A stretch of 39,264 bases of DNA from a virus. A program made the position numbers and the translations under genes. Below the pieces are notes generated by a model that ran no database searches, was not told where the DNA came from, and saw nothing but the letters and a program-made list of their open reading frames with translations. The DNA lies in IMG/VR virus record IMGVR_UViG_3300023174_000337, positions 1 to 39,264 of that record. One strand, written 5' to 3'. Position 1 is the stretch's first letter. Each line of letters starts with the position of its first letter. Shown here piece after piece: positions 1 through 39,264 of the stretch.

Positions 1-632
1 AATTTATTCCAATGTCTTTCATACAAATGGAGATTCGTAATGAACCAATTCATTGGTCCAATTTGAATGCCTAATTGTTCTGATACTCTTTCCATTAATT
101 TAGCAAAACAATATTGATCATTTCCAAAGCCAAACCATAAATCAATTGATCGAGCAAAAATAGTTAATTCTAATTTATTATTTTTAATATAAAAATTAAG
201 AATAACATTACATGGAGTGTCATACTTATACAGATCTAATTCATTTATATCATAATGAACTACTACTGCTCTTCTACTTTGGGGGTTTGTTTTTAACTCT
301 TGTATTGCTCTGTCTAATTGATTGTTTTTATTCCAAAAGAATCCATAATTACTTACTACATTTGATGTGCCAGGAATCATCATTTGTTTCCATATTTTAG
401 CCCTTTCTGCAATTTCACTTGCATCTCTATCTCCTGATTCATACCAAATATTTTCAAATTCTGCATAATCAACATTAAACTTTCTTTGTTGAGTTGTTAT
501 AACTTTATCAGTTGGATCTAGTAGAGTAAAGCTTATATTGAATATAGCTTTTGTATTTGCGAAATCTTCTCCATAAGTCATTACATGTTTATATAATTCT
601 TCGAAAGCTATTGTTGCATTATTAAATTTCAT
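1..632 (-). CDS. dCMP hydroxymethylase-like enzyme (thymidylate synthase fold), 3' end cut by window
   Basis: The first 210 residues are present; the gene runs off the left edge. The thymidylate synthase fold is clear: SRR at 119-121, catalytic Cys141 in DTPCN, RSIDLWFGFGND at 161-172, and LHLYERH at 201-207. In thymidylate synthase the residue 31 positions after the catalytic Cys is Asn (E. coli C146/N177). In T4 dCMP hydroxymethylase it is Asp (C148/D179). Here it is Asp172, again 31 residues after Cys141, within GFGND, which resembles the T4 GFRND. Known role of that family: transfer of a hydroxymethyl group from methylene-tetrahydrofolate to dCMP, feeding synthesis of modified cytosine. 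The ATG at 632 overlaps the end of the dCMP deaminase gene by 11 bases. Fold is certain; dCMP specificity is inferred from the Asp. Confidence 0.82.
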   Translation of the reverse strand, partial: MKFNNATIAFEELYKHVMTYGEDFANTKAIFNISFTLLDPTDKVITTQQRKFNVDYAEFENIWYESGDRDASEIAERAKIWKQMMIPGTSNVVSNYGFFWNKNNQLDRAIQELKTNPQSRRAVVVHYDINELDLYKYDTPCNVILNFYIKNNKLELTIFARSIDLWFGFGNDQYCFAKLMERVSEQLGIQIGPMNWFITNLHLYERHWNK

Positions 633-1059
633 ACTTTTCTATTTTAATGAATTTTTTTAAGAAGTCTATTCCTGTCGTGTCTCTATACTCTTCCAAATAT
701 ACAACTCTTTGGATTTCTGATTGCAGAATAAGTTTCGCGCAATCTAAACAAGGACTAAGAGTCAAGTAGAGTGTTCCTCCTTTTGTCGAGTGTCCTGTTT
801 TTGCGGCCTTTAGAAGTGCATTTGATTCTCCGTGAATAACGTATGGCAGAGTTACATTACTATCGTCTTCACAACAATTTGGCATGCCTTTTGGTGTGCC
901 GTTGTACCCAAAAGAAACTACGTTTCCATCTAACTCTATAACTGCACCAACTTTAGATCTATTACAGTGAGATAGTGTAGCAACTTCTTTCGCTATGTTC
1001 ATGAAAACTCTGTCTAACTTGATTTGTTTAAGTGAGTCCTGTGCTTCCAAATCCGCCAT
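622..1059 (-). CDS. dCMP deaminase
   Basis: Zinc-dependent deaminase converting dCMP to dUMP, feeding thymidylate synthesis. Visible marks are KVGAVI in the N-terminal strand, the zinc and proton-shuttle motif as HGESNA (usually HAE; the middle residue is Gly here), and the second zinc motif SPCLDC. The frame stays open to an ATG at 1092, which would overlap dUTPase by 65 bases. I prefer the ATG at 1059 (32-base overlap), because family members start shortly before the block seen here as KLDRVFMNIAKEV. A purine-rich stretch (AAAGAGGAG) ends right at that ATG and is 9 bases from a TTG at 1050, which could be the true start. It sits between dUTPase and the hydroxymethylase gene, forming a pyrimidine nucleotide operon. 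Confidence 0.9.
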   Translation of the reverse strand: MADLEAQDSLKQIKLDRVFMNIAKEVATLSHCNRSKVGAVIELDGNVVSFGYNGTPKGMPNCCEDDSNVTLPYVIHGESNALLKAAKTGHSTKGGTLYLTLSPCLDCAKLILQSEIQRVVYLEEYRDTTGIDFLKKFIKIEKYEI

Positions 1060-1459
1060 CTCCTCTTTCTGATTGTCTTTTTGGTAATTCATTTACTACT
1101 TCTACGTTTTGGTAATTTACTGGTACTAATACAAATTGTACTAACTTCTGTCCTGGAATGATGTCTACTACTTTGTCTCCTGCATTCATCATGTGAATGT
1201 GAATCTCGCCTTCGTAATCTTCGTCTACTACGCAAGCTCCTACTATGAGTCCCTCTTTCGTAGCAATACCTGATTTATTGAAGGCTATAAGTGCATATCC
1301 TTCGGGCACTTGCGCTTTTACTCCAGCAGGAATCAGCACTGCTTTTCCAGGCCAAACTTTTGTGGCTTTGAAATCGTCTGGAACATAAAAATCCAAACCT
1401 GCACTTACTGACGTGCCTCTACTTGGAGCTTTTACTTTTCTTACTAACTTTATTTTCAT
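1028..1459 (-). CDS. dut: dUTPase (deoxyuridine 5'-triphosphate nucleotidohydrolase)
   Basis: Trimeric all-beta dUTPase of 143 residues, hydrolysing dUTP to dUMP and pyrophosphate. All five family motifs are readable in order: AGLDFY (1), NKSGIA (2; usually RSS/RSG), the block with DEDYEGEI (3), PGQKLVQFVLVPV (4) and the C-terminal RGDGGFGSTG (5), the flexible arm that closes the active site. The 5' end overlaps the DUF6378-type gene by 41 bases and the 3' end overlaps the dCMP deaminase gene, so the three are probably translationally coupled. Together with dCMP deaminase it supplies dUMP and keeps uracil out of phage DNA. Confidence 0.95.
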   Translation of the reverse strand: MKIKLVRKVKAPSRGTSVSAGLDFYVPDDFKATKVWPGKAVLIPAGVKAQVPEGYALIAFNKSGIATKEGLIVGACVVDEDYEGEIHIHMMNAGDKVVDIIPGQKLVQFVLVPVNYQNVEVVNELPKRQSERGDGGFGSTGLT

Positions 1460-1724
1460 CTTGTTTTGGTTTTAAATACTCGTTTAGAGATGCCATATAC
1501 GCTACAGCATCGAGATAATTGTCTTCTTTGTAATTGTAAGAAGCTCTAGACAACTTAAGAGCCAACATGCAATTGTACATATCGAATGCAGTGATGTCTT
1601 TTCTAGAAAGCAGAGAAGCTATCTTTGCGGCTTGCTCCATGCCTTCTTCGAATGGACCGTACATACGCTCTTTCTCTTCGTTTCTTTCGAAGACAATTTT
1701 GTGTGCTTGTTGTAATATACTCAT
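1419..1724 (-). CDS. DUF6378-like phage protein
   Basis: 101 residues. The central part matches the pattern of the DUF6378 phage family: a YGPFEEG block near residue 22, then MLALKLSRASYN and DNYLDAVAYMASLNEYL. Its biochemical role is not known to me. In other phages the family often lies near nucleotide metabolism genes, as here beside dUTPase and dCMP deaminase. The last 15 residues are Lys/Ser-rich (KKSKSSK) and lie within the overlap with the dUTPase start. It is predicted soluble and helical. The family assignment comes from remembered motif similarity only. Confidence 0.72.
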   Translation of the reverse strand: MSILQQAHKIVFERNEEKERMYGPFEEGMEQAAKIASLLSRKDITAFDMYNCMLALKLSRASYNYKEDNYLDAVAYMASLNEYLKPKQDENKVSKKSKSSK

Positions 1725-1730
1725 AATATT

Positions 1731-1847
1731 TTATTTTAAAAAGTGTCCAAGAAAACGTTTAAATTTTGCCATTTGAACGTCAAATACCATTTTTGCTACC
1801 CCTATTATTATTAGTACTAGGAATGCTGTTGCTATTATTTGTGCCAT
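1731..1847 (-). CDS. Small membrane protein, 38 residues
   Basis: Short gene between the GNAT gene and the DUF6378 gene, with ATG at 1847 and TAA at 1731-1733. The product starts MAQIIATAFLVLIIIGVAKM, a single hydrophobic helix of about 15 residues, followed by a basic amphipathic tail (KFKRFLGHFLK). It lies 2 bases after the GNAT stop and 7 bases before the next start, so it fills the gap exactly, which favours a real gene. Function unknown; it could be an inner membrane anchor or lysis-related peptide, but nothing specific supports that. Confidence 0.55.
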   Translation of the reverse strand: MAQIIATAFLVLIIIGVAKMVFDVQMAKFKRFLGHFLK

Positions 1848-1848
1848 A

Positions 1849-2196
1849 TTATTTTTTTACTACTTTGAATAATGCTTTTTCTATTTGATACCCATTGTTA
1901 ATGAAATACTTTAAGCTATCTGTATTACAGTGAGCGTATATTGTTTTATCTGTTTCTTTGACCTTTGAATCACGATAGTTCCAAAGTAATTTATAGATGC
2001 CTTTACTACGGTGTGCTTCTTTTACAAACGCGTGACATAGGTAAACTACGGAATGGTGTTCTACATAGGATACTATTCCTACTAATTCAGTTTTTATAAA
2101 ACACCCATAGTATGTAGCATGTTTATCTAATAGATCTGGTTTAATGGTTTTAAATTCAGATTCTACTTCGTCGTATGTAATTTTTTTAATTTCCAC
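1849..2196 (-). CDS. GNAT-family N-acetyltransferase
   Basis: 115 residues with a short GNAT fold. Strand-loop motif A reads HAFVKEAHRSKGIYKLLWN, where the (R/Q)xxGx(G/A)-type acetyl-CoA loop appears as RSKGIY. Motif B at the C-terminus includes DSLKYFINNGYQIEKA, the usual 'F..nnGF' element. It would transfer an acetyl group to an unidentified amine. The start is GTG at 2196, sharing bases with the TAG stop of the upstream gene (TAGTG), which indicates coupling. GNAT enzymes occur in phages both as anti-host factors and in base hypermodification; the nearby hydroxymethylase makes the second possible but unproven. Confidence 0.78.
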   Translation of the reverse strand: MEIKKITYDEVESEFKTIKPDLLDKHATYYGCFIKTELVGIVSYVEHHSVVYLCHAFVKEAHRSKGIYKLLWNYRDSKVKETDKTIYAHCNTDSLKYFINNGYQIEKALFKVVKK

Positions 2197-2444
2197 TATA
2201 CGTTTAATGTTTTAGGATATTTATGCTTTATTGATTCATAGAACTCTGGTGAGTACTTCTTTGCAAGATTTAAAAAGTATTGCTGTTTATATACTTCATC
2301 TTCTGTAGTTTCATACTTAATTAGATCTCTTAATCGAGCAGCTCTTTCGTAACGCTCTACTTCTACACACCAATCTAATCTTTCCTGCATTATAGCTACA
2401 TAAGCAGCGTGTAATTCTTTCTCTTCTTGTTTAAGTCGAGTCAT
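2196..2444 (-). CDS. Small UVR-motif-like protein
   Basis: 82 residues. The central segment CVEVERYERAARLRDLI resembles the UVR motif shared by UvrB, UvrC and McsA-type proteins (helical hairpin with E-xAAxLRD). The rest is charged and helical, ending YPKTLNV. It could be a protein-protein interaction module. I do not know a function for stand-alone phage versions. The ATG at 2444 is preceded by an 18-base sequence repeated immediately before the next gene. Confidence 0.55.
   Translation of the reverse strand: MTRLKQEEKELHAAYVAIMQERLDWCVEVERYERAARLRDLIKYETTEDEVYKQQYFLNLAKKYSPEFYESIKHKYPKTLNV
2197..2214 (-). repeat. 18-bp direct repeat before two consecutive starts (copy 1; copy 2 at 2447-2464)
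   Basis: The coding-strand sequence TAAAACATTAAACGTATA occurs just upstream of the GNAT start (2197-2214) and again just upstream of the UVR-like start (2447-2464). In copy 1 it also encodes the C-terminus KTLNV of the UVR-like protein. It may be a shared translation leader or the trace of a local duplication. Confidence 0.6.
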
Positions 2445-2478
2445 ATTATACGTTTAATGTTTTATAAATATAATCTAT

Positions 2479-3363
2479 CTATTTCGAATAGCGAAGCACA
2501 TCTTTCATGTCATTCCACTCTCTTTGAGAATCTATATCTTTTGGGTTTATTGTTGGTTTCGGTGTACTTTTTGCAACATTCCAAAACCAATCCCCAGGCT
2601 TTCCGTGTTGCTTCATTATTTCCCAACCCTTTGCGTCGTATGTGCTTATGCAGTCGAATGGAGGAATCGTTCTTGCGGGCTTTAAGAATGGTTTATCGTA
2701 TGTGTAAAACCGAGCTGTTCCGAGCTCACCAGGTTGAATATTCCTTGCCACTGCTACAGCATTAAAGCTTGCGTTAGGCAGCGCAATCTGCAGCGTCCGG
2801 GACAGCACTCCTGTAGAAAATACCGACCACAAAGTGTCTATATTTTTGTCTGCTAAGCAATCGTGTATAATTCTCACGCCACCAGCTACTACCATTTCCG
2901 TTTTAAGTCCAAATTGAAGAAATTTTGCTCCTATAGCATCTGCAAAACGTTTAGCGTATATATTTGCGGTTGGCATCGCCGCTATTCTTACAAATATTGG
3001 AATAGCTCCCCTCTCTATAGCAAGCAATTGATGTTCACTTGCTTCTTTTGAAGATGGCATAAATAGGTATAGTTTCTTGTTGTACTTCTTTGCCAAATAG
3101 CAAAGAGACAGCGGCGCCATTCCTACACGTGGAGCTACATAAACAAGAGCGTCTTCTTGCACTTGAGAAATCATGAAGTCTGCAAACTTGGCTTTTGTTC
3201 CAGCTTCGTACTCTCCATCGTCAATCACTTTGAATCCTTCGATGTCTTTGACCGTGAAAGTGAAGTCGTGTTTGTAATCTGCAGTAAGATCCAAATAATA
3301 TTGGAGATTTTTACCGTTTGCTAGATCAAGGTTCGATTGATCCGTTGCTTTGTTGAGGAACAT
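2479..3363 (-). CDS. PLP-dependent enzyme-like protein (fold type II, ACC deaminase/cysteine synthase-like)
   Basis: 294 residues. The layout resembles the beta-family of pyridoxal-phosphate enzymes. GTKAK at 55-59 corresponds to the GGNKxRK block whose Lys binds PLP in ACC deaminase and D-cysteine desulfhydrase, making Lys57 the candidate. It is followed by VYVAPRVGMAPLSLCYLAKK, where the substrate loop (often SGNxG) lies, then KLYLFMPSSKEASEHQL and LLAIERGAIPIFV, the usual 'GA.vi.v' strand. A Gly-rich WSVFSTGVLSRTL sits where the phosphate-binding loop would be. The gene overlaps the upstream SGNH-like gene by 38 bases, suggesting coupled translation and a joint function. The reaction is unknown; loss of catalysis is also possible because several loops are unusual. 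Confidence 0.6.
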   Translation of the reverse strand: MFLNKATDQSNLDLANGKNLQYYLDLTADYKHDFTFTVKDIEGFKVIDDGEYEAGTKAKFADFMISQVQEDALVYVAPRVGMAPLSLCYLAKKYNKKLYLFMPSSKEASEHQLLAIERGAIPIFVRIAAMPTANIYAKRFADAIGAKFLQFGLKTEMVVAGGVRIIHDCLADKNIDTLWSVFSTGVLSRTLQIALPNASFNAVAVARNIQPGELGTARFYTYDKPFLKPARTIPPFDCISTYDAKGWEIMKQHGKPGDWFWNVAKSTPKPTINPKDIDSQREWNDMKDVLRYSK

Positions 3364-4291
3364 ATAGTAATTCGTTTAAGTATGGGTAATTTTTTGGACG
3401 GAGATGAACAGAGCTTTTCTGCTCTAGAATGTCTAGCATCTTTGTGCCGTCTTCGTCTATCCATTCTTCCGGCCACTTGATAACTTTGAGTCCGGATTCG
3501 TTGATAATTTTGTTGGCAACTTTTCTCAATCTCATTCTCTCTTCTCTGGTTCCGAAGAATGGTTGCTTCTTGTAAAGCCCTGTTCCAGGAATCTTTCTGC
3601 TTTCGTGTTCAACTGGTAACAACTCTACTAGAGTGCAATCAGTTAATTGCTTTGCGAAGTCAACATACTTTATAAATAAGTCAATAGTCGCAGCTATAGG
3701 ATCTTCTTGTCTCATCAGATGGAATCTGTTATCAATATTCCCAAAATAGAGAGTGACTTCATCATACTTTTCGTTTATTTCTTCAGGAGTAGATCTTTTC
3801 AAGAATCCGTGTAGAGTTCTTCCAGGCGTAAAGTCTAGTGTGTACTTTGGTTTCCAAACCGATAAACCGTGAGAATCGGATATAACAGCTTGTCTGCTTT
3901 TCTTGCCGAAGTCCATAAATAAATTCACTAGGTTTCCAACAGGAAATTCAGCATTCTCGATCTTGATTCTCTTGTTGAATCCTTCGAAGTCGAACTCTTT
4001 ATTAATGAACTTTACACCACCTTTGAAATCTGCCATTGCTTGCATCTTTTCGTAGTGTTCTTTTTGAGGTCCTCCCGGCACATTAAATGAACCTTCCATG
4101 AAATTTACTCCTTCGCAAACGAAGAGAGCATCGTAATCCTTCCAAGTGTGCGATTTGGGATTTACATCTATTTGATCTTGCGGGAAATAGTCTCGAATCA
4201 TTCGAGTAGCAATCAATCCGTATGCGCCGCCTTGACTATTTAAGGTAGATCCTACGTTTCCCATGATGCTAACTAATGCGTATCTCGCCAT
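3326..4291 (-). CDS. SGNH-hydrolase-like protein
   Basis: 321 residues. SGNH/GDSL blocks can be placed: block I as ISDSHGLSV (Ser140 candidate nucleophile), block III as YFGNID (Gly184, Asn185), and block V near the C-terminus as LDILEQKSSVHL with candidate His296. A conserved-looking segment LLPVEHESRKIPGTGLYKKQ precedes the C-terminal part. The first 130 residues (VSIMGNVGSTLNSQGGAYG, then VCEGVNFMEGSFNVPGGPQ) are a separate domain I cannot name. SGNH proteins act as esterases, lipases or O-acyltransferases; the substrate here is unknown. The gene overlaps the PLP-like gene downstream. A TATAAACA box lies upstream of its ATG. Confidence 0.55.
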   Translation of the reverse strand: MARYALVSIMGNVGSTLNSQGGAYGLIATRMIRDYFPQDQIDVNPKSHTWKDYDALFVCEGVNFMEGSFNVPGGPQKEHYEKMQAMADFKGGVKFINKEFDFEGFNKRIKIENAEFPVGNLVNLFMDFGKKSRQAVISDSHGLSVWKPKYTLDFTPGRTLHGFLKRSTPEEINEKYDEVTLYFGNIDNRFHLMRQEDPIAATIDLFIKYVDFAKQLTDCTLVELLPVEHESRKIPGTGLYKKQPFFGTREERMRLRKVANKIINESGLKVIKWPEEWIDEDGTKMLDILEQKSSVHLRPKNYPYLNELLYVPQQSNGSIEP

Positions 4292-4360
4292 AACTTTTTT
4301 GTTTATATGTAATATTAATAAATAGTTTTGATTTGTGGAAATTTATTTTCTAAGAGACAT

Positions 4361-4385
4361 AAAAAAAGCACCGAAAAGGTGCTTT
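4361..4385 (-). terminator. Rho-independent terminator after the tagged 249-residue protein
   Basis: Read on the coding strand this is AAAGCACC, loop TTTTC, GGTGCTTT, then more U (A-run 4361-4367 on the plus strand). The 8-bp stem and U-tract lie about 27 bases after the stop codon at 4412. A near-identical hairpin lies at 7953-7976 behind another gene of the same tagged family. Confidence 0.85.
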
Positions 4386-4411
4386 GAATTATTTTTAATT
4401 ATGTAAACAAT

Positions 4412-5161
4412 CTACATTCTGCCTAATAGCTTCATTAAATTAAATGGAGCTGTAAAACCTTTTTGTACTTCTGTTTCAAGACTATCCCAATCTTCAGAAC
4501 TTAAATCTGTTGCAACAGGTTTTGAATAACCAGCACCCACTAAAAAATCAATTCTTTTTTTCGTGTCGAATTTATTCCAGTATGATTTAGCTGTATTAGT
4601 CATATCAGTTCCCGCCACAGTTACTTGTTTATTCTCATTCATGCTAAAATCGCCTTGAAATAATGGATCTCCGCTCTTTTGTGCAGCTCTAATATCTTCA
4701 AAAGTTTTAAGAACCATGCTGGTTATTTTCTTAGCCGTTATATCTGGATTACTATCTGCAATCTTATTTAAAGTCTTCATATTTTTTTCTAAGACTTGTA
4801 AATAGGATGAAGCTACAGATAAAGGACCAGATTTTACAGGAGGACCAATATATATTTTATCTGATGGAGTATAGCCTTCCTTTACACCACTTTCATTCAT
4901 GCCAATTTTTTGCTTGGTTCTAATGTCGTTAAGTGTCTTAAGCACCATTTTGATTACAGATTTTGCACTTATGTCTGGATTAGAGTCAATTACTCTATCC
5001 AATTGTTTTAAAGCTTTCTCCATACTATATAAAGAATCTGAAGCCGCAGCTAAAGGTCCGGTTTTTGATGCTTTACCAATGTAAATTCTTTCATCTGGAG
5101 TATAGCCTTCCTTCAAAAGAGGATTGTTCTTTAAGAACTTTTGAAAATCAAATTGTCTCAT
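4412..5161 (-). CDS. Tagged paralog A: putative capsid-targeted internal protein with tandem repeat
   Basis: 249 residues, no recognised family. The N-terminus MRQFDFQKFLKNNPLLKE is a variant of the 18-residue tag seen on three other proteins here and ends in L-x-E, the cleavage pattern of T4 prohead protease. Residues 19 to about 165 are two tandem repeats of roughly 75 residues, each beginning KEGYTP, then IYIG, then a SGPL/TGPL block, SNPDI(S/T)AK and MVLKT. The second repeat is preceded by NESGVKE, again an LxE-like VxE. The C-terminal region (DTKKRIDFLVGAGYSKP) looks like a small helical domain. It has its own TATAAATA box and terminator, so it is a single-gene unit between GroEL and the SGNH-like gene. 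Packaging into the capsid is inferred from the tag alone. Confidence 0.65.
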   Translation of the reverse strand: MRQFDFQKFLKNNPLLKEGYTPDERIYIGKASKTGPLAAASDSLYSMEKALKQLDRVIDSNPDISAKSVIKMVLKTLNDIRTKQKIGMNESGVKEGYTPSDKIYIGPPVKSGPLSVASSYLQVLEKNMKTLNKIADSNPDITAKKITSMVLKTFEDIRAAQKSGDPLFQGDFSMNENKQVTVAGTDMTNTAKSYWNKFDTKKRIDFLVGAGYSKPVATDLSSEDWDSLETEVQKGFTAPFNLMKLLGRM

Positions 5162-5171
5162 GTTTTATTTT

Positions 5172-5179
5172 TATTTATA
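5172..5179 (-). promoter_or_regulatory. TATAAATA box, T4-late-type promoter candidate
   Basis: The coding strand reads TATAAATA exactly, 10 bases upstream of the ATG at 5161. The surrounding 29 bases (5168-5196) are repeated exactly at 9799-9827 before another tagged gene. TATAAATA is the T4 late promoter core. Confidence 0.5.
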
Positions 5180-5192
5180 CTAATAAATATGT

Positions 5193-5225
5193 AAAAAAAA
5201 AGAAAAGCGCCCGAAGGCGCCTTTT
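5193..5225 (-). terminator. Strong terminator after groEL
   Basis: Coding-strand GCGCC-TTCG-GGCGC stem with a UUCG tetraloop, flanked by AAAA/UUUU pairs and a long U-rich tail, 20 bases after the GroEL stop. It separates the chaperone operon from the next gene's promoter. Confidence 0.9.
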
Positions 5226-5244
5226 AATTTAGAACTGATTTATT

Positions 5245-6867
5245 TTACATTCCCATCATAGGATTCATTCCTCCATCATCAGCTTTCTTATCAGCCTTCT
5301 CAAAAACTACACTTTCAGTGCATAGAATAGTTCCAGCTACTGATGCAGCATTTTTTAATGCGGTTATAACTACTTTAGCTGGATCAATTAATCCAAATTC
5401 AAACGCATCTACTACAGTACCGCTTTTCGCATCGTACGTAGCATTTTTTAATTTAGACGTATGTACTTCATGTGCAACTGAGTACCACTTATCGTTTCCT
5501 GCATTGGCAAGAATCTTTTTAAATGGTTCTGAACACGCCATATCTACTATTCTCTGCCCAAGATCATTTGGATCTTCTTCTCCTCTAAATACATCATAGA
5601 GTACTATTCCTCCTCCTGGTACAATACCATCTAAAAGAGCTGCCTTAGTTGCCATAAGTGAGTCTTCAACTCGATCTTTTTTCTCTTTGATTTCGATATC
5701 AGAATCTCCACCAACCGAGATGATTGCAACTCCACCGATCAACTTACCAAGTCTCTCTTGTAATTTTTCTTTCTCGTAAAAAGAGGTTGCTTTCTCGATC
5801 TGCTCTTTTATTTCGTTGGAACGATTCGTGATAGAGATTTCGTCTCCCTTGCCATCAATGATGGTGGTTTGATCTTTGCTAACCGTAACCATTCTAGCTC
5901 TTCCCAAGAACTCGCCAAGTTGATTTGGTGCGATCTTGTCAAGCTTGTGTCCTTTGTCTTTTGAAAGTACTTGTCCGCCTGTAAGAATAGCAATGTCTTC
6001 CATAATAAGAGTTTTTCTCTCTCCAAAATCTGGTGCTTTTACCGCACATACTTGAACGATGCCTCTCATCTTGTTTACGATTAGAGTTGCCAACGCTTCG
6101 TCACCGATATCTTCAGCAACGATAAGTACTGGTTTGTTTTCAGAGTTTGCTTTGGTCAACACTTGCAACAACTCTTGCGCTGTAGAGATACGACCGTCGT
6201 ACAAGAAGACGAATGGATCTTCCAATACCGCTTGCATCGTAGTGTTGTTGGTAGTAAAGTATGGAGATTTATAACCTCTGTCGAACTGCATACCTTCAAC
6301 AACTTCTAATTGAGTTTCTCCGGTTTTAGACTCTTCGATAGTAACTACTCCTTCGCGGCCAACCTTTTCGATAGCAGTTGCAATAAGTTCTCCGATTTCT
6401 GGATCGTTATTACCAGAGATGGTGGCTACTTGTTTGATTTGCTCTTCTGTAGAGACATCAATTGCCATTGCTTTGATTTTCTTTACAGCTTTTTCAACTG
6501 CTGCGTCGATCTGCTTTTTAACAGCGACTGCGTTTACTCCTTGATGAATCAAGGTCAATCCTTCTTCAACCATTTTGGTTGCCAAGATTGTAGATGTTGT
6601 TGTACCGTCTCCAGCTTCGTTAGCAGATTTTACTGAAACGGCTTTAACAAGCTGTGCACCCATATCTTCAACTTCGTCTTCCAACTTGTGGAATGCTTTC
6701 GCCACGCTGACGCCGTCCTTTGAAATGCGTATTTCTCCTGTTTGTTCTTTGATAAGAACTGTACGACCTCCTGGTCCGAGCGTAGATGAAACTGATTGGT
6801 TCAACTTTTGGATACCGGTCAGCAACTTCTCTTTTAATTCTTTTCCTGATAAATTCTGTGTTGACAT
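5245..6867 (-). CDS. groEL: Chaperonin GroEL (60 kDa subunit)
   Basis: Full-length 540-residue chaperonin. Key residues are in place: GPGGR at 31-35, Asp51 in SKDGVSVAK, Asp87 in GDGTTT (ATP/Mg binding and hydrolysis), VEDSLMATKAA (the hydrolytic Asp398 region of E. coli GroEL), and the C-terminal GGMNPMMGM tail. It forms the folding chamber with GroES, whose gene lies 10 bases upstream. A phage copy may fold virion proteins that the host chaperonin handles poorly. The reading frame is intact, so it is not a remnant. A strong terminator follows. Confidence 0.98.
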   Translation of the reverse strand: MSTQNLSGKELKEKLLTGIQKLNQSVSSTLGPGGRTVLIKEQTGEIRISKDGVSVAKAFHKLEDEVEDMGAQLVKAVSVKSANEAGDGTTTSTILATKMVEEGLTLIHQGVNAVAVKKQIDAAVEKAVKKIKAMAIDVSTEEQIKQVATISGNNDPEIGELIATAIEKVGREGVVTIEESKTGETQLEVVEGMQFDRGYKSPYFTTNNTTMQAVLEDPFVFLYDGRISTAQELLQVLTKANSENKPVLIVAEDIGDEALATLIVNKMRGIVQVCAVKAPDFGERKTLIMEDIAILTGGQVLSKDKGHKLDKIAPNQLGEFLGRARMVTVSKDQTTIIDGKGDEISITNRSNEIKEQIEKATSFYEKEKLQERLGKLIGGVAIISVGGDSDIEIKEKKDRVEDSLMATKAALLDGIVPGGGIVLYDVFRGEEDPNDLGQRIVDMACSEPFKKILANAGNDKWYSVAHEVHTSKLKNATYDAKSGTVVDAFEFGLIDPAKVVITALKNAASVAGTILCTESVVFEKADKKADDGGMNPMMGM

Positions 6868-6877
6868 AATCTGTTTT

Positions 6878-7168
6878 TTAAATTATTTGTGATAAAATTT
6901 CTGTTTCTTTTGCGATGAAATAGTCTTCTCCATCGATGGTGATTTTCATTCCTCCCATTTTAGGAATCAAGACTTTCATTCCTGGTTTCAGTGCGCTCTC
7001 TACGCTTTCTCCTTTGTGCCAATTGTAAGTAGGACTTGTAGCTACTACTTCCGCCATTTCAGGGCGTTCTTTTCCCAAATCGGGGATGATGATATTGCCA
7101 AACGTTTCCTCTTGAGATTCGATTGGTTTTAGAATGACATTGCCATTCATTGCTTGTAATTTGCTCAT
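6878..7168 (-). CDS. groES: Co-chaperonin GroES
   Basis: 96 residues, normal GroES size. It begins with LQAMNGNVILKPIE, the first strand of the barrel. The mobile loop carries NIIIPD in place of the usual IVL tripeptide that binds the GroEL apical domain, and the later strands include PGMKVLIPK and DYFIAKETEIL. It caps the GroEL chamber. Gene order groES-groEL with a 10-base gap is as in bacteria, and both lie downstream of hsp20. The leader is A-rich without a Shine-Dalgarno sequence. Confidence 0.96.
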   Translation of the reverse strand: MSKLQAMNGNVILKPIESQEETFGNIIIPDLGKERPEMAEVVATSPTYNWHKGESVESALKPGMKVLIPKMGGMKITIDGEDYFIAKETEILSQII

Positions 7169-7183
7169 ATGCGTGTTTTGTTT

Positions 7184-7375
7184 TTAAATTGTTTCTGGTT
7201 CTAAATCTATTATAGCTTCGCAAAGATATACCAGATCTTCTTTTCTAAAGGCGATGTCTGCATCAGCCCATAATTTTAAGATTTCTACATCTTTGCAATA
7301 ATCTGCGTGGATAACTCTCTTTACGATGAATAGAGAATCGTTGATTTTCAAAACTTCCTTGTTGAATAAACTCAT
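7184..7375 (-). CDS. Hypothetical protein within the chaperone operon
   Basis: 63 residues, no family recognised. It starts MSLFNKEVLKINDSLFIVKR, contains ILKLWADADIAFRKEDLVYL and ends acidic (DLEPETI). It is predicted soluble with mixed strand and helix and has no signal or membrane segment. It sits between hsp20 (24-base gap) and groES (15-base gap), which suggests co-expression with the chaperones. The function cannot be deduced. Confidence 0.62.
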   Translation of the reverse strand: MSLFNKEVLKINDSLFIVKRVIHADYCKDVEILKLWADADIAFRKEDLVYLCEAIIDLEPETI

Positions 7376-7399
7376 AACTAATACAGTAGGCTAGGTTTT

Positions 7400-7816
7400 T
7401 TACTTGATTGTAATTTTTTTAGGCTCTTTAGATTCTGTGTAAGGAACGTCTATTACAAGTAGTCCCTTGTCCATTTCAGCTGCCAACTTATTCAAGTTGA
7501 ATTTGCTAGCCACTTTCCATGCAAGATCGAAAGACCTTCTAGTGATGCCTCTTTGAATGTAATTTTTTTCTTCTTCTTGTTCTGTTTTTTCGTGGGAAAC
7601 CCTTAGCGTATCACCGTCTACTGTGATGTCAAGATCTGATTTTTCAAGACCTACGACGGCGAGCTCAAATCGCAATCCTTTGTCTGTTTCGTAAATATCA
7701 ACGGGATAGTTGATTTTTTGTTGGTGTGTGTTGAATGTTGATTGTCCATCGAAGAAATTCTTCCAGACAATGTCGAGTGGATCCATTGCCCATGCTCTGT
7801 TTAATAGTTGTGTCAT
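7400..7816 (-). CDS. Small heat shock protein, Hsp20/alpha-crystallin family
   Basis: 138 residues. The alpha-crystallin domain begins at PVDIYETDKGLRFELAVVGL and includes DLDITVDGDTLRV, a YIQRGITRRSFDLAW block (matching the usual 'rSF...p' strand) and KGLLVIDVPY. The C-terminal KITIK supplies the IxI motif that docks neighbouring dimers. It is an ATP-independent holdase. As first gene of the Hsp20-63aa-GroES-GroEL unit, it would hold unfolded proteins for the chaperonin. A TATAAATA box lies 76 bases upstream of the ATG. Confidence 0.93.
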   Translation of the reverse strand: MTQLLNRAWAMDPLDIVWKNFFDGQSTFNTHQQKINYPVDIYETDKGLRFELAVVGLEKSDLDITVDGDTLRVSHEKTEQEEEKNYIQRGITRRSFDLAWKVASKFNLNKLAAEMDKGLLVIDVPYTESKEPKKITIK

Positions 7817-7891
7817 TTTTTAGTTTTTTGTGCTCCCTCTAGGTGAGCGATTATTAATTGTTTTTCGTAACCAAGACCTACCGTATCTTGT

Positions 7892-7899
7892 TATTTATA
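7892..7899 (-). promoter_or_regulatory. TATAAATA box upstream of the chaperone operon
   Basis: Exact TATAAATA on the coding strand inside ATATTTATTTATAAATAAC. A transcript starting about 12 bases downstream would have a leader of roughly 60 bases before the hsp20 ATG. The 180-base gap 7817-7996 holds this box and the terminator of the previous gene; I see nothing else in it. Confidence 0.45.
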
Positions 7900-7952
7900 A
7901 ATAAATATACACAACTTTTGAATATTGAAGAAATTTATGTTTTTGGTGACAT

Positions 7953-7976
7953 AAAAAAGCACCGAAAAGGTGCTTT
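7953..7976 (-). terminator. Rho-independent terminator after tagged paralog B
   Basis: Coding strand AAAGCACC-TTTTC-GGTGCTTT followed by U, starting 21 bases after the stop at 7997. The hairpin has the same sequence as that at 4361-4385. Confidence 0.85.
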
Positions 7977-7996
7977 CACTTACTTTCTATTTAATT

Positions 7997-8404
7997 TTAT
8001 AACATCATATTGATCCAATCGACTATTTCTTCTACTTCAGGTCCTTCAAATCCGTATGATTTTACAGTGTCAATAGCATCTTGCATAGACATGTCTTGTA
8101 ATTCTTCGTCTGTGTAGTTTTTCTTTAATTGCTTTAATATATATGATGCTACTTTTTCTGGTGAAGCTCCTGGTGGTGTTGTTATTTTGTCTTTTTTCGA
8201 ACCATACTTCTTCAAAGCATCAGCGTAAGTCATTGCTTTATCATTTCCTATGCTTACTCTATCAGTTGGTTTCAATCCGTAGCTAGGGGATTGAATGTTA
8301 AAAGCGTTCGCATCTAGAAACCATGAGTCATTGTCTTTGGATACTCTAGCTTCTTGCAAAAGAGGATTATTTTTTAAATACTTGTTGTAGTCGAATGGTT
8401 TCAT
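7997..8404 (-). CDS. Tagged paralog B: putative capsid-targeted internal protein
   Basis: 135 residues. The N-terminal tag MKPFDYNKYLKNNPLLQE ends in LxE and is followed by ARVSKDND. A middle block reads PGASPEKVASYILKQL. The C-terminal helical region (MSMQDAIDTVKSYGFEGPEVEEIVDWI) is similar to the C-terminus of the adjacent paralog C (MTFEDALDTVEAYGHRG), so the two arose by domain duplication. No catalytic motif is seen. If the tag is removed at LQE, a small acidic protein of about 117 residues would remain. A terminator follows, and a CATAAATA box lies upstream. Confidence 0.65.
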   Translation of the reverse strand: MKPFDYNKYLKNNPLLQEARVSKDNDSWFLDANAFNIQSPSYGLKPTDRVSIGNDKAMTYADALKKYGSKKDKITTPPGASPEKVASYILKQLKKNYTDEELQDMSMQDAIDTVKSYGFEGPEVEEIVDWINMML

Positions 8405-8415
8405 TATTTTTTTAT

Positions 8416-9234
8416 TTATGAGTTTTGTGCTAATGCTACTAATTTGTTTGCGATGTCTTGTGCTTTTTGTCCTCTATGACCATACGCTTCTACGGTATCT
8501 AACGCGTCTTCGAAAGTCATATCTGCTATTTCCATCCAATCTCTTTCAGATAGAATATCGTCTAATATGTTTTGAGCTTCTTCATAAGCATCAGTGTCTG
8601 GTCCCATAAAGCTCTCTTTCAAAAGAGGGTTGTTTTTAGCTTCGTTTACTTTTGTGCCTGTCAATTTGCAACCAAATCCGTGATCGTCTAAAAAGTCATT
8701 TACACTTTTAATATATTCTGCACCAGATTTAGTTGGTTTCACCCTAATTGAAAACGCAGCACCATCTTTTTTGCCGTCTTTATCCAATGCTTTTAGTGTA
8801 TTGTTGCCAAATGGTAGTTTTACCTTTTGATCTCCTTTACCTATTCCATTATTAAGAAATTTAATAGCATCTATCAATTCGTCTTGATCTGATCCTTTTA
8901 GTTTCAATTCAGTTGTGGCAGCTTCATTCATTGAAGTAGATCCTCCTTCGAGTGCTGCAATTACTTGTTCGAAGTCCGATCTTTTCCACTCTGGATAGTA
9001 ATCTGATTTTATATCTGCGCTTTGGCCTTGAGCCATAGAATAGAAATCGTTTTTAGCCATTTTATTCCAAGTAAATGTATCTGATTGGAATTGCTTTATA
9101 GTTCTTGCAATCTCTTGAGGACTAGCTCCAGGACCTTCTTTGTACTCGTAAGAAAAACCGGATCCTTCTTCGTCATCGAATTCTTTCAAAAGAGGATTGT
9201 TCTTTAGGTACTTATTGTAGTCGAATGGTTTCAT
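8416..9234 (-). CDS. Tagged paralog C: putative capsid-targeted protein with an internal second tag
   Basis: 272 residues. It begins with the tag MKPFDYNKYLKNNPLLKE, then FDDEEGSG and a PGASPQEIARTIKQF block resembling paralog B. After MNEAATTELKLKGSDQDEL comes a mixed alpha/beta domain (LPFGNNTLKAL, FSIRVKPTKSGAEYI). At residues 198-207 NEAKNNPLLKES repeats the core of the tag, followed by a domain like the C-terminus of paralog B. This looks like two ancestral tagged genes fused, with an internal LxE site that could be cut into two mature proteins. It lies 6 bases after paralog D and 11 before paralog B. Confidence 0.66.
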   Translation of the reverse strand: MKPFDYNKYLKNNPLLKEFDDEEGSGFSYEYKEGPGASPQEIARTIKQFQSDTFTWNKMAKNDFYSMAQGQSADIKSDYYPEWKRSDFEQVIAALEGGSTSMNEAATTELKLKGSDQDELIDAIKFLNNGIGKGDQKVKLPFGNNTLKALDKDGKKDGAAFSIRVKPTKSGAEYIKSVNDFLDDHGFGCKLTGTKVNEAKNNPLLKESFMGPDTDAYEEAQNILDDILSERDWMEIADMTFEDALDTVEAYGHRGQKAQDIANKLVALAQNS

Positions 9235-9240
9235 TTTTTT

Positions 9241-9795
9241 TTATCTTCTTCTTTTTAATTTTGCTATTAATTTCTCTTTACGAGCTTCTAGACGCATCAA
9301 TTCTTTACTAAGTTCTGTTGTATCTTCCCCTTCATCGTCTAGGTACTCCAACTCTTCTTCTACTCTATAGATTTCCATATCGAGTTCTTCTAATTCTTCT
9401 TCTACTTCATCTTGATTTATATTATCTTTCTTTTTGTTAAGAAGTTTTTTCCAATAATTTTTATCGTATATTATAGGAGCTTCATCGGCACTTAAAAATG
9501 GGCTATCCATTCCAGCGAAAGTTAAACTTGCAAATGGAGCTCTTGATCCTTTACTTATTCCTAAGTGTATCTTGTCTCCTTCAGCATTTTTAAATCCTGC
9601 AAAAAATAATTCTTGTTTGGGATACGGACTTTTGGGTGTAGCAACTTGTTTAAATCCATAAGGAGATATTGCGCTCATCAATTTTTGAATTGCATTTAAT
9701 TCACTTCGGTTTGATAAAGGATAAGCTGCTTCATCAATACTCTCTTTCAAAAGAGGATTGTTCTTTAGATATTGGTTGTAATCGAATGGTTTCAT
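9241..9795 (-). CDS. Tagged paralog D: putative capsid-targeted internal protein
   Basis: 184 residues. The tag MKPFDYNQYLKNNPLLKE is followed by SIDEAAYPLSNRSELNA. The middle part (YGFKQVATPK, LFFAGFKNAEGDKIHLGIS, ASLTFAGMD) looks like a small alpha/beta domain. The last 60 residues are a strongly charged Glu/Lys coiled coil ending KLIAKLKRRR, a basic tail that could bind DNA. No known family. First gene of the B-C-D cluster, with a TATAAATA box at 9803 inside a 29-bp promoter-leader sequence shared with paralog A. Confidence 0.65.
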   Translation of the reverse strand: MKPFDYNQYLKNNPLLKESIDEAAYPLSNRSELNAIQKLMSAISPYGFKQVATPKSPYPKQELFFAGFKNAEGDKIHLGISKGSRAPFASLTFAGMDSPFLSADEAPIIYDKNYWKKLLNKKKDNINQDEVEEELEELDMEIYRVEEELEYLDDEGEDTTELSKELMRLEARKEKLIAKLKRRR

Positions 9796-9798
9796 TTT

Positions 9799-9827
9799 TT
9801 TTTATTTATACTAATAAATATGTAAAA
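9799..9827 (-). repeat. 29-bp promoter-leader repeat (second copy at 5168-5196), contains TATAAATA
   Basis: The 29 bases upstream of paralog D are identical to those upstream of paralog A. They contain coding-strand ATATTTATTAG followed by TATAAATA at 9803-9810. Since the tag-coding DNA just downstream is also similar in both genes, promoter, leader and tag appear to have been duplicated together. Confidence 0.75.
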
Positions 9828-9842
9828 GTTTGCTTCTAGTGA

Positions 9843-12152
9843 TTATGCATGTCCATCTCTCCAATTATTTGCAATCATTGGAATTGCTAATAATGGAATT
9901 TTTAACTTGGTAGTATTTTCCATTTTATCTTGGACTATTTGCGCAGCCTCTTCTATTTTAGTTTTTTCTACTTCGCAAATTATTTGATCGTGTACATTTG
10001 CACATACCCAACCTTTTATACCTCTTTTAGCAAATTCTCTATTGATTGCTATAGCCGCTCTATTTACTATTGATGCTGCGAGTCCTTGAATTTGTACGTT
10101 ACAACTATTGTTAAGTCCATTCACATAATCTCTAGAAAGATTCAATATCTTTTCTTTACCGTATTCATACTCTAATTGTCTTTTAGTATTCCAATCAAGC
10201 ATCGCATCTCCGAGTGCTTCATATATTTGTTTTACTTTAGGTAAATGCCTTATACGTCCGACTTGAGTCTTGATGTATCCATTCTCTTTTACAAATTTTC
10301 TAGAAGTTTCCATCCATTTTTTTAATTCAGGAAATCCATTCAGATAACCGTCTACGAGCTTTTGAGCTTCTTTGGTAGGAAGTTCTAGAGTTTTACCTAG
10401 AGCATAAGCAGACATTCCATAAGGAATACCCAAAGAATATGCTTTTGCTTTATTTCTAATTTTAGGTTCGTGTTTTCTTAAGAAGTTATCAGCCTTTTTA
10501 TCAGGAGAATATTTATGTAGTTTTTCTGTTTGAATAGCGATCGTAGAATAGAAATCATAATTCTTTCTAAAAATATCCATCAATCCTTCGTCTCCAGAAA
10601 CATGACTGAAAACACTTGGTTCTAATGACGCATAGTCATCATCTATAAATAAATTATGTTCGTCAGGAATAAAGAAAGCTCTAACCATGTTGTTGTACTT
10701 CAACACAATAGGATCATCATCACCTTCTTCTTTCACTTTTGGCAACTGCTGTGCATCTGATCCATATCTACCTGATATTGTTCCATGCTGCTTATATGAA
10801 AAGTAATATCTACCATCTTCTTCACCTTCCAAGAAACGATCTATATAAGTAGAGCTTATCTTGAGTAGTCTGTTATATATTTGAAGATTTTTAGCCCACT
10901 CATGATTTTCCATGATTGATTCGATAAAGTTATCATCAAATTGAGCTTTGCCTTTTGCAGTAGAAGAAAGAGGCTTGATGCCAAGTACTCCGAAAGCAAT
11001 TTCACCTAAGTGATCTCTAGATTGAATGTTAAAAAACTTACCATCGTTGTCTTCTTTCCAAAGCTTAACACAGATTTTGATTATAGTTTCTTCTTCAAGA
11101 AGATCTTTGTCTCCGCTCAGCAAGAATTTCTTGGCGGCAGATTCTGCCAATCGAGAAACGTTTGCTTGAGTGATGCTGTACTTGCCAGACTTTTCAGACT
11201 TGGGAATATCAAGATTTAGTTCTTCTACTAGTCTTTGAGCAAACGTGCCTTTGTTGTTTGGAGGATACGTTTCAATTGCTTTGTAGATCACCCATTGCTG
11301 CACTCTTGAATCGGAAAGCAGAGACTTAATGATTGCATCGGCTTTGCTTTTCATCTCAACCTGAATGTCTTGTTTAGCTGTACGAATCAAATTCATATCT
11401 AGCTTTACGCCTTTCTCTTCCATCGGAATAGTAACTTCTCTGTAAAGAGGCATTACTTCGTCTTCGAAGAAAAACTTTTCAAGATCCTCGGCTTTGAGTA
11501 CTTCCATAAAGTGGTGATATATTCTCAGAGTCAAATCTGTATCGGCAGCTGCATACTTGCTAAGTATTTCTATATCAGCTTTCCAAATTTCGTAGTTTTC
11601 TTTAGTGATCTGACCACCATTAGCTTTGATGGATTGTTTGAGTTCTATCTGCTCTTCGTTTGCTGCTGCTTCTACGTCAAGACAAATTTCTTTTTGAATT
11701 AGTTTTGCAATAGACTTTAGTCCGAAAGGACTACCAGAACCAAATCCAGCTCCTTCCTCTTTGACAGTGTGTACTAGCAAAACAGTATCTACGTGAAGAC
11801 TTGGCACTAGATCTATGCCATAGAACGCTTTAACGAAGCGACAGTCAAAACTTGCATTGTGCATCACAAGCTTTTTGCCTATCAGCAAGTTAATAGATTT
11901 TCGAGCTATTTCGTGGCAGCTCTTGTCTTCGATGGAGTTATCGATCAACTCTCCATCTTTGAATATCATTGTTGGTAGATAGTAACCAGAGCCTGGTTTT
12001 GTACTTATACTGAATCCTATAATTTTACCTTTTCTTGGATTCAGACTGTTTGTCTCTGTATCGAATGCGATGAGATCGTTCGACTTGATTTCAGAGATCA
12101 TGGCTTTTAACTTATCGACAGAGTCGACTAATACGTAACTTTTTTCTTGCAT
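9843..12152 (-). CDS. polA: DNA polymerase, family A, with 3'-5' exonuclease domain
   Basis: 769 residues, probably the replicative polymerase. Exonuclease motifs: FDTET (D31, E33), HNASFD (D103) and YAAADTD. Polymerase motifs: TISGRYGS at 458-465, motif A IDDDYASLE (D506, E511), motif B RNKAKAYSLGIPYG (R566, K570, Y578) and motif C VHDQ (D722). There is no 5' nuclease domain; a separate FEN-type gene supplies that. Two positions are unusual. The residue equal to E. coli Phe762 is Leu574, a variant common in environmental viral polymerases. Motif C is HDQ rather than HDE. The ATG at 12152 follows an A/T-rich leader. An exonuclease-proficient enzyme is expected because all acidic exonuclease residues are present. 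Confidence 0.96.
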   Translation of the reverse strand: MQEKSYVLVDSVDKLKAMISEIKSNDLIAFDTETNSLNPRKGKIIGFSISTKPGSGYYLPTMIFKDGELIDNSIEDKSCHEIARKSINLLIGKKLVMHNASFDCRFVKAFYGIDLVPSLHVDTVLLVHTVKEEGAGFGSGSPFGLKSIAKLIQKEICLDVEAAANEEQIELKQSIKANGGQITKENYEIWKADIEILSKYAAADTDLTLRIYHHFMEVLKAEDLEKFFFEDEVMPLYREVTIPMEEKGVKLDMNLIRTAKQDIQVEMKSKADAIIKSLLSDSRVQQWVIYKAIETYPPNNKGTFAQRLVEELNLDIPKSEKSGKYSITQANVSRLAESAAKKFLLSGDKDLLEEETIIKICVKLWKEDNDGKFFNIQSRDHLGEIAFGVLGIKPLSSTAKGKAQFDDNFIESIMENHEWAKNLQIYNRLLKISSTYIDRFLEGEEDGRYYFSYKQHGTISGRYGSDAQQLPKVKEEGDDDPIVLKYNNMVRAFFIPDEHNLFIDDDYASLEPSVFSHVSGDEGLMDIFRKNYDFYSTIAIQTEKLHKYSPDKKADNFLRKHEPKIRNKAKAYSLGIPYGMSAYALGKTLELPTKEAQKLVDGYLNGFPELKKWMETSRKFVKENGYIKTQVGRIRHLPKVKQIYEALGDAMLDWNTKRQLEYEYGKEKILNLSRDYVNGLNNSCNVQIQGLAASIVNRAAIAINREFAKRGIKGWVCANVHDQIICEVEKTKIEEAAQIVQDKMENTTKLKIPLLAIPMIANNWRDGHA

Positions 12153-12172
12153 AACTATTTAATGTAATTGAT

Positions 12173-12373
12173 TTATTTTTCTTTTTTCTCTTCGTCTTTC
12201 TTGTAAGGAAACATTTCGTTTAGTTTCTCTTTACGAGCTTCGCAACCGCAATCTTCTATCCCTAAAGCCTCAGTAACTGCTTTAACTGCTTTGTCTATTT
12301 TCAGTAGTTCTGTTAAGTAAGCTATAGTATCTCCTAATCCTTCAGGATCATGATTTTTTTTCTTCTTGGGCAT
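12173..12373 (-). CDS. Small hypothetical phage protein with CxC motif
   Basis: 66 residues. It starts with a basic run MPKKKKNHD and then has a helical middle (IAYLTELLKIDKAVKAVTEA). The block IEDCGCEARKEKLNEMFPY resembles a short motif (CGC..RKE.LN..FP) that I recall from small phage and Bacteroidota proteins of unknown function. The C-terminus is Lys/Glu-rich. It overlaps the upstream gene by 26 bases and lies 20 bases before the polymerase start, so it is probably co-transcribed with it. Confidence 0.6.
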   Translation of the reverse strand: MPKKKKNHDPEGLGDTIAYLTELLKIDKAVKAVTEALGIEDCGCEARKEKLNEMFPYKKDEEKKEK

Positions 12374-12557
12374 CTGGATCTTTTTTAAGTTTTAGAATCT
12401 CGGCTGCAACGTTTATTGTAAGTAAGTGTATTTGCTTCCAAATACTGTCTATTTCAGACTTGTTTTTTTGTATAACTCTCCACTGATATATTTGAATCCC
12501 CATTAATACGAGTATCACGGCTAAATAAAAGTTTTCAGTGCTAATTGTGAATGTCAT
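12348..12557 (-). CDS. Small membrane-anchored coiled-coil protein
   Basis: 69 residues. An N-terminal transmembrane helix (FYLAVILVLMGIQIY, about residues 10-25) is followed by a charged helical segment (VIQKNKSEIDSIWKQIHLL) and a Lys/Glu-rich end. Topology is likely N-out with a short cytoplasmic tail. It is the first gene after a possible host-type promoter and overlaps the next small gene. Function unknown. Confidence 0.6.
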   Translation of the reverse strand: MTFTISTENFYLAVILVLMGIQIYQWRVIQKNKSEIDSIWKQIHLLTINVAAEILKLKKDPDAQEEKKS

Positions 12558-12573
12558 AACTGTGTGTTTAGAT

Positions 12574-12605
12574 CAAATATAAATATTATTTGCTTAGGTT
12601 TTCAA
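12574..12605 (-). promoter_or_regulatory. Bacteroidota-type promoter candidate (TTG-N21-TATATTTG)
   Basis: The coding strand has TTG at 12605-12603, a 21-base spacer, and TATATTTG at 12581-12574, matching the -33 TTG and -7 TAnnTTTG elements described for Bacteroides-type primary sigma factor. It would drive the two small genes and the DNA polymerase. A match of this length can occur by chance in AT-rich DNA. Confidence 0.35.
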
Positions 12606-12782
12606 TTTATATTTCTCGTTGATCGTAGTATTTCCTTTTACGTGATTGGGATCATAGGGGCAATGGCGGCACTTGTTTCCACAACAAGTTCCACGTGATA
12701 AATGAAAATGAGCAGTGAGGACCATAAGCCCGGACTGCTCATCTGTATAATAATCTATGTGCTCTTTTATTTTACCGGACAT
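12594..12782 (-). CDS. DUF5522-like Cys-rich protein
   Basis: 62 residues from the ATG at 12782; a TTG three codons earlier is a less likely start. The pattern YYTDEQSGLMVLTAHFHLSR, then CCGNKCRHCPY, matches my recollection of DUF5522, short proteins common in Bacteroidota with clustered Cys/His residues that probably bind a metal. The biochemical role is unknown. The start lies inside the end of the HNH endonuclease gene (11-base overlap), so the endonuclease seems inserted just upstream of it. Confidence 0.75.
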   Translation of the reverse strand: MSGKIKEHIDYYTDEQSGLMVLTAHFHLSRGTCCGNKCRHCPYDPNHVKGNTTINEKYKLKT

Positions 12783-13353
12783 TATTAGCAACTAATTTAC
12801 ACATTTGTATAAAGTGATCTTGCTCAAATGTATTTTTCATTCTATTGATATGTTGATGAACCCATTGAACATTGCCAATTATATAACCCTTAGAACTATC
12901 AATTCGATCTACTGATGCTGTAAATTTATCTTTTCCGCTTACCGGTAATGTTATATCCAATCCAGTGAGTTTACATTTACCATTTTGTTTTTGAAATAAT
13001 TCCCAAAGATATTTTATATCTATATTAATGTCTACAGGATTTCTTTTATTATTTTTTCCATTATAGCCTTTACAAGATCTTAATACGTGAGAATTAAACC
13101 AATGTTGAGATATTCCTTCATATCCTTGAAAATATGGAGACTCTTTTCCAACTTTCGAATCATTTTCTTTTTTTAAACATCCGCATGATTTTTGGGGGTG
13201 ATATGATCTATTTAAATGCTTAGTTGTAACATAACATATTTTTCCGCAATCACATAAACATTCCCAAACTTTTGTTCCATTTCTAGATTGATTCGTTAAT
13301 TTTACAACTTTTAATCTTGAAAACTTTTTTCCTGTTAGATCTACTATTTTCAT
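12772..13353 (-). CDS. HNH homing endonuclease
   Basis: 193 residues. The N-terminal part carries a possible zinc-binding set (CLCDCG ... KSCGC) within a block beginning LTGKKFSRLKVV, as in phage HNH proteins with an AP2-like/zinc-ribbon N-terminus. The C-terminal HNH core reads CKLTGLDI, then SVDRIDSSKGYIIGNVQWVH and NRMKN, the usual 'D.Rid...Y..gNvqwv...N.mK' signature. It is free-standing, between ribonucleotide reductase and the DUF5522 gene, and not inside an intron that I can see. It probably cuts DNA of related phages lacking the gene and spreads by repair. Confidence 0.88.
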   Translation of the reverse strand: MKIVDLTGKKFSRLKVVKLTNQSRNGTKVWECLCDCGKICYVTTKHLNRSYHPQKSCGCLKKENDSKVGKESPYFQGYEGISQHWFNSHVLRSCKGYNGKNNKRNPVDINIDIKYLWELFQKQNGKCKLTGLDITLPVSGKDKFTASVDRIDSSKGYIIGNVQWVHQHINRMKNTFEQDHFIQMCKLVANNVR

Positions 13354-13408
13354 ATTACTATTTTACAATAAATATTATGAATTTAAGAATAGAACACGTT
13401 CTTATTTA

Positions 13409-15316
13409 CTATTTTATAGGACAATGTCCAGTTGCACACTCGTCTACTACCATTTCGTCTTCTTTTACTTCGATTGAAGTGATAGGTCTTGTTTTGTTTG
13501 CCATTTCTTCGTATTGCTCTTTCGTAATTGTCTCATAAGGAGCTTGATCGAATCCGTGACCATAATACAACAAGAAAGATACTGTTTTCATTTCGTGTCT
13601 AAAGTGTTCTTTCAAATAAGCCTTGATGTCTTCGATATCTTCTTTTTTGTAATATACTGTACAGCTTACAGAATTATCCGACCATTCAGCTTGCATCTTT
13701 CTAACCATATCCATTTGAGTTTTCCAATCGAAATCAGCCGCGACTGGCGTAGTTTCTGGAAGTTTGCAAGGAAACGATACTACCATAGTTGATTTATCCT
13801 CAGATCCGTCAAAGTTTCTTTGGTACTCAATTTGGAACCCGTGCTCTTTACATACCGCAATCAATGGAGATTGACTTGATATTCTTACTCTTCTGATGTA
13901 GTATGGTCCAGCAGGATTTGGATGCACTCCAGGAGTAACTCCAGCCAACAAGCTTAAAGTGCCACTAGGTTTAACTGTTGTCAATTTAATGCTTCTTGGG
14001 AATCCTTTTTGATCTGAATATTGATTATCGTATTCTCTTAACCAAACGTAAGCTTCTTTCAACCAGCTTCTTTGCTCTTCTGTTGCTTGTAATACACCAG
14101 TCATACCGATACCCATTCTCATGTTCTTGTTTACAATGGTTTCAGTTTCTTTAAGAGAGCAATGCAACGCTAAAGAGTGTTTACACATTCTGTATGCGAA
14201 CATCAGAGATTCTTTTAATTGCTCGTAACTTTCTATGTTAGGAAGATAGACTTCTGCCAAGCAACACGTTTCAAAGTTAGCTAAAGATTGCTCAGCACAA
14301 GGATTGAATCCTTCTACGTCAGGATCGGGATACTGTGTCTCTCCTGTTCTGCCAACTGTTTTTGCTAATTCAAGATTAATTAGACCGTAAGGTTCGCCTT
14401 GATTATAGGTTTCCCAAAATTCAGCTGGTAAATCGTCTACATTTTCTGGGGATACGATTGAATTGTTACTCATAGATCTCCAGTTTGGAATAGATCCCAT
14501 GTCCCATCTTTTTGCTTTCAAATATTCCAAATCATCGTAATCTCCTATAGCGATCTGAGCTGATCTGCGTACGTTTCCAGCTACTACTACGAAACCAATG
14601 ATATTCATAATATCTAAGCAATCGATTGGTCTGAGCTTCTTGTGTGCTCTTGAATTGAGTATTTTGCTTATCTCGCTGATACCCCAACAAAGATCTTCTG
14701 GTCCAGATGCGGTTCCACCGAATCCTTTTATTAAAGCGCCTTTTGATCTGATGCAAATTGTTGAATAAGAAAATCCCTCTCCACCGTAAAAGTGAGCTTT
14801 AAGTACTCTTCCAAGTAATTTAACCCAACCTTCTCTAGAATCAGGAACAATAAAGTCTGCGTCTTTTGTATCTTTTCTTTCGATCTTGATCTTGCCTTTT
14901 AATTTAGGCAGTTGATAAACGTTGTGCTTTTGGATATTGTAACCAACTCCACTTCCCAACATCAACATTTCAAACGTCCATGTGAATGGTCTAATCGGAC
15001 TGTTAACTACAGTGAATGCACAGTTTTGAAGTGATGGCAAACCCAACTTGTCTACGGTTTTTGTGCCTAATTGCCACATGAATCTACCAGCTGTAGAAAA
15101 CTTTAATTGACTTCTCAAATCGAAGTATCTCTGCTTTTCGTCTTCTGTGAAACCGACTTTAAGTTGCTTCTCTGAAGCATCTATTTCTCTTTTAATCACA
15201 TCGAAAAACTCCTCTGTTTTTGAATTGTGATCGTCTTCTTTTAATCTTCTTGCGTACGTTCTTTTAAATGTTATGTAACCTATTTCTCCCCAAGGCGTTT
15301 TCGTGTCTTTATTCAT
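13409..15316 (-). CDS. nrdJ: Adenosylcobalamin-dependent ribonucleoside-triphosphate reductase (class II, monomeric)
   Basis: 635 residues. It reduces ribonucleotides to deoxyribonucleotides using B12 to make a thiyl radical. Catalytic residues are visible: Cys99 in QNCAF, Cys340 and Glu342 in NPCAEQ, Cys351 in FETCC, and the C-terminal dithiol C627-x4-C632 (CATGHC). The 11-residue spacing from 340 to 351 and the Cx4C tail match the Lactobacillus leichmannii enzyme (C408/C419, C731/C736). At 635 residues it is shorter than that enzyme (about 739). No partner small subunit is seen. It lies in the replication module; I saw no cobalamin riboswitch in the 120 bases upstream. Confidence 0.93.
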   Translation of the reverse strand: MNKDTKTPWGEIGYITFKRTYARRLKEDDHNSKTEEFFDVIKREIDASEKQLKVGFTEDEKQRYFDLRSQLKFSTAGRFMWQLGTKTVDKLGLPSLQNCAFTVVNSPIRPFTWTFEMLMLGSGVGYNIQKHNVYQLPKLKGKIKIERKDTKDADFIVPDSREGWVKLLGRVLKAHFYGGEGFSYSTICIRSKGALIKGFGGTASGPEDLCWGISEISKILNSRAHKKLRPIDCLDIMNIIGFVVVAGNVRRSAQIAIGDYDDLEYLKAKRWDMGSIPNWRSMSNNSIVSPENVDDLPAEFWETYNQGEPYGLINLELAKTVGRTGETQYPDPDVEGFNPCAEQSLANFETCCLAEVYLPNIESYEQLKESLMFAYRMCKHSLALHCSLKETETIVNKNMRMGIGMTGVLQATEEQRSWLKEAYVWLREYDNQYSDQKGFPRSIKLTTVKPSGTLSLLAGVTPGVHPNPAGPYYIRRVRISSQSPLIAVCKEHGFQIEYQRNFDGSEDKSTMVVSFPCKLPETTPVAADFDWKTQMDMVRKMQAEWSDNSVSCTVYYKKEDIEDIKAYLKEHFRHEMKTVSFLLYYGHGFDQAPYETITKEQYEEMANKTRPITSIEVKEDEMVVDECATGHCPIK

Positions 15317-15436
15317 TTGTTTATATAGATTTTTGATATGACAATTCCATTTAGCCTACTATAAAGTCAATAGACTATTATTTCTCAAATTAATGAGATT
15401 TTTTGTTTTCAATAAAAATTGTAGAGATACTGCTAA

Positions 15437-15649
15437 TTAAGCGCCTGTTATAGTTCCGCCTTTTTGAGCTCCCGGTTGTTGCTTGGTTTTACCAATCTTA
15501 TTTATCGTAGCTGTATTGATCTTTGAGTATTGATTAGATCCTAAACTGTTTAGTTGAGCGATCTTATCGTTATACTTGTCAATACTGTCGTATGTTCTAA
15601 AGCTATCGCCTTTTGCAGCTTTTTTGAATAAATCAATTATAAAACTCAT
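15437..15649 (-). CDS. Small hypothetical protein
   Basis: 70 residues, no family recognised. The N-terminus is amphipathic (MSFIIDLFKKAAKGD), the middle polar (SIDKYNDKIAQLNSL) and the C-terminus Gly/Lys/Gln-rich and likely disordered (GAQKGGTITGA). It stands between helicase and ribonucleotide reductase genes with 50 and 120 bases of non-coding DNA on either side. Coding-strand ATATTTAT followed by TATAAATT, a near match to the late-type box, lies upstream. Confidence 0.5.
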   Translation of the reverse strand: MSFIIDLFKKAAKGDSFRTYDSIDKYNDKIAQLNSLGSNQYSKINTATINKIGKTKQQPGAQKGGTITGA

Positions 15650-15701
15650 AGTGTTTAATTTATATCAATAAATATGCAGCTTTAAAATAAAAAGATTTTT
15701 A

Positions 15702-17093
15702 TTATAAACCTAATTCAAAAAACTTGCTCTTTAAATAGCTTCTCTCATTATTGTTGAATCCGCTGTTTGCGAATCCATTATTTTGACTTCCTGTATCGAA
15801 TGTTAATTGATCTTCAGCGATTTCATCTTTATCGATCTTTATAGATCCATTATGCGTATTGATCTGAGATCCGTACGTCATTCCATCTGCTCCGAATCTG
15901 TTTTTCATTATGTGTATACGACCTGTGCCATTTACTTTGTCTTGTCTTTTTCTCGATAACGACATTGCAAAATCAGCAATCATCATTTTATTGTAAGATC
16001 CAGCAGCTTTATCTCCTTCGATTACATCATCTTTAGCTCCAGCTCTGTTTACCTGAGATACTGTCCAAACTGGCATTTTGAGTTCTCTTGCCATGCCTTT
16101 GATCAAAGTGTATACGTCATCGATCTCTTCTTTTCTGTCTGCTGATCTTCTTTTAGAAGAAAGTAAATCTACGTAATCTATAATAACTATGTCTGGGATA
16201 AAGTCTAAATCTTTACATTTTTGAATATGGTTCTCTATAGATTGAGGAGTAGTTTTACCCATTGGAAACTCTTTAACTATCAACCTTCCTCCGAGTTTAG
16301 ATACTGCATCTTCGATAGCTGGTCTATTTTTAGACAGATCTTGAAAATCAATTCCTGTAAATAGCGAATCGTATCTTTTAGCCGTATAATCTGCAGAAAG
16401 TTCTAAAGTGTAATGAGCTACGTTCTTGCCTTGTCTAACTGCTTCAGCGCCTAAATTAACCAGCATCCAAGATTTACCTCCACCTGGATTACCAAATATA
16501 ATACCTAAATCACCTGCTCCAAGACCGCCCATTAGCAATTCATTAACATGATTCCATGGTGTAGCAACTGCAGCTCTATACTCTTCTCTATATCTATTCT
16601 CAACGTCTTTGTCATATTCGTGACCGAGGTTCTTGTCTTGACCAGCTTTTAGAGCTTGATCTACTAAGATTCTTATGTCTTCGTATTGTCCTTTACCTAA
16701 AAGATCTACAGATGTAAGCAGTGCTTTCTTTAATTGTTGGTTTCTACAGAAGTTGCTAAACTCTTGTTCTACATATTCTTGATCTTCATTAGAAGCTTTG
16801 TATGCCTCTTTAATTTGATCTACTACGCTTACTTTTAGCACTTCGTTGTCGATCTTCTTTACTTCAATTTGTAAATAGTCTAGGCTTGGTGTAGAATGGT
16901 ACTTATAATAACACTTCAATATTTGAGAAACAATCCATTGAGAACTGGGATTATCGAACATCTCTGGTGATATTACATCGTTAATGGTTTGTAGAAATTC
17001 TTTGTGCTTTAATAAGCTGCTTAAAACCTTGATTTGAAACCCCGCTCCGTATGCGGTGAGTGTATTCAGAACTTTTTTCTCGTCTTGCTGCAT
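15702..17093 (-). CDS. Replicative DNA helicase, DnaB/gp41 type
   Basis: 463 residues. Residues 1 to about 150 form the helical N-terminal domain and linker. The RecA-like core has Walker A GNPGGGKS at 201-208, catalytic Glu in YTLELS near 231, Walker B as IVIIDYVDLL, and sensor VSQVNRAG. It is a ring-shaped 5'-3' helicase that unwinds the fork ahead of the phage polymerase. No separate primase is seen in this window. It lies directly downstream of the FEN-type nuclease and UvsX genes. The last 30 residues (FANSGFNNNERSYLKSKF) form a polar tail. Confidence 0.95.
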   Translation of the reverse strand: MQQDEKKVLNTLTAYGAGFQIKVLSSLLKHKEFLQTINDVISPEMFDNPSSQWIVSQILKCYYKYHSTPSLDYLQIEVKKIDNEVLKVSVVDQIKEAYKASNEDQEYVEQEFSNFCRNQQLKKALLTSVDLLGKGQYEDIRILVDQALKAGQDKNLGHEYDKDVENRYREEYRAAVATPWNHVNELLMGGLGAGDLGIIFGNPGGGKSWMLVNLGAEAVRQGKNVAHYTLELSADYTAKRYDSLFTGIDFQDLSKNRPAIEDAVSKLGGRLIVKEFPMGKTTPQSIENHIQKCKDLDFIPDIVIIDYVDLLSSKRRSADRKEEIDDVYTLIKGMARELKMPVWTVSQVNRAGAKDDVIEGDKAAGSYNKMMIADFAMSLSRKRQDKVNGTGRIHIMKNRFGADGMTYGSQINTHNGSIKIDKDEIAEDQLTFDTGSQNNGFANSGFNNNERSYLKSKFFELGL

Positions 17094-17111
17094 AACTAAT
17101 TTAATTTATTT

Positions 17112-18125
17112 TTATTTATAATGTTGAATTGTTTTAAAATTATTAAACAACCACGCTTGTATATTATTGATAGAATTTCCGAGATTGTCTTCGTTGTATA
17201 ATTTTACAAATTCCAGGGAATCCATCTCTTTATTCGGATTAAGTATGAGATTATTTATTTCCTCAAGTGCTTCTTCTGGTATGTTGATCTCTTTCAGGTT
17301 CATTAACTGTTTATTAACGTGAAGTTGCTTCTCAAATGCCAATATTGCAGAATGTAGCTTTTTATTCTCTTTTCTACACTTTTCTAGCACCTCTTCTATG
17401 CTCACCTCGTCTTCGCCAGCAAGTTCGGGAAATAACTTAATCAATGTCTTAGCTCCTATGCCCTTGACGCCTGGGACGTTGTCTCCGCTGTCCCCAAGCA
17501 GTATTTTCTGCGTTAGGAAGTTTTGAGAAGTCACTCCGTACTCGTTTAGTACCATTTTCTGATCGTAGAACTTCTTTTTTGTTGGTGAAAATATAGTTAC
17601 TCTTTCTGATACCAATTGCAAATAATCTCTATCTGAGGATGCAATCCACACTTTTCCGTCTAATGTTTGTGCTAAGTGACCTATTACGTCATCTGCTTCT
17701 ATCTTATCTATAACTAACAAATCTATTGGCAACAGCTTGAGATACTCTACTAGTCTCACTAGTTGTGCCTTCATTGATTCAGACTCTTCTTCGTGATTTT
17801 CGTAGGCATCCCAATTTGTTACTCTTGTGTGGCCACGGTTTGCTTTATATTCTGGATATAGATACTTCTTGTTTGTAGAATTGCCATGTCCATCGAAAAC
17901 TACTATTACTCTTGTTGGTTTAACAAGATTCATCATGTAAGATAATGATCTTAAGAACCCTGTCAATCCGCCGATTGGGTTTCCAGAGATATTTATGTGC
18001 CTGATTACGGCAAAACATCTTAAAAATGTGTTCAATCCATCTAGGATTAGAACTCTGCTGTTTACTGATAGATCTAACTTCTCATCTTTTAGAGAGTCAA
18101 AAATATCTTGGAAATCTTTTTTCAT
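17112..18125 (-). CDS. 5'-3' exonuclease / RNase H, FEN-like (T4 Rnh type)
   Basis: 337 residues. The metal-binding acidic residues of the FEN/5' nuclease family are present: D29 in LILDGLN, D78 in VVFDGHG, E143, D145 and D146 in KIEADDV, D165 and D167 in SSDRDY, and D212 and D215 in LLGDSGDNVPGVKGIGAKT, which includes the helix-hairpin-helix. KKYLYPEYKANR matches the conserved arch region. It removes RNA primers and 5' flaps during lagging-strand synthesis, replacing the 5' nuclease domain missing from the phage polymerase. It follows uvsX by 6 bases and precedes the helicase. Confidence 0.95.
   Translation of the reverse strand: MKKDFQDIFDSLKDEKLDLSVNSRVLILDGLNTFLRCFAVIRHINISGNPIGGLTGFLRSLSYMMNLVKPTRVIVVFDGHGNSTNKKYLYPEYKANRGHTRVTNWDAYENHEEESESMKAQLVRLVEYLKLLPIDLLVIDKIEADDVIGHLAQTLDGKVWIASSDRDYLQLVSERVTIFSPTKKKFYDQKMVLNEYGVTSQNFLTQKILLGDSGDNVPGVKGIGAKTLIKLFPELAGEDEVSIEEVLEKCRKENKKLHSAILAFEKQLHVNKQLMNLKEINIPEEALEEINNLILNPNKEMDSLEFVKLYNEDNLGNSINNIQAWLFNNFKTIQHYK
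17113..17120 (-). promoter_or_regulatory. TATAAATA box upstream of the helicase gene
   Basis: Exact TATAAATA on the coding strand, 19 bases upstream of the helicase ATG, overlapping the last codons of the nuclease gene. Since this is a replication gene, a late-type role is less obvious, and chance in AT-rich DNA is possible. Confidence 0.35.
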
Positions 18126-18131
18126 AATTTT

Positions 18132-19208
18132 TTAGTCTTCGTTATCAAATATTTCTGCTTTAACTGTAGAATCTTCTAATTCTTCAATTACTTCGAATGG
18201 TCCTGAACCAAGAACTTGACTCCATTCATCTGCGTGGGCTAATTTGTATTTATCCAAATCTTTTTTATCATCTTTGATGAATCCGTGTACTGTCATTAAT
18301 ACTTTTGTAACAGCAGTTACTCCTGTAACGTGATTCTTATCGCAGCTTATTTTTGTACGTTTTGCGAATTCAACATCTTTGCCGTTCTTTGTGGCTTTTA
18401 TTTTATTAGTTCCTGATGACGATATATTTCCAAATGTAATAACTAAAGATGAATCAAAATACATTGTATTTCCCCCTTTATTGCATAATCTTGGTTGACC
18501 CATAATACTTTCAGGTTTTGCAACCCAAACTTTATTAATTGCCACCATAGTATTTGTATACTGTTGACTTTCTTTTCTAGAAAGAACAATTCTTTGATTT
18601 ATAAAATTACCGAATTGTTGACTCATTGCGCCTGCCGCCCACTCATTATTCATGGTAGATTTCTCTACTGACATTCTACAAGGAATAGATCCTACTGAAT
18701 CCCAAAAGAAACATATATCGTAAGGCAGATTGCCTCTCTTTTGTTCATCTAAAATATCTGCCATAAATGCACTAACGTCTTCGATGCACGTAAGTTTTTC
18801 TCTATCGATAAACAAAAAGAATCCATTGTAATCAGATACTACTCCGTCCGAATCTGCAACCTCATTAAATTGCAAACCCATCTGTCTCGCATGATCCCAT
18901 GACCATTTCATTTCTGTGATAATAAAAACAGGCAGAATACCCATCTTTTGACAAGATACTGCTGCTTCTAATAGTGCTGTTGTTTTGCCCGTATCAGAGT
19001 GTCCACGTAATAGCGTTATATGTCCAATTGGAATACCTGGGATTTGTAGCGCTTCTTGAAAAGCAGTAGATACAGGAATCCATTTTTGATCTTTAAATTT
19101 AACTGATGTAGAGCTTAAATTTTTACTCTTTTTAAACTTATCCAAATTAAAATTGCCTTTGACGGCTTCAGATACAGTTTCATTCACTGTTTTTGTTGCT
19201 TTTGCCAT
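18132..19208 (-). CDS. uvsX: RecA/UvsX-like recombinase
   Basis: 358 residues. The RecA core has Walker A GHSDTGKT at 69-76, a second conserved strand PVFIITEMKWSWD (the catalytic Glu region) and Walker B as YDICFFWDSVGSIP. The INKVWVAKP and GNTMYFDSSLVITFG blocks correspond to the loop 2 region and later core strands. The C-terminus is acidic (EELEDSTVKAEIFDNED), as in T4 UvsX, where it tunes DNA binding. It catalyses strand invasion in recombination-dependent replication, working with gp32-like SSB encoded just upstream. A homing endonuclease gene separates the two. Confidence 0.92.
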   Translation of the reverse strand: MAKATKTVNETVSEAVKGNFNLDKFKKSKNLSSTSVKFKDQKWIPVSTAFQEALQIPGIPIGHITLLRGHSDTGKTTALLEAAVSCQKMGILPVFIITEMKWSWDHARQMGLQFNEVADSDGVVSDYNGFFLFIDREKLTCIEDVSAFMADILDEQKRGNLPYDICFFWDSVGSIPCRMSVEKSTMNNEWAAGAMSQQFGNFINQRIVLSRKESQQYTNTMVAINKVWVAKPESIMGQPRLCNKGGNTMYFDSSLVITFGNISSSGTNKIKATKNGKDVEFAKRTKISCDKNHVTGVTAVTKVLMTVHGFIKDDKKDLDKYKLAHADEWSQVLGSGPFEVIEELEDSTVKAEIFDNED

Positions 19209-19217
19209 AAACTTGTT

Positions 19218-19838
19218 TTATTTTTTACAATTATCGAAATGCCATTTTTTCATTATTCCGCCCTTGCCTTTTTTATTGCAATATGGACATTCAACTATTG
19301 GCATATTATTTTTAATCTCTCTTATTTTGTTTTTTGTTTCTTGAGAATGTTTTTTACCGTACATTGGATTATTTTCGCCTTTCATTCCATTTTTATACAT
19401 TGGATTATTTTGCCCTTTCATATGATCTCTTTTTCCTCTCAAGGCTTTTTTATGTTCTTCAGTTTTTAGTCTACCTTTTAAACTATCACTTATTTTTTTT
19501 GCTACAGTTGGATTTTTGGTAGGATTATTTTCTCCAAATATTTTCCCAGTTCTTGTTGCACCTCCTGTTCCTATCTCTTCTATAATATTTGCCCAATTAC
19601 TATTATTTACTACGTTAAATAATTTAGAATAATATAACCCCATATCTCTAAGATCTTTTGCATCAAAAGTTTCATGAATTACATAAGTTTGTACATCTTT
19701 GATAGTATACCCATATTTTTTAATTGTTCTTAACCATATTTTTCCTGATCCAATGTATTTATATGGATTTTGTTTAGTTTTTCCTAAATATAATAATCCA
19801 TTAGGTAATTTTTTTACGTATATGTAATTTTTCTCCAT
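19218..19838 (-). CDS. GIY-YIG-type homing endonuclease with NUMOD3 motifs and C-terminal zinc finger
   Basis: 206 residues from the ATG at 19838; an upstream TTG in the same frame lies in the terminator hairpin and is unlikely. The N-terminal nuclease part reads YIYVKKLPNGLLYLGKT, the GIY...YIG pattern in degenerate form, followed by YKYIGSGKIWLRTIKKYG, typical of a phage subfamily. NUMOD3 DNA-binding repeats follow (GENNPTKNPTVAKKISDSLKG, then NNPMYKNGMKGENNPMYGKKH). The C-terminus holds a C2HC finger (CPYCNKKGK ... HFDNC). It is free-standing between the SSB and uvsX genes, immediately after a terminator-like hairpin. Confidence 0.82.
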   Translation of the reverse strand: MEKNYIYVKKLPNGLLYLGKTKQNPYKYIGSGKIWLRTIKKYGYTIKDVQTYVIHETFDAKDLRDMGLYYSKLFNVVNNSNWANIIEEIGTGGATRTGKIFGENNPTKNPTVAKKISDSLKGRLKTEEHKKALRGKRDHMKGQNNPMYKNGMKGENNPMYGKKHSQETKNKIREIKNNMPIVECPYCNKKGKGGIMKKWHFDNCKK

Positions 19839-19842
19839 TAAT

Positions 19843-19896
19843 AAAAAAAGGCTCAAAAGAAGTAAAGGTCGCGGAATGACCGATACTCTATGAGCC
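19843..19896 (-). terminator. Terminator hairpin after the SSB gene, with inner stem-loop
   Basis: On the coding strand GGCTCA pairs with TGAGCC and is followed by seven U and, five bases later, the ATG of the homing endonuclease. Inside is a second stem GGTC/GACC with loop ATTCCGC. The long spacing between outer arms is unusual for a plain terminator. Confidence 0.65.
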
Positions 19897-19940
19897 TAAT
19901 AAATTTATTGTAGATAGTTAATTCCGCTAACTTTCTATCT
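19843..19940 (-). ncRNA. Structured RNA: two hairpins with complementary 7-nt loops
   Basis: Upstream hairpin (19912-19940): AGATAG/CTATCT, or an inner GTTA/TAAC stem, exposing loop GCGGAAT. Downstream hairpin (19867-19881): GGTC/GACC exposing loop ATTCCGC. The loops are perfect reverse complements, so a kissing interaction or alternative pairing is possible. The element fills the gap between the SSB stop (19973) and the homing endonuclease start. It may be a 3' end protecting SSB mRNA, or a control element for the endonuclease. Confidence 0.45.
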
Positions 19941-19972
19941 ATAATAAATATACACACTCATCATTCTAAATC

Positions 19973-20791
19973 TTATAGATCAGAGAATAAATCATCGATT
20001 TTGTTATCGATGTTGGATTTTTGTGTGTTTAGAGAGTACTTCGCCGCTGAAGGAGCTGGTGTTTGCCAAGGCAAATCTCCAACATCTTCTTTCTCTTCTA
20101 CAGAGTCAGCTTGTTGCTTGATCTCTTCCTCTGGGTGGAGGTGAGACAACAATGCAGCTTTCATTTCTTCGTAAGTAAAACGCTTAAACAAAGTTGTTGG
20201 ATCGGGTTGAGTTTCCAACCACAATTTAACTTTGTCAGCATCTTCAGAAAGCGGAGTGATTTTGGTTCTTACACGAACTGTAGATGTGTTGTACATCAAT
20301 CCAGTTGTTTCCTTTCCAGAAGTTTCGACTGTGATGTCTCTACCTTGAATTGGATCTGTGTAATCGCCTACGTCTTCGTCTTCTACTAGAGAAAGCAAAT
20401 CCATATAGACTTGTTTACCAAATTCCCAAAGACGAACGCCTTTGTCTTCTTCGCCTCTTACGATAACAGGTACGAATACCCTTAATTTTGGTTCCAACTT
20501 TTTTGCAAGAGACCAATTGTCTTTTTCGCTAGATTTTCTTAAACCTTGAGCAAATTCGATAATTGGATCTTTTTCACCAAAGGTGCTTGGAGACACCATC
20601 ATTTTGTTCCCGATTCCGTAGTGAATAAATACTTCCTTGAAAGGATTCTGTCTGTTGTAGGCAGAAGGAACGATTCTAATTGAATGCTTACCGACTGTGG
20701 GTTTCCAAATGGTTAGACTAAAGTCCTTCTTTTGGCCACCTCTTGGGTTTTGCAACGCGGATAAACGCGATTTGAGACTGTTTAAATCCAT
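19973..20791 (-). CDS. Single-stranded DNA binding protein, gp32-like
   Basis: 272 residues. The layout is gp32-like: a short basic N-terminal segment (MDLNSLKSRLSALQNPRGG), an OB-fold core with HSIRIVPSAYNRQNPF and FIHYGIGNKMMVSPSTFGEKDPI, and an acidic tail ending NKIDDLFSDL for contacts with other replication proteins. Where T4-type proteins have the Cys-rich zinc site (roughly CP.T.G..CP.C), this protein has VSPSTFGEKDPIIEF. It contains no Cys at all, so the structural zinc has been lost. It coats single strands and cooperates with UvsX. Confidence 0.88.
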   Translation of the reverse strand: MDLNSLKSRLSALQNPRGGQKKDFSLTIWKPTVGKHSIRIVPSAYNRQNPFKEVFIHYGIGNKMMVSPSTFGEKDPIIEFAQGLRKSSEKDNWSLAKKLEPKLRVFVPVIVRGEEDKGVRLWEFGKQVYMDLLSLVEDEDVGDYTDPIQGRDITVETSGKETTGLMYNTSTVRVRTKITPLSEDADKVKLWLETQPDPTTLFKRFTYEEMKAALLSHLHPEEEIKQQADSVEEKEDVGDLPWQTPAPSAAKYSLNTQKSNIDNKIDDLFSDL

Positions 20792-20846
20792 AACTTGATT
20801 GTTTTGTTTTAAATATATAACTGTTTCTTGAATAAAAAAAATTCAA

Positions 20847-21272
20847 TTATACGGTGACAATTCTATTTATCAACGTATTTAATTTTCTTAAGTTGGAATC
20901 TTGTGTCAAAAGGACACTGTTTTGATAATCTTTCCAAGGTATTGGAAACGTAGGATCTAAAACTCCGTTGTTAATCGACTTGATCAATATATTCAACGCA
21001 TTGATTGTGTAGAGCGTATTGCTTTCCTTTTTTCTGTGCAAAAGGATTGTATTTGGTAAAATTCTAGTTTGTTTTCCTTCTTCTGGTTCTATATTATACG
21101 TACACAGATATTCGTCTGATTCTGGTGATGATAAAACAAATATTTTGCCGTAAAGTATCTTGTACTCTCTGTTTATTTCTGCCAGCTTTTCTTCTATCTC
21201 TTCTTTTGCAGAAAAAGTACAAAATAATTTATTGCTCATGTCTAATTGGTGTAGATATATAATGTCTTCCAT
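20847..21272 (-). CDS. Hypothetical protein upstream of the SSB gene
   Basis: 141 residues, no named family. The N-terminal half is charged (FSAKEEIEEKLAEINREYKI). The C-terminal half has a segment that looks conserved in T4-like phages as I recall them, with TRILPNTILLHRKKESNTLY, then TINALNILIKSINNGVLD and PIPWKDYQNSVLL. No catalytic residues stand out and it looks soluble. It lies between the divergent polymerase gene and the SSB gene, so a replication or transcription role is plausible but unproven. Confidence 0.65.
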   Translation of the reverse strand: MEDIIYLHQLDMSNKLFCTFSAKEEIEEKLAEINREYKILYGKIFVLSSPESDEYLCTYNIEPEEGKQTRILPNTILLHRKKESNTLYTINALNILIKSINNGVLDPTFPIPWKDYQNSVLLTQDSNLRKLNTLINRIVTV

Positions 21273-21306
21273 AACCTTTTGTCTTTTATAAATATGTAGT
21301 TTTTAC

Positions 21307-22602
21307 TTAGAAAGAATAATCTTTCCCGTATTTGTGTTTAACAATCATATCTCCTTTTTGGAGTATGTTTTTTATGTCTATTAGTGTTTGCTTTTCGTCG
21401 TCTGCTGAGAAGTCAAATAAGAACGAATCGTAAGTGATCAATATCAATTTGGTCTTCTTGTTCTCTAAATACTTTGTAATCTCCTCTATCTTTTCAACAT
21501 TCTCTTTCGTCTCCATGTTTTGAACTATGTAGTTGAATAGTTGCAGCTTGTTTAGCCCCTGTGTTTTCTTTATCGTCCTCCCTGTCGGCAAGACTACAGC
21601 TCCAAATGTATTGTATTTTTTCCATTCTGTTTCAATATAACTATTCAGTGAAGCGAAAAATGGAATATTTTTGTATTGCTCTTCGATTCCTCCGTACAGT
21701 TGTTTGAAAGTTGTCTCTTTTGATTTCTTATATTCTTCCTCTGATAAGACTTCCGTATTGAAATATTGTTTACCGAGAGCCACGTGAGGATGCTGATCTT
21801 TCCATTCGTATCCAGTTAGTTTTGCTATCAACCTCAAGTGATAGGAATCGAAATCAAACTCTACTAGAAGATCGTTTGTTGGAACGAAACACTGTCTGTG
21901 CTCTTTATCTTTTTGGATAGCCAAGAAATTAAATCCATTAAAAGCGTTTGTTGGTCTGCCAGTAACATTATATAAATTGTAAGATCCATAAATAAGTCCG
22001 TTTTTTATTGAGAATTGGTTTAAATTAGTTTTATACACTTTGTCAAATAATTCCTGATCTATCGCTATACCACTTTCTTCTATTCTTTTATAAGCATTCA
22101 CTAGTCTGCCTTCCATTTCTATATCTGTCTCTAACTCCAAGAGGTGCTGGAGCTTATCCAGCAGACATTCGCACTTTTGATAGTGTTTACTTATGGGTAT
22201 TATTTGGTTGAGATTGGGATCGTCTGGGTACTTCTGATAGAAATCCCTATGTAATACTGTGCTGCAATCAAACTCTTCGAACTTTCCTGATTGATTCATA
22301 TTAACAAATTGTAAATCTATGCAATTGTCTATGTCTAAAAAGTAAGAGTGAAATTTCTTGTCAAGTACATATACTTTCTTGTGCTTGTTTATGAAATTTT
22401 GTATGCGATCCAATTGCAAGTGAAATCCTTCCGAGTGATTCACTACGAAGATATAACCTTTTTTAAAGTCGTTATAGTATATAAGGGAAAGAGAGCTTAA
22501 TTTAGGATGGCTATTATCGTTGCTCGATATCACCTGAATGAAACAAGAATCGCTTGGCGACATTTGAGACAGCTGATCGATATGTTCTACAACAAAATAC
22601 AT
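21307..22602 (-). CDS. Divergent second family A DNA polymerase-like protein
   Basis: 431 residues. The polymerase core can be traced from about residue 165: YNVTGRPTNAFNGFNFLAI (the TGR block), motif A VEFDFDSYHLRLIAKLTG (Asp250; the position of E. coli Glu710 is His255), motif B K295-xxx-F299-xxx-Y303-G (KETTFKQLYGG), and motif C ITYDSF (Asp392 with Tyr and Ser in place of His and Glu). The first 160 residues show no exonuclease motifs. Both catalytic Asp residues remain, so activity is possible, perhaps in repair or lagging-strand work. It is clearly distinct from the full polymerase at 9843-12152. Confidence 0.75.
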   Translation of the reverse strand: MYFVVEHIDQLSQMSPSDSCFIQVISSNDNSHPKLSSLSLIYYNDFKKGYIFVVNHSEGFHLQLDRIQNFINKHKKVYVLDKKFHSYFLDIDNCIDLQFVNMNQSGKFEEFDCSTVLHRDFYQKYPDDPNLNQIIPISKHYQKCECLLDKLQHLLELETDIEMEGRLVNAYKRIEESGIAIDQELFDKVYKTNLNQFSIKNGLIYGSYNLYNVTGRPTNAFNGFNFLAIQKDKEHRQCFVPTNDLLVEFDFDSYHLRLIAKLTGYEWKDQHPHVALGKQYFNTEVLSEEEYKKSKETTFKQLYGGIEEQYKNIPFFASLNSYIETEWKKYNTFGAVVLPTGRTIKKTQGLNKLQLFNYIVQNMETKENVEKIEEITKYLENKKTKLILITYDSFLFDFSADDEKQTLIDIKNILQKGDMIVKHKYGKDYSF

Positions 22603-22656
22603 AACCTTTTAATTTAGATCCAAAATAATCAATAACTATAACAATATGAAATCTAT

Positions 22657-23313
22657 CTATTCTGTGGGTTTTGCAAACTTTGCGTATTCTCCACCGATAA
22701 ATTCTATTATGCCTATGAATGTTTTGTTTGCTGTTTCTACCAATCTTCTATTCGTATCTATTATTCCCGCTCTAGTATCGTACTGAGAAATTCTTTTATT
22801 GTTCAAAGGACCTGTGAGTTTCCAAAATATGTCTTGTATAAGCCAATAAGACACATCATACGGAACGCTGCCATCTTTTATGCCCGCATATTCTGCGGGA
22901 GATATTTCGATAACGTATCCGGGAGTATTTGTTTTTTTGGTAAAATATCTAACTATATAGCCTTTAGTGTAATCAGATTCTATTGGAGTGGGGAAATATG
23001 AAGTGGGTTCTCCTCTAAATACAACGCCTGGTATGGCTATTGGATTTGCATAAACTAAATTATTAACTGTTGCTAGATTTTGTCTTAAATTCTGACTCAT
23101 TGGAGTCGTGTTCATATATTCAGAATTAACAAATGTGGGGATTTTAGTTAACAATTCGTTTTTTCCATAGATAGGATTTTCACCCGTATAAAATTTTCCA
23201 TCAAAATCCTCATAATATTTCCCCCTATAAGGTTTTCCATTAAGATAATATTCATTGCCTGTTGTTGATTTAGAAGGCTTTATTTTGGATTTTGGATAAT
23301 ATCTTATAGCCAT
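22657..23313 (-). CDS. Hypothetical protein at the end of the tail module
   Basis: 218 residues, no family recognised. The N-terminus is Lys/Tyr-rich with NEYYLNGKPYRGKYYEDFDG and FYTGENP, resembling short strand repeats in phage structural proteins. Later YIVRYFTKKTNTPGYVIEIS and SYWLIQDIFWKLTGPLNNKR suggest a compact mixed domain. It lies 3 bases after the hub gene and is probably a minor virion or baseplate-assembly protein by position only. Confidence 0.6.
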   Translation of the reverse strand: MAIRYYPKSKIKPSKSTTGNEYYLNGKPYRGKYYEDFDGKFYTGENPIYGKNELLTKIPTFVNSEYMNTTPMSQNLRQNLATVNNLVYANPIAIPGVVFRGEPTSYFPTPIESDYTKGYIVRYFTKKTNTPGYVIEISPAEYAGIKDGSVPYDVSYWLIQDIFWKLTGPLNNKRISQYDTRAGIIDTNRRLVETANKTFIGIIEFIGGEYAKFAKPTE

Positions 23314-23316
23314 ATT

Positions 23317-26300
23317 TTATGCTTTATTTGATACGTGTACATGATTGTTATGCCCTGGAAAATCAAATGTTAATACCGCTTTAGGATTTCCGTTTTCTTT
23401 ATTATATGCATAACCCATATCTACTAGAGCTTGAGTAAATTGTTTTATTTTTGCTACATTAGATGCATTTGGTCTCACTGAAATTCCATCAATTATTGCG
23501 ATATCAACAGCTTGACCGTATGTGTGTCTAGACGGAGGATCATTATGGTGACCTGATACAGCTGTTGTTATAGAAATAGTAACTCCGACTTTGACAGCCG
23601 CGTCACTCACATCTTTTAATACATTCGGATTTATTTTATCAGATGCTGGATTTCCATATCCTATATTTGCGAATTTAATATTTGGATAAGTCGATGGAGT
23701 ATCTGGGAAATTTGATGCTGGACTAGATTTGCTATAATCCGTATCAGTTGTATCCTCTTCAGGAGTTCCTATAAAATCTCCTTCCGCTAGATTTTTTGCA
23801 GTATTGAATCCAGTTCCAACAAAATCGTTGGGATCTTTCAAATATATCATATTGGCTTTCACAGTAGTTTCCCAAATATTTCCTTGCATGCTATTAGTTA
23901 AACCAATAACTACGAATCCTATTCTTTTATTTTCTGTTTTATTTTTTCTCAAAAAAGAATTGCTGTACGTATTCGGTAACAATTCCTCAGGCAGAGCAAA
24001 TGAGTGTCCCATAGCGAATCCAGCTATTCCGTCTGTTTTAAATTCTACAGAAACTGGAATCATTGCTGAGGATCTGGTTCCCGAATGTTGAGACTTTCTT
24101 TTATTCATTCTCTCTATATAATAGTTGGTCGCAGAACCTATATCGTCTACCGAAGGACTATCTGTAGAAAAGCAACTTCTAATAAACGCATTAAACATCT
24201 TAGCAGAAGATTTATCTGCTTTATTGATGTCTGCCTTTTTTAATTGTTCTGCTTTTACTAATTCCGCATTAGCTTTTCCCATTATTTCTATAATCTCATT
24301 TTCTGTTTTGCCTTGATTTTTTAATTTGTCGTATTGATTTTCTAATTCTCCAGAAGAAGCTCCAGCAGTAAGAGTTTGAGGATTATATCTGTCTATAAAA
24401 TTAACATTCATGTGACCAAAAGGACTGCCGTCTTTTCCTGCGTCTGATGTTTGGTTGGAATTAGATGATATCGCTATCATATTAGCCAATCTACTGCTTA
24501 TTTCTGTATTGATCGATATAGATTTGGCTATAGAATCTACTCCAAAAAGAGGGAGAGTGTAGATATCTCCACCAGGTTGGTCTATTTTCGCTCTTAGATA
24601 TGTTTTTTCGTTTGGATGAGGAGGACATACTTGATCGTCTGTAATATATAAACAATTTCCAGTATCAGAATACGCTATCCTGAAAAGATTTATATCGCCT
24701 AAACTTTTATTTAAATCATTTATTAACTGTTGTAAAAATGGTTTTAAATAAACAGCTTGAGATTCGTTATTTGATGCAAAATTTTTACACAGATTTAATA
24801 TATAGTCTGTGTTCACTAAAGCATTCATTATTCGACCTCTATAAGCAGAACCCGCGTCCGGTGAAGGATCTTTAAAATTTGGTAATTGCGCTGATAAGAA
24901 ATCATTTTGTTCTGGTAAAAACATAGGTTCTGCTGGATCGTCTTCTGTGCCTTCACCCACAAATGCTTGCCCATCGGTTGATTTTTTAATTATTCCTTTA
25001 TCGAATAGCGTAAAATATTCATCGTTAGTGCTTCTCCACGGTATTATAAATTTAAGTGGATCGGTAGATAGTTGCATTGGTTCTGATAGGCATATATTTG
25101 TATCAGTATTAAAATCTATGTATAAAAGTGGAACTTGTTCTTTTGTAGCGACAGTTTCCCCTTTCTCAGAATCATATATCGTACACATGTGGTTTATGAT
25201 CATTATTAGTAATCCTAATTTTATGTAAACAGGATAATTTACGTCTGTGCCACTTACAATACCACCGTTTATTTTATAAGGAACAGCCCACGCTTTAAAT
25301 AGATCTTTAAAGTTAACTTGAGGAACGCCTAAATCATAATTAGAAGTTCCCATTAGATTGTGATTAAATCCGTAAGACGCGTAAGCGTACATTAACGATT
25401 GTCGATTTTGATCTTCTTCAATATTTTGATATTTAGAAGGAATAGTGTCTTTTCCTAGATCATCTACGATCTCGCTAAGTACTCCATTTGCAAATGCCTG
25501 AACTATAAAACTGTTTTTTCCTCCTCCTTTGTATAAATCGATTTCTTTTACTCTTAATCTTTTTTTCTCTAAAAATTCATTTAATCCGTATAGCTGAATA
25601 GATCTTATGAAATATTCTAATCCCGAATGGTATTTTTGAGCTTCCTCTTCTGTAACTGTTGCTACAGTTGGTTTTTTTTCAGGTTCTGCAGGAGGTGGAG
25701 GTGGAGTATTTTGCGCAGCAATACGTTTTTGATAATCGACAAATGCATTTTTTGTAGCTAAATCTGTTAATTCCAAATCAGAAATTATAGCGCTATCGTA
25801 AAATTTAAAAGTTATTGTTATTATTGTCTGTTTTCTTTTCGTTGGCGAGTCTCCTCCTGGAGTTGGAATGTCTCGATAGCCTGTACTTGCTCCGTTAAGA
25901 TATGGTTCTTGTTCAGGTTCTCTACTATCTACAGCAAGACCAGCAGTAAATGTCACGCTAAAACAACTACCTTCGTCACTAAGAGGCGGACTATACGTTA
26001 TTTTTTGTCCATTTTTAAATTGCGTTTCGATAACGGGCGTTGCTTGACCTCTATTTTTACTGTAGGTATTTATTTTTAATTCTTCCCAGTTAGTTAGATT
26101 ACGTATTAATCCACCATTGACCCATTTCTGACTGATCTTATCCATTATATACAGATAGTATCCTGTTTTTACAAAATCGTCTTCTGGCAGTCCGTATCTT
26201 TTGTTAGCAGCTTTAGCAGCTTCTTGACTTACTGTACCATTCGGTATTTCAAAATCAATACTAAACGGATGTTTTTTTCCATCTTTTCCTTGGAAAAAAT

Positions 26301-27639
26301 TTAATATATTAACATCATCATTAACTGCAGCAGAGTCATTAAATCGATAATTAATACCCTTTTGTCCTTCGCTGCCAAAAGATGTAAAACTTTTGCCATC
26401 ACCATTCGTAGATATTATTTTAAGTGCATCAGAAATTACTCCGGCATTTATGGTGTAAGATTTATAATAATCTTTGTTTTGTTGAACGTCCTCATTAATA
26501 CCCAATCCTATGTCTAACGGATATATTGAAGGTCCGGTTATAGGATCTCTTTGATCATAATCAGCGAATACAAAAGTTCCTGCTTTTTTGTTAGCGTTAG
26601 TGTACTTAGTGACTACTCCAATATCTAATCCTGATTGATATTTCGGATACTTAGACGCAAACCTCTCTTGGATCGTCGTATTTACAAATTTGGGTTTTTT
26701 GGCTTCTTCTGCGTCTAGCGCTGCTCTTTTCTTTTTTTCTTCTGCCGCTAAAGCATCAATTTTCTCTTGCTCTATTTTTTGCAGAGTTCCCATAAGTCTT
26801 TTTATAACATCGGCATTAAGAGAAGGTAAAACTTTGGTTTGATTGAGTTTGGTAGAATCTGCCAAAGCTCCCAAAGCTATTATTTTAACTGTACAATCGA
26901 AACCTCCTTCTTGGTTGTAACTAAAATTAAAATTAGTACACATTCCCAACATTCCGTCGTAATTGCCATTTGTCTTGTCTACATTTTGAGCTATTTGACG
27001 AAGGATTTTTTCTTTTTTTATGCCTTTTTCAAACGGATCTATTTGAACGTATTCTGACTTTTGTAATTTTTCATCGTTGTCGTAATAAACAGTGTGACCC
27101 CATTCCAAAAACATGGTGTATCCCAACTTAAAATAAAGAGCATCAATAATATCCAATTGATATTTGTCCCATACTTTAAAGTTTATAGTCGCCATTCTTA
27201 TAGATCCCAATCGACCTTGAGTTTCTATACTAGCATCTGTTATACCTGGCATGGGTCTGTAACCGTATTTGTTGATTTCTGGTTCTCCCAAAGGACTATA
27301 GGCTGCATTTTGTCCTGATATTCCCGATCTTAGAGTATAAGCGTTATTGTTGTTTTCAGAAACTCCTCCAAACAACACAAATCTTTTTGCTAAATCGTCC
27401 GGTTGGCTTAGTTGTAAGGTTGGAAATCGTTCATTGAAATACTTTTGATCTTCGTTTATAACTTGAACTGAGGAGATCATTCTAATCCAAGAGGTTTTAT
27501 TAGCTAAATAAACAATATCATCGTTATTTCTATTGTATCCCACATTCTTTTTAGATCTAATTTTTAATTGTTGACCAAGGGGACTAGGAATCGGCACTCC
27601 TAAAACGTTCGATATTTTATTACTCATTCCTCCTGCCAT
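23317..27639 (-). CDS. Large baseplate hub protein with C-terminal M15-type peptidase domain
   Basis: 1440 residues. The N-terminal region contains segments such as NKTSWIRMISSVQV and GYTMFLEWGHTVYYDND, typical of structural proteins of T4-like environmental phages. A coiled-coil/charged segment (AAEEKKKRAALDAEEAKK) and a Pro-rich linker (TPPPPPAEPEKK) divide it. The last 80 residues form a peptidase domain of the M15/VanY (LAS) type: SRHTYGQAVDI (zinc ligands His1372 and Asp1379) and HNNHVHVS (third ligand in the HxH at 1433-1435). It probably cuts peptidoglycan cross-links during tail penetration, the job of T4 gp5 lysozyme. It follows the LysM gene by 2 bases. Confidence 0.8.
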   Translation of the reverse strand: MAGGMSNKISNVLGVPIPSPLGQQLKIRSKKNVGYNRNNDDIVYLANKTSWIRMISSVQVINEDQKYFNERFPTLQLSQPDDLAKRFVLFGGVSENNNNAYTLRSGISGQNAAYSPLGEPEINKYGYRPMPGITDASIETQGRLGSIRMATINFKVWDKYQLDIIDALYFKLGYTMFLEWGHTVYYDNDEKLQKSEYVQIDPFEKGIKKEKILRQIAQNVDKTNGNYDGMLGMCTNFNFSYNQEGGFDCTVKIIALGALADSTKLNQTKVLPSLNADVIKRLMGTLQKIEQEKIDALAAEEKKKRAALDAEEAKKPKFVNTTIQERFASKYPKYQSGLDIGVVTKYTNANKKAGTFVFADYDQRDPITGPSIYPLDIGLGINEDVQQNKDYYKSYTINAGVISDALKIISTNGDGKSFTSFGSEGQKGINYRFNDSAAVNDDVNILNFFQGKDGKKHPFSIDFEIPNGTVSQEAAKAANKRYGLPEDDFVKTGYYLYIMDKISQKWVNGGLIRNLTNWEELKINTYSKNRGQATPVIETQFKNGQKITYSPPLSDEGSCFSVTFTAGLAVDSREPEQEPYLNGASTGYRDIPTPGGDSPTKRKQTIITITFKFYDSAIISDLELTDLATKNAFVDYQKRIAAQNTPPPPPAEPEKKPTVATVTEEEAQKYHSGLEYFIRSIQLYGLNEFLEKKRLRVKEIDLYKGGGKNSFIVQAFANGVLSEIVDDLGKDTIPSKYQNIEEDQNRQSLMYAYASYGFNHNLMGTSNYDLGVPQVNFKDLFKAWAVPYKINGGIVSGTDVNYPVYIKLGLLIMIINHMCTIYDSEKGETVATKEQVPLLYIDFNTDTNICLSEPMQLSTDPLKFIIPWRSTNDEYFTLFDKGIIKKSTDGQAFVGEGTEDDPAEPMFLPEQNDFLSAQLPNFKDPSPDAGSAYRGRIMNALVNTDYILNLCKNFASNNESQAVYLKPFLQQLINDLNKSLGDINLFRIAYSDTGNCLYITDDQVCPPHPNEKTYLRAKIDQPGGDIYTLPLFGVDSIAKSISINTEISSRLANMIAISSNSNQTSDAGKDGSPFGHMNVNFIDRYNPQTLTAGASSGELENQYDKLKNQGKTENEIIEIMGKANAELVKAEQLKKADINKADKSSAKMFNAFIRSCFSTDSPSVDDIGSATNYYIERMNKRKSQHSGTRSSAMIPVSVEFKTDGIAGFAMGHSFALPEELLPNTYSNSFLRKNKTENKRIGFVVIGLTNSMQGNIWETTVKANMIYLKDPNDFVGTGFNTAKNLAEGDFIGTPEEDTTDTDYSKSSPASNFPDTPSTYPNIKFANIGYGNPASDKINPNVLKDVSDAAVKVGVTISITTAVSGHHNDPPSRHTYGQAVDIAIIDGISVRPNASNVAKIKQFTQALVDMGYAYNKENGNPKAVLTFDFPGHNNHVHVSNKA

Positions 27640-27641
27640 AA

Positions 27642-27950
27642 CTATCTAATTGAATTTACTGAATTGTAATTGTTTATTGCGGCTTTTACGTCTGAAGGTA
27701 TTCTTAATTGTCCTCCTATAGGTGGAACTAAAGAATCTCCTGATAACCCGTTAGCCGAAGCTATTATCCACCAAAGACTTGAATCTTTATATATGTCATT
27801 GGCTATAAGATCTAATCTATCTCCTAGAACAGTTATTATGTACGTATCGTCCTCAGAAAGGGGAATATCCGGATATATGTTATTGACATAGTATTCGTTT
27901 CCGAACTTATCTAATTGCTGTTCTTTTATATTTTGGTATCTATAAGGCAT
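27642..27950 (-). CDS. Baseplate wedge protein, gp53-like with LysM domain
   Basis: 102 residues. The C-terminal half is a LysM-like fold: DRLDLIANDIYKDSSLWW, then IIASANGL and PPIGGQLRIP, as in T4 gp53 and other LysM-bearing tail proteins. The N-terminus (MPYRYQNIKEQQLDKFGNEY) is typical of gp53-type proteins. It is expected in the baseplate wedge, where it helps join wedges around the hub. It overlaps the upstream 579-residue gene by 11 bases and precedes the hub gene, consistent with a baseplate operon. Confidence 0.8.
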   Translation of the reverse strand: MPYRYQNIKEQQLDKFGNEYYVNNIYPDIPLSEDDTYIITVLGDRLDLIANDIYKDSSLWWIIASANGLSGDSLVPPIGGQLRIPSDVKAAINNYNSVNSIR

Positions 27951-29679
27951 TTATTAAATTAGGATTTAGATTTTGAAGTGTTCCGGCCGCCGCTGAACTT
28001 CTTGCTTTTTTCTGTCTTATCAAATCTACTTGTTTTCCAGTATCTTGAGCAACTATTCTTTGCGGTAGTTTATTTAATATAGGTTTGAAGCTAGTTGATA
28101 TATCTATATAGTGAGGCAATTGATTGCCTTCTTCTATTTCCCAAGGGCTAGATTGATCTATAGTTACATTAATATTTTCCAAAAATCCAGGAACTCTATA
28201 CAGATAATCTCCTATAGTTAATTTGATTATGGGAGCTCTCATATAACCGTCTTTGGAATAATCAGGATATACTTGTGACATTAGGAAGTTTACTTTTTTG
28301 TATATAGCCTCCAATTCCTCTTCTGCTCCCACTGCGACTTTAAATCCGAAACTAATGCTTCTATCGAATCCTCCATAGGTATAGAAGCTTTCTCCTCTTC
28401 CCATGTACTTAAATCCGTTCCATTGTGCAGAATTTGAATCAGTAATTGCAGTTAGATACGCTCTAAAAAATATTGCATCAGATAATTTTGTATTATCGGT
28501 ATGTATGCATTCAAATACAAATTTTATAATATCGTCTGTTTCTTTTTCTTTACCTTGCGTTGTCCATGGAGCGGTATCTGAAGCAAAAGTAAATACTGGT
28601 GATTTATTCATTTTATCTACTCTGCCACTACCATCAAAAAATCGTACATCTATTCTTTGATCTGTGTTTTTACCCCAATTGCTGCCTGATATTTTGCCTC
28701 CCGAATAATTTTTTATAGAATCTCTAAAGTCTCCATAACTATTAATAAGATATTCGTTTGTTTTTGTTACGGCTGAAGAACTCTGTTGCATGAGCATATC
28801 GTATGTAAATCCCAGAGTTGTCATTGTTGTAGGTCTCAACTCTGTTTTAAAGTTGATGGCTTCAGTCGTATCAGCGTCCTTAGATCTTCTAATGGTGGTG
28901 CTTCCTATGCCGTAAACTGATCCTGGACCTCCCAGGTATTGAAACAATATGTTTCTATTTAGAGATATTCCCAACTTATTTACCATAACGATATTTTCAA
29001 CATCTCCTAAAGTAGACACTTGATTTGCAGTAGTTTTTGATTTCATTTTTAAAGAAGTCAAAATAAGAAGTCTGTTGTTTTCTAGAGCATCTTTATTTTC
29101 CATGGTTTTTTCCGCACCAACAACATCTTGATAAAATTTCTCTAGCGGATTATACGGCATAGCCCCTATTCTTGATATGTGAGTGCCTGTTCCTTGAACT
29201 CCAACTTGAGCTAGTAAATTTCTGCCGTTGTTAAATAGCTGATTATTTGGAATTAGACTGGGGATTGAATTTGTTCTTAGCGTATATATGGTATCGCCTG
29301 TTTGTATTTTAGGATTAGACAATTGTAGACCTTGTTGCTTCAATAGAAAAGATTGTCCTTTTGGATCGTCTTTTAAGAATCTTGAAATTCTCTGCTTATC
29401 AAAATCTGCAGAAGGCGTAAAAGTCTGATTGCCTAAATCGAATACTAGCGATCCTCCTCTCACTGGAAAATCTAAACCGGTTCTATTGGTTGAATAATAT
29501 TTCCTAAAGTTATCGGAAACTCCGGTACTATCTATTGGAAATTGAACATACGGTAAACCTGAATTTCCCCCTCCTGGCATGTCTTTATCGAAAGGAAGAT
29601 TTCTTTGCGTAAAGTTTCCAGGCCCACCGTAATAGTAGAAAAAATCTGGTTTATTATTTAGTAAATCTATTAATGGCAT
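27940..29679 (-). CDS. Baseplate/tail-tube-associated structural protein
   Basis: 579 residues, no family I can name with certainty. The C-terminal part SISFGFKVAVGAEEELEAIY, then PIIKLTIGDYLYRVPGFLEN, followed by a polar TIDQSSPWEI segment and HYIDISTSFKP, has the strand pattern of tube-like domains found in proteins that start or cap the tail tube. The N-terminus begins MPLIDLLNNKPDFFYYYGGPG and is Gly/Asn-rich. By position, between tape measure and gp53-like genes, it may play the role of T4 gp48 or gp54 at the tube-baseplate junction. Confidence 0.6.
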   Translation of the reverse strand: MPLIDLLNNKPDFFYYYGGPGNFTQRNLPFDKDMPGGGNSGLPYVQFPIDSTGVSDNFRKYYSTNRTGLDFPVRGGSLVFDLGNQTFTPSADFDKQRISRFLKDDPKGQSFLLKQQGLQLSNPKIQTGDTIYTLRTNSIPSLIPNNQLFNNGRNLLAQVGVQGTGTHISRIGAMPYNPLEKFYQDVVGAEKTMENKDALENNRLLILTSLKMKSKTTANQVSTLGDVENIVMVNKLGISLNRNILFQYLGGPGSVYGIGSTTIRRSKDADTTEAINFKTELRPTTMTTLGFTYDMLMQQSSSAVTKTNEYLINSYGDFRDSIKNYSGGKISGSNWGKNTDQRIDVRFFDGSGRVDKMNKSPVFTFASDTAPWTTQGKEKETDDIIKFVFECIHTDNTKLSDAIFFRAYLTAITDSNSAQWNGFKYMGRGESFYTYGGFDRSISFGFKVAVGAEEELEAIYKKVNFLMSQVYPDYSKDGYMRAPIIKLTIGDYLYRVPGFLENINVTIDQSSPWEIEEGNQLPHYIDISTSFKPILNKLPQRIVAQDTGKQVDLIRQKKARSSAAAGTLQNLNPNLINAL

Positions 29680-29682
29680 GGT

Positions 29683-32097
29683 TTAATGTTTTGCTGGGAT
29701 AGGTGCGGCTATCGGTGATTGATCTGCTATTGTTGAATAATCCGATAATCTTTTTACTGTTTTCTTACCATCATCAGGATTTAGTGTTATATAAATACTA
29801 TCTCCTCTACTCATTGATTTACCCGTATTTTCTAATTTTTGAGGTCCTGCGACTTTTGCTGATTCTGCTGCAAAATTAGTGGGTGATATTGAAGGAGCGC
29901 TAGGCATTGGTGGTGCGCTTGAAGATTTTCCTCCATTCATTGCTATTGCGGCTAATATACCCGCTACTACTGTAGCAGCAATAGGAATACCAAATGGTCC
30001 TAACATTGAAATAATTTTAGCTCCAGCTCCTACTCCATCAATAGCTGCTTTTGTACTTGATTTTGCTATTCCTTGAGTATCGAGTACTGCTCCTACTTCT
30101 TTTTGTGCATTAGTTGCGATTTGCGCGACTGTGGTAGCTCTTTTCAATAATAAATCTTCTTTTTGCAATAGTAATACCTCTTTTTCCAATACTACTTGTT
30201 GAGCTTTTTGTGAAGATAATATAAGAGAATACGTGATCATTCCAGCCATAACAGCAGCAACTCCTACGAGCGTGGCTTTTATATTTTCTGTATGAGAAAA
30301 GAATTCAGCGACATGAGAGACCATTTCCGCAAGACCCTGAGTCATTTTTCCGATTTGATCAGATATTCTTGTCATAGTCGCTTCCATTTGCTCTTGTGCT
30401 GTTGCGCTTTTTGCATCTTGCGCGGCTTTATCTCCTAGTGTAGCTGCAATTTGATCATAAGTCATATGTTGCGCAACTAGAGTATTGTATTGGGTTTGTA
30501 AAGATTTACCCGCATCGTCTCCAAGCAATTTAACCATTTCCTGCTTGTGATACATCTCGTCCATCTGCTCTTTAGAGAGACCAACTGCTTCTGCAAACGC
30601 TTGTTGTTGGAGTACATTCATTTTATTGTACTCGTTAGACGTCATCATCTTGCTATTCAACTCTTTCATCAAACCGTCTGTATCGTGATTAAGAGCCAAT
30701 TCTCTGGCTTTAGATAGATTCAGATCTTTACCGGTAAGTAATTGAGCTTCAAACTCTTTTGATATGCTGGATTCGAAATCTAAAAGAGAGCTTCCTTGAC
30801 TATTTATCGTATCGAGTGTTGTACCAAATTTGGTAGCAGTCATTACAGCAGCTGTCAATTGTTTGACGTTGCCTTTGAAATTATTTAAAACTGTTGTAGA
30901 AACTTTAGAAATGGCTTCTACGATTTGTTTTTCAGACATATTTAATTTAAGAGAAGCACCTATTGCTTTAGATGTGCCTACTACGTCTGAATATGTTTTT
31001 GTTAAAGATTTCCCCGCTTTGAGAGCTCCAAATTGCAAAAGCTGCATCGATTCTGCACTTACACCTAATCTCCTTTGTATTCCTGTAGTTGTGGTTAGAA
31101 ATTCTTCGTTTTGAGGACCCATGAAACCCAACGTATCATTCATCTGTCCGTATGTATCAGCCAACTGTTTAGCAGTCATCGCTAATTGCCCATTGGCCAT
31201 TGCCATGCTTTGGAAGTTATTTAGCATGGATTTACCTTCTGAAACTGAAACTCCCATTGCTTTTGCAACTTCAAACTGTTTGTCTTCGTATTGCAAAGAT
31301 AAATGAACTAATTTAGTTAATCCTGCAAATAGCAAAGTAGTCATTCCTACTAAATCTCTCATCGCTAAGCCAGCAGTCTTAAAAGATTCTTTTAATCCTG
31401 TACCTAAAACTTTTAATTTGCTACCTTTATCTCTAGCCACTTCTTCCATTTTTTTGGAAATCTCATCCATTTGAAGTAATCCTCCCATTCCAACTTTATC
31501 TAATATAGTTGATAGGCCTTTCATTGTAGCGCCTGCTATACCCATTCTCTTTTCGACTTCTTTTTCTTCTTGTAATCTCTTACTAGTTAGATTTAATGCT
31601 TTGGCTAAATAATTATTTTCGTCTAATAATAATTCTCCTTTTTCATTTAATACTCCATTAATTTCATTAATTCTTTCTAACTCTTTTTTAGAGAGTTCAT
31701 TATTTGTGCTTTTATTTTTAAGAATTTGACGTTCAAAATTCAGATTTGATGCGACTTTATTAAGTTTCTCTTGCATTGTAACAAGATCTTTTTTATTAAG
31801 TTGCATAATACCTTCTGAATCACTTCTAAGATCAGAGACTATGTCTTCTGTCGTTCTAAATGCTTTGTTTATATTTTTTACTTCTGTGCCTGTAGACACT
31901 AAATCATTCATAACGTTTCTCATCTGCTCTGCGAGATCCGTTACTTTCAAAGCAGATTCTGCGAATTGCTGCCTCCATTCGTTAAGAAGCACTTTTATAG
32001 CTTCTGAGTCTTTTTTTATTTTACTCAGATCAACGCCTTTAGCTAACTGCTGATTGAGTTTTTTTAATTCTTCAAAATCTTTTGAACTATCTGCCAT
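29683..32097 (-). CDS. Tail tape measure protein
   Basis: 804 residues. The first 200 are long charged coiled coils (KDFEELKKLNQQLAKG, MQEKLNKVASNLNFERQIL). The middle resembles tape measure proteins (MANGQLAMTAKQLADTYGQM, KAIGASLKLNMSEKQIVEAI). Two hydrophobic segments occur near the C-terminus (LVGVAAVMAGMITYSLIL and GIPIAATVVAGILAAIAM), as in tape measures that enter the host membrane on ejection. It sets tail length. At about 1.5 angstrom per residue this predicts a tail of roughly 120 nm. It is directly downstream of the frameshifting chaperone-like genes, the usual order. Confidence 0.88.
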   Translation of the reverse strand: MADSSKDFEELKKLNQQLAKGVDLSKIKKDSEAIKVLLNEWRQQFAESALKVTDLAEQMRNVMNDLVSTGTEVKNINKAFRTTEDIVSDLRSDSEGIMQLNKKDLVTMQEKLNKVASNLNFERQILKNKSTNNELSKKELERINEINGVLNEKGELLLDENNYLAKALNLTSKRLQEEKEVEKRMGIAGATMKGLSTILDKVGMGGLLQMDEISKKMEEVARDKGSKLKVLGTGLKESFKTAGLAMRDLVGMTTLLFAGLTKLVHLSLQYEDKQFEVAKAMGVSVSEGKSMLNNFQSMAMANGQLAMTAKQLADTYGQMNDTLGFMGPQNEEFLTTTTGIQRRLGVSAESMQLLQFGALKAGKSLTKTYSDVVGTSKAIGASLKLNMSEKQIVEAISKVSTTVLNNFKGNVKQLTAAVMTATKFGTTLDTINSQGSSLLDFESSISKEFEAQLLTGKDLNLSKARELALNHDTDGLMKELNSKMMTSNEYNKMNVLQQQAFAEAVGLSKEQMDEMYHKQEMVKLLGDDAGKSLQTQYNTLVAQHMTYDQIAATLGDKAAQDAKSATAQEQMEATMTRISDQIGKMTQGLAEMVSHVAEFFSHTENIKATLVGVAAVMAGMITYSLILSSQKAQQVVLEKEVLLLQKEDLLLKRATTVAQIATNAQKEVGAVLDTQGIAKSSTKAAIDGVGAGAKIISMLGPFGIPIAATVVAGILAAIAMNGGKSSSAPPMPSAPSISPTNFAAESAKVAGPQKLENTGKSMSRGDSIYITLNPDDGKKTVKRLSDYSTIADQSPIAAPIPAKH

Positions 32098-32129
32098 TTA
32101 CGACTGTTTCATATAAATATAAAATAAAA

Positions 32130-32477
32130 TTATTTTTTCGAAGATTTTATTTTGGATACGAAATCTGGAAGGTTTACTTTAGGCAACTCTTTCATATTAT
32201 TTATTGGATTGTTGGGATCTATCTTGTTTTTTCCAGTTGCTTTATCGTAATTGTCTTTCTCTTTTGTATAGAAATCGTTAATACTATTGTGCGTAAACTT
32301 TCTTAGCCAAATAGGCATATTATAAATAGTGTCCCAAGTATAACCACCTTTACCATGAAAAACTATTTCATGGATCTGATTAAATAATATTGGTCTATAT
32401 GTCGAGCTGTGGATAAAAAAATGAAATCCCGATAGGGAGCGATACACCCTCCTCTGTGTATCCATCGGATCCAACAA
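32130..32477 (-). CDS. Downstream frame of tail assembly chaperone/gp26-type protein, probably made by frameshift
   Basis: This frame is open for 115 codons from an ATG at 32477 that overlaps the upstream gene by 83 bases. The first 20 residues (MLDPMDTQRRVYRSLSGFHF) look like out-of-frame noise. The protein-like part begins after the overlap: RPILFNQIHEIVFHGKGGYT, then YNMPIWLRKFTHNSINDFY, a block I recall as common in T4-like phage proteins of this position. The most likely product is a fusion: ribosomes reading the 32395-33156 gene slip at seven U (32415-32421) by +1 or -2 into this frame. Tail assembly chaperones of many phages are made this way, just before the tape measure gene. Independent translation is not excluded. 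Confidence 0.7.
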   Translation of the reverse strand: MLDPMDTQRRVYRSLSGFHFFIHSSTYRPILFNQIHEIVFHGKGGYTWDTIYNMPIWLRKFTHNSINDFYTKEKDNYDKATGKNKIDPNNPINNMKELPKVNLPDFVSKIKSSKK

Positions 32478-33156
32478 ATGTAAAAGTCATATCGATATCA
32501 GGAGTAATTGATTTAATATATTTTCTTAGAGCCATAGAATCGGATGCTAGCATTCCGTTATCGATAAAATCTCTAATTACTTTTTTATCTACGCTTCCAT
32601 TTACAGATAAAATTTGTTGTTTTAGTCTGATAGTTACATCTGCAGATTGTTTGATTTTATTTAGAGCTTTTAATTCAGCTTCTATAATTTTATCATCTGC
32701 ATGAGTTAACAATTTAAACGTAATTTCGTTACCAGAATTTGGTAGAACGTAAGACACTTCGTTTGCGTTATTAAAAATAGAGTAGTCAACTTCTTTCTCT
32801 TTCAATTGAGAAAGATCTACGGTTATTTGCTCTTCTACACCCGACTGAGGATGCTTCACTTTTACTTCGTAGTCTTTACCGTATCCTAAAATTCTGGCTG
32901 CTAATAAGATAGCATTCTTATCTCCTGCGATTAGATCGTTGTAGCTTATCTTGCTAACGATCATCGATTGAAATAGCTTATCGAAAACTATGCCTTGAGA
33001 GATGTAATTCTGGTTAGTAAGAATGTCTTCTTCTTTTGCGGTCATGTACTTCATTTCTATTTCTCCTGACGATAGTGGATTGTCTTTTGTGTAAATCAAA
33101 CCTTTAGACGGTAACTTTACTATTTCTGTTGGTAGTGTAAAACCTTGTTGTGTCAT
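32395..33156 (-). CDS. T4 gp26/gp51-type baseplate hub assembly protein (tail assembly chaperone-like)
   Basis: 253 residues. The N-terminal pattern FTLPTEIVKLPSKGLIY, then GEIEMKYMTAKEEDILTNQN and FDKLFQSMIV, matches the T4 baseplate protein family that includes gp26. In T4 this family acts in hub assembly and is not in the virion. The C-terminus (VSLPIGISFFYPQLDI) ends just after a U7 run where a frameshift would add about 95 residues. Its location between tube and tape measure genes equals that of tail assembly chaperones in other phages. It has a TATAAATA box 13 bases upstream of its ATG. Confidence 0.82.
   Translation of the reverse strand: MTQQGFTLPTEIVKLPSKGLIYTKDNPLSSGEIEMKYMTAKEEDILTNQNYISQGIVFDKLFQSMIVSKISYNDLIAGDKNAILLAARILGYGKDYEVKVKHPQSGVEEQITVDLSQLKEKEVDYSIFNNANEVSYVLPNSGNEITFKLLTHADDKIIEAELKALNKIKQSADVTIRLKQQILSVNGSVDKKVIRDFIDNGMLASDSMALRKYIKSITPDIDMTFTFVGSDGYTEEGVSLPIGISFFYPQLDI
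32415..32421 (-). promoter_or_regulatory. U7 slippery run, candidate programmed frameshift site
   Basis: The coding strand reads TCA-TTT-TTT-TAT in the upstream frame and CAT-TTT-TTT-ATC in the downstream frame. A +1 or -2 slip on the U run joins the gp26-type protein to the 32130-32477 frame eight codons before the first frame's stop at 32395-32397. Confidence 0.6.
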
Positions 33157-33169
33157 AATCTTTGTTTTT

Positions 33170-33177
33170 TATTTATA
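33170..33177 (-). promoter_or_regulatory. TATAAATA box upstream of the gp26-type gene
   Basis: Exact TATAAATA on the coding strand, preceded by TATATT, 13 bases upstream of the ATG at 33156. Just upstream is the terminator that follows the HNH endonuclease, so the box would restart transcription for tail genes. Confidence 0.5.
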
Positions 33178-33204
33178 AATATAAACAATTAAAGTTTCCT
33201 GCAT

Positions 33205-33227
33205 AAAAAAACCTTTCAAGTGGAAGG
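33205..33227 (-). terminator. Terminator after the HNH endonuclease gene
   Basis: Coding strand CCTTCC-ACTT-GAAAGG (one C/A mismatch) followed by seven U, starting 5 bases after the stop codon at 33232. Confidence 0.7.
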
Positions 33228-33231
33228 CTAT

Positions 33232-33870
33232 TTATTTATAATATACTTTATATCCATTAATCATTATTCCATGTTTATGTTTCATTCTATATATCATAGT
33301 AGATGTTTTAATTCCAACAATTTTACTTAATAGATGAGCGCTGCCTGCTTCTACTATTTTTCCATCTTCAGTTTCATATATAACGCATCCTTTAGATGCT
33401 CTAGACTCTGCTCCTACTTTTCCTAATTTTGATCTTGTTGCCGCTTCAGATATATTTTTTCTTTGTTCTTTTGTTGGAATCCAATTAGCTTTACAATTTA
33501 TACCATTTTTATTGCCTTTCATTTTTTCACTCATCTCTTTTTTCCAATCTTCTTTTTTTTCTCTCTTCCAAAGAGGCATAAGTAGTTCTCTTGCTTCTGA
33601 ATACTCTTGTTCTGTTAGCTTTCTTTTACCATCGTATGCCATTCTATGGAAAGCCCACAACATTTTTTGACCATATATTGGATGATATTTGAATTGTTCC
33701 GCAAGTATTTTATGAACTCTGTAGTGTTCTCTTGCAGTTAGTAGCACTTCTGTGCTTTTCTTATTAAATGATTGCGGGATTATGTGATGTGATTCGTAGT
33801 AGACGTCTTCACCTTTTTTGCGATTACTTAGTAGTGCTGTTCTAATAATTTTGAAATAAGTTGTGAGCAT
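33232..33870 (-). CDS. HNH homing endonuclease
   Basis: 212 residues. The HNH core is near the N-terminus: YYESHHIIPQSFN, then EVLLTAREHYRVHKILAEQF, the phage pattern 'E.HHIiP.s......LtarEHf..H..L'. A middle basic segment (KKEMSEKMKGNKNGINCKA) and a C-terminal NUMOD-like helix-turn-helix (HLLSKIVGIKTSTMIYRM) probably bind DNA. It is free-standing between tube and gp26-type genes, bounded by a terminator on each side. Its ATG has the only strong Shine-Dalgarno sequence I noticed (AAAGGAGG, 7 bases upstream), which lies inside a hairpin arm. That would limit translation on readthrough transcripts. Confidence 0.88.
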   Translation of the reverse strand: MLTTYFKIIRTALLSNRKKGEDVYYESHHIIPQSFNKKSTEVLLTAREHYRVHKILAEQFKYHPIYGQKMLWAFHRMAYDGKRKLTEQEYSEARELLMPLWKREKKEDWKKEMSEKMKGNKNGINCKANWIPTKEQRKNISEAATRSKLGKVGAESRASKGCVIYETEDGKIVEAGSAHLLSKIVGIKTSTMIYRMKHKHGIMINGYKVYYK

Positions 33871-33873
33871 AAA

Positions 33874-33906
33874 AAAACCTCCTTTATTATAAATATCAGA
33901 GGTTTT
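33874..33906 (-). terminator. Terminator-like hairpin that also masks the HNH gene's ribosome binding site
   Basis: Coding strand AAAACCTC pairs with GAGGTTTT across a 17-base loop, followed by UUU and the ATG at 33870. The 3' arm contains the GAGG of the Shine-Dalgarno sequence. It ends the tail tube transcript and can hide the endonuclease start. Confidence 0.7.
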
Positions 33907-33950
33907 AGTTCGTTATTAATTAAGTATGTAAATTTATTAATAATTAAGCA

Positions 33951-34436
33951 TCAGTAGTTCAAAATGCAATAATCCATTCCGATTGACATTGTCAATTCAG
34001 TAGGATCAGAACTAGACCAATCGTAAGATCCGAAAGAAGCTTCCTTGATGAATGCGCCTTTGATGATCCACTCAGATACAACGTCACCAACTGGTCCGAT
34101 AATCGATAAGTTTAAATCCTTCTTGTAGAAGTCAGAATAACCGTCTCTTCCTGTTACAGATTCGTGATGCAAACGCACCCATTCCATAACAGCTTGTTGG
34201 CCTGATGGAGAGATTGGATTGTAAAGAGCTAGACTCATGTCTTTCCACTCCGCTTTGCCTTTCAATTTACGATACACGTTCATGTGTTCTATTTTGATCT
34301 CGTTCAAGGTAACACCAGGAGCGTCGGCTTTTTTGATCATGTAAGAAGGAATACCGTCTACATACATGATGAACCTGTTATTGACTGTGGGTTCAAAAGC
34401 CGTAAACATTATCTCGTTGGGATCCAATACTGGCAT
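33951..34436 (-). CDS. Tail tube protein, gp19-like
   Basis: 161 residues, close to the T4 gp19 length of 163. Recognisable features include MPVLDPNEIMFTAFEPTVNN, then FIMYVDGIPSYMIKKADAPG, a basic YRKLKGKAEWKDMSLALYN strand pair and a C-terminal EASFGSYDWSSSDPTELTM followed by IGMDYCILNY. It polymerises into hexameric rings forming the inner tail tube, inside the gp18-like sheath encoded two genes upstream. It is followed by the hairpin at 33874-33906 that separates it from the homing endonuclease. Confidence 0.93.
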   Translation of the reverse strand: MPVLDPNEIMFTAFEPTVNNRFIMYVDGIPSYMIKKADAPGVTLNEIKIEHMNVYRKLKGKAEWKDMSLALYNPISPSGQQAVMEWVRLHHESVTGRDGYSDFYKKDLNLSIIGPVGDVVSEWIIKGAFIKEASFGSYDWSSSDPTELTMSIGMDYCILNY

Positions 34437-34441
34437 GGTAT

Positions 34442-34567
34442 TTATGATTTATTGTGTTTTATTAATTTTGTTATGTATGCTTTGCTTTTATTTAAATATC
34501 TAGCTAAAGCAGTTTGTGATTCAAATTCTTGTCTTTCGTAAACTACTTTTCTCCAGGCTTGTCTTCT
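34442..34567 (-). pseudogene. Remnant of a DNA-binding (HTH) domain, probably a decayed homing endonuclease
   Basis: A 41-codon open frame with no usable start codon fills the gap between the tube gene and the 130-residue gene. It reads RRQAWRKVVYERQEFESQ, then TALARYLNKSKAYITKLIKH, ending NKS. The second half is a clean helix-turn-helix of the type at the C-terminus of phage homing endonucleases. The first 25 bases overlap the end of the upstream gene in another frame. It may be what is left after loss of a mobile endonuclease. Confidence 0.45.
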
Positions 34568-34935
34568 TTACCAGCTACGGATTTTTGCATACCCTGTAGG
34601 TAGTCCGGTTGTTGTTGTCCAGCTTCGTATCCGATTTCGTCTTCGATACCTTCATCTTTCATAGATTTGCCTTTGGTCATAGCCTTAATCATTTTCTCTA
34701 AAGCATTTAATCTTTCTTCAACAGTTTTTTCTGTTTTTTCTCCTTCCATTTTTGGAGCTTTAGAAGATTTCATTCCTTCTATCTTTGGTTTAGATTCACC
34801 AGTCATTTTCTTTTCTTTAACTGCAGTAAATCCTGTGCCAAAGTTTTGCTTGGCTTCTTTCAAAGTCAATTGTTTCTTAACGCTCTCGTAAAGGTGAGCT
34901 GGTACTGCGATTCTGATTCTTGTATTGTCGTTCAT
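34543..34935 (-). CDS. Hypothetical charged protein between sheath and tube genes
   Basis: 130 residues, no family recognised. The N-terminus reads IRIAVPAHLYESVKKQLTLK, then a Lys-rich low-complexity stretch (KKMTGESKPKIEGMKSSKAP), a short coiled coil (TVEERLNALEKMIKAMTKG) and an acidic, Gln/Pro-rich tail. It appears largely disordered. Its position between tail sheath and tail tube genes suggests a tail-assembly or virion role, by context only. Confidence 0.65.
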   Translation of the reverse strand: MNDNTRIRIAVPAHLYESVKKQLTLKEAKQNFGTGFTAVKEKKMTGESKPKIEGMKSSKAPKMEGEKTEKTVEERLNALEKMIKAMTKGKSMKDEGIEDEIGYEAGQQQPDYLQGMQKSVAGKEDKPGEK

Positions 34936-34962
34936 TGTTGTTTATTTTCTATCGTTTAGTTA

Positions 34963-37161
34963 TTATGATCCGAATGATGCTCCTGTTGGCAAGATGTTGA
35001 AATCTAATTGAATAAATTCAGCAGTTCTTGTTGGTTGTAAGTAGATAGATCCAACCAATTGATTTCTATCGATTACGTCAGGAGTATTGTTTGTTTCGTC
35101 CATTACAACTTGGAAAGCGTAAAGACCTTGCTTTTGTTGTACGAATTCCAAATAAGGATTAACTTGATTCAAGAATTTGTTACGAGTTATAGTTGTATTA
35201 GGTTCGAATACCAATTGGTTAGCAATTTGCTTGATGTATCTCTTAAGAGAGATCAACAATCTTCTAACGTTCACTCTGTCAAGAGCTGATGGTTTGTCTT
35301 GTAATGTTTTCTGACCATAAACAACCGTTCCAACTCCAGGGAATGTAGCGATAGGATTGACTTTTCCTGCGTACAAGAAGTTTCTATCGTTAACGCTTAG
35401 TCTTCTTTCTGGTTGTAACACTGTTGAAAGACCTCCTCTGTTAAGACCTGCTGGTGCAAACCATTCTGCAGAAATCTTATCGTTGTATTCGTATACAGCT
35501 GGAATTAGTGTAGAAGGCGGAACAAAGTTTAATTTGCCTGTTTCACGACTTCTAAGTTGTACCCAAGGCCAATAAGTTGCTGCGTAAGAGTTATCGTATG
35601 ATTGCGCTTGCGTTTTTGCTTGAGTCATGCTTTGACCATATCCAACCGTATCTACTACAGCGATATTGTCTCCTCTTGTTTGAGCAAGAGATACTAAGCT
35701 ATTTACAGCTGATGTTGCATTTACCATAGTTAAACCAGGAGCATATATCACATTGAAATCGTACATGTCTTGATTGCTTAACAAGCTTATTCCAACGTTA
35801 TAACTTGTTGGGAATATACCTTGAATATTTGTTGAACTTACAGATACTGTTGAAGTGGTGTTAGGTATTGCTTCAAATAGATTCATAGGCGCTAATCCAT
35901 AGCATCCCCATATAGCTCCTTGAGCTCCATCGAATCCTCCATTTACAGATCCAGATCCTAATAAAGGCATTGAAGCTGTGTATGCATTATTTATGTTTCC
36001 ACTAGTATCAAAATAATTAGGTGTAGGCCTGTTAACAGATTTTACTCTAACGTATTTTGATTTGTTAGCGTAAGATCCGCTCAATTGTAGATAGCTATTC
36101 CCAAATTCGTCTGTTAGTATAGTTTGAGTTTGATCTCCTATTATGTACGCTATATAATTTGGTTGATTGGGATCCAAAGAAAGATTTGTCCAACTCTCTA
36201 ATACTGTTTTGCTGTTTTCGTAATCGTCCCCTCTTCTGATGATTAAACTAAACTGACCTGAACCGGAATCTGTTGCTACTACTTCGTATCTTATATTTGA
36301 TGAAGATCCTGAAGGGAGCAATCCAATCGTAGCTGATCCAGTGGCATTATTCATTACGTTACCATAAGAAAGTGTTTCTAAATCGAATACACTTGCATTT
36401 ACAGGTTGAGTAGGAGTAGATAGAGTTGCTTTTAAAACAACAGTTGATCCAGCAGATCCTGTGGCTTGTCCGAAAGAAAGACCGGTATAAATTTTAATGC
36501 CTCCACCAACTCCTGTAGAAGATCCACTGATTATTATGTTTGTTCCATCTGAGGAAGCTGTTATAGGCAGATTTGCGCTTGCTACATATGTGTTAATAAA
36601 CGATATTAAAGATCCCGACCATTGATTAGCTGTATAGCTGTTACCTGCATTTGGACTAAAATATCCGTAGCGAACCGTATCTGTATAATATGTATAGTTA
36701 AACCCAAATGCCGCTGGCATTAGATATGTGTATATGCTGTTATTAATAAAAGTAATTGGCATACCAGAAGCCGTAACAAACGATCCTGTAATATCTGCGA
36801 TAGGAATTTTTGCGTTAGCAAATGTTCCAGCTACTGAAGCTATATTACAAGGAACAGAAGCACTAGCCGCTGTGTAAGATCCAGATACTACTCTAGTGAC
36901 CAAAAGAGAGTCTCCCCCTTGTTCAAAGTAGTTTAATGCTGCCATACTCGTTAAGTATTCGTAACTAGTGCCTCCTGATACGAAAGCTGCTCCGAATACC
37001 GCTTTATATTGAGAATACGAAGTAACGTATGTTGGAATGTTTACTGGACCAGTAACAGTTGGACCCAATAGAGCTGCTCCTGCAGTTATTGGACCTTGAG
37101 TTATCTGACTCAAATCGTTTTCGTTTAAAAAAACGCCGGGTGATATTAATGTTTCAGCCAT
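34963..37161 (-). CDS. Tail sheath protein, gp18-like
   Basis: 732 residues. It begins MAETLISPGVFLNENDLSQ, the usual sheath N-terminus ('sPGV...E.d.s'), then ITAGAALLGPTVTGPVNIP and YEYLTSMAALNYFEQGGDSL followed by VTRV, all typical of contractile sheaths. The variable middle (about 100-430) is Ser/Gly/Thr-rich and probably surface exposed. The conserved C-terminal domain includes YWPWVQLRSRETGKLNFVPP, then AEWFAPAGLNRGGL and RNKFLNQVNPYLEFVQQKQG. It forms the outer sheath whose contraction drives the tube into the cell, showing this is a myovirus. Confidence 0.96.
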   Translation of the reverse strand: MAETLISPGVFLNENDLSQITQGPITAGAALLGPTVTGPVNIPTYVTSYSQYKAVFGAAFVSGGTSYEYLTSMAALNYFEQGGDSLLVTRVVSGSYTAASASVPCNIASVAGTFANAKIPIADITGSFVTASGMPITFINNSIYTYLMPAAFGFNYTYYTDTVRYGYFSPNAGNSYTANQWSGSLISFINTYVASANLPITASSDGTNIIISGSSTGVGGGIKIYTGLSFGQATGSAGSTVVLKATLSTPTQPVNASVFDLETLSYGNVMNNATGSATIGLLPSGSSSNIRYEVVATDSGSGQFSLIIRRGDDYENSKTVLESWTNLSLDPNQPNYIAYIIGDQTQTILTDEFGNSYLQLSGSYANKSKYVRVKSVNRPTPNYFDTSGNINNAYTASMPLLGSGSVNGGFDGAQGAIWGCYGLAPMNLFEAIPNTTSTVSVSSTNIQGIFPTSYNVGISLLSNQDMYDFNVIYAPGLTMVNATSAVNSLVSLAQTRGDNIAVVDTVGYGQSMTQAKTQAQSYDNSYAATYWPWVQLRSRETGKLNFVPPSTLIPAVYEYNDKISAEWFAPAGLNRGGLSTVLQPERRLSVNDRNFLYAGKVNPIATFPGVGTVVYGQKTLQDKPSALDRVNVRRLLISLKRYIKQIANQLVFEPNTTITRNKFLNQVNPYLEFVQQKQGLYAFQVVMDETNNTPDVIDRNQLVGSIYLQPTRTAEFIQLDFNILPTGASFGS

Positions 37162-37219
37162 GTCTTTATTTTAATTTATTGTTTTGGATCTGATAATAAA
37201 TATCGCCACTTTAGTCAAA

Positions 37220-37459
37220 TCATCGATTGATTTCTCCAGTTTCGATATTTACTGTGATGTTGCCATATTTGTTTCTCAAATCTTCGAAAAGAGAAGATTC
37301 TTGTTTTTTTACTTCTGCAATTTTGAGTTTTTGCTGATCTATTTGGCTTTCTATAACTATTTTTTGGTAAGTTAGTTCTCCTAAAGCAGAAGCTATTTCT
37401 AAACTGTCTTGCTTAATTAATTCGATTCTTTTTAATTCGTCTTCTGTAATTTTTTCCAT
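37220..37459 (-). CDS. Small coiled-coil protein
   Basis: 79 residues, mostly one amphipathic helix (ELKRIELIKQDSLEIASALG, then QIDQQKLKIAEVKKQESSLF), ending with short strands (YGNITVNIETGEINR). Predicted to form a coiled coil. No family recognised. It precedes the sheath gene by 58 bases and follows a small membrane protein; it may act in tail assembly. Confidence 0.6.
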   Translation of the reverse strand: MEKITEDELKRIELIKQDSLEIASALGELTYQKIVIESQIDQQKLKIAEVKKQESSLFEDLRNKYGNITVNIETGEINR

Positions 37460-37521
37460 AACGTTGGGTTTTTGTAACTTGTTTTTACTTGAATAAATAT
37501 ATTGTATTTTTGATAATTATT

Positions 37522-37776
37522 TTATTGAGCTTTTTTGGCATCCATTTTTTTTGGACCTTTCTTTTTGTTATACTTTCTTTTTTTAGGCGGTTCTTTAAAA
37601 AAAGTCTCTTCTTTTTTAGTTGTTGAAGTCAAAATTTCAGGAGTTGGAGGAATCACACTAGTTGATTCAGGGATTGGTTTTGGAGAGAAACCAGTTGTTG
37701 ATGGTTTTTTTGGATAGTATTTAGCAATTAATAAACTTACTAATACTATGGCAGTAAATGCGATAACAATTGACAT
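37522..37776 (-). CDS. Small membrane-anchored Lys/Pro-rich protein
   Basis: 84 residues. An N-terminal transmembrane helix (MSIVIAFTAIVLVSLLIAKYY) is followed by a Pro/Thr-rich spacer (SPKPIPESTSVIPPTPEIL) and a strongly basic tail (PPKKRKYNKKKGPKKMDAKK). This layout suits a single-pass membrane protein with a cytoplasmic tail able to bind nucleic acid or lipid head groups. Its role is unknown, and location in the tail gene cluster does not settle it. A TATAAATA box and a long AT-rich palindrome lie just upstream. Confidence 0.6.
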   Translation of the reverse strand: MSIVIAFTAIVLVSLLIAKYYPKKPSTTGFSPKPIPESTSVIPPTPEILTSTTKKEETFFKEPPKKRKYNKKKGPKKMDAKKAQ

Positions 37777-37793
37777 ATTAATTTGTTTTTGTT

Positions 37794-37801
37794 TATTTAT
37801 A
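37794..37801 (-). promoter_or_regulatory. TATAAATA box upstream of the small membrane protein gene
   Basis: Exact TATAAATA on the coding strand, 17 bases upstream of the ATG at 37776 and directly next to a 25-base palindrome. Confidence 0.5.
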
Positions 37802-37826
37802 AATATATAGAAAATTTCTATATATT
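37802..37826 (-). repeat. 25-base perfect palindrome next to a promoter box
   Basis: The arms AATATATAGAAA and TTTCTATATATT (12 bases each) flank one central base. It abuts the TATAAATA box at 37794-37801 and lies 48 bases after the fibre gene stop. It may be an operator or a weak hairpin terminator. Confidence 0.6.
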
Positions 37827-37873
37827 GAATAATTTTATTTACTTGTATACTATTATTTTTAAATTTTTAATTA

Positions 37874-39264
37874 TTAAGTACTACTGTACATCATCAATAT
37901 CCATTGAGTACCATTCGATATCCACTGATAACGAGTTCTTATATCTAAGCTAATATTTGCACTAAAAGATCCGTCTTTCATTTCCATATCTGAGCCGCAA
38001 GATATATTTATACCTCCTGAGTATCCAGCATCAAACCCCCTAGATATCGAATATACTCTATTTGGATATATAGAGGCTGGAGGTAATTCAACATTGTATC
38101 CTGCACTATCTGTATTTGCAAATCTAAATACGCCTATTCTTGGAGAACTATCTGCTATAACGTAGTTACCAGCGTTAATTAAATCAACATATATATAACT
38201 TAATTCAAGATTACCATTTAATCTAAAATCGCCATTTACAATTAAAGATCCTGTAACGGTTAAATTATTTGTATAATTTCCAGATCCTAATACATCTAAG
38301 TTATATTCAGGTAAAGAGTTGTTGATGCCAACTTTTGCGTTGCTAACTGCGATCGATGATTGAGTAACAGCATTTGAATAGGATCCGGTTGCGAATATAA
38401 TTCCTCCCAAGTTTATAGAATCCTTTGTATTGTCTGGTAATGTTATATTTGTACCAATTATTATATTGTTCGATCCTATTCCACCTGAAAATAATTCATC
38501 TGCGCCAACGTTATAACCAATTAAAGTGGAAAATGCGGCATTCGCAGCATAATTACCAGAATATCGACCTAAAAAATTTGAGTTATTTACGCCTGAAGCC
38601 CCTTCTCCAGCATTAAATCCAATAAAATTTGAATATGCTGCATTACTTGCATTTCCACCAGCAAATTGACCAATAAAAACTGATCCTTGAGAACTATTAG
38701 CATTAAAACCAGATGATGGTCCAATAAAAATTGCTGAATTTGCATTTGCAGCGCTATTTCCAGCTGAATCTCCTATGAATATAGACGAACCCGCATTGGT
38801 GGCTGATAGTCCCGCGTTTAATCCTATATGCACACACTTAGATGAATTTACAGATGAATTTCCAGCATTTTGTCCAATATATATGCTACTAGTAGTACTC
38901 GCGGCTATTCCAGAGGGATTCGATGAATATACAGATCTTAATGAACTTCCTGTTATTGTAAAAGGATAGGATGAAGTAATAGCGTTTGTAGCATTAGTAG
39001 CCCAACTAGAAGTTCCAAATAGAGAACCCGTATGAGTTCCTGTAAATGATCCACTAAATGATCCTGTATTACTTAAAAATGTATCTACACGTTGTGCGGT
39101 TACTATTAGAGATGGAGTTCTAGGATGGGTTGGGGAGACACCCGCTGGTATTGTTTCTAATGTAATTACATTAGCTGTTTCAGCATGCCATAATAATTGA
39201 ATAAAATCTCCAGCTGCTAATTGTAAGAAAAAGTTCCAAGCTGCTATAGTTTCTCCAGGATTTC
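37874..39264 (-). CDS. Tail fibre/adhesin-like protein with 17-residue repeats, 5' end cut by window
   Basis: The last 462 residues are visible; the frame is open to the right edge, so the GTG at 38833 is internal. The first visible part (NPGETIAAWNFFLQLAAGDF, then LLWHAETANVITLETIPAG and TPSLIVTAQRVDTF) resembles domains of phage structural proteins. A Ser/Thr/Gly-rich stretch follows. Then come at least eight repeats beginning (F/Y/H/L)(I/L)G with AG and NA spaced within 17 residues, resembling the stacked head of YadA-like trimeric adhesins. A linker (NYTNNLTVTGSLIVNGDFRL) and a C-terminal beta domain ending WISNGTQWILMMYSST complete it. Likely a trimeric surface-binding fibre. Confidence 0.75.
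   Translation of the reverse strand, partial: NPGETIAAWNFFLQLAAGDFIQLLWHAETANVITLETIPAGVSPTHPRTPSLIVTAQRVDTFLSNTGSFSGSFTGTHTGSLFGTSSWATNATNAITSSYPFTITGSSLRSVYSSNPSGIAASTTSSIYIGQNAGNSSVNSSKCVHIGLNAGLSATNAGSSIFIGDSAGNSAANANSAIFIGPSSGFNANSSQGSVFIGQFAGGNASNAAYSNFIGFNAGEGASGVNNSNFLGRYSGNYAANAAFSTLIGYNVGADELFSGGIGSNNIIIGTNITLPDNTKDSINLGGIIFATGSYSNAVTQSSIAVSNAKVGINNSLPEYNLDVLGSGNYTNNLTVTGSLIVNGDFRLNGNLELSYIYVDLINAGNYVIADSSPRIGVFRFANTDSAGYNVELPPASIYPNRVYSISRGFDAGYSGGINISCGSDMEMKDGSFSANISLDIRTRYQWISNGTQWILMMYSST
38462..38881 (-). repeat. 51-bp (17-residue) tandem repeats in the fibre gene
   Basis: Repeat units start at 38881, 38830, 38779, 38728, 38677, 38626, 38575 and 38524, exactly 51 bases apart, with a shortened last unit. 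Each encodes a pattern like FIGDSAGNSAANANSAI. DNA identity between units is moderate, so the periodicity is kept by protein structure. Confidence 0.85.

Follow-up and report, generated by a model that had tools for sequence, protein, structure and literature searches.

Introduction

The G/GT frameshift is widely conserved in long-tailed phages except T4, and its direction is -1, -2 or +1 depending on the phage, -2 being that of the phage Mu tail genes (PMC5009743). In T4-like genes for the short tail assembly chaperone (TAC-N), poly-T sites are known to act as -1 signals, and the chaperones of Vandenendeviridae and Andersonviridae use a -1 shift at GTTTTT (PMC12846349). For forward shifts, no general motif has been identified (PMC10885494). 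As cited in two later papers (PMC12846349, PMC10885494), T4 gp26 and gp51 have been described as the short form and the long form (TAC-NC) of the chaperone (Vladimirov, Gautam & Davidson, Virology 2022); in some T4-like phages, two genes, one short and one long, take the place of frameshifting (PRFect). In T4, genes 26 and 51 are separate and divergently oriented. The abstract by Vladimirov, Gautam and Davidson from 2022 reportedly describes frameshifting as a conserved feature of several T4-like groups.

In view of this literature (PMC5009743, PRFect, PMC12846349, Vladimirov et al.), frameshifts in tail assembly chaperones are widespread and of a known kind, and no discovery of frameshifting in T4-like phages is claimed here. 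The present analysis concerns a virus with a T4-type contractile tail which, judged from comparative sequence, appears to make two versions of its chaperone from one gene.

Results

Gene arrangement in the window

The window, that is, the whole stretch of DNA analysed, was a 39-kb viral contig fragment (IMG/VR record IMGVR_UViG_3300023174_000337, 39,264 nt). An earlier note on this DNA had proposed a programmed frameshift on a U7 run at TCA-TTT-TTT-TAT, joining a gp26-type protein (ORF1) to a downstream frame (ORF2) in a pair directly ahead of the tape measure gene. The coordinates, the relative frame and the run were as claimed (Table 1), and the tape measure gene was found to start at 32097, 32 nt past the ORF2 stop. 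On the minus strand and in the frame of ORF1, the site is read as TCA TTT TTT TAT near the 3' end of the gene; the product of ORF1 ends in IGISFFYPQLDI, with GISFFYPQLDI as the residues before the stop. The ORF2 frame, offset by +1/-2 relative to ORF1, is open from 32480 to its stop at 32130–32132. The predicted fusion would be 341 aa long if the shift is +1 and 342 aa long if it is -2. The tail tube and tail sheath genes lie upstream of the chaperone pair. The tape measure ORF had no family match of its own in Pfam or PHROG, and its position is that of the annotated tail tape measure gene of Flavobacterium phage immuto, in which the same pair stands ahead of that gene.

Table 1. Features of the chaperone locus and neighbouring tail genes in the window.
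Feature	Position	Strand	Remarks
gp26-type ORF1, read as TAC-N (short tail assembly chaperone)	32395..33156	-	253 aa, ATG start
Slippery run UUUUUUU in UCA UUU UUU UAU	32415..32421	-	A7 on the + strand
ORF2, putative TAC-C domain in the +1 frame	32130..32420	-	proposed to be translated only after the shift
Tape measure protein gene	29683..32097	-	804-aa ORF; assigned by position and length
Tail tube protein (gp19 type)	33951..34436	-	phrog_4542 5e-22, phrog_45 4e-6
Tail sheath protein, contractile tail	34963..37161	-	PF17482 6e-13, PF04984 2e-9

Several other features of the window were observed. ORFs that by eye resemble homing endonucleases of the HNH or GIY-YIG type are inserted between phage genes at 33232–33870, 12772–13353 and 19218–19856 (-), the first of which separates the tail tube gene from the gp26-type gene. 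At 5245–7168 (-) and 7400–7816 (-) lie ORFs that by eye resemble a full GroEL and GroES pair and, after it, a small heat-shock (Hsp20-like) protein. Four neighbouring ORFs (9795–9241, 9234–8416, 8404–7997 and 5161–4412, minus strand) share the N-terminal leader M(K/R)xFD(Y/F)xK(Y/F)LKNNPLL(K/Q)E, and one more KNNPLLKE, internal, is present at 8634. This sequence is similar to leaders that target proteins to the capsid and end in a T4-type head-protease site, and the four products would then presumably be internal head proteins. No phage tRNA was found in the window.

Identity and predicted fold of ORF1 and ORF2

ORF1 matched PF12322 (T4_baseplate, E=3e-8) and phrog_150 (baseplate hub, E=9e-13), and thus belongs to the PF12322/phrog_150 family of T4 gp26 and gp51. 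The structures of the ORF1 and ORF2 parts were modelled separately, not as a fusion. The AlphaFold2 model of ORF1 (pLDDT 89.7) matched predicted gp26-type baseplate hub proteins of viruses, among them those of SP-15 (2e-17) and Aeromonas phage 25 (Gp26, 3e-5). Nothing significant was obtained for ORF1 in fold or sequence searches of the PDB; the Foldseek comparison with the solved HK97 tail chaperone 2ob9 gave a non-significant E=3.6 with a TM of 0.45 on the target. ORF2 had no Pfam or PHROG family match, and its model, of three helices (pLDDT 72), had no significant match among viral folds.

Conservation of the frame relation and of the run

Relatives were gathered with ORF1 as the sole query; the first two scans thus put no selection on whether the second frame was open. 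Among 99 representatives with <85% aa identity, the +1/-2 relation between ORF1 and ORF2 was found in 99/99 and the -1 relation in none, six loci of the third scan having been kept because they were +1. The same relation was observed in >170 contigs and in the named complete genomes of immuto, Mel-JY01, SP-15, LIS04, GXN1 and RM378. The nearest named relative is immuto, with 55% identity in ORF1, and the +1 set includes named phages of Flavobacterium, Microcystis, Bacillus, Listeria, Streptococcus and Rhodothermus. RM378, which sits on a very long branch, has TCC TTT TTT TGG and an open +1 frame. In public annotation, the second frame appears as a separate hypothetical protein and not as a frameshift product: in immuto at 5325–5435 (truncated; a 36-aa hypothetical protein only), in Mel-JY01 at 3737–3973 and in RM378 at 3701–3877.

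The +1 frame continued for at least 53 codons beyond the gp26 stop in all 94 representatives whose sequence extends to its end, whereas the -1 frame had a median of 12 codons. Past the gp26 stop, the median dN/dS of ORF2 was 0.27 (113 unsaturated pairs), indicating purifying selection, and a conserved block, FFxLTxEYR...IHEIVFHGKGGYDWxTVYNMPIWLRR, was recognized. That the downstream frame is open across the run and conserved after it, as the earlier note had it, was borne out.

The U7 run was kept in 85 of the 99 representatives, followed by GG, AC or AU. The first Phe codon of the site was UUU in 95/99; the second was UUU in 94/94, the remaining five representatives having Leu CUU or CUA there. 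Phe codons elsewhere in the same genes were divided between 635 TTT and 236 TTC. The Fisher p of 1e-12 for the second Phe codon against those elsewhere overstates independence, as the sequences are related. The two UUU codons carried 1.76 and 1.92 bits at their wobble bases, compared with mostly 0.02–0.3 at neighbouring upstream wobble positions.

Direction of the proposed shift

As to direction, the earlier note had offered a +1 or a -2 slip. On U7, including the site of the window itself, both re-pairings are perfect, and that of -2 is perfect on U6C as well. A ribosomal -2 frameshift, as in phage Mu, would insert one extra Phe at the junction (ISFFFIHSS vs ISFFIHSS). However, nine of the 99 representatives, from several lineages, keep the same frame relation without the full run. 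Their sites are TTT_CTT_TGG (four, including immuto), TTC_TTT_TGG, TTC_TTT_TAC, TTC_TTT_CGT (two) and TTT_CTA_TTC. At these sites a +1 slip of tRNA-Phe (UUU to UUU/UUC) or tRNA-Leu (CUU to UUU) is possible, whereas a cognate -2 move is impossible; in immuto (AGC TTT CTT TGG) and L121 (GAC TTC TTT TGG), for example, the P-site tRNA has no -2 re-pairing. The +1 half of the earlier proposal was thus favoured over the -2 half, and -2 frameshifting is considered unlikely for the family.

In nearly all representatives, the shift codon is a UUU with U or C after it, and the site of Listeria phage LIS04, TTT_TTT_AGT, fits +1 if the first UUU slips. From the re-pairing possibilities, +1 at UUU before a pyrimidine would be the simplest single rule for the family.

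Transcriptional slippage on the T7 run would also reach ORF2, by way of mRNAs that lack one U or have gained two and are then read straight through. The site is a homopolymeric run, but a run of seven bases is short for such slippage, and in the nine representatives it is interrupted (TTTCTTT, TTCTTTT, TTTCTA) and offers no homopolymer to RNA polymerase, yet the arrangement is kept. This explanation is distinctly less probable than a ribosomal one of either direction, and a +1 ribosomal shift is retained below.

No strong stimulator was observed. RNA folding energy downstream of the site was slightly under that of shuffled sequences (mean z -1.08; upstream -0.91), an effect that was not site-specific. 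The A-site codon is UGG, UAY, CCN and the like, with no stop codon; conservation just upstream of the site is low, and comparison of the representatives revealed no close Shine-Dalgarno-like stimulator at the slip site. A purine-rich GGAGG is often present about 26 nt upstream of the run. It was dropped as a candidate because it codes for conserved Glu-Gly residues, does not occur in the L023/L024 group and falls outside the known stimulator spacing.

Crossing point between the frames

If ORF2 were a separate gene with its own or coupled initiation, no fusion would be made. The window and some relatives do have an upstream ATG, GTG or TTG in the ORF2 frame, and the separate 36-aa ORF annotated in immuto accords with such a reading. 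Against it, 46 of the 99 representatives lack any ATG, GTG or TTG from the last upstream stop of the ORF2 frame to the run, and 29 of these 46 have none in the next 25 codons either, so that a separately initiated product would lose the conserved PEYR...HGKGGYDW block. Where starts are present they are not conserved, in contrast to the wobble positions of the UUU codons. Independent initiation is largely refuted by L081 and L090, in which the ORF2 frame closes right before the run and has its first ATG 102 nt later.

In at least 10 representatives, the ORF2 frame is closed by a stop 5 nt before the run, and the gp26 stop lies 5–10 codons past the first site codon. The crossing point is thus bracketed by these two stops. 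Because of the upstream closure and the missing starts, the conserved ORF2 block would be translatable only through a frame crossing at or just after the run.

Taken with the constant frame relation, the kept UUU and the selection on ORF2, the missing starts make independent initiation very unlikely. Assembly or sequencing error, to which homopolymer runs are prone on some platforms, and gene decay are ruled out by the same frame relation in >170 contigs and named complete genomes and by the dN/dS of ORF2. Neither a well-conserved independent start nor a fusion in a single frame, either of which the earlier note had taken as evidence against its proposal, was found among >170 relatives, and the programmed frameshift that it proposed is strongly supported by the comparison.

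A sister clade with its second frame in -1, and T4

A second clade, with Agrobacterium phage Atu_ph07, Stenotrophomonas phage RAS14, LR756511 and relatives, has its second frame in -1, behind a heptamer of the T_TTT_TTC type. ORF1 of Atu_ph07 and of LR756511 belongs to PF12322/phrog_150, the same family as TAC-N of the +1 clade, and the ORF2 profiles of the two clades are homologous (hhalign probability 98.3%, E=2e-14). In the ORF1 tree, which had 60 rows, was made by a quick method and contains several long branches, at least two changes of direction were needed, although the well-supported branches were also compatible with a single change. In loci L096 and L193–L272 of the -1 clade, the slip AAT TTT TTC TTC CC lies about 10–15 codons before the stop in most members, and the 0-frame tail after it is basic and variable.

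T4 gp26 and gp51 both matched PF12322, gp51 with ~48 residues beyond the domain. By its sequence, gp51 is a PF12322 domain with a C-terminal extension, the build predicted for TAC-NC. When the gp51 C-terminus was aligned with a joint +1/-1 ORF2 profile in hhalign (GYDWDTVYNMPIWLR vs NYSLNSISKMIPAER), E=3e-4 and a probability of 41% were obtained, which is suggestive at most of homology between ORF2 and the gp51 C-terminus. Direct hhalign comparison of the +1 fusion family with T4 gp51 or gp26 was not significant.

Discussion

The results point to a real, conserved programmed frameshift cassette, most likely +1. It is considered quite probable that the tail assembly chaperone of this virus is made in a short form (TAC-N) and a long form (TAC-NC) by +1 ribosomal frameshifting at UUU_Y. 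Most ribosomes would end at the gp26 stop and release TAC-N. In a minority, tRNA-Phe on the UUU before U (or C) would slip forward by one base and re-pair with the overlapping UUU or UUC, after which ORF2 would be read and TAC-NC produced. By analogy with lambda gpG/gpGT, the tape measure protein would be covered by many copies of TAC-N and few of TAC-NC, and tail tube subunits would be brought in by the C-terminal domain.

In a wider reading, +1 slipping of tRNA-Phe on UUU_U or UUU_C alone, without an A-site stop or an evident stimulator, would be a standing route to the long chaperone in phages with T4-type tails that form a very large environmental clade. As the C-terminal domain would be reached via -1 in the sister clade and via a separate gene in T4, the direction of the shift would have been exchanged while the product stayed. 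We lean slightly towards this reading.

The mechanism is known from other phages; its forward-slipping form, judged by sequence, appears to be shared by about a hundred divergent relatives, and no annotation of a fused protein was seen in the named genomes checked. In the open full-text papers searched, a set that did not include Vladimirov et al. 2022, neither the +1 U7/UUU_Y class and its breadth nor a single domain served by both directions was described. T4 was long the exception to the rule of chaperones made by frameshifting (PMC5009743), and the gp26 relatives described here would do so in two opposite directions, so the path between the frameshift and the two-gene arrangements becomes testable. 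The family is also rich in naturally varied +1 sites that lack a stop codon, and such sites are poorly understood as a class; the fused product is overlooked by gene callers in these genomes.

Among known +1 sites, that of bacterial prfB, CUU_UGA, is similar in that a YUU_U site slips forward. It differs in having an A-site stop and a Shine-Dalgarno-like element about 3 nt upstream, neither of which is present here. Phage Mu reaches the same relative frame by -2, a move that nine of the relatives here cannot use. The Vandenendeviridae and Andersonviridae are alike in being contractile phages whose TAC-N gene has a T-rich shift site at its end and whose ORF2 is mis-annotated as a hypothetical gene, but their shift is -1. 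Lambda gpG/gpGT is likened by its arrangement: two overlapping frames lie directly ahead of the tape measure gene and give a short and an extended product, by -1 in lambda and, as proposed, by +1 on UUU_Y here. In T4, the long form is a separate gene, whereas here one gene and a frameshift would provide both forms.
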